From a virus, in the IMG/VR virus record IMGVR_UViG_3300028827_000100, positions 41,879 to 105,878 of that record: 64,000 nucleotides of DNA; one strand, 5' to 3'. Below are positions 1 to 64,000 of this stretch, piece after piece. The position numbers were made by a program, and so were the translations under genes. The notes under the pieces were generated by a model that saw nothing but the letters and a program-made list of their open reading frames with translations, was not told the origin of the DNA and made no database searches. Each line of letters starts with the position of its first letter. Position 1 is the stretch's first letter.

Positions 1-318
1 TTCAATGTTGATGATGTGGCAAAACTTTCCAACGTAATGAAGTCGTATCTGGAATCAATACTGAAACTCCAGAAGGAAAGGGATATATATGTAGAGGTTG
101 CGAAGGTTGTGCTGTTTACAATGGCTAACAACCTCGTTGACAGGTTGTCATCACTTGTAATGGATTTGCCGCAGGAAAGAAGGGATGCGATAGGCAAGGC
201 AATTACGGAAGAGGTAAGGGCGGCGTTAGACCATGCAAAAAATCTTGGCAGGGAAAAAATAGAGAAGCTCATGGAGAAGGTGCAGGATGAATACAACAGG
301 CTTGTCAAAAAGACATGA
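1..318 (+). CDS. 3' part of a protein preceding the terminase (possible small terminase subunit)
   Basis: The reading frame is open from the first base, so the gene begins before the window; 105 codons and the stop are visible. A GTG at base 16 could serve as a start, but it has no ribosome binding site inside the window and the frame continues upstream, so a truncated gene is more likely. The visible part is mostly helical and charged and ends in a Lys/Glu-rich helix. Its stop overlaps the start of the large terminase by 32 bases, so the two are translationally coupled. The position just before terL is usual for a small terminase subunit, but no diagnostic motif is visible. Function is inferred from position only. 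Confidence 0.55.
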   Translation, partial: FNVDDVAKLSNVMKSYLESILKLQKERDIYVEVAKVVLFTMANNLVDRLSSLVMDLPQERRDAIGKAITEEVRAALDHAKNLGREKIEKLMEKVQDEYNRLVKKT

Positions 319-2209
319 TAATATCCTGAAGATGAAACCTGTTGGCATTGACAGTTTTTGCCGTTCCATTTCACACAACAGTAAAATTGTTATTGAACTT
401 CCGTCAGATACTCCGGTTGAAGCGGACGACGACCTGTTTCTGGAAGGGCTTGCTGTCAAGGTCGCCGGAGAAAAAGAAAAGAAAGTTGTAAGTGAAGAAT
501 ATGGGAATATTATAGATTATGCGGTTAGAGCACTTGGTTTGAGAACGATATACAAGTATAAGCGGCAATATCAGGTGTTGAGAGACTTTTTCATGTTGCG
601 ATGTCCCGTCTGCAACGGAAAAGAAATGGATGTATGGAATATGACTGAAGAAGAAATTGAGAGAGAAGTGCTCATGCGACTTGACATGAAGTCTGAAAAA
701 CTTGTCTGTGACGGGTGCGGGCACACCGTTGACAGGATGAAGTACAGAGACCTTGTTCTGTGTGTTGGCATGAGAAGCGGAAAAACTGTTACAGCGGCGA
801 TAATTGCCGCATATATATTTTATCTGATTTTTGTTGTACCAAAACTTGACAGAAGGTTTCAGCTCATACCAGACCAGAGCTTGAGGGTGTCCATGGTAAG
901 TACATCTTCGTCACAGACTGAAAAGACGGTTTGGTCTGCATTTACTTCATTGCTTGAGAACGCAATAGACGAAGATATAAAAAGAATTGTCAGGAACAAT
1001 TCCAACTATGTTGAGATAGATACGAATACAAAAGAGTGGAAAGTTGAAAACATAGAGTTTATGTCACTACACTCAAACTCCGGTTCACTTGCAGGTGGTA
1101 CTGGCATACTTGCCGTGCTTGAGGAGTTTTCGAGATTTAACCTTGGCACTTCAAAGAGGAGTGCGGATGAAGTGAGAAACGTTTTGGACAGATCGCTTGC
1201 AACAACGAGGTCGGTTGCCAAAACGTATCTCGAAGACCTCTTTACATTAATGGTAGTCATAAGTTCACCCTACTATGTTGTCGACGATCCTACAATGATG
1301 CTGTTTTATGATGTGGGCGAATCGGGCGTTATCAATGTGAAATATGGCAGGCATATCAAAGGTGAACTGCTTGCATACCATTATCCAACTTGGGAATTTA
1401 ATCCATTTATAGACAGAGGGGCATCTTTCATAGAGAGGGCGTATTCTCTGGATGCGGCGGCGGCAGAAAGGGACTATGGGGCCAATCCTGTATCGTCGGC
1501 TGGTGGATTGTTTGAAAATGTTGAAAGCATTTACGAGAAAATTTTTCTGGATACAGACGACGGAATTATTTTTAATGTATATCCAAAACGAGAAGGAGAC
1601 CTTGTAGCATTAACGGCTAAAGTTGAAAGCATAAAGAATTGTTTTGCCAAAGAGTATTATGTTCACATAGACCTTGGCTTGAATCACGACCTTCTGACTA
1701 TGGTGTTTGCGAGGCCTGAAGATGGGAATGTTTATGTTGACGGCATGCTTGTTATAAAGTCTGAACACAACATAGAGGCATACATTGATACACCGATTGA
1801 AATAATAGAAAGTATTAAAGACAGGGTGAAAATAAATTATGTATCTTACGACAGATGGCAATCTGTTCCCGGCATACAGCGTTTGAAAAGGATGATGATT
1901 CCGGCTGGACTTTTCAGTGTCCGTGATGATGCGATAGTCACCTTGAAGTTTATGATGATGGCCGGAAAGGTTTACATACTTGACAACGACAAAAATGCAA
2001 CGACAATTTTGAAACACGAAATGAGAAGCGTGAGAAGGGTTAATGGAAAGTTAACTCATACAGATTTGCTTGTGTCTGTTTCCGGTGCTGTGAAGAACGC
2101 ATTTACAGGTGTTACAAAGAAAATGTATACCAAGGGCAGGAATGTCGTTTCCCATGTTACAGATTACAAAAACTTCATGCCGAGAACTGCAAAAATAGGC
2201 AGGCTTTAG
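287..2209 (+). CDS. terL: Terminase large subunit (ATPase and nuclease of DNA packaging)
   Basis: This is the packaging motor that pumps DNA through the portal and cuts it. The P-loop GMRSGKT lies at residues 161-167 and the Walker B segment ILAVLEE at 274-280. The SSPYY motif (326-330) sits where the ATPase coupling motif is expected. The C-terminal RNase H-like nuclease has candidate acidic residues D462 (HIDLG), D522 (SYDRW) and D593 (HTDLL). Two CxxC pairs (C106/C109 and C141/C144) just before the P-loop suggest a zinc-ribbon insert, which is not usual in terminases. The ATG at 287 follows GGAGAAGG at 273-280. The length of 640 residues is normal to slightly long for the family. The portal gene follows after 9 bases. 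Confidence 0.95.
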   Translation: MNTTGLSKRHDNILKMKPVGIDSFCRSISHNSKIVIELPSDTPVEADDDLFLEGLAVKVAGEKEKKVVSEEYGNIIDYAVRALGLRTIYKYKRQYQVLRDFFMLRCPVCNGKEMDVWNMTEEEIEREVLMRLDMKSEKLVCDGCGHTVDRMKYRDLVLCVGMRSGKTVTAAIIAAYIFYLIFVVPKLDRRFQLIPDQSLRVSMVSTSSSQTEKTVWSAFTSLLENAIDEDIKRIVRNNSNYVEIDTNTKEWKVENIEFMSLHSNSGSLAGGTGILAVLEEFSRFNLGTSKRSADEVRNVLDRSLATTRSVAKTYLEDLFTLMVVISSPYYVVDDPTMMLFYDVGESGVINVKYGRHIKGELLAYHYPTWEFNPFIDRGASFIERAYSLDAAAAERDYGANPVSSAGGLFENVESIYEKIFLDTDDGIIFNVYPKREGDLVALTAKVESIKNCFAKEYYVHIDLGLNHDLLTMVFARPEDGNVYVDGMLVIKSEHNIEAYIDTPIEIIESIKDRVKINYVSYDRWQSVPGIQRLKRMMIPAGLFSVRDDAIVTLKFMMMAGKVYILDNDKNATTILKHEMRSVRRVNGKLTHTDLLVSVSGAVKNAFTGVTKKMYTKGRNVVSHVTDYKNFMPRTAKIGRL

Positions 2210-2218
2210 GGGGTGTAG

Positions 2219-4066
2219 ATGCCAACTAAAAAGACAACCGGAAAAACAAAAAAGAAGACAGCGTCGTATAACGATGTGATTCCAAGAATAATTGGTGGTG
2301 CTGGTAGTGATGGTGGAATGAAGAAGAAAGCCAATCCAACTGTTGGAGGGCCGGGAACGGTTGGTGGCATTTCCGGTGGAATAGAGTCCGGCATGTCTTT
2401 TACAAGACCTGTCAGGTATGAGCCGGAGTTTGCTTCACCTGAAAGATGGTCTTTTCCAAAAAACATCAAAAAGATAAATGACTACTTCAGAATATTTTAC
2501 AAGTTCGATCCGCTCGTTGGTGCTGTGATAGATATATACACAGAAATGCCATTGTCGGATTATGAGATAAGCGGCGACGGGGTTGACGGTGAAATCAAGG
2601 AAAGACTTGAAGAAATGTTTGAAGTGATTAATTTTCTGTCCTTGATGAAAAATATAGGGACAGAGTTTCTTGTTGTAGGTGAGGCGATACCACATCTCTT
2701 TTACAATAAAGACCTTGGATATTGGGATGGGTATAGTCTTCACAGGCAGGAAGATATTGAAGTGGTGGATACTCACTTAATGGGTATAGAGCCGGTTCTT
2801 ATTCTTCGACCGGACAAGGAAGAGGTTGCAAAGCTGAAAAAAATAAAAACGGCATATGAAAAATTCGGAATTGAGCAGGGTGAAACAAATCTTTACATGG
2901 AAGAGCTTTTGACAAAAAAGGAAGTTGCACTTGAAAACCTGAATGTGACGTTTATACCAAGAAGATTGCACGAGTATGAATTGCGTGGAACGAGTATATT
3001 GACGAGATTGTGGAGGGCGTTCATGTACGAAGACGCTCTTGCAAATGCGAGTATACAGACCGCATACAGGCACGCATCTCCTGTCAAGGTTGTTAAAATG
3101 GGAGACCTTGCGAGCGGATACATACCCACGGAAGAACAGATTAATGAATTGACAAGAGTTCTTGCGATGAGTGAGACAGACCCGCAGGCATGGGTTTTTG
3201 CTCCCCCCGGAACAACATTTGAAGCATGGGGTACAAATGACAGGATAACAGGGTTGAAATCTGATTATGAGATTATAGAAAATATGAAGTTGACAGCCCT
3301 TGGTGTAAGCAGAGATTTTATTACGGGGGCGGCGAATTATGCATCGGCACAGGCCGGATTGCAGGTTTTGCTTTCAAGATTGCTTGCATTTAGAACTTTG
3401 ATAGAACAGGCGTTTGTTTATCCAAAATTCATTTTTCCGATTGTTAAGGTGAACAAGTGGATTAGAAGGTCTGCCGCCGATTATGAACACAACGTGAGAA
3501 CTACAAAAAATACGAATTATGTTATGCCGAAAATAGTGTGGAGCAAGAAGTTGAAAGTTACAGTTGATGCTGAACTGCTTGAGGCGTATTCAAGTCTTGT
3601 AAGAGATTTTGACGTTAAGTTGAGTGAGAGAACTCTTACCGAAGTAGTTGGTATTAACTGGTCAGATGAACAGAGGCGAATTATGGAAGAGAAAATGATA
3701 AAGAGTATTATGGAAAAAGGAGAGATGGAAGAAGGCGAAACGCCTGTTGGCGGTCTACCGGGTGGAGGAGGCAGAGGATTTGGTGGCTTTACCGGAGAGC
3801 CGAAAGCCCTTGGTGAGGGCGGTGGCCCTGAAGGTGGTGTTGAAGAAATTGCGCCAGAACCGAATCTGGAAGAAAGTCCCGGCGAAGTCAGAATGCACGC
3901 TTCCGCAAAAAGACAGCTTGGAGATGTATTTCTTTCCGGTGTTTACAAACCTAACGGTAGAGCAATGCGTGTTCTTGAAGACATATCTGTTGACGAACTC
4001 AAGGACAAGATAGGAAAATTGTACAGGAACGGGAAGAAGGGTAAGGTAAAAAAAAATAAAAGGTAA
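2219..4066 (+). CDS. Portal protein
   Basis: This 615-residue protein would form the dodecameric portal at the capsid vertex that docks the terminase. The N-terminal 40 residues are Lys/Gly-rich and low complexity. The core from about residue 80 (FKFDPLVGAVIDIYTEMP) through about 460 has the look of phage portals: paired helices, an Arg-rich stem segment and a long C-terminal helix. Residues about 505-560 are Gly/Glu-rich and probably flexible. The start follows AGGGGGTG by 4 bases. Position directly after terL and before the protease supports the call. No catalytic motif is expected in this family. Confidence 0.9.
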   Translation: MPTKKTTGKTKKKTASYNDVIPRIIGGAGSDGGMKKKANPTVGGPGTVGGISGGIESGMSFTRPVRYEPEFASPERWSFPKNIKKINDYFRIFYKFDPLVGAVIDIYTEMPLSDYEISGDGVDGEIKERLEEMFEVINFLSLMKNIGTEFLVVGEAIPHLFYNKDLGYWDGYSLHRQEDIEVVDTHLMGIEPVLILRPDKEEVAKLKKIKTAYEKFGIEQGETNLYMEELLTKKEVALENLNVTFIPRRLHEYELRGTSILTRLWRAFMYEDALANASIQTAYRHASPVKVVKMGDLASGYIPTEEQINELTRVLAMSETDPQAWVFAPPGTTFEAWGTNDRITGLKSDYEIIENMKLTALGVSRDFITGAANYASAQAGLQVLLSRLLAFRTLIEQAFVYPKFIFPIVKVNKWIRRSAADYEHNVRTTKNTNYVMPKIVWSKKLKVTVDAELLEAYSSLVRDFDVKLSERTLTEVVGINWSDEQRRIMEEKMIKSIMEKGEMEEGETPVGGLPGGGGRGFGGFTGEPKALGEGGGPEGGVEEIAPEPNLEESPGEVRMHASAKRQLGDVFLSGVYKPNGRAMRVLEDISVDELKDKIGKLYRNGKKGKVKKNKR

Positions 4067-4078
4067 AGGAGGCAGGAA

Positions 4079-4444
4079 ATGGAAAAGGTGAATCCTTTTA
4101 AGGAGAGGCAGACGGTAGATGAATCAAGGGCGAATATTCTCTATGGCAAACTGTCAGTGGCCTTTATGAAAAAGCCCGGTGGTTTGTTGTTTAAACTGTT
4201 TGACCTTGGAACATTGTCTTTTCAGGAAGACAACAGGCTCAAGGTGTACAAGGACAGGGTCGGTGATTCTGTGAGAAAGTTTTTGGCAAATATAAAAATT
4301 GGCAATGACCCGGTAAAGTGTTATGAGGCATTGAGGTATGAATTGTTCAAGACGGCAAGGCTTGGTATAGGGGATGACAGCAAACACAATCTCTTTTGTG
4401 AGGCGGTTGACGAAATATTAATGTCGATAGAAGAAGAGTTTTAA
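4079..4444 (+). CDS. Hypothetical protein, head region
   Basis: I do not recognise this 121-residue, mainly helical protein. It starts at an ATG behind AAAGGAGGCAGG and lies 12 bases after the portal gene, in the same operon. It has no cysteine cluster, membrane segment or nucleotide-binding motif. A role in head assembly is suggested only by position. Confidence 0.75.
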   Translation: MEKVNPFKERQTVDESRANILYGKLSVAFMKKPGGLLFKLFDLGTLSFQEDNRLKVYKDRVGDSVRKFLANIKIGNDPVKCYEALRYELFKTARLGIGDDSKHNLFCEAVDEILMSIEEEF

Positions 4445-4453
4445 GGAGGCCGT

Positions 4454-4600
4454 ATGTTTAAAAAAAATCAGAAGGTTACAGATATAAAAAGGGTTGGGGA
4501 AGCTGAAGTTGATAAGAGAATATCAGAACTTGAAAAAAAGATAAGAAAGGTGATGAGAAACGGCAAAGCTCCACGAGACGTTAAAGTGGTGAAAAAATAA
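4454..4600 (+). CDS. Small basic hypothetical protein (48 aa)
   Basis: A short open frame of 48 codons begins at an ATG 4 bases after AAGGAGG and ends with TAA just before a possible terminator hairpin. The product is Lys/Glu-rich with a predicted charged helix in its middle (residues about 15-35) and a basic C-terminus. The tight spacing and good ribosome binding site favour a real gene. Function unknown. Confidence 0.65.
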   Translation: MFKKNQKVTDIKRVGEAEVDKRISELEKKIRKVMRNGKAPRDVKVVKK

Positions 4601-4605
4601 CTTGT

Positions 4606-4655
4606 GGCGTTTTTTCTTCTTTATTCTTTACGAGGGGGAAAGTGCGCCTTTTTTC
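4606..4655 (+). terminator. Possible rho-independent terminator with an imperfect stem
   Basis: GGCG (4606-4609) pairs with CGCC (4645-4648). The stem extends inward through T/A, C/G and several T-G pairs with one T-T mismatch, and six T follow at 4649-4654. The many wobble pairs make it a weak or partial terminator between the small basic gene and the protease gene. Confidence 0.4.
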
Positions 4656-4674
4656 ATTTTTATGGAGGAGTGTC

Positions 4675-5394
4675 ATGCTGATTAAAACTGCAAAAGTCAC
4701 AATAATTTCTGCAAGCAGGGATATGAGAAGCGGGGCGTTTTCATTCATGAAACGGATTGCAAACACGCCAGCCTCTTTTACAGAGGCAAAGTTTGCAGAA
4801 CTTCTCGATGTGGTACACAAGCCGTATAATATATCCAACAATCCAGACGACTATATGTTTCTTGTTGCGAGAGCTTTGACGGCAGATGTACCAAACGAGA
4901 ACAAAGACGCTTTCGGAGAGTATGAGTTGTTGTCTGTCAAGGAAGCTGGAGTGTTCACATACGAGACGTTCAGGATGACACCCCTTCTTGAAGAACATGA
5001 CGATTCGGACATACCCACAGTTGCAGGTGGTTTCAATATTGATGCTTATTATGACGATACTAACAGTGATGATAAATTTGTCGCTTTGCTTATAGCACTT
5101 GACACTTCAAAGAAACCTCATATAGCGTCCAAAATTCTCAATGGTGACAAAGTGGATTTTTCAATGGGTTGTATCTGCATGAGAACAAGGTGCTCAAAGT
5201 GTGGCAATATTGCATATGATGAGAAAGATTTTTGTAATCATGTAAAAAACAAGTTTGCCTTTGGAAAGGACGTTTTTGAGTGGTGCGAAGATGTAACATA
5301 CAGAGAACTTTCCCATGTTGCAGAGCCAGCCGATCCTAATGCAAGCAGTATACAGGCTTGTTATAACGATGGCGGCAAAATAATATGTAAATGA
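4675..5394 (+). CDS. Prohead maturation protease (S78/HK97 gp4-like) with a zinc-motif insert
   Basis: The protease cleaves scaffold and capsid N-termini during head maturation. Visible family features, in order, are: LLEEHDDS with candidate catalytic H108; VAGGF about ten residues later; the segment ILNGDKVDFSMGC with candidate catalytic S164; and the closing ELSHVAEPADPNAS (211-224), which matches the family pattern E-S-V-x-x-P-A-x-P-x-A. Between the serine and this tail lie C173, C176, C187 and H189, arranged like a small zinc site and absent from HK97-type enzymes. I chose the ATG at 4675 because GGAGGAG ends 4 bases before it; a GTG upstream at 4642 lies inside the preceding hairpin. The gene overlaps the next frame at ATGA, but that gene probably starts 18 bases later. 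The length of 239 residues fits the family. Confidence 0.75.
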   Translation: MLIKTAKVTIISASRDMRSGAFSFMKRIANTPASFTEAKFAELLDVVHKPYNISNNPDDYMFLVARALTADVPNENKDAFGEYELLSVKEAGVFTYETFRMTPLLEEHDDSDIPTVAGGFNIDAYYDDTNSDDKFVALLIALDTSKKPHIASKILNGDKVDFSMGCICMRTRCSKCGNIAYDEKDFCNHVKNKFAFGKDVFEWCEDVTYRELSHVAEPADPNASSIQACYNDGGKIICK

Positions 5395-5408
5395 CAAGGG
5401 GGATAAAA

Positions 5409-7007
5409 ATGGAAAAAGAGCTTCTGTGGAAGATAGCATCCGCAAACAACAGACTTGCAGTTTTGAAGTTTGCAAGGGCCATCGTGTATGCAGACAGGAA
5501 TGAAAAGGAAATAGACGAAACGCTCGTAAAGAAGATTGCAGATTCAGTTGACGCCGATGACATGGAAAAGTATGTGGATGAGTTTGTTTGCAAGGTTGCT
5601 GGAATCGGTGATGGCGATTGCAACATGGCATCGGTTGAAATTGCAGATGATATGATACGAGAGGCTGTTAAAGGTATAAAGGAAGTGGAATCATTTTATC
5701 TTGGTGAATGGAGAACTTATCCGGTATTTACAATTGAGAGCATGAGAAGGGCATACGTAAACAACAGAGTTGTTGTTGCCAGCAATGAAGAAGAAATGCT
5801 CGACAGGTCTTTCAGGATAATTTCAAACATACTTGATGACGAAGAGGAGGCTTACAATCTCGTTAAGGCTGGAATTGGAGAGTTTTTGGCTGGTAGCAAA
5901 AAGAAGAAGGCTTTGAATGTTTCAAAGGGTGATGTTGTATGTTTGAATGAAAATCCCGATGTGTGTGGAAAGGTTGTGGACGGCCCCCTCAAGTTCAGGG
6001 GGAATATGTATATAATCAGGGACAACTCCGGTAAAGAGTTGTCTCTTTATCCGAATGAATTTCATCTGAAGTCTATAGGTGTGGCCGCAAGTGTCAATCC
6101 ATATCTCAATCTCAAAAAGGTTGTTGCGGATGCTAAAACTATATACGTTTCAGACAACGAAATAGCAGAGGTTGATGAAGGTGGCAGTGTTGTTGTAAGG
6201 GACAAACAGTCGGGCGAACAGAAGAGAGAAGAAAAATATGAGTCTGCACAGGAAGCTGTTAATCAGGTTACACAGAGCGGGTTTAAGCCTGTTTCTTACT
6301 ACACCGGGAGTAAGCCTGATATAGAGGTGTCAATAATACGTGCAAATAAGGCAGTCATATACGATTTGCGAAACGGGGATAAAAAGAGAAAAATACCTGT
6401 TTTTGCAAACAACGAATTTGACCTCATACAGGCCATATATGACGAGACGGAAAAGTTGTGCAATTGTGGACTCAAGGCTTACAGGGTTATTGAAGCCGCT
6501 GTTAAAAAGTGGTCTGCTGAAAATGGAGAGTCGGATGGATATGATCCATTACAGGACACAATAGACCCGATAACCGCCAATCAGGACGTTGTTCTTGATA
6601 CCGCATGGATGATTTATGATGCCGGAAAGGAAGTGACGCCTAAAAACATTTTTGCTAAGGTTAAAGATTTTATAGGTATGAGTGACAGCGATTACAATTC
6701 TGAAATAGCAGAATCGATAAAAATAGTTCTTGCGGATAATGGCTGGCAATCCCTGAAGCAGAAAGAGAAACAGGAGCAGAATGTTGAAAAGGTTGCTGCC
6801 GGATGGGAAAAGTTGCCGAAGGGGTGGACGGAAGAGTCTCTTAAAAAATTCTGGAACTCGTTGACTGGAAACGTGAAACACAAAACGAAAAAGTGTATAA
6901 GGAAGTTTGAAGGTATAGTTGATGATCCCGGAGCTTTTTGTGCTTCCTTGAGAGATAGGGTAGAGGGGACTACAAAATGGAGGGGAAGTTCAACAGAAAA
7001 CTCATAG
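5409..7007 (+). CDS. Large head-region protein of unknown function
   Basis: The protein has 532 residues. I chose the ATG at 5409 because AAGGGGG lies 6 bases upstream; an earlier in-frame ATG at 5391 overlaps the protease stop and lacks a site. The N-terminal 160 residues are helical. Around residues 170-230 is a compact beta-rich stretch beginning KGDVVCLNENPDVCGKVVDG. The last 70 residues start with LPKGWTEESLKKFWNSLTG and include DDPGAFCASLRDRVEGT. I have a sense of meeting this tail in other phage head-region proteins but cannot name a family. Position between protease and scaffold suggests an internal or minor capsid role. Confidence 0.75.
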   Translation: MEKELLWKIASANNRLAVLKFARAIVYADRNEKEIDETLVKKIADSVDADDMEKYVDEFVCKVAGIGDGDCNMASVEIADDMIREAVKGIKEVESFYLGEWRTYPVFTIESMRRAYVNNRVVVASNEEEMLDRSFRIISNILDDEEEAYNLVKAGIGEFLAGSKKKKALNVSKGDVVCLNENPDVCGKVVDGPLKFRGNMYIIRDNSGKELSLYPNEFHLKSIGVAASVNPYLNLKKVVADAKTIYVSDNEIAEVDEGGSVVVRDKQSGEQKREEKYESAQEAVNQVTQSGFKPVSYYTGSKPDIEVSIIRANKAVIYDLRNGDKKRKIPVFANNEFDLIQAIYDETEKLCNCGLKAYRVIEAAVKKWSAENGESDGYDPLQDTIDPITANQDVVLDTAWMIYDAGKEVTPKNIFAKVKDFIGMSDSDYNSEIAESIKIVLADNGWQSLKQKEKQEQNVEKVAAGWEKLPKGWTEESLKKFWNSLTGNVKHKTKKCIRKFEGIVDDPGAFCASLRDRVEGTTKWRGSSTENS

Positions 7008-7018
7008 GAGGAGAAACT

Positions 7019-7225
7019 ATGCCTAACAATTCCAAAGAGGTGGCAGATTTTATAGCAAGACTTGGAATGATGATAGCGGCGGGTACTGATTTGTCAACTT
7101 TGCAGTACCATACGTTGCAGGCTGTTAATCAGATGAACATGACTGGTATAGAAAAAATGCTTTTTATAAGCATGGTAAACAAGACACTCAAAAGCATGGG
7201 TGTCAGCGGAGAAATAAAGGTATAG
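7019..7225 (+). CDS. Small hypothetical protein, head region (68 aa)
   Basis: The ATG at 7019 sits 5 bases after AGGAGGAG, and that site overlaps the stop of the gene before. The product is helical and rich in Met and Leu, with no cysteine motif or clear membrane helix. No family recognised; head-region position only. Confidence 0.7.
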   Translation: MPNNSKEVADFIARLGMMIAAGTDLSTLQYHTLQAVNQMNMTGIEKMLFISMVNKTLKSMGVSGEIKV

Positions 7226-7328
7226 CAGGTTGTAAAGGCTGTTTGGTGCAAGGTGTGGTGAGTGGTATTTGGAGTAAGGGAAGTGGCAAAAGGCGACGGG
7301 TAATATATCAAAATCAAGGAGGAGTTGC
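7226..7328. other. Short intergenic stretch with no gene
   Basis: These 103 bases carry G-rich sequence and, at the end, the AAGGAGGAG ribosome binding site of the scaffold candidate. I see no convincing promoter, hairpin or RNA gene here. Confidence 0.5.
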
Positions 7329-8297
7329 ATGGATAGGCGACAGAAGATTAAAAGACTTGCAAGAATGTTGAGAATGCGTGCCGAAGCCAAAAGGAAGGGT
7401 GTGGCAGCATCTCCTGCAAGAAGAAAGGCTGCTCTGAAAAATGCAATTGCGAGAAAGAGAAAGTCGGTTGCAGGAAAAGCTCCGGCCATTACCGGTAGCA
7501 AAAAACTTGCGGTTCTGAAGAAGATAAACGAGCTGAAGAAGGAACTCCGCAAACGCAAACTTGCAAGAGCTGGCTCCACTTCCGCATTGAGTAAACGCAG
7601 GTTGAGAAAGCCGTCAGCACGTTCTCGTATTCTTTCCACGAACTTGAGGTCGAGGCTTCGCAGGAGAAGGGCTATAGAGGAGTCCAACAGCATCCTTGAG
7701 AGGGCAGATGACAACATCAACGAGGACACGATGAATAAGAATTATGGTATGCCCGCTCCGAAGCCAACGTTTGTTACGGGGCCACAGTTGAAGAAGCTCA
7801 AGGATGAACAGCTGAAGGATGCGCCTCCCACCCTTTTGGCAGAAGATGTCAGAGAATCTTTTAAGAGGGCAATTAAGATTGCTTACAAGAAGTTTGCAAA
7901 AAATCTTGAAGCAATCGGTCATCCCCTCAAGGCATCTCTTTGGGAACACTTTGCCAACACTGGCAGGTTGAATCCCTCTGTCATAACGGCGGCTATTGAC
8001 TCGGCATTTGAGGAGGCTGGAGACGAGTTTCTCGAAATTCTCTTCAAGAGAGCGGAAGAAATTGCAGACTATTCACCCGAAACGATTGCTGAAATGGAAA
8101 GAGAGATTGAGTTGACGTGTCAGGTTACACCTACTGTTGAGCCGCCTGAAGAAGAGGAGGAGTTTGAAGAAGAAGAGAAAGAGGCTGAAGAAGTTGAGGA
8201 GAGACTCGTTGAAGGAAGTCTCAAAATACCAAGGAGTGCTACCAGCAAGAAAGCATCACTGCTTTCTATGGCAGTTCCATCTTACAACATCGAATAG
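7329..8297 (+). CDS. Scaffold / prohead core protein candidate
   Basis: This 322-residue protein has a strongly basic first third (Arg/Lys/Ala-rich, residues 1-140), a helical middle, and a very acidic stretch near residues 270-295 (runs of Glu). Split charge, low aromatic content and a place between the protease and the decoration/capsid genes are usual for scaffold proteins, which nucleate the shell and are then degraded. No sequence motif proves it. The basic N-terminus could also bind DNA, so an internal DNA-associated protein is an alternative. The start ATG lies 5 bases after AAGGAGGAG. C-ending codons are more frequent than in surrounding genes, as in the capsid gene. Confidence 0.55.
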   Translation: MDRRQKIKRLARMLRMRAEAKRKGVAASPARRKAALKNAIARKRKSVAGKAPAITGSKKLAVLKKINELKKELRKRKLARAGSTSALSKRRLRKPSARSRILSTNLRSRLRRRRAIEESNSILERADDNINEDTMNKNYGMPAPKPTFVTGPQLKKLKDEQLKDAPPTLLAEDVRESFKRAIKIAYKKFAKNLEAIGHPLKASLWEHFANTGRLNPSVITAAIDSAFEEAGDEFLEILFKRAEEIADYSPETIAEMEREIELTCQVTPTVEPPEEEEEFEEEEKEAEEVEERLVEGSLKIPRSATSKKASLLSMAVPSYNIE

Positions 8298-8309
8298 GAG
8301 GATGTCACG

Positions 8310-8996
8310 ATGATAGACCTTACAAGAAGCGTTTTTACTGTCAACCTTGGCATCCGTGACGTTGATCCGAACGCTCAAATTCTTCAGGGGCAGATAGTGG
8401 CCCTTGATACGGAAGGAAGGATTACGCTTGCGGATGGAGTTGATGCTTATGGAGTTGCGAAATGGAACAAGGCGGATACTTTCTATTCACCTGTTGTGGA
8501 TGAGTCCATACAGTTGAATGGAACGACCCCTTCCAACCTTGACCATGCAAATATCAAGTCTGGTTCTGTCCGTGTTACAAGCTCGGATGGCTCTACTGTC
8601 TATGCCGAAACTACGGACTACACGGTTAACTACACCAATGGTCAGATAACAAGGGTTGGTGCGGGAAATATCCCGGATGGAGCAACGGTTCTCGTCACTT
8701 ACTCGTATCAGATGACGGAGTACGAGTTGAAGGTTATTCGTGGTACGAATTACCAGAACGCAACGGACGACACACTCGGTAGTGGTAAGATGACTGTAGC
8801 ACAGGATTTCTTTGAAATCTACACCGACCAGTACGACACTTCGCAGGGTTATACACCGGGTGATGTTTTGTATGTGGGTTCAGGTGCTACTGCCGGGCTT
8901 TTTACCACCGACAATGCCAGTGGTAAGGCTTACGGCATAGTGGTAAAAGCTCCTTCGGCATCCGATCCGTTGCTTGGAGTGCAAGTAGGAAGGTAG
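8310..8996 (+). CDS. Capsid decoration / stabilising protein candidate
   Basis: The 228-residue product is almost all beta and Gly/Ser/Thr/Asp-rich. Residues about 78-130 include SGSVRVTSSDGSTVYAETTD followed by YTVNYTNGQITRV, an Ig-like segment that also occurs in phage tail proteins. The C-terminal part (GYTPGDVLYVGSGATAGLFT) has the look of small beta-barrel head decoration proteins. Position directly before the major capsid gene supports a structural role. The start follows TAGGAGGATGTCACG. The protease-scaffold-decoration-capsid order is common in tailed phages. Confidence 0.6.
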   Translation: MIDLTRSVFTVNLGIRDVDPNAQILQGQIVALDTEGRITLADGVDAYGVAKWNKADTFYSPVVDESIQLNGTTPSNLDHANIKSGSVRVTSSDGSTVYAETTDYTVNYTNGQITRVGAGNIPDGATVLVTYSYQMTEYELKVIRGTNYQNATDDTLGSGKMTVAQDFFEIYTDQYDTSQGYTPGDVLYVGSGATAGLFTTDNASGKAYGIVVKAPSASDPLLGVQVGR

Positions 8997-9009
8997 GAGG
9001 TAAGAGAAT

Positions 9010-10173
9010 ATGAGAAATCCATATAAGAAGGCTAATAATGGCAAGGGAGTCAAGAGGACTGTTGGAGCTATAAAGAAGAGAAGAAGCGTTCCAAAGATTG
9101 CTTCAAGACTGGCAAGAAAAGATTTGCGTACAAGGATGCTGGACGACAACAGGAACATCAATCCCATGTTGAGTACCGGCGAGAGAATGTTCAACAAGGA
9201 GGGTTCTCTCAACGCATATGACAAGAGAGATGCTATTGCGATGATACACAGGCTGTTGAACGATACCCACCTTGGCAAGGTTCGTTCTGCATCCTATAGA
9301 AAGGAATCGGATTTGAAGCCTGAAGAAAGAAGGGAGATTCTCATTCAGGCATTTAAGTCCGATGATGGAATCAGAAAGTTGGGCGAGGAGTTGCTTGCTC
9401 CGATTAAGAACGTGCTCGACTATGAAGGTTGGGCCAGAAAGATTCTCCGAATCAAGGAGATTGGTCAGGGTGAAATCCACAGGATTTCAAAAGACATTTA
9501 TGTGGTCGCCTTCATCGTTGGGCAGGATGGTCAGAGTGTAAGTTCGCAGGCCTTCGGTTCTTACATCTACCCTTCAGAGTTCAAGGTTACGGCCTTTCCT
9601 GAAGTTGACATTCAGGACATCTACCAGATGAATTTTGATGTTCTTGAACGTCAGCAGGATTTGGCGAAGCAGATGATTATGCTGAAGGAAGACAAGGCCC
9701 TCGTTTCTGCTCTCGATCAGGCGTCTACCGCAGTCAATGATGTTGTGTATTTCTCCACGTTCAACATTGGTACTTTCGAGGACATAAGGTATCAGGTTGA
9801 GCGTCACAGGTTGATAGTTGACAAGTTCATCGTCAACAGGCAGGAGATAAACAACCTCATCAAGAATATGCACAACTATGTTGACATTGTGACGGAGCGT
9901 GAGCTGATACTCATGGGCTATATCGGAAACGTGCTCGGTACACAGATTATCACTACTGCCGGAACGGGTGTTCAGGAAGTTGTTCCTGCTGGTAGCGTGT
10001 ACGTTGTCACACAGGGTTCGTTCCTTGGTGAGATGGGAATCAGGCTCGACCTCCAGAGCGAACAGTACAACAAGTTCAATCAGCAGGAGACGAAGAAGGG
10101 TTGGATGTTCCTTGAGATAATCGATCAGGCTATCGCAAATCCAAGGTCGGTTGCAAAAGGCGTCCGCATATAG
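9010..10173 (+). CDS. Major capsid protein (HK97 fold)
   Basis: This 387-residue protein is the probable shell subunit. The first 60 residues are very basic and could be a scaffold-like delta region removed by the protease. The middle has a helical spine (about residues 205-245, ERQQDLAKQMIMLKEDKAL) and an Asp/Glu-rich domain. The C-terminus from about 320 (GTGVQEVVPAGSVYVV...GEMGIRLDLQSE) resembles the end of HK97-like capsid proteins. A perfect hairpin terminator follows directly. Ile codons are mostly ATC/ATT rather than the ATA seen around it and some Arg codons are CGT, as expected for a highly expressed gene. Confidence 0.85.
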   Translation: MRNPYKKANNGKGVKRTVGAIKKRRSVPKIASRLARKDLRTRMLDDNRNINPMLSTGERMFNKEGSLNAYDKRDAIAMIHRLLNDTHLGKVRSASYRKESDLKPEERREILIQAFKSDDGIRKLGEELLAPIKNVLDYEGWARKILRIKEIGQGEIHRISKDIYVVAFIVGQDGQSVSSQAFGSYIYPSEFKVTAFPEVDIQDIYQMNFDVLERQQDLAKQMIMLKEDKALVSALDQASTAVNDVVYFSTFNIGTFEDIRYQVERHRLIVDKFIVNRQEINNLIKNMHNYVDIVTERELILMGYIGNVLGTQIITTAGTGVQEVVPAGSVYVVTQGSFLGEMGIRLDLQSEQYNKFNQQETKKGWMFLEIIDQAIANPRSVAKGVRI

Positions 10174-10182
10174 CCTGCATGT

Positions 10183-10215
10183 GGCGGGGTACTGTATTGT
10201 ACCCCGCCTATTTTT
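10183..10215 (+). terminator. Rho-independent terminator after the capsid gene
   Basis: GGCGGGGTAC (10183-10192) and GTACCCCGCC (10199-10208) form a perfect 10-bp stem with a 6-base loop, followed by TATTTTT. It lies between the capsid gene and the next gene, so it would limit how much capsid-level transcription enters the neck genes. Confidence 0.92.
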
Positions 10216-10235
10216 AATGGCACGGGGGTGAGCAA

Positions 10236-10643
10236 GTGGTAAACAGGGTTTCATACAAGGAAACTGTAGGTGCTGGAGCAACAAAAACAATTGTTATTCC
10301 ACCTGAAAATATAGAATTGAGGGATTTTACGTTTTTATCCTACCCTAATATTGCAATGACCGGGAATATAGATTTTGGTATTTATGATGAAATAGACGGG
10401 GTGATGTGGCACACGCTGAAAAGCGTGACTTTCACGAATGAAAAAAAGATTGCATTTTTCTCTCCGGAAGTTGATGGGAATTTTCCAAGAATGTTTCCTG
10501 CTACAAGGAAGGGGAACTTTGCAGGTTCAGACCTTGTAGTTGACGATAGATTCAGGCTTGCATGTCAGGTTGTAAATGGCGGGGCGGGAGATATAGAGAT
10601 TGTTCTTCACTTCATGAAAATTTACAGTGATGCAGATTATTAA
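10236..10643 (+). CDS. Hypothetical virion-region protein (135 aa)
   Basis: Starts at GTG, with GGGGGTGA 4 bases upstream. The product is beta-rich with aromatic residues and no recognised motif. Its sequence (ETVGAGATKTIVIPPENIE near the N-terminus) looks like a compact beta-sandwich of a minor head protein. It lies just after the capsid terminator. Function unknown. Confidence 0.7.
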   Translation: MVNRVSYKETVGAGATKTIVIPPENIELRDFTFLSYPNIAMTGNIDFGIYDEIDGVMWHTLKSVTFTNEKKIAFFSPEVDGNFPRMFPATRKGNFAGSDLVVDDRFRLACQVVNGGAGDIEIVLHFMKIYSDADY

Positions 10644-10660
10644 GGTGAAAGGAGGATGTA

Positions 10661-10891
10661 ATGGCAGAAAAGAAGAAATCTTATGTTGCAGACATTGAGG
10701 TTGTTCTCGATGCTGCCGAAACAATATGTAAGCATATTGACAAAGCCGCTTCGAGAATTGAAAAACTGAAGAAGGTAGACCCTGTAGTTAAGCGCAACAT
10801 ACTGGAGCTGAAAAAGAGGTTGTATACGAAGTATCAGGTGCATTCAGTTGTCTCTGTTATAAGAGAGACTTTAGAAGCGATAAGAGATTAA
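10661..10891 (+). CDS. Small helical hypothetical protein (76 aa)
   Basis: The ATG follows GAAAGGAGGATGTA. The protein is an amphipathic Lys/Glu-rich helix throughout, probably a coiled coil. It is the last gene before a strong terminator, so it closes the head transcription unit. No family recognised. Confidence 0.7.
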   Translation: MAEKKKSYVADIEVVLDAAETICKHIDKAASRIEKLKKVDPVVKRNILELKKRLYTKYQVHSVVSVIRETLEAIRD

Positions 10892-10921
10892 TCGCTTCCT
10901 TACCCCTCTCTCGTACCGCTC

Positions 10922-10955
10922 GGTGGGGTCTAAAAGACCCCACCACCTTTTTTTT
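10922..10955 (+). terminator. Strong rho-independent terminator
   Basis: GGTGGGGTCT (10922-10931) pairs perfectly with AGACCCCACC (10935-10944) around a 3-base A loop, and eight T follow (10948-10955). It separates the head genes from the neck and tail genes. Confidence 0.94.
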
Positions 10956-11008
10956 AGGGGAATGCCTGTTTTTAACGGGTAAAAGGAAAAAGGACGGAGG
11001 TTAAGGTG

Positions 11009-11683
11009 ATGGACACGACAAGTTTCAGGGAAAGGGCAAGGATTAACATCGATCAGTATTTTAATCAGCAGGATTCTGTAATAGTTGTTAACAGAACGGA
11101 GCCGCTTGGAATTGTTTCAATTGCTTTGGGGGAAAAGGGCGATATGTCTTACACCCTTTTGAAGACAAGTGATCCAGTTGTGATAACGGATTATGTTCCG
11201 AAAAAACACGTTGTTGAGTCTGCAAATTTCAGAAGTATGGTACAGAGGGGTATAATAGAATTAATGACGCTTGACGAGTATGAAAAGTGGCTGGACGCAA
11301 ATCCGGGCAGGGTTGAACAGATAAGGAAGGAAATGAATATTTTAACGTCCCGTGCCACAATTTCAGATGAGACACCGGCTTCTCTTGAAGAAACGAGTGA
11401 GGCGGTGGACGAAAGCAACGCCAATATAAGCCCACGCATAATTCAGTTGATGCATGGTCTTGCGGCGGGAGATGAAAGGTCTCCTTCAGAAGAATCGGTT
11501 ATTCAGGAATTGCAAAGCATGAATATGTCACAGGAAGAAAAAGCATATGTTCTTACTCATGCTGTCGGGAAAGTGAAAAATTGGATAGTGGGAATTATAT
11601 ATGGCGAGGCCGCTGAAAGCAAAGAAGATGGTGAAGTGAAGAAAAAGAAAATAAAGAAGATAAAGAAGGTGAGAAGAAGTTAA
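11009..11683 (+). CDS. Hypothetical neck-region protein with Lys-rich tail
   Basis: The 224-residue product begins at ATG 11009, 8 bases after CGGAGG; the GTG three bases earlier is the alternative. The N-terminal half is mixed alpha/beta (SVIVVNRTEPLGIVSIALGE), the middle is helical and acidic, and the last 20 residues are nearly all Lys, Ile and Glu (EVKKKKIKKIKKVRRS). It is the first gene after a terminator and stands before the connector candidates. Possible head-completion protein by position only. Confidence 0.65.
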   Translation: MDTTSFRERARINIDQYFNQQDSVIVVNRTEPLGIVSIALGEKGDMSYTLLKTSDPVVITDYVPKKHVVESANFRSMVQRGIIELMTLDEYEKWLDANPGRVEQIRKEMNILTSRATISDETPASLEETSEAVDESNANISPRIIQLMHGLAAGDERSPSEESVIQELQSMNMSQEEKAYVLTHAVGKVKNWIVGIIYGEAAESKEDGEVKKKKIKKIKKVRRS

Positions 11684-11704
11684 AAGAGATTTGGGGGTGA
11701 TTTA

Positions 11705-12544
11705 ATGATAGATGTTGGCTGTCCGAAGTTTGATATATTGAGAAACAATACCAACCTTGCAGGTATGCAGATGGGTTTTGTCAATTCTGAAACGAGATTG
11801 ACGGTACAGGTTCTTGATGACAACGGACAGCCGCATCAGCCCCCGGCTGGTGTTGAGCTGAAACTGTTTAATCAGGACGGGGGTGAGATAGAGACGAGTG
11901 GGCCTCCACAATATGATTCCAACGGTCAATACTACTATTATGATTATACGCCTGAATTTGTTGGAACAACTTTGTTCAGATGGAAAAACAACGACAACAG
12001 TGACTACGGACTTCAAATGTTGTTGTCGATAGATGCGAAGATACAGTATTTTATGTTTTTGCTGAAAGGCATAATAGATAAATCCATGAAGGACAGTACG
12101 AAAACATATGGGTATACGGACGCTGATTTGTTTATGTACATAGTCAATGGTATAGCATACTTCAATGTTATACCGCCGCCGACCGCTTTTTACATTTCAA
12201 ATATTCCCAATTATTTACAGGGGATAATAATAGATATTGCAACTTTGTTTGCCGTTCAGGCGCAAAGTATGTATGCAATAGACACGGACGTTATTTACAA
12301 CGATCAGGGTATAAGCCTTACCATAGACCATTTTAACAAACTTGGCTCTGTGTATAACAATTTGTATACAAGGGTTACTGAAAACGCAAAGAAAATAAAA
12401 TGGACTATGATGAGGTCAAGAGCACTTGTTGCTTATAATCCACAAAGGTCGAGAGGTTTCATGTTTTCACAGATAGTAACGTCAGGATTCCCATTTATGG
12501 GAATTTATGGTGGTGTTGACGGCTCGATAATATTCAGGGGTTGA
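11705..12544 (+). CDS. Neck / head-tail connector candidate
   Basis: The 279-residue protein has a beta-rich N-terminus (residues about 25-100, starting SETRLTVQVLDDNGQP) that looks like an Ig-like domain, and a helical C-terminal two thirds rich in Tyr, Phe and Ile. This layout and the place between head genes and the sheath suit a neck or adaptor protein. I do not recognise a named family. The next gene begins one base after its stop. Confidence 0.55.
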   Translation: MIDVGCPKFDILRNNTNLAGMQMGFVNSETRLTVQVLDDNGQPHQPPAGVELKLFNQDGGEIETSGPPQYDSNGQYYYYDYTPEFVGTTLFRWKNNDNSDYGLQMLLSIDAKIQYFMFLLKGIIDKSMKDSTKTYGYTDADLFMYIVNGIAYFNVIPPPTAFYISNIPNYLQGIIIDIATLFAVQAQSMYAIDTDVIYNDQGISLTIDHFNKLGSVYNNLYTRVTENAKKIKWTMMRSRALVAYNPQRSRGFMFSQIVTSGFPFMGIYGGVDGSIIFRG

Positions 12545-12545
12545 T

Positions 12546-13442
12546 ATGGGACACAGACCTTTCAGAAACATAGACCCGTGCCCGTCTGAATCTACAAGTT
12601 GGTGGAGTGGGAAAGATACCCCATCGATAAGAGACAGATTTTTGTCTTTTAATTCGTTTGACAAAATAAGAGGGATGCAGGAAGAGCTTTTAAATGCCGG
12701 TGGCAAAAAGTGCCATGTATGGTTTAGAGTTTATACGCATGGAAGCTGTACCTGTGTTGAAGAGGATGGGCAGGCAAAATCAAATCACCCTGTTTGTTAT
12801 GGAACAGGTTTTATAGGTGGATATGAAAAGTATGGGTATGATACCTTTGTCGTTTACAGGAAAGATTCAAATACATTGAGGGTTGTAGGTGATGGTGTTG
12901 ATGAGACAGTGCCGATATTGAGCAATCAGGTTGAGTTTGACTGGATTCAGGCAAAGGACGAATACGGTGGAGACGTTGAATACAAGCTGGAAGGTAAAAG
13001 GAGCAGGGCAACTGTTGAGTTTTCATCTAACGGAGTTGACTGGAGCGGAACGTTGACATTTCCAGTTCAGACAGGACAGTTTAAGGTCAGGATTACTTCC
13101 ATAGATGGTTTTCTTGAGTCGTTGCGCTTCAGGGTCAAAAAGGTCGATGATGTTTTCATAAGGTTGTCGGAAAATCCTCCAAGAAGACTTGAACAATTGT
13201 TGCGGGAAGGTTTAATTCAGGAGCCTTTTGACATTAGGGCATGGACAATATCGAGAGATTTTATAATTACGAGTGGAGATATAATAGAGTGGATTGAGGG
13301 TGTGTGGACGGGAGAGAGATACATAGCCACAACATTAACACAGTCTCAATTTGTTTTGGATGCTGAACAGTCCTCATTTCTTACACAAATTCTCGGAATG
13401 AGAAAGATAAGGAGTGTTGAACAATTGTACAGGGTGTGGTGA
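12546..13442 (+). CDS. Neck/tail protein with a cysteine cluster
   Basis: This 298-residue protein carries a Cys/His-rich patch near residues 58-90: CHVWFRVYTHGSCTC, then HPVCYGTGFIGGYEKYGY. The C-x-C...C-Y-G-T-G-F arrangement suggests a structural zinc site. I believe similar patches occur in phage proteins encoded beside neck genes, but I cannot name the family. The remainder is beta-rich. It lies between the connector candidate and the gene before the sheath. Confidence 0.6.
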   Translation: MGHRPFRNIDPCPSESTSWWSGKDTPSIRDRFLSFNSFDKIRGMQEELLNAGGKKCHVWFRVYTHGSCTCVEEDGQAKSNHPVCYGTGFIGGYEKYGYDTFVVYRKDSNTLRVVGDGVDETVPILSNQVEFDWIQAKDEYGGDVEYKLEGKRSRATVEFSSNGVDWSGTLTFPVQTGQFKVRITSIDGFLESLRFRVKKVDDVFIRLSENPPRRLEQLLREGLIQEPFDIRAWTISRDFIITSGDIIEWIEGVWTGERYIATTLTQSQFVLDAEQSSFLTQILGMRKIRSVEQLYRVW

Positions 13443-13443
13443 A

Positions 13444-14319
13444 ATGTTCAAGTATGAAAGATTTATAGATGTTGCAGATGCAATAATAAAAAAAGATTTT
13501 GAGTATTGGTTTAACAATCTTGCCGCAGAAGATGTAACATTTGCTTATGAGTACATAAATCAGTATGACGATGGAAATTTTAAAATATCAAATATATTTG
13601 CTTCACAACAGGCAACATTGCCGTATGTGACATTTGAATTGAGAGACCTTTCGGAAAGCGTTGTGGATTTTAGCGGGAATATGCTTGGCAGAGTGGGTAT
13701 AGTCGAATTTGATTTTGAAGGCCCCGTTTACAATCTTGACGGAGCCGTGTGGGCATTTACAAGTAAAAGGTATGGCAGGAAGTACGTGGTTGACTTTCCA
13801 TCTGTTCTGTTTGATGATCCGACAAGTGTTCCGCTTTCACATTTTACATCTGTTATATTGCCGCAGTTACCTGCTAATGCAATGTTGTTTGAGAACGGTG
13901 ATACTGTAAAAATAATATTCGTGAATGATGTAATAACGGTTGAGTCTGATTTCCTTGGAGTTGTGGCGGGTGAATATGAGGGAGTGTGGCGTTCGTACAG
14001 ACACAGAATTTACAATGCCAATTTGCTCGTAAATATAGGTGCGGAGTCATACAAGACGAGAGAACAGCTTGAAGATATTGTATTGATATACTTCAAAAGG
14101 GTCAGGGATGAGAAAAGATCGCTTGGCTCTATTGAAGACATGGTTGTTGTAAACCTGTCTTCAGAGTTTAATATAACTGGAAGGAATGAAATATCTTTTG
14201 GGGCATCGGATATGTTAAGCCTTCTGTATTCTTCTTCCGTAAGCGGGAAAGTTATTATAGAAGGAACGGATATAGAAGGAGTTGAGTTGAAAAAGGTAAC
14301 TGGTATAACACCACTGTAA
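13444..14319 (+). CDS. Hypothetical protein before the tail sheath (possible tail terminator or completion protein)
   Basis: I chose ATG 13444, directly after the upstream stop at 13442, giving 291 residues; an earlier in-frame TTG at 13414 lies inside the preceding gene. The protein is mixed alpha/beta, rich in Phe, Tyr, Asp and Val. Position just before the sheath is where tail terminator or completion proteins are often encoded, but I see no motif to prove it. Confidence 0.6.
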   Translation: MFKYERFIDVADAIIKKDFEYWFNNLAAEDVTFAYEYINQYDDGNFKISNIFASQQATLPYVTFELRDLSESVVDFSGNMLGRVGIVEFDFEGPVYNLDGAVWAFTSKRYGRKYVVDFPSVLFDDPTSVPLSHFTSVILPQLPANAMLFENGDTVKIIFVNDVITVESDFLGVVAGEYEGVWRSYRHRIYNANLLVNIGAESYKTREQLEDIVLIYFKRVRDEKRSLGSIEDMVVVNLSSEFNITGRNEISFGASDMLSLLYSSSVSGKVIIEGTDIEGVELKKVTGITPL

Positions 14320-14331
14320 GGAGGTAAGAAA

Positions 14332-16344
14332 ATGCCATATGTAAAACCTGGAGTTTATATTCGACAGAAATATGTACCTACAAGTTCCACACCCGGCGTT
14401 TTTCTGATTCCGTGCATAATAGGAAAAGGTCTTGAAGACAAGAGGGTGTGGGGTGAAGAAATAGTGCGTGGTCAGATAAGGGAAACGATAACAGTCGATC
14501 CCAACACTGGAGCATTTACAATATCCGGTGGGCAGAGTGACCAGTTGAATCAGCACACCACCCTGATAAGAGATGGTGTTGACCTTGGGCATGATGCTGT
14601 TACATGGACGAGTGCTACAGGCGGTAATGTGAAGATGGAATATGTAATTGCCGGTTCAGTATATGAAATTGTCTATCTTGCCATTGATACAACATCGGAC
14701 AAGCTGAACAACAATGCTAACAGGGTACATTTTGTGGCTTCAACGCCGGACGGTTCTTCTCAATATGAGAGAGGAGTTGACTATTCATGGTCTGAAAGTA
14801 CACCGGATGAAATAGACTGGAGTATATTGCAGGAAGCAAAAATAATCGGCAATGCTGAAACTTACGACTTGTCTGCAAATGACACTGTGAAAATTTCCGT
14901 GGATGGCAAAACACCTATTGAGGTTACAATAGTTGGTGCAACTCAATCCGCAGTAACGGCGGCTGAAGTTGCGACAGCGATAAATGGAGCGGCACAGACG
15001 GCATGGGGGAGTGCTTACTCAAATATAGCTGTTGACAATGCCGGGACGATAGAATTGCACAGTGTGCAAAAGGGGTTGAATGGCAGAATTAATCTGTACG
15101 TTCCTTCTGCAAACGATGCAACACAGATAATTTTCAATGTTACCGCTCCATCTTACGCAACCGGAACTGGTCAGATGCCAGCACTTGGTGAATCTTACTA
15201 TGTGAGGTATGATTATGACAGGGATGATGTTGAATATAACAACATGACACTCTATTACAGTTATTCTGATGCTCTTGATGCCCTTGGCCCAATGAAGCCC
15301 GGAAATGATTTGCTGATAGCTGTTGAAAGTGCGTTTCAGAATGGTGCACCGATAGTTGGCGTCATACAGGTGAAGGATGCAGACGGAGACGGTCTGTATA
15401 TGGATTCGGACTGGTTCACTGCAATAGACGAGCTTGACAATGCAAGGGAGGTTACAGACGTTGTTCTTCTGTCTCACGATCAGGAAGTTAAGGCGTATCT
15501 TGTCAGGAAGATAGAGGACAGGGCTTCACAGCTTGTGGGGCATCATATGGCTGGATGGTTTGGGATGCCAGCAAACAGCAACATTGGAAACATAGATACT
15601 CCCGATACTGCCATATATGTTTCGCAAAAAACCTTGCAGGTATCAGCACAGAGTCAGGGTAGGGGCAGGTATATCAATGTATTTGTTCTTACAACCGGCG
15701 ATTATGATTTTTCTGGTATAAACAAGGAGATAGTAGATACTGATTCGAGAGTGACATTTACAGTTACACTTGGGACTGAATATGTTGCCGCCGCACTTGC
15801 AGGGTTGCAGGCAAGTTTCAATCCGATAAGTGAATCGCTGTTAAGGCGTTCAATAGTCGGGTTTGACACAAGCAATATAATAGAGCATGATACAAAAGCG
15901 TCGTATGCTACTGCAAATGGGGTGTTTGTTTTGCAGAACATCGGTGGAAGGCTTGTTGTGTTTGACCCTGTTACAACTGATACGGGTGGTGACGAAGTTT
16001 TTTCAGAGCCGAGCGTAAGAGTCCAGAAGGACTATCTTGCTGGAAGAATAAAAAACAGGCTTGACCAGTACGTTGTCAGTGTTGTGCCGGACAATCTTGA
16101 CGATTTTCTTTTTGAAATAAAGTATCACATAGCAATAGAGATAAATGCCGCTATTGTTGGGAGGGCCATAGCACCGTATACAGACGACAACAACGTTGCA
16201 AGGCCACTTGACCTCGTTAGCGACATAAAGGTTTACAAATTTCCTACCTCAAATACCGAATACGGGTTTGTGTACTGGTTTCAGCCGAGATGGGTTTCCA
16301 AGAAGATTTTTGGTGAGTATGTCGTTGCACAACCTTTAATGTAA
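14332..16344 (+). CDS. Contractile tail sheath protein
   Basis: The sheath forms the outer contractile cylinder. The N-terminus (MPYVKPGVYIRQKYVPTSST) is the usual start of sheath proteins. The C-terminal 110 residues (from about KDYLAGRIKNRLDQYV to the end) hold the conserved helix-strand domain that links neighbouring subunits. Residues about 60-300 form inserted beta-rich domains, explaining the length of 670, similar to T4 gp18 and longer than P2 FI. The tube gene follows after 25 bases. This pair establishes a myovirus-type tail. Confidence 0.9.
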   Translation: MPYVKPGVYIRQKYVPTSSTPGVFLIPCIIGKGLEDKRVWGEEIVRGQIRETITVDPNTGAFTISGGQSDQLNQHTTLIRDGVDLGHDAVTWTSATGGNVKMEYVIAGSVYEIVYLAIDTTSDKLNNNANRVHFVASTPDGSSQYERGVDYSWSESTPDEIDWSILQEAKIIGNAETYDLSANDTVKISVDGKTPIEVTIVGATQSAVTAAEVATAINGAAQTAWGSAYSNIAVDNAGTIELHSVQKGLNGRINLYVPSANDATQIIFNVTAPSYATGTGQMPALGESYYVRYDYDRDDVEYNNMTLYYSYSDALDALGPMKPGNDLLIAVESAFQNGAPIVGVIQVKDADGDGLYMDSDWFTAIDELDNAREVTDVVLLSHDQEVKAYLVRKIEDRASQLVGHHMAGWFGMPANSNIGNIDTPDTAIYVSQKTLQVSAQSQGRGRYINVFVLTTGDYDFSGINKEIVDTDSRVTFTVTLGTEYVAAALAGLQASFNPISESLLRRSIVGFDTSNIIEHDTKASYATANGVFVLQNIGGRLVVFDPVTTDTGGDEVFSEPSVRVQKDYLAGRIKNRLDQYVVSVVPDNLDDFLFEIKYHIAIEINAAIVGRAIAPYTDDNNVARPLDLVSDIKVYKFPTSNTEYGFVYWFQPRWVSKKIFGEYVVAQPLM

Positions 16345-16369
16345 AAAATGAAACTGGAGGTATTGTACT

Positions 16370-16822
16370 ATGGCTAAAATACCAAACACTAAAGTAAGAA
16401 CAGGACATGCTGTTGCTATCAGGGTGCGTGGTGTTACGATAGGGTTTATAACTTCGTGGGCATACAATCTCAACAGGGACATATCGGCTGTTTACGAACT
16501 CAATCCGCAGACGAGTGGAGAGCCCGTGGAGAATGTTCCCGGCAACGTGACCAATTTGACAATATCAGTCCAACGTGCCGACCTGTATATATCAAAGATG
16601 GAAGAAGCATTTGGCGGTCAGGACATATCAATGCTTTCAGACCAAAGCATTCCGTTTGAAGTGTATGAAGTATGGAACAATCCAGACGGGACGAGAGAAA
16701 TGTATGTGTACACTGATTGCTGGTTTAGCAGGATAGGCAGGCGTATAGAATCAACAGGTGACAGGGTTGTTAGGGCTGATGCTGAAATCACTTATGTGAG
16801 AAGGGTAAAAGTAAGCAGTTAG
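16370..16822 (+). CDS. Tail tube protein
   Basis: The 150-residue product is of the size and beta-rich nature of contractile-tail tube proteins (gp19/FII class). Segments such as NLTISVQRADLYISKMEEAF and the final RVVRADAEITYVRRVKV fit the tube fold. It directly follows the sheath gene and has a TGGAGG site 10 bases before the ATG. Confidence 0.85.
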   Translation: MAKIPNTKVRTGHAVAIRVRGVTIGFITSWAYNLNRDISAVYELNPQTSGEPVENVPGNVTNLTISVQRADLYISKMEEAFGGQDISMLSDQSIPFEVYEVWNNPDGTREMYVYTDCWFSRIGRRIESTGDRVVRADAEITYVRRVKVSS

Positions 16823-16835
16823 TGGAGGTATTTAG

Positions 16836-17477
16836 ATGAATAAAATTGCCTATATCAAATACAGGGTGGCTAAAATAAGAAATGCTGATGACGAAGAAAA
16901 CAAGTCAGAACTTGTAATAGATTTTCTTGTTGATGTTATGGGTTCAGACGACCTTGAAGAGGCAAAAAATCAGCTCGAAGCATTACAGGAAACAAACATC
17001 ATATACGAAGAAGAGGCGCAGGAAGTCCTTGATAAAATTAAGGATATACATGAAGAGGTTGCTGAAGAAATAGCAGAAGAAGATACTGGATTTGAATTTG
17101 AGCCGCCGGAAGCAGGTGGTGAAGAAGGCCCAGAAAATCAGACACCGGAAGAAGAAATATTCATACCCAAAATAGAACTTTCTGCAAGTGTGAAAAGAAA
17201 TGTTGAATACATAAATGCTGAATTGTTTGATGGCGACGGCATTGTTGAGTATCTTATCAAGGGTGGGGGTAGACCCATGAGGTTGAGGCCGATGAATATA
17301 ACGGATCAGACATGGAGTCATTTTCTGGACTGGATGAAACAGGAAGGTTTTGAAACAATAGAGGAGTTTAAGAGTGCTGTCGTCAGCAATCCAGAACTGC
17401 TTGACAGGGCAATGGCTAAAATAAAGGAAATAAAAAGGAGGGTTATGGCTGATACGGAGTTGGCATATGGTGTTTAA
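16836..17477 (+). CDS. Acidic tail-region protein of unknown function
   Basis: The 213-residue protein has an acidic central stretch (residues about 55-110, many Glu with Pro/Gly) between a helical N-terminus and a mixed C-terminal domain ending RRVMADTELAYGV. It lies between the tube gene and the frameshifted chaperone pair, where T4-like and other myoviruses encode tail assembly factors. No family recognised. Confidence 0.65.
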   Translation: MNKIAYIKYRVAKIRNADDEENKSELVIDFLVDVMGSDDLEEAKNQLEALQETNIIYEEEAQEVLDKIKDIHEEVAEEIAEEDTGFEFEPPEAGGEEGPENQTPEEEIFIPKIELSASVKRNVEYINAELFDGDGIVEYLIKGGGRPMRLRPMNITDQTWSHFLDWMKQEGFETIEEFKSAVVSNPELLDRAMAKIKEIKRRVMADTELAYGV

Positions 17478-17498
17478 AAAGGTGAAAGGGGTGAAGGT

Positions 17499-17945
17499 AT
17501 GAGAAATGATATTATTGATTCGATTAAAAAAACATTTTGGGAGGGTTCGGAATCAAAGGAGGTCGTGCTTGCCGGAAAAACTTGGACGCTAAAATCCCTG
17601 AACAATTCAGAACAGGTATTCAGGGACAGATTTATTCCCGCCTCTGCAACAGCGTCTTTCTTGTCAGCAAGGAAGGCTCCTACCGTTGCATTAGCAATTT
17701 CTCACATTGACGGAGTACCAGTTGAAGAAGTGTTTGGTGACAGCGATGAAACAAAAGACGAAGTGGTAACCGAATTATTGAAGACAACCGGACTTGCAAA
17801 AGAAAAAAGATTTATTATTGCAGAGAGAGTTCTTGAGTTTTTGAATGAGTTGCCGCCAGAAGTTGTGGATACCCTGTACGGAGAGTATGTTGAGATAGAA
17901 AACAACAGGCGCAAAGCACTTGATGAGATATTGAAAAAAAAATAG
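17499..17945 (+). CDS. Tail assembly chaperone, short (zero-frame) product
   Basis: The 148-residue product ends in KALDEILKKK followed by TAG. Its place immediately before the tape measure gene, together with the slippery sequence at its end, identifies it as the counterpart of lambda G, which coats the tape measure during tail assembly. The start ATG follows AGGGGTGAAGG. The sequence is helical and acidic with no catalytic motif. A minor fraction of ribosomes is expected to shift to the -1 frame and make a 270-residue fusion with the next frame. Confidence 0.8.
   Translation: MRNDIIDSIKKTFWEGSESKEVVLAGKTWTLKSLNNSEQVFRDRFIPASATASFLSARKAPTVALAISHIDGVPVEEVFGDSDETKDEVVTELLKTTGLAKEKRFIIAERVLEFLNELPPEVVDTLYGEYVEIENNRRKALDEILKKK
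17936..17942 (+). other. Programmed -1 ribosomal frameshift site A AAA AAA
   Basis: In the zero frame the sequence reads ga A AAA AAA TAG, a canonical X XXY YYZ slippery heptamer directly before the stop. Slipping back one base enters a frame that is open without interruption from 17942 to 18310. The run is eight A in total (17935-17942). I did not find a clear downstream pseudoknot by eye; the adjacent stop codon may promote the shift. Confidence 0.8.
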
Positions 17946-18310
17946 ATGATACGGACGAAATTGAAGATGTAAAGACGAGAGTATTGCTTGAACTTGGATT
18001 GACACCAAACGATCCTCGTGTGGCTGAATTTACGGATGTTCACTGGTTCATATATTATCGTGCAATAATGAAGCGTGAGCATGAAAGATTTAATATGCTT
18101 AAAGAACTCATTGTTGGTTTGCTTGGGTTAAAAATACCGGCGACCGATTCCGTTTTACCTTTGTCGTATTTTATTGCACCTGAATTTTTCAGGTCTTTGA
18201 TGGAAGAAGAAAGAGTAATATATGAAAGTGACGTTGTAGATATGGATGACAGTGAAAGAATGCAGGTTCTTGACGAACTTGATAAACAACTTGAAGAGAA
18301 AGGGATTTAA
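17942..18310 (+). CDS. Tail assembly chaperone, extension made by -1 frameshift (G-T type)
   Basis: This frame encodes 122 residues fused to the preceding 148. It is open through the whole junction (DDTDEIEDVKTRVLLELG at its start) and ends three bases before the tape measure gene. The only independent starts are weak: a TTG at 17984 with no good ribosome binding site. The helical product with aromatic patches (DVHWFIYYRAIMKREHERF) fits the T part of the G-T chaperone, which binds tube subunits. The frameshift reading is an inference from sequence layout. Confidence 0.75.
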   Translation: MDDTDEIEDVKTRVLLELGLTPNDPRVAEFTDVHWFIYYRAIMKREHERFNMLKELIVGLLGLKIPATDSVLPLSYFIAPEFFRSLMEEERVIYESDVVDMDDSERMQVLDELDKQLEEKGI

Positions 18311-18312
18311 AG

Positions 18313-20379
18313 ATGCCGGAAGAAGGTGGTCAGATAATAGGTGGTTCAAAATATGGTTCGCCACAGGAACAGGCACAGGAGAGCAGGGAATATCAGGAAG
18401 CTGTAAAGTTTGCAAGGGAATTTGCTGAACAGAGGCGTTCGTTTGAAGAACTGTCGAGCAACCTTGGAAATCTTGCAAATACAATGAGGGAGTTTGTTGC
18501 TGAATACAGAGATGCAAGTAAAAATCTCGACGATACAATAAAGAGCACTGCAAGGAATCTTGATGAGGCTGTAAAGAATGTAAAAGACAGTATAGCCAAG
18601 AGTGCGGAAGAGTTTGCGCATGGACTTATTGCGCCAGCAGAAGAAGCCAGAAGACAGGCTGGGGTTCTTGGTGGCGTCATAGACAAAATAAGAGAAGGGA
18701 TAGAAGGATTACCCTTTGGCAAGGCTGTTGTGATGGCGGGTCTTGTTGCAACGAGCGCAGGGCTGATAAGACTTGCTATAGAGTCAAATGCCCAAAAAGC
18801 CCTTGCATCGATAAGGCAGTTTACAAGCGGCGTTGACATGGAGACGGAGGGCTTGAAGGAGGGGATTTCTTCTGTTGCGGATGAATGGAATGAAGATTGG
18901 TCTGTAATATCTGAATATTTCGGGAAAATAGGAACTGCATTAAGGGTTAATTTTAAGGAGTATGGCACGGCGTATCTTGAAGCATTTACTGATGAGATAT
19001 TTTCTCTTTCTGTATCTACAGGTCTTGCAAGAGATGAGATAATATCTGATTTTGAGGATATAAGCAAATATGCTTGGGATGCGGCAGACTCTTTTGGTGG
19101 AATAGCAACATCGGCAGAAATTTTATACACAGTAGGAAAAACAAGTGCTATGGGAATAGAGATGTTCAAGGGGACTTTGATGTCGGCCCTTGAACCGATG
19201 AAAATGTATGCCCTCACACAGGAAAATATAGTTGAGGGTGCATTAAGAATGAGGGGTCTTGAAGAAATATTCGGAGGTATGGAGGGCGGTATTGCAGGAT
19301 TTCAGGGGGTTATGAAGAACATAACCTCTATTGAATCAATGATAACATCAAGTCCGGGATGGATGATGCTGTTAACCGGAAATATTCCTGAAACAGGTGG
19401 AACGAGAGAATTATGGGGTGCCATGACTGAAGCCGCAAATGCTCTTAAAGGAGAAGGTGGCGGCGGCATATTTATAAAATACATAGACAAATTGAGTGAA
19501 TATGCGGCATCACAGGCAGATTTAAATTTGATGCTGTTTGAACAGTTTGGTGGCAACATAGAGGCAATTGAAATGATAAATACAATGTTTAAGGATTTGG
19601 ACAGATTGCGGAGTGTTCTTGCCGGTGTTGACAACTCAAACAAATTGTTGAGTGAGTCATTGACGACAGATAAATTCAGGGAAGCGCTGGTACAGGCTGG
19701 TCTTGAGAAAAGAAAAATAGATGAAGCCGTAACTCTCTACAAAGAGATGATGGAGAATCAGAAAAAACTGTTTGAAAATCTCCAGAATCCACTTGAGAGA
19801 TTGCGTAACATAGCAGAAAACAAACTGAAAGAAATACTCGATGCTATAGGCCAACTTTCAGGTGGAACTATAAATTTACTTACGAGCCTTGTTACCGGGT
19901 TGCAGACGCTTATTGCGACAGTTGCTATAGGACTTGACAAGTTTGGAATAACAGAGGATGTGTTTGAGAAGGTTACAGGAGTTGGTATTAAAAATGCTGA
20001 AAGATTCTTTTCAGCAGTTGCGGCAAGATTCGGATATTCGGTAGACCAATTCACATCGGGTCTTGAAGAAGTTGCGAACCTGCCGGAAAAAATAGGTGGT
20101 GCGGCAGGCAAGATAGCGGGAAACATACTTGAATCTCTTGGGGTTGCTCCTGTAGTTATAAGAGGTGAAAAGGATATAGATTTGATAGAAAGGCTCGTGA
20201 AAAAGCAGGTTGCGAGGAGGGAGGCAAAAGACCTCGTTATACCCTCTGCATACTCTTACGATGTTGAAAGTACAACATTTACATACAAGCCACATGCTAT
20301 AGATATAAATTTGAGACTAACACCAAAGACAATTGAATATTTAAACTACATTAACGAGGTAAATCATGGCGGACGTTAA
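18313..20379 (+). CDS. Tail tape measure protein
   Basis: The 688-residue protein sets tail length and is ejected with the DNA. Residues 1-130 are coiled-coil-like with regular hydrophobic heptads (NLANTMREFVAEYRDASKNL). A hydrophobic helix lies near 138-160 (GKAVVMAGLVATSAGLIRLA). The rest is mostly helical, with Gly-rich breaks near residues 325-385. Length by the usual rule of about 0.15 nm per residue suggests a tail near 100 nm. It follows the frameshifted chaperones and overlaps the next gene by 14 bases. Confidence 0.8.
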   Translation: MPEEGGQIIGGSKYGSPQEQAQESREYQEAVKFAREFAEQRRSFEELSSNLGNLANTMREFVAEYRDASKNLDDTIKSTARNLDEAVKNVKDSIAKSAEEFAHGLIAPAEEARRQAGVLGGVIDKIREGIEGLPFGKAVVMAGLVATSAGLIRLAIESNAQKALASIRQFTSGVDMETEGLKEGISSVADEWNEDWSVISEYFGKIGTALRVNFKEYGTAYLEAFTDEIFSLSVSTGLARDEIISDFEDISKYAWDAADSFGGIATSAEILYTVGKTSAMGIEMFKGTLMSALEPMKMYALTQENIVEGALRMRGLEEIFGGMEGGIAGFQGVMKNITSIESMITSSPGWMMLLTGNIPETGGTRELWGAMTEAANALKGEGGGGIFIKYIDKLSEYAASQADLNLMLFEQFGGNIEAIEMINTMFKDLDRLRSVLAGVDNSNKLLSESLTTDKFREALVQAGLEKRKIDEAVTLYKEMMENQKKLFENLQNPLERLRNIAENKLKEILDAIGQLSGGTINLLTSLVTGLQTLIATVAIGLDKFGITEDVFEKVTGVGIKNAERFFSAVAARFGYSVDQFTSGLEEVANLPEKIGGAAGKIAGNILESLGVAPVVIRGEKDIDLIERLVKKQVARREAKDLVIPSAYSYDVESTTFTYKPHAIDINLRLTPKTIEYLNYINEVNHGGR

Positions 20380-21067
20380 TTACACTGGCAATTGGCGAAT
20401 AGGTAAGGTGTATAAAAACGAAAGCGGAGAGGTAGTGTCAAAAGAAAATATAGATGTTTATATAAATCCGGTGAGTGTTGTGCCTGAACTTGTACAGAGA
20501 GTAAATTATACGGATACGGTTGGTGGTACAGCAATATCTGCATGGTCATATGACCCACTTGCTAATTACAGTGGGTATAGCAGGTTTTCTTTCAGGATTG
20601 CAGGTGTTGCAATATCATATACTGTCAGAGGGAATGTGGTAAATACAAGCCCAAGTCATCAAACGGTAATGGCTTCGGCGATAGCAAACAATTTCAACAT
20701 CACGATAGGTAACAGGAATGAGCTTGAAGCATCACGTGCAAATGAAGATGCGAAGGCCGGAGTTTTTAAGGATATAAAGAGAAACGCCATAGACCTGTTT
20801 ACATTTTTCAACGCAAAATTTGTTGATGTTATAGATGGTGAGACAGTTTATGCTGAATGGGAAATAGACATTTCGACACCGTTAATGAGCCCGGTTGATT
20901 TTGACAACAGAAAGGAATACTTGAGTGTCGTTGGCATTGTGACAACGCCATTCACTCTCAACGAAGATGCTGGACGTCCATATATGCCAACATGGAGTGT
21001 TGGGTTTACAGTCTTTGATGAGGATGTTGAGAGTGTCATGAATCATATAAAATCGTTTTCGAGGTAA
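20366..21067 (+). CDS. Tail/baseplate protein of unknown family
   Basis: The 233-residue, beta-rich protein begins inside the end of the tape measure gene. It has repeated aromatic strands such as GYSRFSFRIAGVAISYTVRG. Its place between tape measure and hub is where myoviruses encode tube-initiator or hub-associated proteins. No family recognised with confidence. Confidence 0.65.
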   Translation: MADVNYTGNWRIGKVYKNESGEVVSKENIDVYINPVSVVPELVQRVNYTDTVGGTAISAWSYDPLANYSGYSRFSFRIAGVAISYTVRGNVVNTSPSHQTVMASAIANNFNITIGNRNELEASRANEDAKAGVFKDIKRNAIDLFTFFNAKFVDVIDGETVYAEWEIDISTPLMSPVDFDNRKEYLSVVGIVTTPFTLNEDAGRPYMPTWSVGFTVFDEDVESVMNHIKSFSR

Positions 21068-21071
21068 TTGT

Positions 21072-22679
21072 ATGTACAGACAATCTTATTCGTACAAATT
21101 GCTGATAAATGGTATTGAGATACCGCACAACATGATTAGTGATTTTGATATTTCATACAACGTTGTTCCAGAGTTGTCAATATGTAATATAGGGTTGATA
21201 GATTCAAAAAAAGAACTGGTATATAATCCTAATAGGGTTTCAAAGAGCAATTTAACAAGGCTTATTGAAAATGCCGCCCTGAAAAGAGGTGTAAGGCTTG
21301 AATACATGAAGCCTTATTTCAAGGATAACGACGTTGTTACTCTTTTCATAAAAGTTGGTAACGAATGGCATTGGGGTTTCTTTGGATATGTCAGTTCTGT
21401 CTCGCTGGGGATAGGTGTTGCAGGTGAAGCTCCGATAACATTACATGCAGAAAGTTCACTGAAACCGTTTAGATACAATTACATATCTTTTAATTCATTG
21501 CTTGTACCGTCTGAATTGAAAGAAAAAGATTTGGAGGGCTTGTATACAGCATACTATTCCCCTTTTGACGGGATTGATACACACGGAAAAGATATTTACG
21601 AACAGGTTAAATTTATTTTTGACAACAGCAGATACAGGGCGAGTGAAGTAGTTGTCGGTGATGGGTCGTTTTCTGATATGACAGAGATTGTTATAGGTAG
21701 CCCTGAAGACATGATAGGCATTTTTGATTCTTTTAAGAGTATTACAAGAATTGGGAGTGATGCAGACCTTGAACAGTATATAAGTTCCGTTATTAAATCA
21801 GAAGGATGGGGAACTGAAACATTATATCCGCAAAGACAGATATACATGATAAAGATAGATACAGACAAAAGCAAAACATGGAAAACATTGACCGCAAACG
21901 TTGAGTTTAGTGCTCCATCGCTGTCGCAACCTGCAATAAATAACAAACTTGATTATTTGCATCAATGCGTATCCAATTGGACTTATATCGTTTATACACT
22001 TCAAAACGGGGACGTTGTTATAGAGCCGTTGTTGTTTGGAACAATTGCAGGTTATACTGTACTTGATTCAAAGAGGGTTGGCAGTAATTCTACATATACT
22101 TTTAATGGTACATCTATTGCCACCGCTTCGATGACGACAATAGATGTTATTTCCGGGATTGAAAATACAGAACTTACACAAGTTCCAAAAAGAACGAAGT
22201 TGTTGCCGGACGAAGCCATAAGATTGTATGGGTTGAGGTTCACACGTCCTGATGTATGGCGTGGAAAAATATCCCCATCGATAGCCGACATATACAACCT
22301 GTATCTTCTGAACAGGGCATGGATAAATGCAAAGACGGCTTCTGTTTCTGCAATGTATGAGGGTAATGACAATTATATAAACAGGCCAGTGCTCGTTGAA
22401 CCGTTTGATGCTGTTTTTCTGAATAAATCCATGAGGTTGAGCTGGAGTGGTGGAACAGGGGTTCTTGCTAATTACAATCTTGATTTTGGCATGGTGTACG
22501 ATCCTGAAGAAAAAACATATTTGCCTGAATACAGAATTGGAGATAGCAGAGCGATTTCAAACCTCGGTTTTATTTTTGGGATTGTAGACGAAATAGAAAA
22601 AAATAAAAATTTGCAAAGTGTAGGTGGCAGGGAAATGAATGAGATGATTTCATCTGTGTTAGAGGAGACTGCAACATGA
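21072..22679 (+). CDS. Baseplate hub protein candidate (gp27/gpD-like)
   Basis: This 535-residue protein begins with a beta-domain (YSYKLLINGIEIPHNMISDF) like the first barrel of hub proteins, with later strands such as GFFGYVSSVSLGIGVAGEAP. It is followed at once by the spike gene, the usual hub-spike order. The C-terminus is helical (NEMISSVLEETAT) and overlaps the spike start at ATGA, so the two are translated together, as expected for partners in one complex. Confidence 0.65.
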   Translation: MYRQSYSYKLLINGIEIPHNMISDFDISYNVVPELSICNIGLIDSKKELVYNPNRVSKSNLTRLIENAALKRGVRLEYMKPYFKDNDVVTLFIKVGNEWHWGFFGYVSSVSLGIGVAGEAPITLHAESSLKPFRYNYISFNSLLVPSELKEKDLEGLYTAYYSPFDGIDTHGKDIYEQVKFIFDNSRYRASEVVVGDGSFSDMTEIVIGSPEDMIGIFDSFKSITRIGSDADLEQYISSVIKSEGWGTETLYPQRQIYMIKIDTDKSKTWKTLTANVEFSAPSLSQPAINNKLDYLHQCVSNWTYIVYTLQNGDVVIEPLLFGTIAGYTVLDSKRVGSNSTYTFNGTSIATASMTTIDVISGIENTELTQVPKRTKLLPDEAIRLYGLRFTRPDVWRGKISPSIADIYNLYLLNRAWINAKTASVSAMYEGNDNYINRPVLVEPFDAVFLNKSMRLSWSGGTGVLANYNLDFGMVYDPEEKTYLPEYRIGDSRAISNLGFIFGIVDEIEKNKNLQSVGGREMNEMISSVLEETAT

Positions 22680-23938
22680 AAGAGTGGTCGCTTGCTGATA
22701 TACCAAGAGGCATAGATAAATCGAGAATATTTACCGGGGTTGTAAGCAATGTAAATTCTGCATCCATGTTGATGGATGTCGAGATAGTTGAAATTCAAAT
22801 GAGGGTTAGAGATATTGCCATACCCCCGTTGTACATATCAAACAGTCAGAAGTCCGGGGTGGTGGCAGTACCAAGAGTTGGCGATTCCGTCCTTCTTGCA
22901 CTGAAACAGTCGGAATGGGTTGTCATAGGTTACAACATTGCGAAATACAGGGATGATACGAATACTGTAAGAACTGCATGGCAGGATATAGTAGACAAAA
23001 GCGGGAATGGGATACCGGCTTTTGAATTGACGGAAGGAGACTTTGGCATTTTCGTTCACGAGAACGACAAGGCTGTGGATATGCTCCTGTTAAAAGATGG
23101 GAAGTTTATTTTGAGTTCTGGTCTTGCGTACATGGTGGTCGATCAACAGGATTCAAGTTTCAGGTATATGTTTGACTATATGTCAAAGACTGTTGCTGGA
23201 GGGATTGCAACTCTTGAATGCGGATTCCCCTCCATTGACAACAACGGAAAGAAAAAGTATATTGTGTATGACCACTTTTTCGGATACAGAAGTGCAAATG
23301 AGGATTTTGAAATAGGTTATGTGAACGACAACGGCATTCCTGCAAAAACTAAATCGGGTGGCAATGTAAGAGCAAGAATAAAAGTTGGGAATGCGGTTAT
23401 CACTATTGGAGATGACAATTCAATAGAAATTAAAACTACATCAAAAGTTTTCATAGATTCGTCTGAAGCAAATGTAGATGTTGGTACTGTCAGGGTGAAA
23501 GGGCAGAAAATGAAAATTGAAGAGAATGAGATAGATATTAATGCTGAAGACGTGAGCCTTGATACAAATGCAGTGTCTATAAATGCAGACAACATTGATA
23601 TTGAAGCGAAAAGTGCTTCATTGAATATAGATTCTCTAAAGGTAGATTCCAACGAAGTAAAGGTGGAGTCTGATTCTGTGGAAATTAGCGGAAGTAAGAC
23701 AAAGTTGACATCAAACAGTATGGAGATTGACAGCGGGAATATGAGCATGGATGTTCAGAGCATGAATGTCAATGCACAGTCTGCATCCATAGGTGGTGAT
23801 GTCCCGCTTGTTTTGAGTACAATCTTGTCTATTCTGGAATCGCACACGCACCCTTATTCGGATGGGGTTACAGGCCCATCACCATCACTTGCAGATGCAT
23901 CTTTTACATATGCTACCAAAATTGTAAAAGGAAGCTGA
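22676..23938 (+). CDS. Baseplate central spike protein (gpV/gp5-like)
   Basis: The spike punctures the outer membrane. Residues about 15-105 form an OB-fold-like domain (IFTGVVSNVNSASMLMDVEI, then GVVAVPRVGDSVLLALKQSE). Residues about 240-385 consist of short repeating strands of 7-8 residues (EVKVESDSVEISGSKTKLTS and similar), as in the triple-stranded beta-helix of T4 gp5 and P2 gpV. Near residue 388 is SHTHPYSDG, a His-x-His patch like the metal-binding tip region of such spikes. No lysozyme domain is visible. Confidence 0.85.
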   Translation: MKEWSLADIPRGIDKSRIFTGVVSNVNSASMLMDVEIVEIQMRVRDIAIPPLYISNSQKSGVVAVPRVGDSVLLALKQSEWVVIGYNIAKYRDDTNTVRTAWQDIVDKSGNGIPAFELTEGDFGIFVHENDKAVDMLLLKDGKFILSSGLAYMVVDQQDSSFRYMFDYMSKTVAGGIATLECGFPSIDNNGKKKYIVYDHFFGYRSANEDFEIGYVNDNGIPAKTKSGGNVRARIKVGNAVITIGDDNSIEIKTTSKVFIDSSEANVDVGTVRVKGQKMKIEENEIDINAEDVSLDTNAVSINADNIDIEAKSASLNIDSLKVDSNEVKVESDSVEISGSKTKLTSNSMEIDSGNMSMDVQSMNVNAQSASIGGDVPLVLSTILSILESHTHPYSDGVTGPSPSLADASFTYATKIVKGS

Positions 23939-23939
23939 T

Positions 23940-25433
23940 ATGGCTATAGGTGATAAGGACTATCTTCGTAAGCAACTTGGCTTTTATGATTGGGATGATG
24001 TTGCACAGTGTGCGTGCGAACTTGTTAAAAGATACGGAGTTGCAGATGTAAGAAATATTCTCGAAAAACTGAAAAGCCTTTCTGAAATAAATGCTGATTT
24101 GCAGGAATACATAAGTGATGTGATAGCAAGGATTGACAGTATCATATCACTTGCAGACAGCATATTGAATTTGAATCCTCTTGAAAGATTGATATATAGA
24201 GAATTGTCAAAACTGAAAGTGTGCCCGCTTGTGGACAATCTTATATATGACATTCTCGGTGATATAAATATACTCAAAAATATACAGCTTGGGGAGTGGT
24301 TTGGGAACAGGGCCGGAGCCATTATAGGTGCTTTGAACACCACAAATCAGGTTTTAAGTGAATCACAGGAGAAACTTTTAAGATTTGCAGAGCTTATAAA
24401 AGTGATGGATGCCTGTTCTACGGAATCCATACCTGAAAGCAAAAACTATGAAGATGTTTTGCTTGGACATCATGTTGTAGTGCCACCGAACATAGAAAAG
24501 AGTGAAGAACATTATGACATACCCCCGATGGGTACGGTGGCGAACGTTAACGGGGAAACGTGGTATGCCTTCGAGAAGGACGGTTTTGTAAAAGTAGCAA
24601 GAAAGATAAATAGTGTGTGGCAATCTCCGGTAGATGTCACTGAAGGATATTATCCCAAAATATTTTTTGATGGCACGAGGGTGAATATATACTTTTCAAA
24701 GAATTATAAAATTGGTCTTGTGTCAATGTTACCGCACGAATTGAGTCTTATAGAAGTGCCGTTTTCTCTTTGGGATTGCTCAAAGATAACATTCAGTTTG
24801 GTAGAGAAAAATGAAAGTATTTACATTTGCGGTTTCAACAGTGAATATGGAAGGCTTTTTAGAGAGCCTTCAACATCACATTTTCAAATACAGCAATTCA
24901 AAGATGGACTCCGTGGGTTTGTGCCAGTGCCGGAATCATTCAGGGTTTTAACGGACAGACTGCAATGGCAGGGAGTGACGGTTGACACCAATTATTTTGA
25001 TGTTTCCTATAGGGTGTATGAAGATGGAAATATGCTTGCTGAATTAACATCTACTGAATATATATATGAGGCATCTTCCGGTACTGATTATTGGGTTACA
25101 GCGGTATATACGAACAAAGCAACTGGAGTTGTTACAGAGGGCTATCCGTCTAACAGAGACAGGCTTACTGGGGTTATAAGAGTAAGAAAGCAGGAAGATG
25201 TTTCATACAGTCAGCAAATTATTGAAAGACACGATTGGTATAAATACTTTTATGATGTTGTATATGTCAATGATGATGTAAACTCGCACGGTTATGTTGA
25301 AACGGAAAATTTCAAGACAGTGAAGTATTCTCCTTATATTGCGGATTCAACATTGGACAATTATTCTGGAAATACATTTGCCATTTCTGCGAAATATGAA
25401 GAAAACAAAAGATGGCCGTCACAACTAAATTAG
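23940..25433 (+). CDS. Tail structural protein with a fibronectin III-like segment
   Basis: The 497-residue protein has a helical N-terminal domain (residues 1-165, several cysteines) and a beta-rich remainder. Around residues 320-400 the pattern of strands (VSYRVYEDGNMLAELTSTEY and YWVTAVYTNKATGVVTEGYP) resembles a fibronectin type III domain, a common glycan-binding or spacer module of phage tails. It starts two bases after the spike gene. Probable baseplate periphery or fibre base. Confidence 0.6.
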   Translation: MAIGDKDYLRKQLGFYDWDDVAQCACELVKRYGVADVRNILEKLKSLSEINADLQEYISDVIARIDSIISLADSILNLNPLERLIYRELSKLKVCPLVDNLIYDILGDINILKNIQLGEWFGNRAGAIIGALNTTNQVLSESQEKLLRFAELIKVMDACSTESIPESKNYEDVLLGHHVVVPPNIEKSEEHYDIPPMGTVANVNGETWYAFEKDGFVKVARKINSVWQSPVDVTEGYYPKIFFDGTRVNIYFSKNYKIGLVSMLPHELSLIEVPFSLWDCSKITFSLVEKNESIYICGFNSEYGRLFREPSTSHFQIQQFKDGLRGFVPVPESFRVLTDRLQWQGVTVDTNYFDVSYRVYEDGNMLAELTSTEYIYEASSGTDYWVTAVYTNKATGVVTEGYPSNRDRLTGVIRVRKQEDVSYSQQIIERHDWYKYFYDVVYVNDDVNSHGYVETENFKTVKYSPYIADSTLDNYSGNTFAISAKYEENKRWPSQLN

Positions 25434-25444
25434 AGGAGGATAAA

Positions 25445-28400
25445 ATGTTTCAGCTTGTAGACACCATTCCTTTCAGAATAAAAGGCGAGGTTCTTGTAGA
25501 AGTTGAGAGAAACGGCATTCTTGTTGATACAAGAAAACAAAACAACCTGTGGCTTGACCGTGGAACAAGAGATATAATTCTTGGTAATGAGCCTTCAAAG
25601 ATTTTTGTAAGTGATTCAACGGTACAACCGCAGTATACGGATACAGAAGTTCCGGCTGGAACACAAAATGCTTTTGGTAATGCAACAAGGACATATCAGC
25701 AATCAGTGAATGGTGTTGTTGTGAACAGGCACGAGTTTTATACGCAAATAGCACCTCCAACATCCGGGACGAGAACTATAAATACTATAGGTTTAACACG
25801 TGGTGGAAGCGGTGTTGAAAACACACTTGCTTTTGCATACCTTGTGCTGACAGCGCCAATTGTACAGACTACACTTGATACACTCCACATATATTACTAT
25901 GTATATATTTTACAGCCGAATATACAGGGAATAGGACATAGCGGGTGGAATGATTTTGCAGAATCATTTTTCGGATATAAAAATTACAGTTTGTATGTAA
26001 GCAGACAGCTTTTTTATGGTGCACCGAAGAACGACATGAAATGGGACGGTTATGCTTTTTCCCAAACTGATTCGAGATATATATATAACACTGAAGTTAT
26101 AGATGAGAACAAGTACAAGGTATATTTTCTTACAAATTTTGGTTCATCGTCAGATTTGTCTTCTTACGTTGGTCACTTGGCGGCATTTTCTGTTGTGAGA
26201 AGCTCTTATTACTACCTTGTTAAAAATATAATAGAGGATGGATATGTTGGCAGGTTTTGGCCTAAAAGGAATACATCCACAGAGCCATTTTTCGATTCGG
26301 GATCTTCACAGCTTCCGCAGGGGTGGAGTAAGGGTGCTGAAATAAGAGCTACAAATCCATTCGCACCGGAGTATCTTGGTATTTTTTACAAGGTGAATAT
26401 AGTTACAACCGGAGATGTCGGCGCATCTGAATATTATGTGGATGTTCTTGCCCCTTATTATCCGTCTACTGGATGGGGGCATATGATGCTGTTTGATTTT
26501 GTAAACAAGGGAGGGTCTTCTTACGTTATAAGAAGTGGAATTATAAGCAAGCTCGGAAGGGATTTTATTATTACATCGTACATAAATAACACAACCGGGG
26601 AATACTACACAACAATTAGTGATTTGAATGGTGGCGGTTATGTTGATATAATTGGTGATGATACAGCGAGCTGTAAGATATGGATACATGGTGGTGGGAC
26701 TTCCGATTTGTTTTTCTATGACCAGAAAAACAGGGATAAGTTTTTCAAAGTAACATTTAACGACCCTGTTAATGTATTTGACAATTCGCTAACAGAATAT
26801 ACGTCTGCAAGAGACATCTTTCATGCAGAGGGGGATTCTTCAAAAATATACCTGTGGCATCATCACGACGGAGTTGTTGGCGTGTTTGATGTTGCTACCG
26901 GGGTTATTTCAGATACGTGGATAGACCGCACGTCTTTTTTGCTTGATTACACAACTGTTGGTGATGACATGATATGGGAATGGGGTTTGTATGATTCTGT
27001 TAACAGTAGAATACTTATAGGTGTCAACAAGTCCGTTTTTGTTTATCCTGTAGATGGTGTGACGGAGTTGAATGGTTTTACCGGAGTGGCCGATTTCAAC
27101 TCTACTACAATAAAAAATTGGTCTGCCATAATTGTGAAAGACGGAACTCTTGCCCACAATGCTGGAAATCTTGAATTTGGACTTTCACATGGTAAGCCTG
27201 TTTCTGGAACAAACAATGGTCTCGGAACTTTGATGTTGCAGAGAGTTTCACCGGGGGCTTTCGATGTTGTTGTAAAAATATCCAGTTTTTCACCTACTGA
27301 TTCAAATCAGAGAATGGGAATGATAGTATGTGGTTCACATGACAATATAGATACGCAAAAAAGAATAGAAAGAGGGGGAGGCAATATCATAGAGGCTTAT
27401 ACGGACGACGTCCTTGACAGTGGTGGAAGCGCAAGTTATTCCAAGACAGACGTATGGTTTAGGATAGAAAGGGATGCCTCGAATAACGTTAGTGTATATT
27501 ATGCTGACCCGTCTGTAGGCACGTGGAATCAACTTGGTGTTACAACGGTTATGTCGGGAGAGGTGTATGTTGGTTTAACTGGGCACACAAGAGATAATGG
27601 GGCAACTTCTCTTATACAGGCTACCGTGTCTGATTTTTATTTTAATACGGGAACGGTTGACAAGAGGCAACAGTCTGTATATATTGACAACACCATACTT
27701 GCGGCTACAGCACAAAGCGGTATTGTAAAACTTTACAATGGGATATATCATATTATAACAGATGTTGGTGTCGTTGCTGTGAATGCAAATTCTTTTGACA
27801 AGGTAAAAGATTACAAGTTATACAGAAACACAGACAGCAATGGAAAATATGGATACTTCATAGAAAACTATTACAATGGAAAATATTTTGGTGTTGCCAA
27901 GGTGTCGTTGCTCTATCAGAATTATTCAAACAAGTGGGATTACGATTCAAGATTTGCCAACACTTATGAAGTTCAATTGTATGAACCGCTTGTTGATGAG
28001 TATATGTGGGTTGGTGGATTTGAAAGTTACAAGCAGGTATTGACTATGATAGGTTTAAACCTGATAAAAAATTATCAGAGTTCTACTCCACATTCGTATG
28101 CCGATGGGCAATTGCGGTTTGAATACGTTGGTGGTTCGTGGGTATTGACTGATTCTGATAATGCATCTCCCACGCCAAAGGTTACTCATTCTGCATGGGA
28201 AGCACTACCTTCTGGAAGCGAAGAAATTAGGTTTCTTGACGGCCCTACACCGGGGCAGTCTCATGTTGATGGTGATATGTATACTTCGTGGTGTGTTTCC
28301 AAGGGGTTGATAAAAGACAATCAGGAGTATATAACAAATATAGGCATGGGAGTTTATTTTTCGGATGCACAGAGAGCTAACGAAACATATACGAATATTG

Positions 28401-29326
28401 GAACTGTTGTTGATATGGAAAGTAAATTAAACAATCCAGCTACATGGCTTATAGCTGATTTTGATTATGATTACGATATAAGAATCAGAAATGCAGATGG
28501 AACGCCGTCATGCTACTATAACGTTGTATCCATGTGCAATGTAAGTTCTGTAAGCAGTAATTCAGAGTTCAGTTCTGATACGGCAGATTTGTATTTTGCA
28601 TATAATTTTTACAAAAGATTGTATGTGAAGTTTGTTACTGGAGCAAATGCAGGAGTTGAGCCTAAACAGATATTGGAGTATGATGGATACAACAAAAAAA
28701 TTATTACTGATACATGGCCCAATGCAATATCTATAGGTGACAAGTTTGATATAGTGGATGAAGGTTCTGCTACAAAGGTTGCAACGCTTGCACAGAATAT
28801 AGTCCCTACTATGACAGGGTATACGACCCCTGAAGGTGTTGCGAGTGCAAGTAGCGACAGGGCAAACGGCGAGGCTTGGAGGGCTTTCGGGAGTGGTGAT
28901 TGGATAACAGCCGACGGGGATGTTACAGGCTGGATTGAATATGAATTTACACAGCACCGTGTAATAAGAAAATATGCTATAACAGCCCCAAGTGACTTTA
29001 CCCTGTCGCCGAAGTCGTGGACATTTGAGGGATGGGATGGAAATTCGTGGCAAGTTCTTGATACACAGAGTAATATTGTTTTTTCAGCCGGGGAAAGAAA
29101 GGTATTTATAGTGAATACGGCACTTGACAAATTTTCTTATCTTAAATTCAGGTTGAATATAACGGCGAATAACGGAAATGCAAACAACCTTTCAGTAACG
29201 CTTTTTGAGATGATGAGCGCAAATGAGTTTTCGGTTGATGATGTGAATGGGCAGTTGTTTTTTGACGATATGAACACCGGAAGAAATCTCTTGGCTGAAT
29301 ACATATATGTTTTGAGGTCGTGGTAA
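25445..29326 (+). CDS. Giant tail fibre / receptor-binding protein with lectin-like and discoidin-like domains
   Basis: I chose ATG 25445 because GAGGAGGA ends 4 bases before it; an in-frame earlier start at 25412 overlaps the previous gene. The protein has 1293 residues, nearly all beta. Residues about 543-735 look like a concanavalin-type lectin/laminin-G domain (FNSTTIKNWSAIIVKDGTLA ... DVWFRIERDASNNVSVYYAD). Residues about 1124-1257 look like an F5/8-type C (discoidin, CBM32) domain (EGVASASSDRANGEAWRAFG, WIEYEFTQHRVIRKYAI, WTFEGWDGNSWQVLDT). Both are carbohydrate-binding folds, so a role in host recognition is likely. It sits between spike-region and gp25-like genes. Confidence 0.7.
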   Translation: MFQLVDTIPFRIKGEVLVEVERNGILVDTRKQNNLWLDRGTRDIILGNEPSKIFVSDSTVQPQYTDTEVPAGTQNAFGNATRTYQQSVNGVVVNRHEFYTQIAPPTSGTRTINTIGLTRGGSGVENTLAFAYLVLTAPIVQTTLDTLHIYYYVYILQPNIQGIGHSGWNDFAESFFGYKNYSLYVSRQLFYGAPKNDMKWDGYAFSQTDSRYIYNTEVIDENKYKVYFLTNFGSSSDLSSYVGHLAAFSVVRSSYYYLVKNIIEDGYVGRFWPKRNTSTEPFFDSGSSQLPQGWSKGAEIRATNPFAPEYLGIFYKVNIVTTGDVGASEYYVDVLAPYYPSTGWGHMMLFDFVNKGGSSYVIRSGIISKLGRDFIITSYINNTTGEYYTTISDLNGGGYVDIIGDDTASCKIWIHGGGTSDLFFYDQKNRDKFFKVTFNDPVNVFDNSLTEYTSARDIFHAEGDSSKIYLWHHHDGVVGVFDVATGVISDTWIDRTSFLLDYTTVGDDMIWEWGLYDSVNSRILIGVNKSVFVYPVDGVTELNGFTGVADFNSTTIKNWSAIIVKDGTLAHNAGNLEFGLSHGKPVSGTNNGLGTLMLQRVSPGAFDVVVKISSFSPTDSNQRMGMIVCGSHDNIDTQKRIERGGGNIIEAYTDDVLDSGGSASYSKTDVWFRIERDASNNVSVYYADPSVGTWNQLGVTTVMSGEVYVGLTGHTRDNGATSLIQATVSDFYFNTGTVDKRQQSVYIDNTILAATAQSGIVKLYNGIYHIITDVGVVAVNANSFDKVKDYKLYRNTDSNGKYGYFIENYYNGKYFGVAKVSLLYQNYSNKWDYDSRFANTYEVQLYEPLVDEYMWVGGFESYKQVLTMIGLNLIKNYQSSTPHSYADGQLRFEYVGGSWVLTDSDNASPTPKVTHSAWEALPSGSEEIRFLDGPTPGQSHVDGDMYTSWCVSKGLIKDNQEYITNIGMGVYFSDAQRANETYTNIGTVVDMESKLNNPATWLIADFDYDYDIRIRNADGTPSCYYNVVSMCNVSSVSSNSEFSSDTADLYFAYNFYKRLYVKFVTGANAGVEPKQILEYDGYNKKIITDTWPNAISIGDKFDIVDEGSATKVATLAQNIVPTMTGYTTPEGVASASSDRANGEAWRAFGSGDWITADGDVTGWIEYEFTQHRVIRKYAITAPSDFTLSPKSWTFEGWDGNSWQVLDTQSNIVFSAGERKVFIVNTALDKFSYLKFRLNITANNGNANNLSVTLFEMMSANEFSVDDVNGQLFFDDMNTGRNLLAEYIYVLRSW

Positions 29327-29929
29327 ATGGCTATATATCAGAAGAGAATATCTTGTGCAAATTTTACAAAAGATATTGGCGATAGCAGTTCAAATCAGCA
29401 AGCACTTTTCTGGATAGCAAATAAGGGTACAAGCTGGTTTTTAACTGCAAGATTGCTGTACAAAGAAGATATAAGTGAAGAAGAAAAGTTGAGAGAGATT
29501 CAACTGTTAAATCTTGGAAGTGGAACGTATGGCGGGATTTTTGTTTTTGGAAGCAGGTACAGCAATTGGAATATTGTATATTCTTTCAACAATGAAATAA
29601 ACATAATAAGATATAATCAGGATTTGACAAAAATTTTATTTTTTAATTCGGTAACCTATGGTACGTATCCGATTGTTTTTCATCTTGAGAGTGTTGATAA
29701 TTACATGATAACATTTTTTGATGCCGGGGCATATAAAGCCGTGTTTACAGGCGACTGGTTGAATTTTAGCAGGGCAGTTTCACTTTTTGACATTGAGTCC
29801 ATATGGGATATGTACAAAATGTATGGAACAGAAGTGACATTAAGAGACCATATAGAGGTTATGGACTATGCGAAAGAAAATTCATACGGGTATCAGGATG
29901 GATACCTGTCGCATCCTTATTCTTTTTAG
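29327..29929 (+). CDS. Hypothetical tail-region protein (200 aa)
   Basis: The ATG follows the TAA of the giant fibre gene immediately. The product is beta-rich and aromatic (NWNIVYSFNNEINIIRYNQD) without recognisable motifs. Its position suggests a partner or accessory of the fibre protein. Confidence 0.65.
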   Translation: MAIYQKRISCANFTKDIGDSSSNQQALFWIANKGTSWFLTARLLYKEDISEEEKLREIQLLNLGSGTYGGIFVFGSRYSNWNIVYSFNNEINIIRYNQDLTKILFFNSVTYGTYPIVFHLESVDNYMITFFDAGAYKAVFTGDWLNFSRAVSLFDIESIWDMYKMYGTEVTLRDHIEVMDYAKENSYGYQDGYLSHPYSF

Positions 29930-29940
29930 GGAGGATGTAT

Positions 29941-30309
29941 ATGGAAACGTTCAAGGTGGCTAATGGCGATATTGTTATAAATGAAAATCACAGGGTTGAA
30001 ACCGTAAATGGGAGTGACAAGCTCAATCAGACCATAATGGAAATGCTGTCCATAGATACTATGGAAAATGGTTTTGGTGCTGGTTTGTCTGTTGGGGTGG
30101 AAACAACATCTGTTTCATCTCTCATAAGGGCGGCTGTAAAAAGATGGAAAACATTGCAGGACAATTCCATTTTGGCAAGGGATAGCAACGAAAAGATAGG
30201 TGGAATCAAAAGTCTAAAGGTAATAAACAGGGGTACAGACATTGTATTCGACCTTGTTGTAAGTGATGGGAGAGGGAACGCAATAAATGTGGAGGTTGTG
30301 AAACAATGA
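29941..30309 (+). CDS. Baseplate wedge protein, gp25/GpW-like
   Basis: I chose ATG 29941, 4 bases after AGGGAGGATG; this gives 122 residues, the normal size of the family. The sequence has the family layout: an N-terminal strand pair (KVANGDIVINENHRVETVNG), then KLNQTIMEMLSI, then GFGAGLSVG, and a C-terminal strand pair. gp25 proteins anchor the sheath to the baseplate. The gene overlaps the J-like gene at ATGA, the classic W-J arrangement of contractile tails. Confidence 0.8.
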   Translation: METFKVANGDIVINENHRVETVNGSDKLNQTIMEMLSIDTMENGFGAGLSVGVETTSVSSLIRAAVKRWKTLQDNSILARDSNEKIGGIKSLKVINRGTDIVFDLVVSDGRGNAINVEVVKQ

Positions 30310-31676
30310 GCACGGATAGAGAAGGATGGAAGAAGATATTACAAAATGCAATAACACAGGTTAATCCAGACATAGATGTTGAATTTGGCCCTGTGTATGA
30401 TGCTGTAATAAGACCCCTTGCATCCATTCTTGAAGTTATAGATGCAAGAGTTGACTATATTAAAAATATAGTCGATATAAACAAGTGGCCGGAGTGGACT
30501 TCTGAAGACCTCGATCAGTACGCAAGTAATTTTGGAAGGATAAGAAGGCAGGGGACAAAGGCAAACGGGACTGTGGTATTTTATGCGATAGCAAAACCTC
30601 AGGCTAATATAGAAATACCAAAAGATTTTGCAGTTGAAACGGCAGACGGAACGAAGTTTATCACAACAGACAGCATGACTGTGGACATTGCAGATGTAGA
30701 GAACTATAAAAATGCTGATACCGGCAGGTACGAGTTTGAAGTTCCTGTTGAGTCGGTTGAGTATGGTTCAGCAAACAATGTTGCATCGGGTACGATAGTC
30801 AGGCTTGGTGGTTCTATAGCTGGTATAGCCGGCTGTGTAAACAGGTATGCAATGAAGGGCGGATATGATGAACAGACGAACGAAGAACTTGTAGAAGATA
30901 TAAAACTTGTTATACAGGGAGGGCTTGGCAATTTAACAGCGAGTGCGATAAAGTTGTCAGTGTTTGATGCTTTTCCACAGGTGGTTGATATAGTTGTGGA
31001 AAGAAACAATCCTGTCATAGACGGCACCATAGATGTTTATTATATAGGTGACACTATAAGTTCAAGACAGTTTACAACGTACTGGTATGGTTTTGACATA
31101 TATCTTGACAGAGGGCCGGTGGACAGTATTGTGTCTGTAACTTCTGGCTTAACAACATTTGTTGAAGATGTTGATTTTAAATTTATACAGGATAAACAGT
31201 CTGCTTTTGCAAGAACATCAAAAGCTAAAGACAGGATTGTATGGCTTGATGGCGGTAATAAACCGTCATATGGTTCACAGGTTACTGTTGAATACAGATA
31301 CAACAGTCTTTCAGCTGAAATTGAGGAGTGGCAGTCAAACGCATACAATACTTTAATATCGGATAACATTATTTACCGTCGTGCCATTCCTGTGGATATA
31401 AAAATTGACGTGAAGGTTGTTTTGTATCGTGGCTACGGCGATTCTGTTCTATCGGATGTAAAGATGCAAATAAAATCATTTATAGACAACAAGAAAATAG
31501 GTGACAGTGTTGAAGTTGCGGACATAATAAGTTTTATTAAGAAAAATGTTCCGGGTGTTAACAACATTACAGTTAACACTCTGGCACTTGTTGACGGAGA
31601 TGGTGTAGAGGATTTAGTACCTAACAAGATGGAATATTTTGTCATTGACAATAACAACATTACAGTCAGGAGGTAA
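30306..31676 (+). CDS. Baseplate J-like wedge protein (gp6/gpJ family)
   Basis: The 456-residue protein matches the Baseplate_J pattern: a helical N-terminus, then GTVVFYAIAKPQANIEIPKD and DFAVETADGTKFITT, the stretch VPVESVEYGSANNVASGTIV, and a GGYDEQTNEELVEDIK segment. It forms the wedge ring around the hub with gp25. It is directly coupled to the gp25-like gene before it. Confidence 0.88.
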   Translation: MSTDREGWKKILQNAITQVNPDIDVEFGPVYDAVIRPLASILEVIDARVDYIKNIVDINKWPEWTSEDLDQYASNFGRIRRQGTKANGTVVFYAIAKPQANIEIPKDFAVETADGTKFITTDSMTVDIADVENYKNADTGRYEFEVPVESVEYGSANNVASGTIVRLGGSIAGIAGCVNRYAMKGGYDEQTNEELVEDIKLVIQGGLGNLTASAIKLSVFDAFPQVVDIVVERNNPVIDGTIDVYYIGDTISSRQFTTYWYGFDIYLDRGPVDSIVSVTSGLTTFVEDVDFKFIQDKQSAFARTSKAKDRIVWLDGGNKPSYGSQVTVEYRYNSLSAEIEEWQSNAYNTLISDNIIYRRAIPVDIKIDVKVVLYRGYGDSVLSDVKMQIKSFIDNKKIGDSVEVADIISFIKKNVPGVNNITVNTLALVDGDGVEDLVPNKMEYFVIDNNNITVRR

Positions 31677-31682
31677 AAGGAT

Positions 31683-32336
31683 ATGCCTACTTTTGAACAG
31701 ATTCCGCTTGCCGGGAATCAGGATGCACAAAATGTTTTTAGAATTACCATTGGGGATTTCCCATGCTCTGATTTGCCACGTATTACTGCATGGGACGATT
31801 ATAACATGAATACGGTGAGTGCGGAGTCTCTTGCTGGTACACCTGCAAATGGAAATGTGAGTTCCATATGTGCTATTGACACGACGCTGTCAAGTTCCGG
31901 CACGGATTGGGCGACTGGTCTTGCACAAAATCCGGGTGGGCAGACCGCAAACAGGTTAAAAGGGAACGATTCATATATAACACTTGGGAATGTAGCACCG
32001 GGAGTTGGCGATACCAGAACTTTTCAGCTTGCAGTTGGAGTTGCCGCAGATTTTACACCGGGCACTACTGGGCATGAAATTGTTATAGGCGTGACTGTAT
32101 ATTATACTGGGAGTGCTCCATCTGTTACGCTTGAATACAATTCTTCCAATAGCGAGACAACGCCAAATTGGGTTGGCCTGAATATGCAATCGAAGGGGGT
32201 GTCTACTCCGCCAGCATATCCGAATACCGTTTTTGCTACAGGCCCGGATTCTACAACTACAAGCATAGACCCTGTTACCAAGCCTGATACCGGAGAGAAG
32301 TTTGCAGAGGAATACTGGGTACAGACGGCGGCATAA
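31683..32336 (+). CDS. Beta-rich tail structural protein (217 aa)
   Basis: The protein is rich in Thr, Gly, Ser and Asn with few charged residues, like secreted or virion beta-sandwich domains (TRTFQLAVGVAADFTPGTTG, HEIVIGVTVYYTGSAPSVTL). It begins 6 bases after the J gene. Probable baseplate or fibre component; no family recognised. Confidence 0.65.
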   Translation: MPTFEQIPLAGNQDAQNVFRITIGDFPCSDLPRITAWDDYNMNTVSAESLAGTPANGNVSSICAIDTTLSSSGTDWATGLAQNPGGQTANRLKGNDSYITLGNVAPGVGDTRTFQLAVGVAADFTPGTTGHEIVIGVTVYYTGSAPSVTLEYNSSNSETTPNWVGLNMQSKGVSTPPAYPNTVFATGPDSTTTSIDPVTKPDTGEKFAEEYWVQTAA

Positions 32337-32338
32337 CT

Positions 32339-32707
32339 ATGATGAAATTCGCAAAGTTTTTTGTCGGTGATAACGTATATACTGAATGGGATGACATCCC
32401 GGATGATGCACTGATTGAAAAAGTTGAAATTGATTTTCTCGGTCTTGGAGCCACTTTTGAAACCTTGCCTATTTTCAGACTTGAAGGTTGTAGCATGTAT
32501 ATGTTTCAGAAGTATGGCAAGGTTGCAATTGGTGGAAATGGTGTAAGGTACAATACGTTTTCCGGTTTTCAGATAGGAGGGAAAAGAGAAGGTGTTGGCT
32601 GGGTAGTTATGGATGCTCATTTTGATGAGAAGGTTGTAAGAGTGAGTATTGTGCCTGAAGTAACAACTATTTCGATAAAGAAGGGTTTGGATTATGTCAC
32701 AAAGTGA
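32339..32707 (+). CDS. Hypothetical tail protein (122 aa)
   Basis: Two adjacent ATG codons (32339 and 32342) could start it. The product is a compact mixed fold with DNVYTEWDDIPDDALIEKVE near the N-terminus. It overlaps the next gene by 14 bases. Position among baseplate and fibre genes suggests a structural role. Confidence 0.65.
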   Translation: MMKFAKFFVGDNVYTEWDDIPDDALIEKVEIDFLGLGATFETLPIFRLEGCSMYMFQKYGKVAIGGNGVRYNTFSGFQIGGKREGVGWVVMDAHFDEKVVRVSIVPEVTTISIKKGLDYVTK

Positions 32708-33602
32708 CAGTTATGCATCACTGTCTTTCACGGTTAGAGGCCACGTAAAGAAATACACAAGGTTTGCATATTGGGTTGAAGAAGTTGCAAAGTCGTGGAG
32801 TGGGGTGAATTATTCAGTTGAAGGCGTGCTGAAAAGATATTTTAGGGTGAGTTCTGAAATCATGGCCGCAAGTAACAGTTGGGTAAAAGCCTCGTCAACC
32901 GTTGAAGGGGTTGGTGCGTCATATATAAATCACAGAGCAGATGTTGTTGACAATCCTCTCCCATTTTGGTTTTCTGTGGGCAAGGACGTTGAAGACAGAG
33001 GAGACAGTTATTCTTTTGTCAATACAATTGTGCAAACGTTTTCGGATACTTATTCCCTGCTTGGTACGGTTGTACAGGCTCCTCTCTATTTATATTTTAA
33101 AAATTCTTCTCTGGTTGAAGTCTGGCAGTCGTTGTATGTTGGTGCAAGTTTGAATGTTGAAGAAATAGCAAACCTGTATTTTTCGCAGGAGGTAAACGTG
33201 CAAACTTCAATTGACGCATATTTCATGCACAAGGGTGAAGTTGAGAATTTTAGTAATTTGTGGAGTGGGATTACAACAACAGTGAATCCGTCAATAAGAT
33301 TTGACCCGCTACCGGGAACATACGATGAGCCGCAGGAGGTCAGTGTTATTGCGGATGATGTCCCGGTTTCGATAACATATACTCTTGATGGTAGTGAGCC
33401 GGATTTATCATCTCCTGAATACAAGCAGTCTATACAGATTAACAGAAGTAAAACAATAAGAGTCATGGCTGTGTTTAGTGGTGGATATACGATTTATTTG
33501 AAAGGTGACTATGTAATAGAGAATGAATATGGAAAGGTGTTGTATCAGGAGCCCTCTGTTTACGTTTCTGTTCTGGAGGATTCACTATGGAAAAAATCAT
33601 AG
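32694..33602 (+). CDS. Tail fibre-region protein with degenerate repeats and a chitobiase C-terminal-like domain
   Basis: The first 195 residues show a repeating pattern of about 17-20 residues with aromatic and Val positions (for example SDSYASLSFTVRGHVKKY and NYSVEGVLKRYFRV), which suggests an extended beta-solenoid or fibre stem. Residues about 200-264 (FDPLPGTYDEPQEVSV, then SITYTLDGSEPDLSSPEYKQ) match the CHB_HEX_C_1 pattern of chitobiase C-terminal Ig-like domains, which are found in glycan-active surface proteins. The gene overlaps both neighbours. Likely a fibre stem carrying a spacer or binding domain. Confidence 0.6.
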   Translation: MSQSDSYASLSFTVRGHVKKYTRFAYWVEEVAKSWSGVNYSVEGVLKRYFRVSSEIMAASNSWVKASSTVEGVGASYINHRADVVDNPLPFWFSVGKDVEDRGDSYSFVNTIVQTFSDTYSLLGTVVQAPLYLYFKNSSLVEVWQSLYVGASLNVEEIANLYFSQEVNVQTSIDAYFMHKGEVENFSNLWSGITTTVNPSIRFDPLPGTYDEPQEVSVIADDVPVSITYTLDGSEPDLSSPEYKQSIQINRSKTIRVMAVFSGGYTIYLKGDYVIENEYGKVLYQEPSVYVSVLEDSLWKKS

Positions 33603-34642
33603 TATATGATGAGCTTCAGGCACAAATACCAAAAGGGGACTTCTACCTCGTTGGAACAATTCCATACAGGGGTAAAAAGAACTCATATGAATTTAATATA
33701 GATACTCTTTTACCCTATTCGCCTGTGTATATTGATTTTAACGGCGAGAGATACAACTTGCAGACGGATGCATCTGGCATAGTACAACTTGTTCTTTTTC
33801 TCAAATCGGGTGTGAATACACTCAAGTGGAGGTTGGCTGGGAAAGAGTGGAATGTTGTCGAGATAAGCACAAGTAATATAGGCGCTATCCACGAGGGTAT
33901 AGGGGATGCTGTAAATGATATTCTCGCAGACTTGAGCGAGTATTGGGACAATGCATGTATTTCTACAGCTTTAGACCTGTCTCATTTTCATGCTATTTCT
34001 GGCATTGATGTCTTAACAAAAGAAAGACTTGAAGAAGCAATGCAGGCTTTATACTATTTTGTTGATAGAAAAATGGGGCCGTATGTTCTTGGTGGAGCAA
34101 TGCAGAGTATACCCCCGATTATATACAGCGTTGGTTCTTTTGTCCCGAATAGAAACCTCGTTAAGGACAAACTGTTTTCTGATATAGAAAGTAACTATAT
34201 ACTTGAACCTTCAAATGGGGTTTTGGAAGTAGTTACTGGTGGCCTGTATGACAAAGCATTGAAGTATACAGGTTCTGGGAATGTTGAGATATATGTAGCA
34301 CTCCATTCGTATGGAGGGGAATATGGGAACTGGTTGTTTTCGTTTTATGCCAAGTCGAATATAACACCGGATATAAGAATAGCTCTTTCGGTTGACGGGT
34401 CGTTGTGGTATTATAGTGATTATATGACTCTTTCAGATGAATTTGAAAAATACACCCTGTTTATAAAGAACAGTGAAAATCCGAAATATGCGAAGATAGA
34501 AATAGGGCAGATGTTTTTGTCCAACAACTGGATAGAATTTTCGTATATGCATATAGGCAGAGACAGATGGTCGAGAACTTTACCGGCAACAGTTGGGTCT
34601 GGCGGTGACAAAAAACACTTGGCAATATTGTCATGTATATAA
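33587..34642 (+). CDS. Tail fibre-region protein with a jelly-roll-like C-terminus
   Basis: The 351-residue protein has a beta-rich N-terminal 95 residues, a helical linker (residues about 97-165) and a C-terminal domain (about 195-330) that resembles a carbohydrate-binding jelly roll (ALKYTGSGNVEIYVALHSYG, WLFSFYAKSNITPDIRIALS). It overlaps the gene before by 16 bases. Probable accessory host-binding protein; the domain call is by appearance only. Confidence 0.6.
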   Translation: MEKIIVYDELQAQIPKGDFYLVGTIPYRGKKNSYEFNIDTLLPYSPVYIDFNGERYNLQTDASGIVQLVLFLKSGVNTLKWRLAGKEWNVVEISTSNIGAIHEGIGDAVNDILADLSEYWDNACISTALDLSHFHAISGIDVLTKERLEEAMQALYYFVDRKMGPYVLGGAMQSIPPIIYSVGSFVPNRNLVKDKLFSDIESNYILEPSNGVLEVVTGGLYDKALKYTGSGNVEIYVALHSYGGEYGNWLFSFYAKSNITPDIRIALSVDGSLWYYSDYMTLSDEFEKYTLFIKNSENPKYAKIEIGQMFLSNNWIEFSYMHIGRDRWSRTLPATVGSGGDKKHLAILSCI

Positions 34643-34654
34643 GGAGCGGGTGGA

Positions 34655-35602
34655 ATGGGAGAAAGTTCTTTTTCGATTTCGCAGACGACATATGTAAAAG
34701 AAAATGTGAACGAAGCATTCAGAAATGCAATGGATATGATAATTCCTGTTAACGTTTCGGTTTCATATGGTAGAGCAGTTGGGAATTTTTACGGCGTATA
34801 CGATTCGACATTGTCAAATTGTACTTTTGTTGGTATGAAATATGACGCTTCTCGTGAGATTGTTGTATTAACAGATGACGTTTTAAAAATAGATGCTCAA
34901 CTTGAGTATGTAAGTTCGCAGGTTGCAAGAATACCAACTGTGGCAACGCAGGAAATAGGTATACTCAAGAAAGACAACCTTATAATACCGCAAAGTGAAT
35001 GGGAATGGAACGGGCCTACAACGATAAAATTGCTTTCATCCACTTTTGATGAAAATTCAGATTACAGATTTACGTATGAACAGAAAAAAGAAGTGAGCAC
35101 GCCAATGCTGGACGTTGGCGTTTTGCCTTCTGAATATGACATGGTTTTTGACGCTTACAACTATTTGTTTGTAAACATGATTGCGGAGTCTGAAGTAGAA
35201 ATGTCGCAAGTTGTATTTTTTGATTCTGGAATGAGAGCATCCATAGACAATCCGGCCATAGAAGGTAGCGGTTCTTTGCGTGACGTTTCCGGAAATACCT
35301 ATTTTAGTTGGTCGTATGTTGACCGGCAAACAATAGAAATAGACGAGAGGGAATTTAAACCTGATGCGGTGTATGTTTTTACATATAAGACTAAATTCAG
35401 GTATGTATCTTATGACGGTATAGAATACTATGCGAGGTATGGAAGGTCTTACAATTCCATGTCTTCGTGGAACAAGATACAGCGTGGTGAAACTTTACCT
35501 CTTGAAAAATTTTACCAGTTCAGGTTGCAGGTAAGAGCACCAATTGTCAAGGAACAGTTGAGAATAAGAAGTATAGGAGTCAAGAAAATAAAACCTTTTT
35601 AG
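34655..35602 (+). CDS. Tail structural protein of unknown family (315 aa)
   Basis: Starts behind AAGGAGCGGGTGG. The product is beta-rich with aromatic strands (YRFTYEQKKEVSTPMLDVGV) and a C-terminus of strands ending RIRSIGVKKIKPF. It lies between two fibre-type genes and is probably part of the baseplate-fibre assembly. No known domain recognised. Confidence 0.65.
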   Translation: MGESSFSISQTTYVKENVNEAFRNAMDMIIPVNVSVSYGRAVGNFYGVYDSTLSNCTFVGMKYDASREIVVLTDDVLKIDAQLEYVSSQVARIPTVATQEIGILKKDNLIIPQSEWEWNGPTTIKLLSSTFDENSDYRFTYEQKKEVSTPMLDVGVLPSEYDMVFDAYNYLFVNMIAESEVEMSQVVFFDSGMRASIDNPAIEGSGSLRDVSGNTYFSWSYVDRQTIEIDEREFKPDAVYVFTYKTKFRYVSYDGIEYYARYGRSYNSMSSWNKIQRGETLPLEKFYQFRLQVRAPIVKEQLRIRSIGVKKIKPF

Positions 35603-35614
35603 CAGGAGGCAAAG

Positions 35615-37711
35615 ATGCAGAGGATAATACTCAAGCCTGGTCAGGAAGTATTTGTCGATCATCTGAACTACATCGAAGAAACAAAAATAGAGAATATAAG
35701 AAATATAGTCACTAAATTTGGTACTGCCGGGCCGATAAAAGGTCTTGTTGTTTCGCCTGATACGAATGATGCAACAAAAGTTTCTGTCACTGCTGGATAT
35801 GGCTATACTTATGGTGGAGAGTATTTTGAGCTCTTAAATGATATCACAGGAATAACTGTATCAAATGCTATTGGTGCAAAGACATATATTGCCGCAAAGA
35901 TAGCAGAGAATGAGGGGTTTTTAGTGCCAGACCATGTAAGTGGTGAAGTTAATGCTACAATGATTTCTCACGAATATAGTATAGAGGCACTTTCTGAAAG
36001 TGAGTGGTTGAATCTGTCGGACAAATCCATGTATATGCTACTTGCTATAGTTCATGGAAGTGGTGGTCTTGTAAGAGCTACAGACATTCAGAGAAATTCT
36101 GTACAGCCGGTTTCCATTATGTTTGTGGAAAGCCAGCCGGTTGCTCTTACAGGGGTTGAAGTAGTTGCTGTTTCTACAAATACCCCTTCCGGGGTTTCGA
36201 GTTTGAAGTTTGATTATGTAAATTATGAATTTAGTTGGAAGGCTCCATCAGATACAAGTTATGGTTCGCCTGTGAGTATTGGCGCAGATGGTATTTATAC
36301 TGTTTATGATTCTACTGCAACTCTTTTTATAAAAATAAATATTGAAGTTGTGAGACTTCCAGTACAGGATGTTGAAGAAAATTTAAACATTGTAGATTTG
36401 TTTGCTGATTATGATTTGTCCATAGGTACGTCTAATGATATTTTGCATCGCTCAATGGCTGGTAGTGGCTTGTTATCACCACGCAATCCACATGGTCAAA
36501 CATTGGATGATTTTGATCCGGGGGTAAATCAAAATCTTATAACACACAGGTCAAAGGAGCATACTGCATCCATCATAGGAACGCCCGGAAGTTCTACTTG
36601 TGTACCGATTATATCATCTTCAAATACTTTGACGGTTGGTGCTATTGTTTCAGGCGAATATGTTGTGAGCGGTGGCATATTGATAAGTGCTGTTTATTCA
36701 CCCCTTGTTGTTTTTTCTGTAGGGGATTCGGTTGGCACTTATAATATTTATATAGATTCGTCTGGCAGACTTGAAAAAACATCGTCTGTGGTTGGGGAAC
36801 AGTATTTTAATGTATGTACGGTTGATTGGGATGGTGTACAGTTGACAAATGTTGTAGATAAAAGAAAATGGGGGACGATAAGGCCGGACAGAGTAAGTGT
36901 TGAAGATGATGAAAATAGGGAAAAAGAGTTAAATGAAGTCTCTTACAGTTTATCAGACACGCTATCAAAAATAAGAAAATCTCTTGGGAATATACTTAAT
37001 GGGTCATGGACTAAAACTCCAGCTACAAATTTGGACAGTATTGATTCAAGCATTAATTCGCTAAATAGTGATATGACGGATGCGAAAAATGATATAGCAA
37101 ATCTTCAAACTGATGTTTCAGTTTTAGATGGTGAAGTTACAGGTTTGCAATCAGATGTTGGTGCTATTAGTTCTGATGTTTCTTCGTTGCAATCGGATGT
37201 AGTAAATTTGCAGGAACATGCGAATAAGGACTTTAATGATACTGGGCCAAGTGATGAGCTTCACGGAGTGTATATGGGGCATGGTGGTGGTATAAATGCT
37301 GATAAAATAGACGATTGGGAATTGAGTGATATTCTTGCAGGTGCTACAAATTTAATAGTTTTTGCTCCAGAAGTAGATATGCAGGTTAATTTTTACAGTA
37401 GCACACCTGTAGAGGTTGACTGTAGCGGATATGTTGATGTTAACAACAGTGTATATGCCTATTGTCTTGTATTTGTGCAGGATAGTGACGGATGGGAGAG
37501 AAAGACATATGTTGCTCCAACTTCGGGCGGGCCTTGGAGCCTCGTTAGACATTCAACTGGTGCACAAAATTCGGCAAGTGGGAGAGGTGCTGGGCCGAAT
37601 ACAAATGTATTTTTTGCACCATTGTCAAATGGAAAATTTTATATAAAAACTATTGGCGATCTTTTTTGGGGTGGTGAACCTAAATTGTATCTTCTTGGAC
37701 ATATGATATAG
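35615..37711 (+). CDS. Tail fibre protein
   Basis: The 698-residue protein starts with MQRIILKPGQEVFVDHLNYI, a start resembling phage fibre proteins that attach to the baseplate. The middle is beta-rich. Residues about 475-540 are a heptad-patterned coiled coil (LNSDMTDAKNDIANLQTDVS and following repeats with regular L-x-x-D-V), followed by a distal beta domain with Gly-rich loops (SARG-like GASGRG near the end). This is the shape of a trimeric fibre. The next gene has features of a fibre assembly protein. Confidence 0.75.
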   Translation: MQRIILKPGQEVFVDHLNYIEETKIENIRNIVTKFGTAGPIKGLVVSPDTNDATKVSVTAGYGYTYGGEYFELLNDITGITVSNAIGAKTYIAAKIAENEGFLVPDHVSGEVNATMISHEYSIEALSESEWLNLSDKSMYMLLAIVHGSGGLVRATDIQRNSVQPVSIMFVESQPVALTGVEVVAVSTNTPSGVSSLKFDYVNYEFSWKAPSDTSYGSPVSIGADGIYTVYDSTATLFIKINIEVVRLPVQDVEENLNIVDLFADYDLSIGTSNDILHRSMAGSGLLSPRNPHGQTLDDFDPGVNQNLITHRSKEHTASIIGTPGSSTCVPIISSSNTLTVGAIVSGEYVVSGGILISAVYSPLVVFSVGDSVGTYNIYIDSSGRLEKTSSVVGEQYFNVCTVDWDGVQLTNVVDKRKWGTIRPDRVSVEDDENREKELNEVSYSLSDTLSKIRKSLGNILNGSWTKTPATNLDSIDSSINSLNSDMTDAKNDIANLQTDVSVLDGEVTGLQSDVGAISSDVSSLQSDVVNLQEHANKDFNDTGPSDELHGVYMGHGGGINADKIDDWELSDILAGATNLIVFAPEVDMQVNFYSSTPVEVDCSGYVDVNNSVYAYCLVFVQDSDGWERKTYVAPTSGGPWSLVRHSTGAQNSASGRGAGPNTNVFFAPLSNGKFYIKTIGDLFWGGEPKLYLLGHMI

Positions 37712-37723
37712 AAGGAGGTTTTT

Positions 37724-38365
37724 ATGTACGCTATAGTGAAAGATGATATTGTTGTTACTACTATTAGTGATGCCAGCATCAAGTATTATCGTTCACCTGA
37801 AAAAAGAAATACATTTGTGCTTATACCGGATGAGTTGTTGTCTGTTGATATAGAACGTTTGCGGTATGATGGTGGTGAAATAATTGATGTTGGTACAAGT
37901 GCTCGCAAGTTTTTTGTTGACAAACGTGGTGTGAAACATATTTCAGATTCTACTGATGATGAAAGGCAAGTTTTGTATTGCAGGTTCGATGATGAACTTG
38001 TTTGTGAGGATGGTAAATGGAGAGTGCTAAAAGATGAGGAGAAACTTAATAGAATCAGGTCTAAAATGATAGAGGCCGTAAAAACTGAAGCTGGTATCAG
38101 AATAATGAATGTGATGCCATTGTGGAAGCAGATAAATATGCTAAAGGAAATAATTGATATTATGGTGGAGGCAATGCTTAATAAAAAAGTTCTTTCCAAG
38201 GAAAGTTTAAAGAAAATTGAAGACATATCCAGTTTGTGGGATTCTGCTGTTGTCAAAAATAGGCTGGCATCGAATTTAATTGAAGATAAAATAAAAGAAG
38301 AAAAAGAATTGGACAACATCTATAAGCTGAATTTTAAAGATGATGAGTTGTGGGAGGGAAAATAG
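37724..38365 (+). CDS. Possible tail fibre assembly / accessory protein
   Basis: The 213-residue protein follows the fibre gene behind AGAAGGAGG. Its N-terminal half is a beta-rich domain. Its middle contains EAGIRIMNVMPLWKQINML, similar in pattern to a helix common in phage proteins encoded after fibres. The C-terminal third is a charged helix. Function is inferred from position and this helix only. The stop overlaps the GTG start of the next gene. Confidence 0.5.
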   Translation: MYAIVKDDIVVTTISDASIKYYRSPEKRNTFVLIPDELLSVDIERLRYDGGEIIDVGTSARKFFVDKRGVKHISDSTDDERQVLYCRFDDELVCEDGKWRVLKDEEKLNRIRSKMIEAVKTEAGIRIMNVMPLWKQINMLKEIIDIMVEAMLNKKVLSKESLKKIEDISSLWDSAVVKNRLASNLIEDKIKEEKELDNIYKLNFKDDELWEGK

Positions 38366-38568
38366 TGCAAATGCAAAAATATAAATTGCGTTCTGAAAGG
38401 CGAAAAAGCAACAGTAATCCCGCAACATACAAGTATTGTCATTCCTGCAAGAACTTCTTTACTCTAAATGGGAAGAAATTAAATTTCTGGAATGTTAAGG
38501 CAGTCGGTTCGTGCAATTATACCAGATTTATTTGTGATGATTGTGTGAGAGATATATTTTCCATATAG
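38365..38568 (+). CDS. Small zinc-motif protein (67 aa)
   Basis: I chose GTG 38365, 6 bases after GGGAGGG and overlapping the preceding TAG. The product has two CxxC pairs (CHSC and CDDC) spaced by about 35 residues, a typical zinc-ribbon arrangement, and a basic N-terminus. It could bind nucleic acid or a protein partner. It is the last gene before the AT-rich promoter region. Confidence 0.7.
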   Translation: MQMQKYKLRSERRKSNSNPATYKYCHSCKNFFTLNGKKLNFWNVKAVGSCNYTRFICDDCVRDIFSI

Positions 38569-38714
38569 GGATTATAATAGAATTTAATAACCTTATTAAT
38601 AAACTATACTTATTATATTATATAATAATCTAATTACATATTAACCTTCCTGATAGTGTATAATACATATGCCGGGGGAAGTGTGTCTACCCGGCAGAAG
38701 GGAGGTATATGAAT
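38569..38714 (+). promoter_or_regulatory. AT-rich promoter region and leader of the replication operon
   Basis: About 90 bases of nearly pure A/T after the zinc-motif gene precede a TATAAT box at 38659-38664. No clear -35 hexamer is visible; TTACAT at 38634-38639 is the closest at 19-base spacing. The segment 38658-38687 is 28/30 identical to 53241-53270. GCCGGG (38671-38676) and CCCGGC (38690-38695) can pair at the start of the transcript. GGAGG at 38701-38705 serves the first gene. Confidence 0.75.
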
Positions 38715-39197
38715 ATGAAGGAGAGGGGGAAATATATCACCGCTGATGTGGTGGTATTTTCAGGCGACACCTCAGTGAGGGGTGCGTTTGAAGTGCGTCA
38801 CGCATTTGAATCATTAGGTTGTGTCGCTGTTAAAATAGAGACGGTGCAGGACAATATCAATGTTAATCTCGTAGCACCTTACGACATTAAGGAGAGGCTT
38901 TATAAATATTATCCTGAGTTTTATGTTGACACCACATGGGCGATTCTCAATGTTGACAGGAATCGCCTTTCAAAACTCCCCTCAAGGATAATACACAAGC
39001 CCGTCCCCCTAAAGGTTGTAGTAAAGGGGCTTGTGTATCACCGTAAAATCAAAATATTCTTCATTCCTTCCCTTACATCACAAATACAAATAAAAGGTAA
39101 GGGGAAAAGCACGCCTAAAAAATCTTCCAAAAAATCTTCCTCTATTGTGTTTTTCAAGCCGTTGAAAATTAAATTCAAAAGAAGGAGGAGCGCATGA
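38715..39197 (+). CDS. Hypothetical protein, first gene of the replication operon
   Basis: I chose ATG 38715, 9 bases after GGAGG; ATG 38709 is only 3 bases away from it. The 160-residue product has a mixed alpha/beta N-terminal 110 residues and a basic tail with KSTPKKSSKKSSS and KIKFKRRRSA, which could bind DNA. The stop overlaps the next start at ATGA. Its first place behind the duplicated promoter suggests high or early expression. Function unknown. Confidence 0.65.
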   Translation: MKERGKYITADVVVFSGDTSVRGAFEVRHAFESLGCVAVKIETVQDNINVNLVAPYDIKERLYKYYPEFYVDTTWAILNVDRNRLSKLPSRIIHKPVPLKVVVKGLVYHRKIKIFFIPSLTSQIQIKGKGKSTPKKSSKKSSSIVFFKPLKIKFKRRRSA

Positions 39198-40114
39198 ATA
39201 AGACTCTCAACAAATGGGTAGAGGGCGTACTCATGCCGTCAACCATTCTCTCCATCGGTATTACTATGGACGGTAAGCTCGTGTGGGTTGATGGCGACAC
39301 GATTGTAGGGGAAGTTGATGACAATCCGACTGTATATGGCCGCTATCAGGGGTGGGAAGAATGGAGAAAAAAGCCCTGCTACGAGACGGCATACAAACTT
39401 GCTTGCTCTATTGAAGAAAAGAAGATGCGCAGGGCTACAAAGCCTGTCAAGAAAATAGTGCATCTTCCCATGCAGGAATATAAAGAGCTTGTAAAGCAGA
39501 TGGGCAATCTCATGAAGAGAATAAATATATATGAAGCACTCTATGCGAAGAAAGCAAAGACGGAATACCCGGAAATGATGACGCTTGTTAATGCGGTTAA
39601 GGTCAGCAATGTTCAGTGTGGGAATGATGAGAAATATGATTGTTTTACCTGTACCGTGAAGAGAAGGAACAATTGTTGGAAGTTGGCAAAAAAGTTACAA
39701 CACAAGCAAAACGTAATAAATGGGTTGCCGTATACAAGAAATCAACTTGCAGATTTGAGAATATCGGATCTGTGGATACTTGCATCTCATCTCAAGGTAG
39801 AGGTTGCCCTGAAGGGCAAGTCGTATCTTGTAGCGGCGATACACGACAAGCAGAAAGAACTTGGGCTGATAAAGGATGAATATAAAGGAATAAGGGAAGT
39901 TGCGAATAGAAAGAAAAAGGAAGGTGCTTCGATAAAGGACGTTGTTGCTGAATCTCTCAAGGTTGTAAAGAATCAATTGAAGAAAGAGAAAAGAAAAAAG
40001 AGGGTTGCGGACATCACCAAAAAGATTGAGGTTGTTGATATTAAAAACGTGATGACAAAAGAGGAGCTTGCTTCAAAGCTCTCTAAAAAATTTAACGTTA
40101 AAATAGGAGGGTAA
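39194..40114 (+). CDS. Hypothetical protein with a cysteine cluster and a long basic helix
   Basis: The 306-residue protein has an N-terminal region of strands, a helical middle with CGNDEKYDCFTC and NNCW near residues 142-162 (possible zinc site), and a stretch LWILASHLKVEVALKGKSYL (about 197-216) that recalls a SAP-type or LEM-like helix-loop-helix DNA-binding motif. The C-terminal 80 residues are a Lys-rich helix. It belongs to the operon of the exonuclease and helicase, so a DNA role is plausible but unproven. Confidence 0.6.
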   Translation: MNKTLNKWVEGVLMPSTILSIGITMDGKLVWVDGDTIVGEVDDNPTVYGRYQGWEEWRKKPCYETAYKLACSIEEKKMRRATKPVKKIVHLPMQEYKELVKQMGNLMKRINIYEALYAKKAKTEYPEMMTLVNAVKVSNVQCGNDEKYDCFTCTVKRRNNCWKLAKKLQHKQNVINGLPYTRNQLADLRISDLWILASHLKVEVALKGKSYLVAAIHDKQKELGLIKDEYKGIREVANRKKKEGASIKDVVAESLKVVKNQLKKEKRKKRVADITKKIEVVDIKNVMTKEELASKLSKKFNVKIGG

Positions 40115-40115
40115 C

Positions 40116-40508
40116 ATGACAGCAACAGTAGATGTAAATACGGCAAAGGTCTTACTTGCATACATGAACGGAATAGTGCGTCTTAACAACGCACTTTTGC
40201 AGTGTGTTGACAGGGAGCTCAATATACCATTGATAATGATACCAGCCACTACCGCAGTAAGAAGTTTGTATGCAAGTATGGTCAAGTGTGAGAGTGGATA
40301 TAGATGTAATGCTTGCATGGACAGGAATGAGTGTATGCGTTCGATACTCATTAAGATAGACAAGGCGCTCAAGAAGGCTTCCCTTGGAAAGATTGGCATT
40401 GACAAAGCACTTGAATTTGAAACTAACGTGGATGAGTTGCCTTTGTACGATGGGTACAGAGAGGCGGTGCATCTTGTTAGACAGGTAATAGTGGAGATGG
40501 GTACATGA
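40116..40508 (+). CDS. Hypothetical protein with a cysteine motif (130 aa)
   Basis: The ATG lies 5 bases after AGGAGGG. The protein is helical and has CESGYRCNACMDRNEC (from about residue 58), four cysteines within 16 residues that could hold a metal. The following gene starts one base after its stop. Replication-operon context; function unknown. Confidence 0.65.
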   Translation: MTATVDVNTAKVLLAYMNGIVRLNNALLQCVDRELNIPLIMIPATTAVRSLYASMVKCESGYRCNACMDRNECMRSILIKIDKALKKASLGKIGIDKALEFETNVDELPLYDGYREAVHLVRQVIVEMGT

Positions 40509-40509
40509 T

Positions 40510-41340
40510 ATGAGATGTGATATATTAGTTGTTGATGGTAATAACATAGCGTATAGAGAATATGCATCAAAGCCCCCGCTATCATACGGGGGCTTTCCTA
40601 CGTCTGCTATATATGGATTTCTGCTCCAACTTGCAGGAGCAATCAAAACATGCCATCCAAAATATATAATAGTTGCATGGGATAGCAGGGAGAGCAAGCG
40701 GAAAGAGATATACCCTGCATACAAGGCCAACAGGAAGAAAGACGATCCCAATATAAAAAACTACTATAAACAAGTTGAAGTCCTGCAAAAAGAAATCATG
40801 TCTGCCATAAGTGGTAGAACAATACAGTCAATTTCATTTAATGGGTATGAGGCAGACGACATCATAGCGAGTGTGGTTGAGACTAATAATGAATCTGTAG
40901 TAATTCTTTCAAATGATTCTGATTTGAGACAATTGCTTGCCTATCACAACGTGGCTATATACGATGGTAAGAAATTTCACACAAAGAAAACTTTTATTGA
41001 CAAGTATGGATTTGAGCCGGATATGTATCCTGCATACAAGGCTATAGTCGGGGATAGTTCTGACAACATTAAAGGTGTTAAGGGGATGGGTAAAGTTGCC
41101 GCAAAAAAAATCATTAATGAGAGTGAATATTATGAGGATGTTAGAAAGCATATCGTATCTCTAAAAGGGGCTGAAGCCATTGATGCTTTTGACAAAGCAA
41201 TGGAGTTGATATATCTCCCATTGCATGGTGAAATACTCGATGTTGAATTAATACCATACAGGATGAGTGTTGATGGGATTGTAGATGTATCTTACAGATA
41301 TGGTCTTACCAAGATAACACCAAAGAAATTCAAAGTATAA
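40510..41340 (+). CDS. 5'-3' exonuclease (FEN/T4 RNase H type)
   Basis: The enzyme removes RNA primers and flaps on the lagging strand. The 276-residue protein shows the acidic residues of the PIN-like fold: D9 (VVDGNN), D58 (VAWDSRESKRKE), E114/D116/D117 (GYEADD), D136/D138 (SNDSD) and D182/D185 (VGDSSDN). The last is followed by the helix-3-turn-helix KGVKGMGKVAAKKI that binds duplex DNA. The YKANR segment after the second motif is also typical. There is no polymerase domain. It belongs to the operon that continues with the helicase. Confidence 0.92.
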   Translation: MRCDILVVDGNNIAYREYASKPPLSYGGFPTSAIYGFLLQLAGAIKTCHPKYIIVAWDSRESKRKEIYPAYKANRKKDDPNIKNYYKQVEVLQKEIMSAISGRTIQSISFNGYEADDIIASVVETNNESVVILSNDSDLRQLLAYHNVAIYDGKKFHTKKTFIDKYGFEPDMYPAYKAIVGDSSDNIKGVKGMGKVAAKKIINESEYYEDVRKHIVSLKGAEAIDAFDKAMELIYLPLHGEILDVELIPYRMSVDGIVDVSYRYGLTKITPKKFKV

Positions 41341-41353
41341 AAGGGGGTATGGT

Positions 41354-41878
41354 ATGAGAGAGAATGGAGAAAGTTTGCCGGAATACATGCATGTAATAAA
41401 TGACGGCATGACATTTACTACCGCAGTTGATTGCGCCATAGACGTTTTCAAGCACAAAATACTCCAGTATGGGAGAAACTATAATTATGTTGATATAAAA
41501 AAGAACAAGAGATATTATGGGAATTTTAAAAATCTTGTGTCGAGATTGTGCATGATAGTACATGATGCTAATCCAAATGTAAGGCTGGGCAAATTGCAAT
41601 ATGTGAAATTATTACTTGATTACTACACAAGCATTTTTGATTTTTCCTGTGACAGGGGGAGAATATTCAACATAAATCAGATACACACACCATTTGCCCT
41701 TGATATATTTCAGCAATGGTGTGTGGAAAATTACATTACAATGGATAGATATATAGAAATGGTATTTGTTGGAGATGAAGAAAGAGATGCCAATATGGAA
41801 TATAGCAGAGAAGTTGAGAGAACGATGAAAAAGATGTTCAGGAGAATGAAATCGGGCGGTTATGAATTGATTTTTTGA
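41354..41878 (+). CDS. Hypothetical protein before the replicative helicase
   Basis: The 174-residue, mostly helical protein has no recognised motif. It is encoded directly before the helicase, where phages often encode a helicase loader, but I see no similarity that would prove it. It is Tyr/Phe/Met-rich with a charged C-terminal helix. Confidence 0.65.
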   Translation: MRENGESLPEYMHVINDGMTFTTAVDCAIDVFKHKILQYGRNYNYVDIKKNKRYYGNFKNLVSRLCMIVHDANPNVRLGKLQYVKLLLDYYTSIFDFSCDRGRIFNINQIHTPFALDIFQQWCVENYITMDRYIEMVFVGDEERDANMEYSREVERTMKKMFRRMKSGGYELIF

Positions 41879-41890
41879 TGGGAGAGTGGG

Positions 41891-43294
41891 ATGGCAAAAA
41901 TAGACATTACACTTCAGGAAGTGGGCTTTTCTGCATATCTTCTCGACAGCATTATCTCTTTATTGATATGGGATACGGATTTTTTGAAGCGATGCAGGAA
42001 CATAATACCGATAGAGATTTTTGAGGGTAGCAGGAAAGACATTGTCACCATATGTTACAACTATCTTGATGAGTATGGAGAGGCTCCAGAGAATTATATA
42101 CTTGATGTAACAGAGGAGTACCTCGCAAAAAGAAAGAACAGAAGAAAAGTTGTATTGAAATATCTCAATAATGTAATGCAAGTTGAGCCTAAAAAAGAAT
42201 ATGTATTGAGTAAACTGGGTTCTTTTGTAAAGAAGGAAATCTGTAGCAGAGCAATAGAATCCGCAAAAGAGCTTGTTGATAAGGGGAAAGATACGGAGGC
42301 TCAAAAGTTAATTCTCTCGAAATTCAGAGAGGCAAATCTCATTACCGCAGAAAATGTTGTTGACATTCTTGCGGAAGGTTTTACAATAAGCAGGTATAGT
42401 GATGATGAAATAAATTTTAAAACTTTCATAGACCCATACGATTCCGAAGTTGGGGGGTTTTACAGGGGTGAGACAGTTCTTGTCTTTGGCGATTCTAATG
42501 TTGGAAAATCGTGGGCAATGGTTCACTTTGCTAAAGTTGCTTTGTTGCAGGGAAAGAAGGTTTTGTATTATACACTGGAAACTCCGGCAAGAGTAATTCA
42601 AAAAAGATTTGCTATGGCGATTACCGGAACAAAAATATATATGAATCCTGAACAGGAAGAAAAAGAAATAATTGTAGGTGGTAAAAAGAAAAAGGCTGAA
42701 AGATTTTCGGAAGAAAAGTTTGTTTCTGTTTTGGATTTTTTGAGGGCACGACGTGGCAAGTTGTGGTTGATGAATCCGCATCACCTGAAATTTTCTGATA
42801 TAGTTGCTCAAGTTGACAATCTTGAAGTTACATATAACACAATACCGGATGTTGTGATAATCGACAGTCCAGACCAAATGATGCACGAATCCAAATATAA
42901 AGAGTATCGACATAATGAACTGGAATTGTACAAGAGTTTGCTTGCTTTCAATCAGGAAAGAGATACAACTTTGATTATTACAACACAGGCTGGTAGACAG
43001 GCAGGGAAGAAACAGATAGTGAGGGGGCATGACATAGCAGAAGGTTATGGGAAATTCAGGGTGGTGGATACGGTTTTTACCCTCATGCAAACACCGGAAG
43101 AATATAAACGTGGTATAGTTAGGATGTTGCATGAAAAGAGCAGAGGGGAATCAAAGTATATGATGATGGAAATAACTCAGGCTCTTGATATTGGACAGTT
43201 TTGTTTGACTGCAAAAAGAATAAAAATGTCTGATATTGGTAAGGGTGAGGCTAAAAAGATATTGAAAAAGATTGCAAGGGGTAGTTCTAAATGA
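41891..43294 (+). CDS. Replicative DNA helicase (DnaB/T4 gp41-like)
   Basis: This hexameric helicase unwinds DNA at the fork. The N-terminal 160 residues are helical, as in DnaB-type N-domains. The RecA core has Walker A GDSNVGKS (200-207), a following VLYYTLET strand (224-231) and Walker B VVIIDSPDQM (321-330), and later TLIITTQAGRQAG. The length of 467 fits the family. It is translationally coupled to the SNF2-like gene at ATGA. The primase is encoded separately downstream. Confidence 0.9.
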   Translation: MAKIDITLQEVGFSAYLLDSIISLLIWDTDFLKRCRNIIPIEIFEGSRKDIVTICYNYLDEYGEAPENYILDVTEEYLAKRKNRRKVVLKYLNNVMQVEPKKEYVLSKLGSFVKKEICSRAIESAKELVDKGKDTEAQKLILSKFREANLITAENVVDILAEGFTISRYSDDEINFKTFIDPYDSEVGGFYRGETVLVFGDSNVGKSWAMVHFAKVALLQGKKVLYYTLETPARVIQKRFAMAITGTKIYMNPEQEEKEIIVGGKKKKAERFSEEKFVSVLDFLRARRGKLWLMNPHHLKFSDIVAQVDNLEVTYNTIPDVVIIDSPDQMMHESKYKEYRHNELELYKSLLAFNQERDTTLIITTQAGRQAGKKQIVRGHDIAEGYGKFRVVDTVFTLMQTPEEYKRGIVRMLHEKSRGESKYMMMEITQALDIGQFCLTAKRIKMSDIGKGEAKKILKKIARGSSK

Positions 43295-44796
43295 GAGATG
43301 ACAAACCTATTTATGGGTATGAAATAAAGAAATATAGGAATGAGCTTACAGAAGATGTATTGCATAAAATCATAATGAGTGTTGCGCCAGAAGGATTCAA
43401 GTTTTATGTCAAACCGTTTTACCATCAATATCTGTCGATAGCCTTTTGTCTTCAATTTGACAGTGCCGGGCTTTACCTTGGCATGGGTACTGGTAAGACA
43501 AAGACGGTTATAGAGTTGTTAAGGATTATGGGAATACGCAACAGAATATTGTTTATTACTGTTTCAAGTGCTGTGTATCAGATTGAGGATCAGTTCAAAC
43601 AACATGCCGGCAACGAATATAATACAATTGTGATAGACAGCAGTATAAAGGATAATGAGTGTGAAGAAATTATTGAGTGTAATGACTATGATGTATTCAT
43701 AACTTATTATGAAAGAATTGTCCCGTATGGTGGAAATAGCGATAACGATTATATCAATCCAATTTTCGACAGAGATTGGAACGCTCTTATTATAGATGAA
43801 AGCAGAAAAATAATGAATCCTAAAAGCAAGAAAACTAAAGCTGTATTAAATCTTTCATTGCGCTCAAAACACAGGTTTGCTCTTGCAGGTATGCCGGTGG
43901 CAAAAAATCTGTATGAGATATTTACACAGCAATTTGCAATTGACCATGGATTGATGTTTGGGGATTCATATAACAATTTTATGAATACTTACTTTGTAAA
44001 GCACAAAACGTGGGGCGGATATAACATATTTCTACCGAGGGCTGGTTCGGAAGAAAAGATACATAAAAAAATGTATACTATGGCGGTAAGGTTCAGGCAG
44101 GAAGAGATAGAGGATATGCCGGAAAAAATGTATCAAACAAGGTATATAACTCTTGACGGAGACCAGAAGAGGCATTATGAAGATTTAAGAGTTAATGCAC
44201 AGGGAATAATTGTGGAGAGTAAGAACAAATATTTTGTTGTTAAGTCAATACTAACAAAGTTTCATCAAATATGCGGAGGGTATTTAAAACATGACGGTGG
44301 CATAAAAGAATTTAAAACAAATGTAAAGTTGCAAGCCCTTCTCGACATTCTTGACGAAGCACCTGATGAGAAGTTTCTTGTTTTTTGCTCTTATCAGGCA
44401 GAGCAAAAAGGTATCGTGAAATTCTTGAAGAAGAACAAAATTAAAGTAGGGTGTATAATACACGATACAGACAAGAAGGAAATATTCAATATACAAAAGG
44501 AATTTAACGAGGGTGACAAAATAAGAGTTCTTGTTTGCAGTTACTATATTGCTGGCAGGGCTCTTGATCTTTATGGTGCATCTAACGTTGTAATGTATTC
44601 AATGAATTTCGACTATGAAATAATGATGCAGGCCGAAGACAGAGTTAGAAGGCCGCAACAAAAAAAGAAAGTCGTGAAGTATATAAGACTTGTTTGTAGA
44701 AACACGGTTGATGAGAAATTACTTGAAAGTGCTGAAGCTGACAAGAACTTTGTGGATAGGGTGGTAGAGGGCAAGAACATACTTGACTATATATAG
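43291..44796 (+). CDS. SNF2-type helicase/translocase
   Basis: The 501-residue protein has superfamily 2 motifs: GMGTGKT (64-70), DESR (169-172) in place of DEAH, LAGMPV (motif III), FLVFCSYQAEQKG (motif IV), VLVCSYYIAGRALDL (motif V) and MQAEDRVRRPQQKK (motif VI, as in SNF2 proteins). It would translocate on duplex DNA, possibly remodelling proteins at forks, as T4 UvsW or similar proteins do. There is no added DNA-binding domain. It is coupled to the replicative helicase gene. Confidence 0.85.
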   Translation: MRDDKPIYGYEIKKYRNELTEDVLHKIIMSVAPEGFKFYVKPFYHQYLSIAFCLQFDSAGLYLGMGTGKTKTVIELLRIMGIRNRILFITVSSAVYQIEDQFKQHAGNEYNTIVIDSSIKDNECEEIIECNDYDVFITYYERIVPYGGNSDNDYINPIFDRDWNALIIDESRKIMNPKSKKTKAVLNLSLRSKHRFALAGMPVAKNLYEIFTQQFAIDHGLMFGDSYNNFMNTYFVKHKTWGGYNIFLPRAGSEEKIHKKMYTMAVRFRQEEIEDMPEKMYQTRYITLDGDQKRHYEDLRVNAQGIIVESKNKYFVVKSILTKFHQICGGYLKHDGGIKEFKTNVKLQALLDILDEAPDEKFLVFCSYQAEQKGIVKFLKKNKIKVGCIIHDTDKKEIFNIQKEFNEGDKIRVLVCSYYIAGRALDLYGASNVVMYSMNFDYEIMMQAEDRVRRPQQKKKVVKYIRLVCRNTVDEKLLESAEADKNFVDRVVEGKNILDYI

Positions 44797-44804
44797 GGGG
44801 AGGT

Positions 44805-45605
44805 ATGGAGCTGAATAAAAAATTAAGGAGTAAAATAGAGAAATATATTTATTATGAGGATGAAAATGTTTTATTGTTGCACGGGAACTCATTTGAGATA
44901 TTACCCATGTTTGATAATATTGTTTTTGAACTTGTGTTGACGGATCCACCTTATGATTTTGGGAATAGAATTTTGGGTGGTGGCTTCTATAAGTCCGGTG
45001 TGAAAGGTGGCAGAAAATATTTAAAGAAGCTAAAAAAATTGAATAGTGTCAAATTTAATCCAAAATTATTTCTGGATATGTTCAAGTATAGGCAAGGCGT
45101 CTTTTTCTGCAATAAAAAACTGTTACCAGAATATATTAAACATGTCTTGAAAAGAAAGATGTCGTATGATATACATTTTATGTGGAAGGAAAATCCAATA
45201 CCAGCAAAGAGCAATCATTTTATGAGTGATGTTGAATATATCGTTTTTATAAAATTTAAAAAGGCGTATTTCAATCAACATAATAGTATTGAGGATTATA
45301 AGAAGGTATTTAGAACTGTTAGTAAGGCAAACAATCTTCATCCGGCGGAAAAGCCAGTGGCCGTAATGGAGAAATATGTTAGAGTGTTATGTCCAGAGGG
45401 TGAAATTGTATTCGACCCATTTATTGGTTCTGGCGCTACTGCAATTGCGTCTGTATGCAATGGAAGGAAGTGTATAGGAATAGAGAAAGATAAGAAATAT
45501 CTCGATATAACAATACAAAGACTTCAAACAGTCACAAACAGTTTTCTGTCTATTGGGAAAAGTAAAAAAGGGTGGAGGCCAACCAAAAGCATGTTTGGAG
45601 CATAA
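44805..45605 (+). CDS. DNA (N4-cytosine or N6-adenine) methyltransferase
   Basis: The 266-residue protein has DPPY (47-50) near the N-terminus and FDPFIGSGATAIASVCNGRK near the C-terminus, so the order is motif IV then motif I (beta class). HPAEKPVAVMEKYVRVL between them is typical of this class. No restriction endonuclease lies next to it, so it likely protects or marks phage DNA rather than being part of a restriction system. The start follows GGGGGAGGT. Confidence 0.88.
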   Translation: MELNKKLRSKIEKYIYYEDENVLLLHGNSFEILPMFDNIVFELVLTDPPYDFGNRILGGGFYKSGVKGGRKYLKKLKKLNSVKFNPKLFLDMFKYRQGVFFCNKKLLPEYIKHVLKRKMSYDIHFMWKENPIPAKSNHFMSDVEYIVFIKFKKAYFNQHNSIEDYKKVFRTVSKANNLHPAEKPVAVMEKYVRVLCPEGEIVFDPFIGSGATAIASVCNGRKCIGIEKDKKYLDITIQRLQTVTNSFLSIGKSKKGWRPTKSMFGA

Positions 45606-45606
45606 A

Positions 45607-46575
45607 ATGTTTGACCTTGTTTCTTATATAGAGTCAATAGGTGTGGATTACAAGCCAAGCGGTACTAATATTATGAAAAATCACATTGGTATCAATTGCA
45701 TGTTTTGTGGTGACGATCCTACCTATCATTTGAATGTAAAAGTGGATGGGACTCATGCCCTGTGTTTTAGGTGTGGTAAGAGGCTATTTGGGCCGTATGC
45801 AATACTTAAAATATTTGAGGGGGATATAACAAGATACAGGTATGCGGAAATAATACAGGAATATCCGTTTGACGGGGAAGTGGATGAACGTAACTATGAT
45901 GATTCTGACGGTGAAATAATAACACGCCGCAGGATATTTAGGACTGTATGGAATGATTTTAAATCCTTCACTTTCAATAGTAAGAAGGAAAGAAAGTTTT
46001 TGAAATATTTGAAGGGGAGGCATATAAGGAAAGACACAATCAAGAGTCTCGATATTAGATGGGCTGATAATGGAATATATAAGAACAGGGTCATTATACC
46101 CATAAGGCATCATGATGATGGAGAGGTTGTCAATTTTGTTGCAAGGTCTATATTCAAACAGGTTGAGCCAAAGTATAGGAATTGTCCTAATGATATTTGT
46201 GTATATACGGCTGGGAAGGTTTTGTTCGGGCTGTATGAATCAGGAGACTTAATAAAAAATAAGAATATGCTCGTAGTATGCGAGGGCGTGTTTGATTCTA
46301 TCAGATTAATTCAGGAAGGTGTGCCGTCTGTGGCTATTCTGAAAAAAGTAATAGCTGACGGTCAAATGGAAATTCTTTCTGGATTGGACAGGGGGATAAA
46401 AGTCATTCTCATGCTCGACAGTGAAGTTGATGAAACCGACAGGGATAAGATAGCAATATCATTATCAGAACTTTTTCATACGGTGATAAATGCAAAGTTG
46501 TCCGAGGGCGATCCGGCTGAAATGAGTGTTGATGATATTAAAGCATTGTTGTTGAAGCTAAAAAAATGGAGGTGA
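45607..46575 (+). CDS. DNA primase (zinc-binding and TOPRIM domains)
   Basis: I chose ATG 45607, after the methyltransferase stop; an in-frame start at 45553 lies inside that gene. The 322-residue protein has an N-terminal zinc-finger segment HIGINCMFCGDDPTYHLNV (C31, C34) and ALCFRCGKR (C53, C56), as in T7 gp4 and DnaG-type primases. The C-terminal TOPRIM has VVCEGVFD (E225) and LMLDSEVD (D270). It makes RNA primers and would work with the separate DnaB-like helicase. It lacks a helicase domain. Confidence 0.9.
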   Translation: MFDLVSYIESIGVDYKPSGTNIMKNHIGINCMFCGDDPTYHLNVKVDGTHALCFRCGKRLFGPYAILKIFEGDITRYRYAEIIQEYPFDGEVDERNYDDSDGEIITRRRIFRTVWNDFKSFTFNSKKERKFLKYLKGRHIRKDTIKSLDIRWADNGIYKNRVIIPIRHHDDGEVVNFVARSIFKQVEPKYRNCPNDICVYTAGKVLFGLYESGDLIKNKNMLVVCEGVFDSIRLIQEGVPSVAILKKVIADGQMEILSGLDRGIKVILMLDSEVDETDRDKIAISLSELFHTVINAKLSEGDPAEMSVDDIKALLLKLKKWR

Positions 46576-46578
46576 GTT

Positions 46579-46611
46579 GTGAAACAAAAAAACTCTCTTT
46601 TTGACGTTTGA
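46579..46611 (+). CDS. Possible micro-ORF with a clamp-binding-like peptide
   Basis: GGAGG at 46568-46572 lies 6 bases before GTG at 46579, opening a 10-codon frame MKQKNSLFDV. It is in the same frame as the primase and separated from its TGA by one codon, so readthrough would also add this peptide to the primase. The pattern Q-x-x-S-L-F resembles the beta-clamp-binding site of E. coli delta (QAMSLF). No other evidence supports expression. Confidence 0.25.
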   Translation: MKQKNSLFDV

Positions 46612-46653
46612 TAAGCAATAAGTATTTTTTATACAATTTAAAGAATTTTTAAA

Positions 46654-46682
46654 TTGACAGTGTTGCTTGAATGTTGTAAAAT
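46654..46682 (+). promoter_or_regulatory. Sigma70 promoter of the histone-like gene
   Basis: TTGACA (46654-46659), a 17-base spacer and TAAAAT (46677-46682) form a near-consensus sigma70 promoter in an AT-rich region. Transcription would begin near 46689, 24 bases before the gene start. Confidence 0.88.
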
Positions 46683-46712
46683 ATAAGCAAGAAAAAAGAA
46701 AGGAGGATGTAT

Positions 46713-47033
46713 ATGAAGATTAAGAAGATTGCAAAGAAGACCGCAAAGAAGAAGGATGCAAAGAAGAAGGATGCAAAGAAGAAGGACGCAAAGAAGGTCG
46801 CAAAGAAGGTCGCAAAGAAGGTCGCAAAGAGGGAGACCTACGCCTCCCTTTTCAGGGAGGGGACGCTTTCACACAGCGTTGCCCTCCTCCTTGATAAGGG
46901 GGAAAAGAAGGCGAAAATTGTCGCCTTCATAAGGAGGAAGAGAGGGTGCGACACACCCGTCGCTTCACACCACTTCCGGGGAATATTGTCGTCCATTCGC
47001 AGGAAGGGGGTTACTGTGGAAATGCCACAGTAA
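46713..47033 (+). CDS. Histone H1-like Lys/Ala-repeat DNA-binding protein
   Basis: I chose ATG 46713, 6 bases after AGGAGG; the in-frame ATG at 46707 is too close to it. The 106-residue protein begins with KKIAKKTAKKKDAKKKD-type repeats up to about residue 40, then a globular, basic C-terminal part (SHSVALLLDKGEKKAKIVAF ...) of mixed helix. The repeats resemble bacterial and phage histone H1-like tails and would coat DNA. It has its own promoter and a tetraloop terminator and is a monocistronic unit between two replication operons. Confidence 0.8.
   Translation: MKIKKIAKKTAKKKDAKKKDAKKKDAKKVAKKVAKKVAKRETYASLFREGTLSHSVALLLDKGEKKAKIVAFIRRKRGCDTPVASHHFRGILSSIRRKGVTVEMPQ
46743..46829 (+). repeat. 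Tandem 15- and 12-base repeats encoding KKKDA and KKVA
   Basis: Three copies of a 15-base unit (gcaaagaagaaggatt-type, each ending gatgc or gacgc) are followed by three copies of a 12-base unit (caaagaaggtcg). They encode the Lys/Ala tail and are a hot spot for expansion and contraction. Confidence 0.85.
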
Positions 47034-47055
47034 TCCCCCTCCTCAATCCACCCGC

Positions 47056-47081
47056 AAGCCCCGCTTCGGCGGGGCTTTTTT
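47056..47081 (+). terminator. Rho-independent terminator with a TTCG tetraloop
   Basis: AAGCCCCGC (47056-47064), loop TTCG (47065-47068) and GCGGGGCTT (47069-47077), then T up to 47081. This very stable hairpin ends the histone-like transcription unit. Confidence 0.96.
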
Positions 47082-47119
47082 ATTGCGCAAAACTAAACTA
47101 ACTTTTAGGAGGTAAAAAA

Positions 47120-47383
47120 ATGGCTTGTAGACCGTCGTTTAACATATGGTTTTTAATGCGGCACCTGTGGTGGTGGAAGCAAAATGCTTTCTCAATAACA
47201 TGGTGGAAAACTGCAATCACATCAGGGTATCTCTGGAAAGATTCTGTTAGCTGTTATATTTACCGCTGGATAATATGCCCGCTGAAGGGCCATCAAGACC
47301 CTGTGTTGCTTGATGAAGAATCATTGTGTGACGGCGAAGCAAAAGTTTTTTGTTTTGCTTGTCAAAAGTATTTAGATTCCTGA
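47120..47383 (+). CDS. Trp-rich small protein with a cysteine/histidine motif (87 aa)
   Basis: The ATG follows TTAGGAGGTAAAAAAA. Eight Trp residues lie in the first 50 residues (LWWWKQ, TWWKT), followed by CPLKGH and, near the end, FCFACQKYL, a possible zinc site. The Trp-rich part could be a membrane-surface helix. I do not recognise it; no transmembrane helix is clear. Confidence 0.65.
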   Translation: MACRPSFNIWFLMRHLWWWKQNAFSITWWKTAITSGYLWKDSVSCYIYRWIICPLKGHQDPVLLDEESLCDGEAKVFCFACQKYLDS

Positions 47384-47404
47384 ATAAAAGGAGAATTGCA
47401 AATA

Positions 47405-47593
47405 ATGAAACTTCTGTATTTAGAGATAGATAATTGCACAAAATGCCCTCATTTTGCTCATGAGTCGTTTTCTGATTGTTCGCATAAGGCGGGCTATTTT
47501 TGTTCTCTTTCAGGCAAACGAATTGCGAATGAGGATGATTACAAGTTGGGCATGTCGATTCCGAACTGGTGTGAATTGCCAGACAAAGATTAA
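47405..47593 (+). CDS. Small cysteine-rich protein (62 aa)
   Basis: I chose ATG 47405, 11 bases after AAGGAG; TTG at 47396 is the alternative. The product has CTKCPHF, CSH, FCSL and NWCEL, five cysteines and several histidines in 62 residues, likely a zinc-binding domain. It lies before the clamp gene. Function unknown. Confidence 0.65.
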   Translation: MKLLYLEIDNCTKCPHFAHESFSDCSHKAGYFCSLSGKRIANEDDYKLGMSIPNWCELPDKD

Positions 47594-47608
47594 AGGAGGT
47601 AAAAAACA

Positions 47609-48706
47609 ATGAAATGTGGAGAACTGCAAAAAATTCTTAAAAAGGTTAAAGTTGTGATGTCAGAGCAATCTTTGTCAAAACCTCGCATATCTTTCGATGG
47701 AAAGAGGTTGATAGCGTGTAATGGAACTGTATATATTTCGTTACCTTTTGAGGGTGATATATCATCTTGTATTGTAGATTATAAAACTATATCGTCTATA
47801 ATTAATGGCATATCACAGGTAAAGAAAATCAAGATGTACACCAAATCTGAAATGCTGATTATAAAAGCCGGTATGTCAACTTTCAAAATACCACTTGTTA
47901 CTGGCGAAGAAATTGCTACTTTCAATGCTATGGTTGACAGTATCAAGAAAAAGAAAACAGAGAAGACAATTATGATGACAGGCAGTGCATGGTCTTTACT
48001 TGATAAAATGCTCCCATATTCAGTTCCGAAATTTGGGACAATGTATCCGTCTGGCGTTTATGTTTACAAAGGAAATTTCATTACACACAATGGTGTAGTT
48101 GGAATGATTGCAGGAGCGGATGTATCAAAATCTGAAAGATTTTTTATACCGCATATTTTTTGCAAAGCAGTAATGGGCGCGTATGAAGATGAGGGTGTGC
48201 CAAGTGCAAAAATTGGCATAGGTGATGATGTGATGAGTTTTAAAAAATCGGATATAGTTATTTTGAGCACTCTTGTGAAAGATTTGAACATAAGCACGTT
48301 TGAATTGATAGGCGATATTGTAAAACATGCAAAGAAAATTTCAAAGAATGGAAAGAATGCCATACAGATAAATGATAAATTTAAAAGGGAAGTGGGCTAT
48401 ATGGATTTGGTTCTTGCGCAGGAAAGTTCGGAATATGACCGGGTTGGCACAGTTAGTATCGAAAATGGGAAAGCTGTTTTTACTGTTGATAGTGCTCAAT
48501 GCAACTATCATGGCGTGTTGAAAGTCGAAAACAAATCAGCAAAGTGGGATGCTAAATTTCATGTATCTTTGGCATTGCCACTCATAAATGATTGCAACAG
48601 GGTTACGCTCGTTAAATATGAAAAGATAAATGTTTTATATTTAAACAATGAATCTTTTGATATTGTGGTTGCGACTATCAAAGACAGGGAAGGTGAAAAA
48701 GAATGA
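47609..48706 (+). CDS. DNA polymerase sliding clamp (DnaN-like)
   Basis: The 365-residue protein is the same length as bacterial DnaN and is encoded directly before the DnaE-type polymerase, with an ATGA overlap. It has the three-part alternation of helices and strands of a beta clamp (for example MKCGELQKILKKVKVVMSEQ at the start, and FIPHIFCKAVMGAYEDEG in the second third). No single catalytic motif exists in the family, so the call rests on length, layout and context. It would tether the polymerase to DNA. Confidence 0.7.
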   Translation: MKCGELQKILKKVKVVMSEQSLSKPRISFDGKRLIACNGTVYISLPFEGDISSCIVDYKTISSIINGISQVKKIKMYTKSEMLIIKAGMSTFKIPLVTGEEIATFNAMVDSIKKKKTEKTIMMTGSAWSLLDKMLPYSVPKFGTMYPSGVYVYKGNFITHNGVVGMIAGADVSKSERFFIPHIFCKAVMGAYEDEGVPSAKIGIGDDVMSFKKSDIVILSTLVKDLNISTFELIGDIVKHAKKISKNGKNAIQINDKFKREVGYMDLVLAQESSEYDRVGTVSIENGKAVFTVDSAQCNYHGVLKVENKSAKWDAKFHVSLALPLINDCNRVTLVKYEKINVLYLNNESFDIVVATIKDREGEKE

Positions 48707-51700
48707 TACACCTCCATGTACATTCAGATTACAGTCTGCTTGATGGGTTGTGTAAAATAGACTCTCTTTTCGAGAAAGCAAAAGAGGCTGAACACGAGGC
48801 GATTGCAATAACAGACCACGGCAATCTTGATTGCTATGTTAAAGCCTTGAAAGCATCTCAAAAATACGGGGTTAAATATATACCTGCTGTTGAGATGTAT
48901 CTTGCAAACAACGTTCATAAAGTTGAGCCGAAAGAAAAATACAGGCATTTATGCCTGTACGCCCTTAACATGGATGGGTTGTCAGAGCTGTTCAGAATAC
49001 TTGGGTATGCAAATCAGAAGTTTGTAAGAAAGCCTATTGTGGATATTGATACTTTAACAAAAGATTTTGACCTTACAAACATTGCCGTGAGCACGGCGTG
49101 TTTGTATGGTATATTGTCGTATAACAACTGTGAAGAACAGATAGAAAAACTCATTGATGCCACAGACAATCTGTTTATTGAAATAATGCCGCACAACATT
49201 GATGAACAGGTACAAATGAACGAAAGGGCTGTTTTTGTAGCGGAAGACTACAACCTTCCGCTAATAGCAACTAATGATGTTCATTATATAGAAGCAGAGC
49301 ACGTGAACAGTCACGATGTTTTGCTTGCAATAAACACAAACAGAAAAGTAAATGACAAGGACAGGTTCAGGTTCAAGATACGTTCATTATATTACTGTAC
49401 TGAAGATGAGATGCTGAAGATGTTTAGAAAACAAAAATCAGTCAGGATTGCAACTGCTGTTAAAGCCATTGATAATACCAATCGCCTGTGTGAACTTGTT
49501 GATTTTAAATCTTTTGGTGGATATGGTGTAGAGTTAAATGTTTCAGGGTATAAGAGAAAGAATTTTATGCGTCTGATAGAGATGAGATTCAGAAACATTC
49601 TCAAGAAAATTCCTGCGCACAAAAAAGAGATTTACAGGGAAAGACTAAAAAAGGAGCTTGATTTGATTGTAAGAAAAAAATTTGATACGTATTTTTACGT
49701 TGTTTATGACATTATAAAATATGCAAGAAACAATGGAATTTATGTGGGATGCGGTCGTGGAAGCGTTGGCGGGTCACTACTTGCATATGTACTTGGAATA
49801 ACAACGGTTGACCCTATTAAATTTGGCCTGTCCTTTGAAAGGTTTATTGCAGAAGACAGAATAGATTTGCCGGATATAGATATGGATTTTGAAGATAGAA
49901 AGAGAGATATTGTTATACAGTATATATCTGAAAAATATGGAAGGGATGGGACGTGTAACATTTCAACATTCGGTCAGTTGAAACCGAAAGGTGTTATAAG
50001 GGATGTGGCAAGAATACATGACGTTTCACGCAAAGACATAGACATGGTTTCAAAAAATCTTATCAAGGTTTCAGATGACGACAACGTTGAAAAACTTGCA
50101 GAGGAGAATGAAGTTGTTGCAGATTTTTTCATGAAATACCCGGAGCTACTTGAACATTCAAAGAATCTCGAAAACGTCATTCGCAATTCCGGTGTTCATG
50201 CCGCTGGGATAGTTGTGTGCGAACAGGACATAAATGAAACGGGGAGGGGGTATCTTGTAAAGAGAAACAATAAGTATGTGTTAAACTGGGATAAAGATGA
50301 TGCAGAGTATATGGGCTTTATCAAATATGATATTCTTGGCCTTAATACTTTAACGGTTATTTCTGAATGTATAAGGCTTATAGAGGAGAGGCATGGTGAA
50401 TTTGTAGACGTATACAGTTTGCCCCTGAATGACAGGAAAACTCTCTCTCTTTTTGAGAAGGGTGATACTACTGGAGTATTCCAGTTTTCATCGGGTGGAA
50501 TGAAACAGCTTTTAAAGAATTTTGGCATAGATAAGTTTCACGACCTATGCGTTATCAATGCGTTATACAGGCCCGGTACTCTTGGCGGGGGTATTCACGA
50601 AAAATATATTTCAGTAAAACGTGGTGAGGATGAACCTAATTTTTATGGCTCTGAAGCATACAGAAGGGTAACAAAGAATACTTATGGATTCATTATTTAT
50701 CAGGAACAGTTACTAAAAGTTTTTACCGAATTTGGATTTACATATTCGGAAGCAGATAAGATAAGAAAGATATGCTCTAAAAAGAAGGGTAAAAGTGAAA
50801 TAGTTAAATACAAGAAAAGGTTTGTAGAGTATGCAGTAAAAAATGCTGGTATGAAAAAGAGTGATGCATCGGACTTATTTGATACTCTCGAAAATTTTGC
50901 CGAATATGCGTTTAACCTTGCCCATGCAACGGAATATGCAATGATAGGATACTGGACTGCATATTTAAAATGTCATTATTACGATGAGTATATGCAGTCT
51001 CTTTTGACATATGGCAGTGAACACAACAGGCAGGAATATATAGATGAATTAATGAGCAGGGGATACAAATTTAGAAATGTGAATATAAACAGGTCAAGTG
51101 CTATAGATTGGGTTGTTTTGGATGGAGAAGTTTATCTTCCCTTTATTTCAATCCTTGGAATAGGGGAAAAGGCCGCCCGTGTTCTTGAGCAAGCGAGAAA
51201 TCTGCATGGAGAAATCAGTACGCCGGAACAACTCTTTCAGGTTGTCCCGGACAGAAAAGCGGTAAATAAAAGGATTGTGAATTTGCTTATTGATGCAGGT
51301 GCTTTTGATGACAATTCTAAAATAAAAAAGGAAATGCTCAAAGTAAAAATAACATTTGCAGAAGAAGTGCTTGATTTATACAGGAGATGGTTGTCTTCGA
51401 ACAATGCGGGTCTTGTTAAGGTGCAAAAGAAACTCAAAGATGGGAAGAAAGTGATAGTTAATTTTGTAGAGGACGATTTGAATGAGAATGTTTTTGTGAA
51501 TGTCAAACACGATACTTATGCCTCTATTGCAGAAGGTGATTTGTATTATGCCGGTTTTTCTGGTAAAAACATGCTTGGCATTGCTACAACAGAACAAATG
51601 CGCAAGCTCGAACTTGATTCTACCGGAGCGAATATACAGGTTATATCAGGAATTGAAGATGCAAGTGTGGTCAGAAGAAAGATTAAGAAATGTTCAAGGT

Positions 51701-52224
51701 GTCAATTGAGAAGTGAGTGTAGAGAGCCTGTGGCAGGTGAATACAACAGTAATATTCTGCTTGTGGGGGAGGCTCCGGGGAGAGATGAGGACAGGTATGG
51801 AAAGCCGTTTGTCGGGAAAGCCGGACAATTGCTGTTTAAAGTTCTTGGGAAATATGGTGTAGAAAGGTCAGATGTGAGCATAATAAATACGGTTAAGTGT
51901 TGGCCGTCAAAAACAAAAACGCCAGACAGTGAACACGTGAAAGCATGTAAAAGCCACTTTGTAAGGGAAATAAAACATATAGAGCCGGTTATAATTTTAT
52001 CTCTTGGCTCTATCGCATCAAAAGTTTTAAGTGACAACGATTCATTCAAGATAACTGAAAACGCTGGCACTTGTGAATATAATGACAAGATAGGGGCATG
52101 GGTTATGTATTGTCTTCACCCTTCCCATGTATTGAGGGGATATGAAAAGGACAGGGTAAAGTTGTTTACAGAGACTATAAGGTCTTTTGTTGAGAAAATA
52201 ATATTTTTAAATGGAGGCGAATAA
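48703..52224 (+). CDS. DnaE-type DNA polymerase III alpha fused to a family-4 uracil-DNA glycosylase
   Basis: The 1173-residue protein has an N-terminal PHP domain (HLHVHSDYSLLDG, ITDHGN, PAVEMY, TACLYG, NDVHY) whose metal ligands look intact. The polymerase core follows with GRGSVGGS (351-358) and the catalytic Asp D391/D393 (LPDIDMDF) and D543 (KYDILGLN). A helix-hairpin-helix (ILGIGEKAARVLE) lies near 817. After about residue 870 the usual OB and tau-binding domains are replaced by a short region and a C-terminal UDG domain: CSRCQL (C997, C1000), GEAPGRDEDRYGKPFVGKAG (1022-1041), NTVKC (C1066), C1082 and LHPSHVL (H1139). These match family-4 UDGs with a 4Fe-4S cluster. It would replicate the genome and excise uracil from it. 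No separate proofreading exonuclease was seen. Confidence 0.93.
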   Translation: MIHLHVHSDYSLLDGLCKIDSLFEKAKEAEHEAIAITDHGNLDCYVKALKASQKYGVKYIPAVEMYLANNVHKVEPKEKYRHLCLYALNMDGLSELFRILGYANQKFVRKPIVDIDTLTKDFDLTNIAVSTACLYGILSYNNCEEQIEKLIDATDNLFIEIMPHNIDEQVQMNERAVFVAEDYNLPLIATNDVHYIEAEHVNSHDVLLAINTNRKVNDKDRFRFKIRSLYYCTEDEMLKMFRKQKSVRIATAVKAIDNTNRLCELVDFKSFGGYGVELNVSGYKRKNFMRLIEMRFRNILKKIPAHKKEIYRERLKKELDLIVRKKFDTYFYVVYDIIKYARNNGIYVGCGRGSVGGSLLAYVLGITTVDPIKFGLSFERFIAEDRIDLPDIDMDFEDRKRDIVIQYISEKYGRDGTCNISTFGQLKPKGVIRDVARIHDVSRKDIDMVSKNLIKVSDDDNVEKLAEENEVVADFFMKYPELLEHSKNLENVIRNSGVHAAGIVVCEQDINETGRGYLVKRNNKYVLNWDKDDAEYMGFIKYDILGLNTLTVISECIRLIEERHGEFVDVYSLPLNDRKTLSLFEKGDTTGVFQFSSGGMKQLLKNFGIDKFHDLCVINALYRPGTLGGGIHEKYISVKRGEDEPNFYGSEAYRRVTKNTYGFIIYQEQLLKVFTEFGFTYSEADKIRKICSKKKGKSEIVKYKKRFVEYAVKNAGMKKSDASDLFDTLENFAEYAFNLAHATEYAMIGYWTAYLKCHYYDEYMQSLLTYGSEHNRQEYIDELMSRGYKFRNVNINRSSAIDWVVLDGEVYLPFISILGIGEKAARVLEQARNLHGEISTPEQLFQVVPDRKAVNKRIVNLLIDAGAFDDNSKIKKEMLKVKITFAEEVLDLYRRWLSSNNAGLVKVQKKLKDGKKVIVNFVEDDLNENVFVNVKHDTYASIAEGDLYYAGFSGKNMLGIATTEQMRKLELDSTGANIQVISGIEDASVVRRKIKKCSRCQLRSECREPVAGEYNSNILLVGEAPGRDEDRYGKPFVGKAGQLLFKVLGKYGVERSDVSIINTVKCWPSKTKTPDSEHVKACKSHFVREIKHIEPVIILSLGSIASKVLSDNDSFKITENAGTCEYNDKIGAWVMYCLHPSHVLRGYEKDRVKLFTETIRSFVEKIIFLNGGE

Positions 52225-53171
52225 TGTTTCATACTAAATACAGACCAAAAAATCTCCTTCAGTTTTATGGTAATGAAGAAGTTGTATCGGCAATAAAATT
52301 GATGCTGAAAGACGAAATCAAGCCGTATGCTTTTCTTATCACGGGTGAAAAGGGGACTGGGAAAACAACACTTGCAAGAATAATAGCAAAGAAACTTGGT
52401 GCAAGTGATTTAAGTTTGACGGAATTAAACTCTGCCGATATGAGAGGTATAGATACTTCAAGAGAAATAATAAATACATCTGCATATTCAACTTTTTTCG
52501 GCGATGTCAGGGTATATATATTTGACGAAGCTCATTCACAAACAAGGGAGGCGCAGGAAGCATTATTGAAATTACTTGAGTCGCCACCACGGAGAACACA
52601 CTACATTTTTTGCACAACAAATCCAGAAAAAATGCTTGATACTCTCAAGAGGAGATGCGTTCATTATCATTTAAAACCTCTCTCTTTCGATGAAAGAAAA
52701 AGGTTGTTTGATACTGTTGCTAAAAAGGAAAAGATAGAATATGACGATGATGTAAGAGAGCTTATTGTGGAAGAATCTCTTGGCAATCCTTCAATGTTGT
52801 TGTTGTATATGTATGAGTGTAGGGGATTAACGTATGAACAGGCCAGAAGTGTTATCAGGAGTCACGTGGACGATACAGACGAAGACATTATAGAACTTTG
52901 CAGAATGTTTCTGAAACCTCAAAGGATGAAGTGGAGTAAAATCATATCTGCTATTGACGCTATTCTTGAGAGGGTTTCGGCTGAAACGTTAAGGTTGACT
53001 ATGTATAGCTATTACACTACCATGTTAAAAAAAGCGAAAACTGACGAAGACATTTTATTTTCAATAGCCATACTTGAAGAAATTGACAGCCCGGTTTACG
53101 ACAATGCTAATGGGAATAGAAGGATTATATATATGCTTGCCCGTGTTTATGCCACATTGAAAGGTCTATAA
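52224..53171 (+). CDS. Clamp loader ATPase (DnaX/RFC-like)
   Basis: The 315-residue AAA+ protein has Walker A GEKGTGKT (41-48), DEAH (101-104) and a TTNPEKML segment. RRC (143-145) stands at the place of the SRC arginine finger. It lacks the zinc-binding cysteines of bacterial DnaX. It overlaps the polymerase stop as TAATG and loads the clamp onto primed DNA. I see no delta or delta-prime gene in the window, so it may form a homo-oligomer, or the partners may be elsewhere. Confidence 0.88.
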   Translation: MFHTKYRPKNLLQFYGNEEVVSAIKLMLKDEIKPYAFLITGEKGTGKTTLARIIAKKLGASDLSLTELNSADMRGIDTSREIINTSAYSTFFGDVRVYIFDEAHSQTREAQEALLKLLESPPRRTHYIFCTTNPEKMLDTLKRRCVHYHLKPLSFDERKRLFDTVAKKEKIEYDDDVRELIVEESLGNPSMLLLYMYECRGLTYEQARSVIRSHVDDTDEDIIELCRMFLKPQRMKWSKIISAIDAILERVSAETLRLTMYSYYTTMLKKAKTDEDILFSIAILEEIDSPVYDNANGNRRIIYMLARVYATLKGL

Positions 53172-53316
53172 GTAAAATTTATATCAGTATTAGTAATAGA
53201 CTTATAATATAAAAAAATTAATAAGTGTAATCAGTATATAGTATAATATATATGCCGGGGGTAGTGTGTCCACACACCCATTTTTACACACACTTTTTCA
53301 CACTCAAGGAGGTAGT
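53172..53316 (+). promoter_or_regulatory. Second copy of the promoter-leader, before the ssDNA-binding operon
   Basis: An AT-rich stretch is followed by TATAAT (53242-53247) with TTATAA at 53219-53224, spaced by 17 bases. The segment 53241-53270 matches 38658-38687 at 28 of 30 bases. GTGTG (53264-53268) and CACAC (53273-53277) can pair in the leader. AAGGAGG then serves the gene at 53317. Confidence 0.78.
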
Positions 53317-53844
53317 ATGAAAAAAGCAAAGGTAAAGGCAAAGGTAAAGGCAAAGACTGCGGAGGGGGTTGATTCTACTCTCAAGAAAAGACTCTCATTC
53401 GATGAGAGTAACATGGAAACTCATATCATGCAACAAGCGGCATGGTATGAGTTTTATGGAGAGATGTGGGCAGAGGCGGTTCGCAACGTGTCTTCTCTTC
53501 AAATCAAGCTCGAAGCCCTTTATGCTGAACTTGATGCAGAAATAAGGGCGAAGGCAGACAGGGCCGGAGAGAAGATAACAGAAGCAAAGATAGCCGCTTC
53601 CATCAAATCGGACAAGCGATATATTCGGGCGAAAGAGGAGCTTGTCGAAGCAGAGTTTGAGGCTAACCGATGTTATATTATAAGGCAGGCTTTCCAGCAA
53701 AAGAAAGATATGCTTGACGTTCTTATGCGGAAAGCCATCAAGGATATGTTTGCGGATGTCAGTACGACAGGCCTTGTCGATAAAACATCCGCTAATCTCA
53801 TACGGAACAAAATGAAGAAATCCAAAAAGAAAGGGGGTGAGTAA
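53317..53844 (+). CDS. Coiled-coil protein, possible UvsY-like recombination mediator
   Basis: I chose ATG 53317 behind CAAGGAGGTAGT; an earlier in-frame start at 53266 lies in the leader. The 175-residue protein has a basic repeat start (KAKVKAKVKAK) and an all-helical middle (SSLQIKLEALYAELDAEIRA, then SDKRYIRAKEELVEAEFEAN) with heptad regularity, and a basic C-terminus. Its place before the ssDNA-binding protein and near the UvsX-like gene suggests a UvsY-type loader, but the call is inference. Confidence 0.5.
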   Translation: MKKAKVKAKVKAKTAEGVDSTLKKRLSFDESNMETHIMQQAAWYEFYGEMWAEAVRNVSSLQIKLEALYAELDAEIRAKADRAGEKITEAKIAASIKSDKRYIRAKEELVEAEFEANRCYIIRQAFQQKKDMLDVLMRKAIKDMFADVSTTGLVDKTSANLIRNKMKKSKKKGGE

Positions 53845-54657
53845 GTGAAAAAGTTAAAGAAGTTCAAAAAGCCAAGCGGGAAGAAGAAATCCCTGAAGGC
53901 AGGCAGGAAATTCAAGTTTGCCACTGCCGATGCTATTAAGAAAAGAATAGAGAATATCGGCAAGGGGCGGTGGGCAACGTATCTGTCGGATACATATGAC
54001 AGGTACAAAATCAAACAGGGAGACAATTTCATTAGATTGCTCCCTTTGATTTTGCCTGAAGATGTCGAAGGCGATTTTGCCTATGACATTTATGTCCACA
54101 GCCGTCTCGGTGCAAACAGCGATTCTTTTGTGTGTGTGGAACAGATGTGGAATGACACTTGTGAGCTGTGTCATCTCCACAGAGTGGCCGCAAGAGAAGG
54201 GGATGAAGAGATGGCGTCAGAGTTACGGCCATACAGACGTTCAATAGGCCTGTGTCTTGATGTCCACCCTAAAAGAGATTTGCGGCAGTCAGACGATATA
54301 CTTGTCATTGACATGCCCGCATCTCTTGCGGATGAGATAGCAAGGCATGCGGTCTCAAAAGAGACAGGGGCCATTATCCCGCTGAACGACCCGGACAAAG
54401 GTCGAGTGGTCATTTTCGAGTATATTAAGGGGAAGACAAAATATGGAAGTTACGGCGGCGTCCAGGTTGGCCGAAAGTTCCCCGTGGACGATGATATACT
54501 CGATGCTATTGTCCCGGTTGAGGACGTTATAGCAATGCCTGACGAAAAGGTTTTGCAGAACGTCCTTGACTATTACGAGAGGGACGGAAGCGACGATAGA
54601 GATGGAAATGATTTCGCCCATGAGGGCGACTATTATGAAGAAGAAGAGGAGGAGTAA
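53845..54657 (+). CDS. Single-stranded DNA-binding protein candidate (gp32-like)
   Basis: The 270-residue protein starts at GTG, behind AAGGGGGTGAG. It has a basic N-terminus (KKLKKFKKPSGKKKSLKAGR), a core with the segment CVEQMWNDTCELCHLHR (residues about 92-108, a possible zinc site as in T4 gp32) and an acidic tail (DYYEEEEEE) like those through which SSBs bind partners. The gene order with UvsY-like, UvsX-like and gp46/47-like genes agrees. The next gene begins directly after its stop. Confidence 0.6.
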   Translation: MKKLKKFKKPSGKKKSLKAGRKFKFATADAIKKRIENIGKGRWATYLSDTYDRYKIKQGDNFIRLLPLILPEDVEGDFAYDIYVHSRLGANSDSFVCVEQMWNDTCELCHLHRVAAREGDEEMASELRPYRRSIGLCLDVHPKRDLRQSDDILVIDMPASLADEIARHAVSKETGAIIPLNDPDKGRVVIFEYIKGKTKYGSYGGVQVGRKFPVDDDILDAIVPVEDVIAMPDEKVLQNVLDYYERDGSDDRDGNDFAHEGDYYEEEEEE

Positions 54658-54658
54658 A

Positions 54659-55324
54659 ATGGTCATTAAGATCGACAAAGAGTCTTTCAGAGAGTTTTTG
54701 AACAGCCTTGAGGAGGCTGTAGAATACGGGAAGAGCTTTCTCGATGACGATGTCTCTAATGTCGAAAATAATGCTGACGAAGGCAATGTTGGTGGGGAAG
54801 GTAGTGACGATATAGACTGGGAGTATCTTTCTTCCCTTGACATGGAGGAGCTTGTTTCTTTCGTCGAAGAAAATGAACTCCCTATTGACCCGGATGAATA
54901 CGAAGATGAGGACGAATTTCGGGAGGCTGTTGCTGAAGAAATCGGAGTGCCTGTAGAGAGTGGCGAATCGGAAAGTGATGATGCTGGAGAGGACGACAGC
55001 ATCGATTGGGATTACCTTGCTTCTCTCGATTTTGACGAACTCTCTATGTTTATTGAGGAGAATGAACTTCCTGTTGACCCGGATGAATACGAAGATGAGG
55101 ACGATCTTCGGATAGCTATTGCAAATGAAATTGATGTTGAAGTCCCGAAGCCGAAGCCCCGGAAGTCAGGGACGGCAAGGAAATCATCTGTGAGGTCACA
55201 GATGAAGTCTGCCGTATCCAAGAAATCCTCATCAAAGAAGAAGACAGCAAAGAAAAAGACCGCAAAGAAGAAGACAGCAAAGAAAAAGACTGCAAAGAAG
55301 AAGACCGCAAAGAGAAGGCGGTAG
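54659..55324 (+). CDS. Acidic duplicated-domain protein with a histone-like lysine tail
   Basis: I chose ATG 54659, behind GAGGAGGAG. The 221-residue product has two copies of a 50-residue acidic unit: DDIDWEYLSSLDMEELVSFV and following (residues about 50-99) and DSIDWDYLASLDFDELSMFI and following (about 113-161), each ending ELP[IV]DPDEYEDEDE. They are joined to a C-terminal tail of about 40 residues made of KKKTA repeats and closing KRRR. The acidic part could bind basic proteins, and the tail DNA. A strong terminator follows. I know of no such named protein. Confidence 0.75.
   Translation: MVIKIDKESFREFLNSLEEAVEYGKSFLDDDVSNVENNADEGNVGGEGSDDIDWEYLSSLDMEELVSFVEENELPIDPDEYEDEDEFREAVAEEIGVPVESGESESDDAGEDDSIDWDYLASLDFDELSMFIEENELPVDPDEYEDEDDLRIAIANEIDVEVPKPKPRKSGTARKSSVRSQMKSAVSKKSSSKKKTAKKKTAKKKTAKKKTAKKKTAKRRR
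55235..55318 (+). repeat. Tandem 15-base repeats encoding KKKTA
   Basis: Five copies of a 15-base unit of the form aagaaRaagacNgca, alternating in AAG/AAA and in the third base, encode the lysine tail of the preceding protein. The synonymous variation between copies suggests selection on protein sequence rather than recent expansion. Confidence 0.85.
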
Positions 55325-55343
55325 GCGGTCATTGTACCGTTAG

Positions 55344-55374
55344 AGGGGCGGCATAATGCCGCCCCTATTTTTTT
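55344..55374 (+). terminator. Strong rho-independent terminator
   Basis: AGGGGCGGC (55344-55352) and GCCGCCCCT (55358-55366) form a 9-bp GC-rich stem around ATAAT, followed by ATTTTTTT. It ends the ssDNA-binding operon. Confidence 0.94.
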
Positions 55375-55388
55375 AGACGGGAGAAAAA

Positions 55389-56459
55389 ATGCCAAAAAAA
55401 ACACTGTCAACTATAGCAACTATAGGCGAATCACTCTCATCGGTTATACAGGCATCAAAAAACATTAACTGTATTCCGACTGGATGCACGCTATTAGACC
55501 TTGCTCTTGCGGCAGAAAGCAACAATGGCTACAGCGGCATTGTAGAGGGCAGGATAACAAATATATTTGGTGATGAAAGTTCAGGGAAAACACTTTTATC
55601 CCTATCTATAGGTGGGCAACTTCAGCTTATAGATGGGACTGCAAGAGTATATATAGATGATGTTGAGAACGCCCTCGACGTTGTTTGGGCAATAGAGTGT
55701 TTCGGACTTGACCCGGACAGAACATTTCTTCTCAACAGTGATACTGTTGAGTCTATGGAAAAGAATGTCACTCTTGTGTGTGAGTCTGCAAAGAAAGACA
55801 GAGTGAAAGCACTATATATTCTTGACAGTCTCGATGCTCTTACAACGCAAATGGAGAAAGATGACCTTGCAAAGAGGGTCAGGGGTAAAACTACTTCGGA
55901 CGAAGATATTGAACAAAGAAACATGAGGATAAAACTGGAAAAGTCAAACCTTATGTCTTCATTCTACAATAGTATGAAAAAGAAATTGCCACAGAGCGGC
56001 GTTACTCTGATAGTTATCTCTCAAGTTCGTACCAACTTGAGAAAAGTTTTTGGAGACAAGGATGACATTGCTGGGGGGAACGCAACGAAGTTCTATTCGA
56101 CCCACAGAATTAAAATCGTAAAGACGGGGACTATATATCAGCAGGTGGCTTCAAGGAAGAGGGCTATTGGAGTAAAGACAAAAGCAAAGATAATAAAAAA
56201 CAAGGTTCAGGAGCCATATCACGAAGCGGAATTTCCCATATACTTCAACAAAGGGATTGATGATATAGAAGCCTGTGTTGATTTCCTTATGTCAATGAAA
56301 GAAGTTAATCCTAAAGCGATAAAGTGGTATGGTAGAACATACAAGTCCAAAAAGGACTTCATCCTTTCTATAAAGGAAAACGGAAACAGGATGAAAAGGG
56401 TGAAGGACAAGGTAAGGAAAACATGGTTTGAAAAAATAAAAATAAAGGTAGGTGAATAA
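55389..56459 (+). CDS. RecA/UvsX-like recombinase
   Basis: The 356-residue protein forms filaments on ssDNA and exchanges strands. Walker A GDESSGKT is at 61-68, Walker B-like ALYILDSLD at about 142-150, and the L2-region segment ISQVRTNLRKVFGDKDDIAG followed by GGNATKFYSTHRIKI has the RecA signature. The sequence before the P-loop (INCIPTGCTLLDLAL) is also typical. It lies right after a terminator, so it begins a new unit; its promoter may be the read-through transcript or lie within the upstream gene. The sbcD-like gene follows. Confidence 0.92.
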   Translation: MPKKTLSTIATIGESLSSVIQASKNINCIPTGCTLLDLALAAESNNGYSGIVEGRITNIFGDESSGKTLLSLSIGGQLQLIDGTARVYIDDVENALDVVWAIECFGLDPDRTFLLNSDTVESMEKNVTLVCESAKKDRVKALYILDSLDALTTQMEKDDLAKRVRGKTTSDEDIEQRNMRIKLEKSNLMSSFYNSMKKKLPQSGVTLIVISQVRTNLRKVFGDKDDIAGGNATKFYSTHRIKIVKTGTIYQQVASRKRAIGVKTKAKIIKNKVQEPYHEAEFPIYFNKGIDDIEACVDFLMSMKEVNPKAIKWYGRTYKSKKDFILSIKENGNRMKRVKDKVRKTWFEKIKIKVGE

Positions 56460-56465
56460 GGCGAT

Positions 56466-57500
56466 ATGATAATAATAGGAGATATCCAGCTTAACGATCC
56501 GGCAGACTTTGAATACGTGGATGAAGATGGTGAAAGAAAAAACTTTCTTCTTGAGGCAGGATTGAACTCTGTGGAGTATTGTCTGTCAAAGGCGGTAGAG
56601 ATGAAAGAAAGAGAAGTCGTGTTTACAGGCGACATCTTCGAGGCCAAGGACAGATTGAAAAACAGAGTTAAAAATTCCCTGATTGATATTCTTGAAAAGT
56701 ACGTCGACTCTTTGAATATGAGAGTTGTTGTTGGAAATCACGACCGAAACAGGGAAGGGCATCTAAATGTCAAGTGGCTATCACCCTATGCAGATATATA
56801 TACTGCGCCTGAAATTGTGCGATTTGACGGAGTTCGGGTTGCCATGATACCACACTTGCACGACGGTGGAGAGATAGAAAGATTTATCAGGAGCAACCGT
56901 GGCAGGGTGGATATGATTATAGGTCACTTTGCAATAGACAGCATAAAATTTTCGGGTGGTAAAAAAGAGATGGTTTCAGAGAAATATCTTAAAAACATTC
57001 CCTTCGTTGTACTCGGCCACATTCACGAGCAGATGAAGATAAATATGAGGTTGTGGACTGTGGGTAGTCCATACCAATGTACTTTCTCCGAATTGACTCA
57101 AAAGTATTTTCTCAAATACAAAGGGCCGGGATTGAACTGTACACGTCACAAAATTCCCCTGTATGTAAACAGGGCCGTGTTCAGGATAAAAGACGAAAGA
57201 GACCTTAAACAGGTTGCAGAGACAGATGCGAACGTTGTGAGGTTTGACATAGCCAACATGGCGGTAGTAGAAAGGTTATCCAAGGTGGCGAATGAGAATA
57301 GCAATATAAAATTTAAATTTTTCAACTATCTGCCGGACGACAGCGATATGGTGGAAAGTAAAATAGTATCCAAAGAGCCTGAAAAGTTCATGAAGGACTT
57401 TTTCAGGGAATCTCTCAAAAGCATGAAAGGGGAAAAGGGATACTGGATATACAAACTTGTATCTGAAAGGATAACAGGATTTGCGGAGGCTGGAAGATGA
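56466..57500 (+). CDS. SbcD/gp47-like nuclease subunit (Mre11 family)
   Basis: The 344-residue protein has the calcineurin-type metal motifs GDIQ (5-8), GDIFE (55-59), GNHD (90-93), GHFA (153-156) and GHIH (184-187). With its SbcC partner, coupled at ATGA, it would process DNA ends for recombination and possibly host DNA breakdown. Length and motif spacing fit the family. Confidence 0.93.
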   Translation: MIIIGDIQLNDPADFEYVDEDGERKNFLLEAGLNSVEYCLSKAVEMKEREVVFTGDIFEAKDRLKNRVKNSLIDILEKYVDSLNMRVVVGNHDRNREGHLNVKWLSPYADIYTAPEIVRFDGVRVAMIPHLHDGGEIERFIRSNRGRVDMIIGHFAIDSIKFSGGKKEMVSEKYLKNIPFVVLGHIHEQMKINMRLWTVGSPYQCTFSELTQKYFLKYKGPGLNCTRHKIPLYVNRAVFRIKDERDLKQVAETDANVVRFDIANMAVVERLSKVANENSNIKFKFFNYLPDDSDMVESKIVSKEPEKFMKDFFRESLKSMKGEKGYWIYKLVSERITGFAEAGR

Positions 57501-59215
57501 ACATAACCTCAATAGAGGTAGAAGGATTTGCTTCTATAAAAAGGAAAACAAAATTTATATTCAGACCTGAACTTCACCTTGTGTACGGAAATGTTGGTTC
57601 GGGAAAAAGCAGTTTCTTTGTAGATGCTCTTGTGTGGTGTCTGTATGGAACGCCGTACAAGGCGATAGAAATAAAGGATGTAATTTCAGACAATTCTGAA
57701 ATTGCGAGAGTAAAACTGGAGACTGAAAAGGGGACGATAGAGAGAATAAGAACTGTAGACAACACAAGTGCCATTACGTTGAATGGGGAGTCTGTTACAC
57801 AGGAAACACTCGACAGCATAATAGGAATAGACAAAAATATGTTTTTCAACAGCGTCGTGTTCGGTCAGAACATGACAGGTTTTCTGCTTCTCGACGACAA
57901 TTCAAGGAGAGAGATAATATCAAGGATAAACATTGACTTCATAAACAGGTATATTGAGGCGATAAATCTGCTTGAGAGGGAAAATGAGAAAGAGATACGT
58001 GAACTTTCTGAAGAAAAAATAAAGAGTATAGAAGATTCCATTGGCGAGTTGGAATCAATGAAAGAGTTCCAAAAATCTCTCCGGGAAAGAGAAAAGAAGA
58101 AAAAAGAGGCAAAGGCAAGAGTGGCCGAATTGAAGAAAAAGATGCTACCTTTAAAGAAAAGAGAAAAAGAAATAGGGAATGAAATGGCGGCAGTATCAAA
58201 AAAGATAGATGCCGCAATGCACAAGGTCGCTCCCTTGAGGGCAAAAACAAAATCCCTGATTGAGAAATCGAGAGAGATAGCATACAGAAAAAAGACTCTT
58301 GAAAAGGATATACAGAACATGGAAGAAATGCAGGTATGCCCTACCTGCAAGCAGACAATACCGGAAAAACACAAAAAGAAAGTAAGAAAGGATGCTGGTT
58401 CTGAAATCTCAAAGCTGGAAGTGGAACTTAACAAACTCAATGCGGATATAGCTGAACGGGAAAAAAATATAAAAGAGATAGAGGACAGGAAAGAAAAATT
58501 ATACAGGCAGATGTATGCTCTCGAAAAGAAGGACAAAGAAATAGCAGTACATATGAAAGAGATTGAAGGCGAAATGGACTATTGTCTTTCGATACTCAAA
58601 GAGAGCAACGACAGCGTTGAAGAAGAATACGAGAGTAAACTTGCAAGACTCAAGCGGGAGAGAAGGAAGCTCGAAGACAGGTTGAGAATTAAGAGGGTTG
58701 AGGCCGAAGCCATAAGGTTCTGGAATATAAAGGTGAAGGAAGCCCAATCAAAACTTTACGACATGGTACTTGACAGTTTTGCGCCGTTGTGCAACAAGTT
58801 CCTGCTGAAGTTGACGAATGGCAAGATGGCAGTGCAGATGAAAACGAAGACCACCGGAAAGAAGAGAATAACAAATAAATTTACCATAGAGGTTTTTGTC
58901 AACGAGCGTCCTGTAAGTTTTAAAAGGCTTTCCGGGGGTGAGAAGAAAACGTTGTCCATAGCTCTCAACCTTGCATTCTCCATGCTTCTTCACATGCACT
59001 TTGCGGGGGACTGGAATCTTGTTGTGCTGGACGAGAGCTTTGAGAATCTTGACGACATAACGATAGACAGAATGATAGACATTCTAATAGACATAAAACA
59101 GAATACCGGAAAAACAATAATACTCATAACACACAGAATATACAGGCAGGAAGACGCAATCGTTGTTAATTGTGTTAAGGGGAAAAACGGAACTGAACTT
59201 ACAGTGGAGAATTGA
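57497..59215 (+). CDS. SbcC/gp46-like ATPase (Rad50 family)
   Basis: The 572-residue protein has Walker A GNVGSGKS (31-38), a long coiled coil split by the zinc hook CPTC (281-284), the ABC signature LSGGEKKTLSIALNLAF (478-494), Walker B LVVLDESFENL (508-518) and ITHRIYR (544-550). The coiled coils are short compared with cellular SbcC, as in T4 gp46. It regulates the nuclease encoded before it. Confidence 0.93.
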   Translation: MNITSIEVEGFASIKRKTKFIFRPELHLVYGNVGSGKSSFFVDALVWCLYGTPYKAIEIKDVISDNSEIARVKLETEKGTIERIRTVDNTSAITLNGESVTQETLDSIIGIDKNMFFNSVVFGQNMTGFLLLDDNSRREIISRINIDFINRYIEAINLLERENEKEIRELSEEKIKSIEDSIGELESMKEFQKSLREREKKKKEAKARVAELKKKMLPLKKREKEIGNEMAAVSKKIDAAMHKVAPLRAKTKSLIEKSREIAYRKKTLEKDIQNMEEMQVCPTCKQTIPEKHKKKVRKDAGSEISKLEVELNKLNADIAEREKNIKEIEDRKEKLYRQMYALEKKDKEIAVHMKEIEGEMDYCLSILKESNDSVEEEYESKLARLKRERRKLEDRLRIKRVEAEAIRFWNIKVKEAQSKLYDMVLDSFAPLCNKFLLKLTNGKMAVQMKTKTTGKKRITNKFTIEVFVNERPVSFKRLSGGEKKTLSIALNLAFSMLLHMHFAGDWNLVVLDESFENLDDITIDRMIDILIDIKQNTGKTIILITHRIYRQEDAIVVNCVKGKNGTELTVEN

Positions 59216-59219
59216 CAGA

Positions 59220-59498
59220 ATGTCTAAAAACAGCATGGTGATTAATGCAAGGCTTTCGGCAATGAAACTGTACTTTGCCTTGACGAAAGCAATCATATAT
59301 CCGGACGAACTGAAAGCATTACACAACGATGTAGCAAAGAGTCTAAATCCAATTCTGAAAAGAGGTGGGATTATAAAGGTGGCAGAGCCGACGCCTTCAG
59401 AATTGGAAGAACACAGAAGGAAATGCGGAAAGGGGGTGAGACATGAGGGTAGAGACGGGGTTGTCGTTTTCAAACGAGTAAATATATTCAGGAGGTAA
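59220..59498 (+). CDS. Small hypothetical protein (92 aa)
   Basis: I chose ATG 59220, which follows the SbcC stop at 59215; an in-frame start at 59163 lies inside sbcC. The product is basic and helical at the start (INARLSAMKLYFALTKAIIY) and ends in a basic Gly/Arg-rich segment. Function unknown. Confidence 0.6.
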   Translation: MSKNSMVINARLSAMKLYFALTKAIIYPDELKALHNDVAKSLNPILKRGGIIKVAEPTPSELEEHRRKCGKGVRHEGRDGVVVFKRVNIFRR

Positions 59499-59504
59499 AA
59501 AAAA

Positions 59505-60035
59505 GTGTTTGTAGACAGGAAAACTTTTATTGAGACGGTACATCTTATAGACGCCGCTATCGAAGGTGGATATACGCCTTCGAGGGCAATGGAAGAACTG
59601 GCAGGCGTTTTTATGAGAGAGCCGATTCACGTCGGGGAAAGCGTAAGTATAAAAGTTGTACTCGTTGTAATTCCCACTCTGATCGGGACTCTGAAAAGAA
59701 AGTCTCCGGTAATGTATGAAGACATAAAGTCTCTCATGGGAATAACAAACGAGACGGTCGAAAAGTTTATATCTGAACTAAAGGACGGTGTACCACTGCC
59801 CCGTGATGTGTCCATACCGCTTGAAACAATCGACAGAGATGCGTTTACAGTCTCAATTTTTCTTGCAAGTATGCTGATACACAACAGTGCTCTTGCAAAG
59901 AGCATTCTGTCCCTGTCGATATATCTCTACATGAACGAGTCTATAAGGGAGTTTGCATCGTCCATTGACGTTGAAGACTTTTTAAGAAAAAGTTTTGTTC
60001 CATCTCCAACAACAAGGGAGGTTGGAAATGCATAA
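59505..60035 (+). CDS. Hypothetical protein (176 aa)
   Basis: Starts at GTG, 9 bases after GGAGG. It is mostly helical with a moderately hydrophobic middle (SIKVVLVVIPTLIGTLKRKS) and another hydrophobic helix near residues 113-140. It could bind a membrane or be a soluble helical bundle. The stop overlaps the next gene by 8 bases. Not recognised. Confidence 0.65.
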   Translation: MFVDRKTFIETVHLIDAAIEGGYTPSRAMEELAGVFMREPIHVGESVSIKVVLVVIPTLIGTLKRKSPVMYEDIKSLMGITNETVEKFISELKDGVPLPRDVSIPLETIDRDAFTVSIFLASMLIHNSALAKSILSLSIYLYMNESIREFASSIDVEDFLRKSFVPSPTTREVGNA

Positions 60036-60528
60036 TGTGCTGGTTGCAGACAAAAGCCTCCCGTTTTTTCTGGAGGCGTTTGACAGGAAAGAAAAGATAA
60101 GATACAGTACATGGTCGAATCCGCTTACGGACATGATGTCAACACTTTCTCCGCTTATATATGGAGTTGCACCGGATGACGGAGGGGAATACGAACTTTT
60201 GCGGATGGCCTTCTTTGTAGTGGAAGAAGATGGACATTTTGTTACCGCCAGAAATGAAAGTTCTACAACTGTGCTGTATCACTTTCCACTGCTGGAATAC
60301 AGCAAGGACGTGGTAAAGTCTATAGAAGAGAACGCAAGAAAAATCTTTTTTGAGTACGCTGTCAAAACGGGAATTTCTGGAGAATACAGAGCTGAATTTG
60401 TGGGTTTCTTGGAAGAACCGCTTTCGGTTCTGTATGCTTTCATTCTGCAAGACAAACAGGTGGCTTGCAGAAGAACAAGGGATGCTGACACTGTAACAAA
60501 AACGGCGTATGAGATAATAAGGAGGTAA
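60028..60528 (+). CDS. Hypothetical protein (166 aa)
   Basis: I chose ATG 60028, behind AGGGAGGTTGGAA; an in-frame start at 59995 lies within the previous gene. The protein is mixed alpha/beta with a central strand-rich region (ELLRMAFFVVEEDGHFVTAR, TTVLYHFPLLEYS). The layout is reminiscent of small phage proteins of unknown role. No motif recognised. Confidence 0.65.
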   Translation: MHNVLVADKSLPFFLEAFDRKEKIRYSTWSNPLTDMMSTLSPLIYGVAPDDGGEYELLRMAFFVVEEDGHFVTARNESSTTVLYHFPLLEYSKDVVKSIEENARKIFFEYAVKTGISGEYRAEFVGFLEEPLSVLYAFILQDKQVACRRTRDADTVTKTAYEIIRR

Positions 60529-60535
60529 AAAAGAA

Positions 60536-60787
60536 ATGTTCAGACTCATTTATGCGACCCTGATAAACAACAAAGTTTCGGATGAAGATCTCGAAAAGTC
60601 TTTGCAGGAAATAGGAAAGATAAAAAACTCTTTGAGAGAAGTTAAGTTTTCGGTTCTCGGCATGTTTATGGTACACGATGCAGTTGCCTCTCTTGAGAAG
60701 GCGTTGCGGAGGGAAATAAACAGGAGGCAGAGGGAAAATGGGAAAGAACAAGCGGAATCTGCAAACACGGCAAAAGAAAAGGACTGA
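60536..60787 (+). CDS. Small helical protein (83 aa)
   Basis: Starts behind AGGAGGTAAAAAAG. It is a long amphipathic helix with a basic C-terminal half. Its end overlaps the next gene by 50 bases in a different frame, so the two may be translated together. Function unknown. Confidence 0.6.
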   Translation: MFRLIYATLINNKVSDEDLEKSLQEIGKIKNSLREVKFSVLGMFMVHDAVASLEKALRREINRRQRENGKEQAESANTAKEKD

Positions 60788-61100
60788 AAGGAAGAAGCTC
60801 ACCCCCGCAACACAATTGCCGGGGGTGAGCAAAATATACCTTCGTAACATAGCTGAATCAATAGGGGCGAGTGTACAAAGGGTTAAAACCGCAATCATAT
60901 ATACGGCACAATTGATGGCATATTTGTCCTCTCCTCTTGAGAGAAAAAGAATAAGTATAAAGGGGGTCGGTGACATGGAATACAGAAAAAACAGGGCCGG
61001 CAAAATAGTCCTGTCCATAACATTCACGGAAGAAATTTCTGAATATATACAGGGCAAGAAAATAAATCCTGAAAAATTACAGGAGTGGTTTGAACAGTGA
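60738..61100 (+). CDS. HU-like DNA-binding protein candidate
   Basis: The 120-residue protein has a basic N-terminal arm of 25 residues and then a pattern resembling the HU/IHF fold: two helices (YLRNIAESIGASVQRVKTAI, IIYTAQLMAYLSS), strands RISIKGVGDMEYRKNRAGK and VLSITFTEEISEYI. The G-V-G after a strand and the basic arm suit the family, but the usual conserved Pro is absent. The start is inside the gene before. A perfect inverted repeat (60797-60830) lies in its coding region. Low-certainty call. Confidence 0.4.
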   Translation: MGKNKRNLQTRQKKRTERKKLTPATQLPGVSKIYLRNIAESIGASVQRVKTAIIYTAQLMAYLSSPLERKRISIKGVGDMEYRKNRAGKIVLSITFTEEISEYIQGKKINPEKLQEWFEQ

Positions 61101-61693
61101 ATAACAACAGCGTTGCAATAGAATCCGCAAATTGCGGAATCAGAAAATATCTTGAAACAAAAAACAAAGAGTATCTTGAAGAGGTATATCTTTCTCTGAA
61201 AAAGAGTGCGATAGCACAGGCCATGTACTACTATGGAAACATAATACGGGAAAGAGAAGAAGCGGAAAGCATAGGTCACAACTTGGCGACAGACATAGTT
61301 GAAAAAATCATCACTGACGGAATGCCGGAAACGGTAAATTCACTTTTTATAAGAAAGACTATCAGGGCATATCTTCCATCGGGAGCAAGACATTCCGGCA
61401 TGGACAGGAGAACAGTCTACATGGAAGAAATGCCGGATGTAATAGATGGAATGGTTCAGGAAGATAAAACTATCAAGACAATCGAGACAGCAATGTCTTT
61501 TCAGAAAGCTCTTGAACAGATAAGAAAATGCGTTGCAGAAATGACACCCGTGGAATGCAAAAAGACAACTGCAATAATTTCAAATCTTATTATTACATCG
61601 GCTGTTACAGGTTATTCATTTGAGCCTTTCAGGAAAATACAGTCAATTCGCCTCGTTGACGCAATAGCATCTGTGGTGGGGGTGGAAGAATGA
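61097..61693 (+). CDS. Hypothetical protein, possible sigma-like factor
   Basis: Starts at GTG overlapping the previous TGA. The 198-residue helical protein has a stretch (residues about 34-80, AIAQAMYYYGNIIREREEAE ... ATDIVEKIITDGMP) that resembles sigma region 2, with an acidic helix, followed by FIRKTIRAYLP, and then DRRTVYMEEMP. The C-terminus has no obvious helix-turn-helix. I propose a phage sigma or gp55-like role only as a hypothesis. The gene overlaps the next at ATGA. Confidence 0.4.
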   Translation: MNNNSVAIESANCGIRKYLETKNKEYLEEVYLSLKKSAIAQAMYYYGNIIREREEAESIGHNLATDIVEKIITDGMPETVNSLFIRKTIRAYLPSGARHSGMDRRTVYMEEMPDVIDGMVQEDKTIKTIETAMSFQKALEQIRKCVAEMTPVECKKTTAIISNLIITSAVTGYSFEPFRKIQSIRLVDAIASVVGVEE

Positions 61694-62157
61694 AAGACAA
61701 CTATCTCGCTCTGAAACTTTTGTCTATTGACACTGCAAAGACGCCAATGGAACTCATACACGTATTGCCTGAAAGATATACATCATTGATGTTCAGGCTG
61801 TATGGTGGAAAAAGTATAAAAATTCCTACTGAACAGGAGTGGAAAAGATACAACTGGTTTGTGGAACTGTATGGAAAGTGGAAGGGGAACGGAAAGGTGG
61901 AAGAAATTATGGAAGCAAACAAGTATGACATCAGGTGGATACATACACGGGCCAAAAAAGCACTGTCTTACTTCGGGAGAATTGAAACAGGGGCTTCCAT
62001 AGAGGCAGAGTGGGCAGTTGACAAAAATTTCAAAAAGTTTCTCCTTGAGCTGATTGCGTACATTGAAAAAAAGAAAAAGAATTTCAGAAGCATAAACACA
62101 ATAGGGAGGCGTGGATGGAAAACAAAAAAGAACAGTAGGGTGGTGAGAAAGAAATGA
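61690..62157 (+). CDS. Basic hypothetical protein (155 aa)
   Basis: The helical protein has KIPTEQEWKRYNWFVELYGK in its first half, a possible wing-like end and a strongly basic C-terminus (RSINTIGRRGWKTKKNSRVV). It could bind DNA or RNA. It is coupled on both sides by ATGA overlaps. Not recognised. Confidence 0.6.
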   Translation: MKDNYLALKLLSIDTAKTPMELIHVLPERYTSLMFRLYGGKSIKIPTEQEWKRYNWFVELYGKWKGNGKVEEIMEANKYDIRWIHTRAKKALSYFGRIETGASIEAEWAVDKNFKKFLLELIAYIEKKKKNFRSINTIGRRGWKTKKNSRVVRKK

Positions 62158-62321
62158 AAGGTGTTATCGTAACAAACGGAGACGATTCAATGCTTTACTT
62201 CGTTATTCTCGACAACGGGGGGAAGGTAATAGATGTATACCTTCTCGAAGCCGTCGAGGTAACAGCGGGTAGCATCGAATCATTCATAAAAATGAACAGG
62301 GAAGGGGTATCAGCAACATGA
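62154..62321 (+). CDS. Small hypothetical protein (55 aa)
   Basis: The gene is only 55 codons long but overlaps both neighbours at ATGA. It encodes strands MKGVIVTNGDDSMLYFVILD and KVIDVYLLEAVEV, probably a small beta domain. The double overlap strongly supports translation. Function unknown. Confidence 0.65.
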   Translation: MKGVIVTNGDDSMLYFVILDNGGKVIDVYLLEAVEVTAGSIESFIKMNREGVSAT

Positions 62322-62881
62322 AAAAGAAAATAGTGTACCCTGTTATGGTTCTGTGCCTGTTCACTCTGTCCGCACAGGCCCCTACCTACTACAAACTTTC
62401 TGAAGACGGCAGGGAAAATTCAATCAGAAAGAAAGTTGTAGTGGACTGGATGCAGGAGAGGTCTGCTGAAACAAGAGAAGTTCTTGAGAAAATATACGAT
62501 TCCATTCACAGGAATACGAATATGCCCGAACTGTATCTTGCTCTTGCCGCTGTTGAATCTTCATACAGACCACAGGCCATAAGCAACAGAAATGCTCATG
62601 GCCTTCTTCAGGTAGTGCCAAGGTGGTGGTTGCACGAATTGAAAAAAGAAAATATAGTGAGAAACAGAAAAGAGCTGTTAACAATAGACGGTGGTATAAG
62701 AGCTGGAGTATACGTTCTTGAAAAATACATGCACGAATGCAGGAAAGAACGGGAAGATGAAGAAGTGCTTGATTGCGCTCTTGAAAAATATATCGGACAG
62801 GACAGGGGACGGACGTACAGATACAATGTATATTCACATCTTGCATCGCTATACATTACCCTTGCCGGGGTTGACAAATAA
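62318..62881 (+). CDS. Secreted lytic transglycosylase (SLT domain)
   Basis: The 187-residue protein has an N-terminal signal peptide (MKKKIVYPVMVLCLFTLSAQ) with probable cleavage after A21. The SLT motif includes LALAAVESSYRP with catalytic candidate E80, and AHGLLQVVP (residues 93-101). It cleaves the glycan strand of peptidoglycan. The signal peptide implies action in the periplasm, as in lysis, entry or a Rz-like supporting role. No holin is obvious near it. It is translated in overlap with the 55-residue gene. Confidence 0.85.
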   Translation: MKKKIVYPVMVLCLFTLSAQAPTYYKLSEDGRENSIRKKVVVDWMQERSAETREVLEKIYDSIHRNTNMPELYLALAAVESSYRPQAISNRNAHGLLQVVPRWWLHELKKENIVRNRKELLTIDGGIRAGVYVLEKYMHECRKEREDEEVLDCALEKYIGQDRGRTYRYNVYSHLASLYITLAGVDK

Positions 62882-62901
62882 AAAAAGAGGAGGTAAGGAA
62901 A

Positions 62902-63073
62902 ATGATCGTTGAAGTGCGGAGAACAAGGCCGGAAGATGCACCGGGATGGCACCTGGCCCTTCGATGAAGCTCTGGACTGGATAAATTGCGCTCTGTCCCA
63001 CGCAAGCCCCACAAGCAAGTACCGGCTTTGCTGGTCAGGGGACAGCAGAGGGGCAGGCAGGAAGGAGAAATAA
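62902..63073 (+). pseudogene. Small gene with a possible frameshift
   Basis: A very good ribosome binding site (AGAGGAGGTAAGGAAA) precedes ATG 62902, which opens only 21 codons (to TGA at 62967). A second frame, open from 62906 to TAA at 63073 and ending just before the next ATG, encodes a protein-like stretch (WPFDEALDWINCALSHASPT and then SKYRLCWSGDSRGAGRKEK). A single base change near 62946 would join them into a protein of about 56 residues. It is either a frameshifted gene, a sequence error, or two tiny genes. Confidence 0.4.
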
Positions 63074-63502
63074 ATGAAAGGGGATGTAATCAAAATAGAA
63101 AGGACAAGAAAGGGGTATCCAGCTATCGGTGTGGGTGGCGGAGCCTACACCAACACTTTTGAGTGTCGGTTTGTCATTGATGGCAAGACTGGCACTCTCA
63201 AGAAGGCCCTCTTTGTAAAGACAAGAGGCCCACGGGCCTGTCGCCTCGATCAGGCCATCGTCCCCCTTGAAATAGGGGATGTGATTTGTGAGATGTCTGG
63301 CAGGTTGCCAGTCGTGGCAGAAAATCCAGACATCTCCTTACGTGTGCAGAAAGTCCTCTCCTTAATGAAAGGGGAGGCAGAAGCAAGGGTTGTTGATATA
63401 AGTAACAACTTTCCTTTTGAGTTCCCTCTCTCTGTGATAGAGGGAGCATCCCTGTATCACAACAGGGACGGTTCTTATTTCTGTACTACAGAAAGGGGGT
63501 AA
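63074..63502 (+). CDS. Hypothetical protein (142 aa)
   Basis: The ATG follows GAAGGAGAAATAA. The protein is beta-rich (GYPAIGVGGGAYTNTFECRF) with no recognised motif. Its codon use has more C and G in third positions than most of the window. It belongs to the last operon of small genes. Confidence 0.65.
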   Translation: MKGDVIKIERTRKGYPAIGVGGGAYTNTFECRFVIDGKTGTLKKALFVKTRGPRACRLDQAIVPLEIGDVICEMSGRLPVVAENPDISLRVQKVLSLMKGEAEARVVDISNNFPFEFPLSVIEGASLYHNRDGSYFCTTERG

Positions 63503-63506
63503 TGAT

Positions 63507-63653
63507 ATGAAAGGCATGTATGGCATGAAGCTGTGGAAAGTGCGATTTTGTGATGGACGCCTTGACACCGTAACGGCAAGGAATATCGATGAGGCCTGCC
63601 GCATCTGCAACAGACCCATCGATCGCATTTGGATGATTGCTTGTGTGCTTTAG
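63507..63653 (+). CDS. Small cysteine-containing protein (48 aa)
   Basis: ATG 63507 lies 6 bases after GGGGGT of the preceding stop region. The product has KVRFCDGRLDTVTARN and EACRICNRPIDR, with a CxxC pair. A small zinc-binding or regulatory domain is possible. Function unknown. Confidence 0.6.
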   Translation: MKGMYGMKLWKVRFCDGRLDTVTARNIDEACRICNRPIDRIWMIACVL

Positions 63654-63668
63654 AAAGGAGGAACAGGA

Positions 63669-63908
63669 ATGATAGAAGCAAACGAAATGAAGAAAACAAT
63701 TATTGACAAATTTGGCTGGGAATGGGAAGAAGCAATAGAAGAAGAAATGTTGGACGCAGTAAGGGGAAAATACAGATTCACAGAGAGTGAAGGGGCAGAA
63801 TACAGCATCATAGATGAAGATGTAAACAACTTCTATCTTGATTATGATGACATTAAAAAGATAATAGAAGCATGGGAAGTACGATACAGAATGGAAGCGG
63901 GCTACTAA
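63669..63908 (+). CDS. Small acidic hypothetical protein (79 aa)
   Basis: The ATG follows GAAAGGAGGAACAGGA. The protein is acidic and helical, rich in Glu, Asp, Trp and Tyr. Similar small acidic proteins in phages can inhibit host enzymes, but nothing specific supports that here. Confidence 0.65.
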   Translation: MIEANEMKKTIIDKFGWEWEEAIEEEMLDAVRGKYRFTESEGAEYSIIDEDVNNFYLDYDDIKKIIEAWEVRYRMEAGY

Positions 63909-63982
63909 CAGAATAGAAAGAATGAAAAAACGTGTCTAAAAATAGGCAGGTAGAAAGTAAGAAAAAAAACAGCCCCAGACGT

Positions 63983-64000
63983 CCCCAGATTAATCTGGGG
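63983..64000. terminator. Palindrome at the window edge, possible truncated terminator
   Basis: CCCCAGATTAATCTGGGG is a perfect 18-base palindrome that ends exactly at the last base. It is preceded by AAAAAAAA and GCCCCAGACG, the left side expected of a longer hairpin whose right arm and T run would lie beyond the window. This would fit a terminator working in both directions. Confidence 0.4.

Follow-up and report, generated by a model that had tools for sequence, protein, structure and literature searches.

The fusion gene and its setting

The window (the whole 64,000-nucleotide stretch analysed here, from IMG/VR virus record IMGVR_UViG_3300028827_000100) contains a gene for a DnaE-type polymerase joined to a family-4 uracil-DNA glycosylase (UDG), and this gene sits in a phage replication module (Table 1). 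At its start the fusion gene overlaps the stop codon of the upstream clamp-like gene, and a clamp loader gene lies near the fusion gene in 24 of 63 loci, many of which are cut by contig ends. Because the gene is placed between those for a clamp and a clamp loader, with single-strand DNA-binding protein (SSB) and RecA genes downstream, its product is very probably the replicase, in keeping with the phage-replisome setting proposed in a first-pass annotation of the sequence.

Table 1. Genes of the replication module and domains of the fusion protein, in window coordinates; neighbour counts are over 63 loci, many of them cut by contig ends.
Feature	Coordinates	Strand	Evidence or remark
Sliding-clamp-like gene	47609..48706	+	PHROG processivity factor, E 7e-8; no Pfam match
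DnaE-UDG fusion gene	48703..52224	+	ATG start, 1173 aa, without internal stop
PHP domain, residues 3-160	48709..49182	+	Pfam 9e-27
Polymerase palm/thumb (DNA_pol3_alpha), residues 296-546, with D391, D393, D543	49588..50340	+	Pfam 9e-76
Pol III alpha fingers, residues 549-714	50347..50844	+	Pfam 2e-42
Helix-hairpin-helix (HHH_6), residues 788-873	51064..51321	+	Pfam 1e-10
Linker, residues 875-982	51325..51648	+	Beta-rich; model low-confidence
Family-4 UDG domain, ~residues 990-1169	51670..52209	+	Pfam UDG 1012-1160 (5e-27), NCBIfam, and fold
Clamp loader gene	52224..53171	+	ATG overlaps fusion gene stop
SSB-like gene	53845..54657	+	Downstream in 52/63 relatives
RecA/UvsX-like recombinase gene	55389..56459	+	Downstream in 39/63 relatives

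The first-pass annotation had described one open frame with an intact PHP-polymerase core followed by a complete 4Fe-4S UDG, and both parts were recovered as described, down to the individual residues. The product has the composition of a C-family polymerase, with an N-terminal PHP domain, a palm with three catalytic aspartates (D391, D393, and D543, invariant across 28/28 aligned fused proteins), fingers, and a helix-hairpin-helix (HhH) region, and its match to the TIGR00594 superfamily model of NCBIfam is above the cut-off. Its C-terminal part carries the sequence hallmarks of a family-4 UDG, namely four 4Fe-4S cysteines (C997, C1000, C1066, and C1082), a motif A of the form GE(A/G)PG (GEAPGRDED, residues 1022-1030), and a motif B of the form HP(S/A) (HPSHV, residues 1139-1143); the family-4 models of NCBIfam match here (7e-38 and 9e-33), with whole-protein scores below the curated cut-offs for the free-standing enzyme. 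An AlphaFold model of the fusion protein, from an alignment of 25 proteins, has a mean pLDDT of 82.8, with the polymerase and UDG parts confident and only residues 875-982 at pLDDT <50. By Foldseek, the modelled polymerase core resembles Taq Pol III alpha (2hpi; E 5e-63) and the C-terminal domain resembles Thermotoga maritima UDG (1vk2; TM 0.84, rmsd 1.9). The latter enzyme and that of Thermus thermophilus (1ui0) share the fold, the four cysteines, and the GEGPG/GEAPG and HPS/HPA motifs with the window protein, but each is a protein of its own with no polymerase attached. GC3 is even over the join (0.35 in the polymerase, 0.33 in the linker, and 0.37 in the UDG), and the composition of the fusion gene gave no gene-transfer signal.

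The PHP domain of the window protein has all nine metal ligands (H5, H7, D14, H39, E64, H82, C133, D192, and H194), the last two being encoded at 49276-49284, beyond the Pfam boundary of the domain. The nine-ligand set makes the PHP domain of M. tuberculosis DnaE1 an active proofreading exonuclease (PMC5636811).

We note that the UDG domain includes an extra cysteine, C1006 (window 51718-51720), which is nearly invariant in the fused UDGs. Membership of the UdgX group was rejected, as the alignment to UdgX has a gap at the KRRIH loop that bears the attacking His109.

The linker and the C-terminal domains

An OB domain and a tau-binding C-terminal domain (CTD) are usual in DnaE polymerases, the CTD being the part that binds tau in bacteria, and they are absent in some known groups. 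The first-pass annotation placed the UDG in the position of both. This holds for the CTD and is only partly safe for the OB domain, since the window protein has a beta-rich stretch at residues 875-985 and a probable OB domain is still found ahead of the UDG in about 30 relatives. The linker of about 30 fused relatives is long (158-195 aa in nearly all) and that of 39 is <110 aa; the window protein, with 120 aa, is intermediate, and the nickie/RHEph10/ANB28/Acinetobacter group has 50-59 aa. In an hhalign profile comparison, the long linkers align with the OB region found in conventional phage DnaEs (probability 95), and in the modelled tail of one relative, L028 (pLDDT 89.9), the strands ahead of the UDG follow one another as in an OB fold. 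It is this profile comparison and strand order that the OB assignment draws on, a Foldseek search with the relative's C-terminal model having been swamped by UDG matches. We infer that the UDG first displaced the CTD and that some lines then went on to lose the OB domain. The window protein has at most a reduced OB domain, and its residues 875-982 are possibly a remnant of the one kept by the long-linker relatives.

Distribution, origin, and published relatives

Among 80 viral loci with similarity to the whole protein, 28 besides the window's own have a UDG at the polymerase C terminus, and when 80 viral loci were scanned for UDG tails, 55 fused ORFs and several fragments came up; the same architecture occurs in more than 60 independent viral contigs. 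No DnaE-UDG fusion in a cellular genome was present among the 82 UDG ORFs from bacteria and archaea listed as nearest. The main alignment comprised 64 viral rows (window included) after duplicate removal, plus six cultured representatives. The first-pass annotation had allowed that two genes might have been joined in assembly, and the architecture search in other contigs showed otherwise: with the join shared by these contigs and by cultured phages, an open frame, uniform GC3, and a conserved gene order, we regard it as extremely improbable that the ORF is an assembly join or a functionless one-off fusion.

In the UDG tree, a branch with 99% SH-aLRT support sets every UDG that is joined to DnaE apart from those that are cellular, free viral, or joined to PolA, and two loci labelled otherwise on the DnaE-joined side (L099 and L105) are DnaE-UDG genes with broken frames. 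At L099:1835-5528, L063:5980-9512, and L105:321-3669, the frame changes between the DnaE and the UDG part, reflecting frameshifts, sequence errors, or natural gene splits. In the DnaE tree, a 99% branch divides conventional DnaEs from the fused enzymes together with one nested clade of short phage DnaEs (L009, L012, L014, L016, L020, L021, L024-L026, and L029), which are ~900 aa long and stop right after the HhH region. No UDG ORF was detected within the fetched flanks of this clade, and its members have probably lost both the OB domain and the UDG. The window protein occupies a long isolated branch, weakly beside the cultured group (80%). Both trees, which come from quick searches and have weak deeper branches, fit one ancient fusion followed by one probable loss of the UDG, and this is the simplest reading.

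Several relatives have interrupted polymerase genes. Inserts near DnaE residue 740 are present in L041:1540-6102 and L045:5968-10503, with L039, L117, and L161 interrupted at roughly the same position; those of L041 and L045 match intein splicing domains in Pfam, L045 also giving an HNH endonuclease match. Large insertions near residue 495 in L072 and L076, and DnaE genes in two ORFs ~0.8 kb apart in L068 and L078, are possibly inteins or introns. Two candidates were discarded: a Salmonella Infantis match (H12) is an ordinary chromosomal dnaE without UDG that had been misplaced in the phage set, and Moorella phage MTATph1 has a conventional DnaE with OB domain and a separate UDG gene, not a fusion.

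The suggestion in the first-pass annotation that the combination of DnaE with a UDG is new did not survive, since cultured phages have it and Timinskas et al. (NAR 42:1393, published 2013; PMC3919608) described a DnaEX variant with OB domain and CTD replaced by a UDG (PF03167), which they reported from Yersinia pestis and Salmonella enterica strains as an additional bacterial polymerase. Like that variant, the window protein consists of a C-family core and then an archaeal-type UDG in place of the C-terminal domains, without canonical OB or CTD. The SSU5 type of phage-plasmid includes pMT1 of Y. pestis and pHCM2 of Salmonella (PMC12977533), and we infer that the sequences of 2013 stem from such elements (pMT1 and SSU5_pHCM2 types). 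The domain layout is common to SSU5, Cyrano, Pseudomonas phage nickie, Rhizobium phage RHEph10, Stenotrophomonas phage ANB28, and Acinetobacter phage-plasmids, and the GenBank record of RHEph10 already mentions a UDG-like domain. The polymerases of RHEph10, nickie, ANB28, and the Acinetobacter AB-type phage-plasmid resemble the window protein in domain order and in having replication genes, for instance that for SSB, nearby, and the nickie and Acinetobacter proteins are ~25-29% identical to it over the full length. SSU5, with a Pfam UDG score under the curated cut-off, is assigned to the fused family because of its full-length similarity to the Acinetobacter protein.

The first-pass annotation was also right to treat the joins of UDGs with A-family polymerases as a separate kind. 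Those of Pseudomonas phage PaBG and Thermus phage phiLo (PDB 9qhs) likewise combine a phage replicase with a family-4-like UDG, but the polymerase is of another family, the UDG is N-terminal in these examples, and they fall on the opposite side of the 99% branch of the UDG tree; Pfam finds no DNA_pol_A domain in the window protein. We note that L136 and L141 encode A-family polymerases with an N-terminal UDG and a 3'-5' exonuclease, a separate polymerase-UDG join.

What looks new is a split within the fused family between intact and decayed members, which is apparently undescribed. Counting the window protein, the PHP domain is complete in 52 uncultivated proteins; the nine PHP ligands are kept in 52/52 of them, and the motif A Glu, the motif B His, and the four cysteines in 46/52. 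Key UDG residues are gone from seven uncultivated relatives with the domain still there, and the six of these that have a complete PHP domain retain all nine ligands. Loci in which UDG catalytic residues are missing from a retained domain include L007, L011, L041, L071, and L147. The cultured set (the phages or phage-plasmids SSU5, Cyrano, RHEph10, nickie, and ANB28, and an Acinetobacter plasmid) has lost the zinc ligands of PHP as well as the catalytic motifs of the UDG in 6/6 cases; in SSU5, Cyrano, RHEph10, and ANB28 the Fe-S cysteines are also absent in the alignment, so that SSU5 differs from the window protein in all of these features. Judged by these residues, the cultured members probably have neither nuclease nor glycosylase activity, and the intact form is seen so far only as uncultivated sequence. 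Literature searches on DnaE and UDG in phages, covering open-licence papers, returned no paper describing the intact group, and a 2026 NAR survey mentions neither uracil nor UDG.

Possible roles of the joined glycosylase

On balance, we favor the reading that the window protein is the main DnaE-type replicase of the phage, very probably with PHP proofreading, and that it carries a working family-4 UDG on a flexible linker that replaces the CTD. The direct observations behind it are the architecture, the residue conservation, the predicted folds, the gene order, and the recurrence of the fusion in the other viral contigs; polymerase, PHP exonuclease, and UDG activities would be expected from the families to which the domains belong. 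The tether would keep the glycosylase at the fork, where uracil from cytosine deamination or dUTP incorporation could be removed beside the replisome, and such tethered excision is the most likely role. The UDG domain of the fusion protein is the only one in the phage record, and profiles for dUTPase, dCMP deaminase, ThyX, and AP endonuclease gave no match in that record, which is classed as linear and may be incomplete. As the assembled phage lacks a recognised dUTPase, dCMP deaminase, second UDG, and dedicated AP endonuclease, the later repair steps would have to fall to host enzymes or to the protein's own PHP site. Some points weigh against a role in excision. Where the template is single-stranded at the fork, excision of uracil would put an abasic block in its place, and the low-confidence linker model does not fix the placement of the UDG relative to the DNA. 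Furthermore, because the UDG residues are lost in seven uncultivated and six cultured members while the domain stays, excision is not essential to the architecture.

These losses are better explained if the main reason for keeping the UDG is to hold DNA or dock proteins, with excision secondary or dispensable, and the persistence of the domain without its catalytic residues in the cultured group and in the five uncultivated loci named above favors such a role. There is precedent in vaccinia D4, a UDG that forms part of the viral polymerase processivity factor (PMC10253040). The D4-A20-E9 holoenzyme resembles the window protein in that a UDG is held at a viral replicase, but it does so via a bridging protein and with a B-family polymerase, and is not homologous as a system. 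We nonetheless consider a mainly structural UDG rather unlikely for the window protein, which, like most of its uncultivated relatives, keeps motif A, motif B, and the four cysteines, none of which a pure scaffold needs; moreover, the flanking clamp and clamp loader genes indicate that another processivity factor is present.

A third possibility is a base-excision-repair replicase in a single chain, in which the UDG would make an abasic site, an endonuclease IV-like PHP domain would incise it, and the polymerase would refill and proofread. It would be found across many uncultivated phages, with the SSU5/nickie group as a branch that lacks nuclease and glycosylase and has kept the shell. The PHP site of DnaE1 does resemble endonuclease IV (PMC5636811), and in PolX, whose PHP domain is related, this domain acts as an AP endonuclease, more strongly on single-stranded DNA (PMC6616362). 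The failure to find a dedicated AP endonuclease in the phage record also speaks for this scheme, with the reservation that the record, classed as linear, may be incomplete, and so does the joint loss of PHP ligands and UDG residues in the cultured group, although that loss is confined to one clade and represents one event. All nine ligands persist in the six UDG-residue losers whose PHP domain is complete, a pattern that retention of PHP for proofreading alone would predict. We know of no demonstration of AP-endonuclease activity in a DnaE PHP domain, and consider the scheme quite unlikely; if true, uracil removal, abasic-site incision, resynthesis, and proofreading would be united in one phage protein.

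The first-pass annotation had connected uracil removal with a need at high temperature. The idea is plausible but weak. The window proteins have an IVYWREL index (~59-66) that is high beside those of mesophilic phage polymerases (49 for a Moorella phage polymerase and 15 for nickie are the values compared), while the median of the fused family is only 34; the fusion is thus not specific to thermophiles. Heat may suit the window phage, but it does not explain the fusion.

If the tethered UDG is active, uracil repair would be physically wired into a C-family replisome, and poxvirus D4, the A-family phage joins, and the C-family join would be independent UDG-replicase links that point to a shared pressure. 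With intact and decayed members, the family offers a direct test of an excising versus a DNA-holding role for a replisome UDG. A polymerase that also removes uracil, and is possibly heat-stable, could serve as a reagent. We note that annotation gives DnaE-UDG proteins no more than the name 'DNA polymerase III alpha'.

Other genes of the phage were also noted. The large terminase (window 287-2209) is only ~25% identical to its nearest relatives, those of Rctr197k, Motura, and PaBG. Of these, PaBG has a published A-family polymerase with a UDG domain, and in Rctr197k a UDG match falls under a gene resembling polA; the window phage and PaBG/Rctr197k thus have related packaging genes and different replicases, with a UDG join in both. 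A gene for S-adenosylmethionine decarboxylase (SpeD; Pfam E 4e-29) lies before the window at L247:11373-11759 (G000:C1:31373-31759), and the phage record includes three N6/N4 DNA methyltransferase genes (L246:776-1942, L246:8113-9600, and window 44805-45605).
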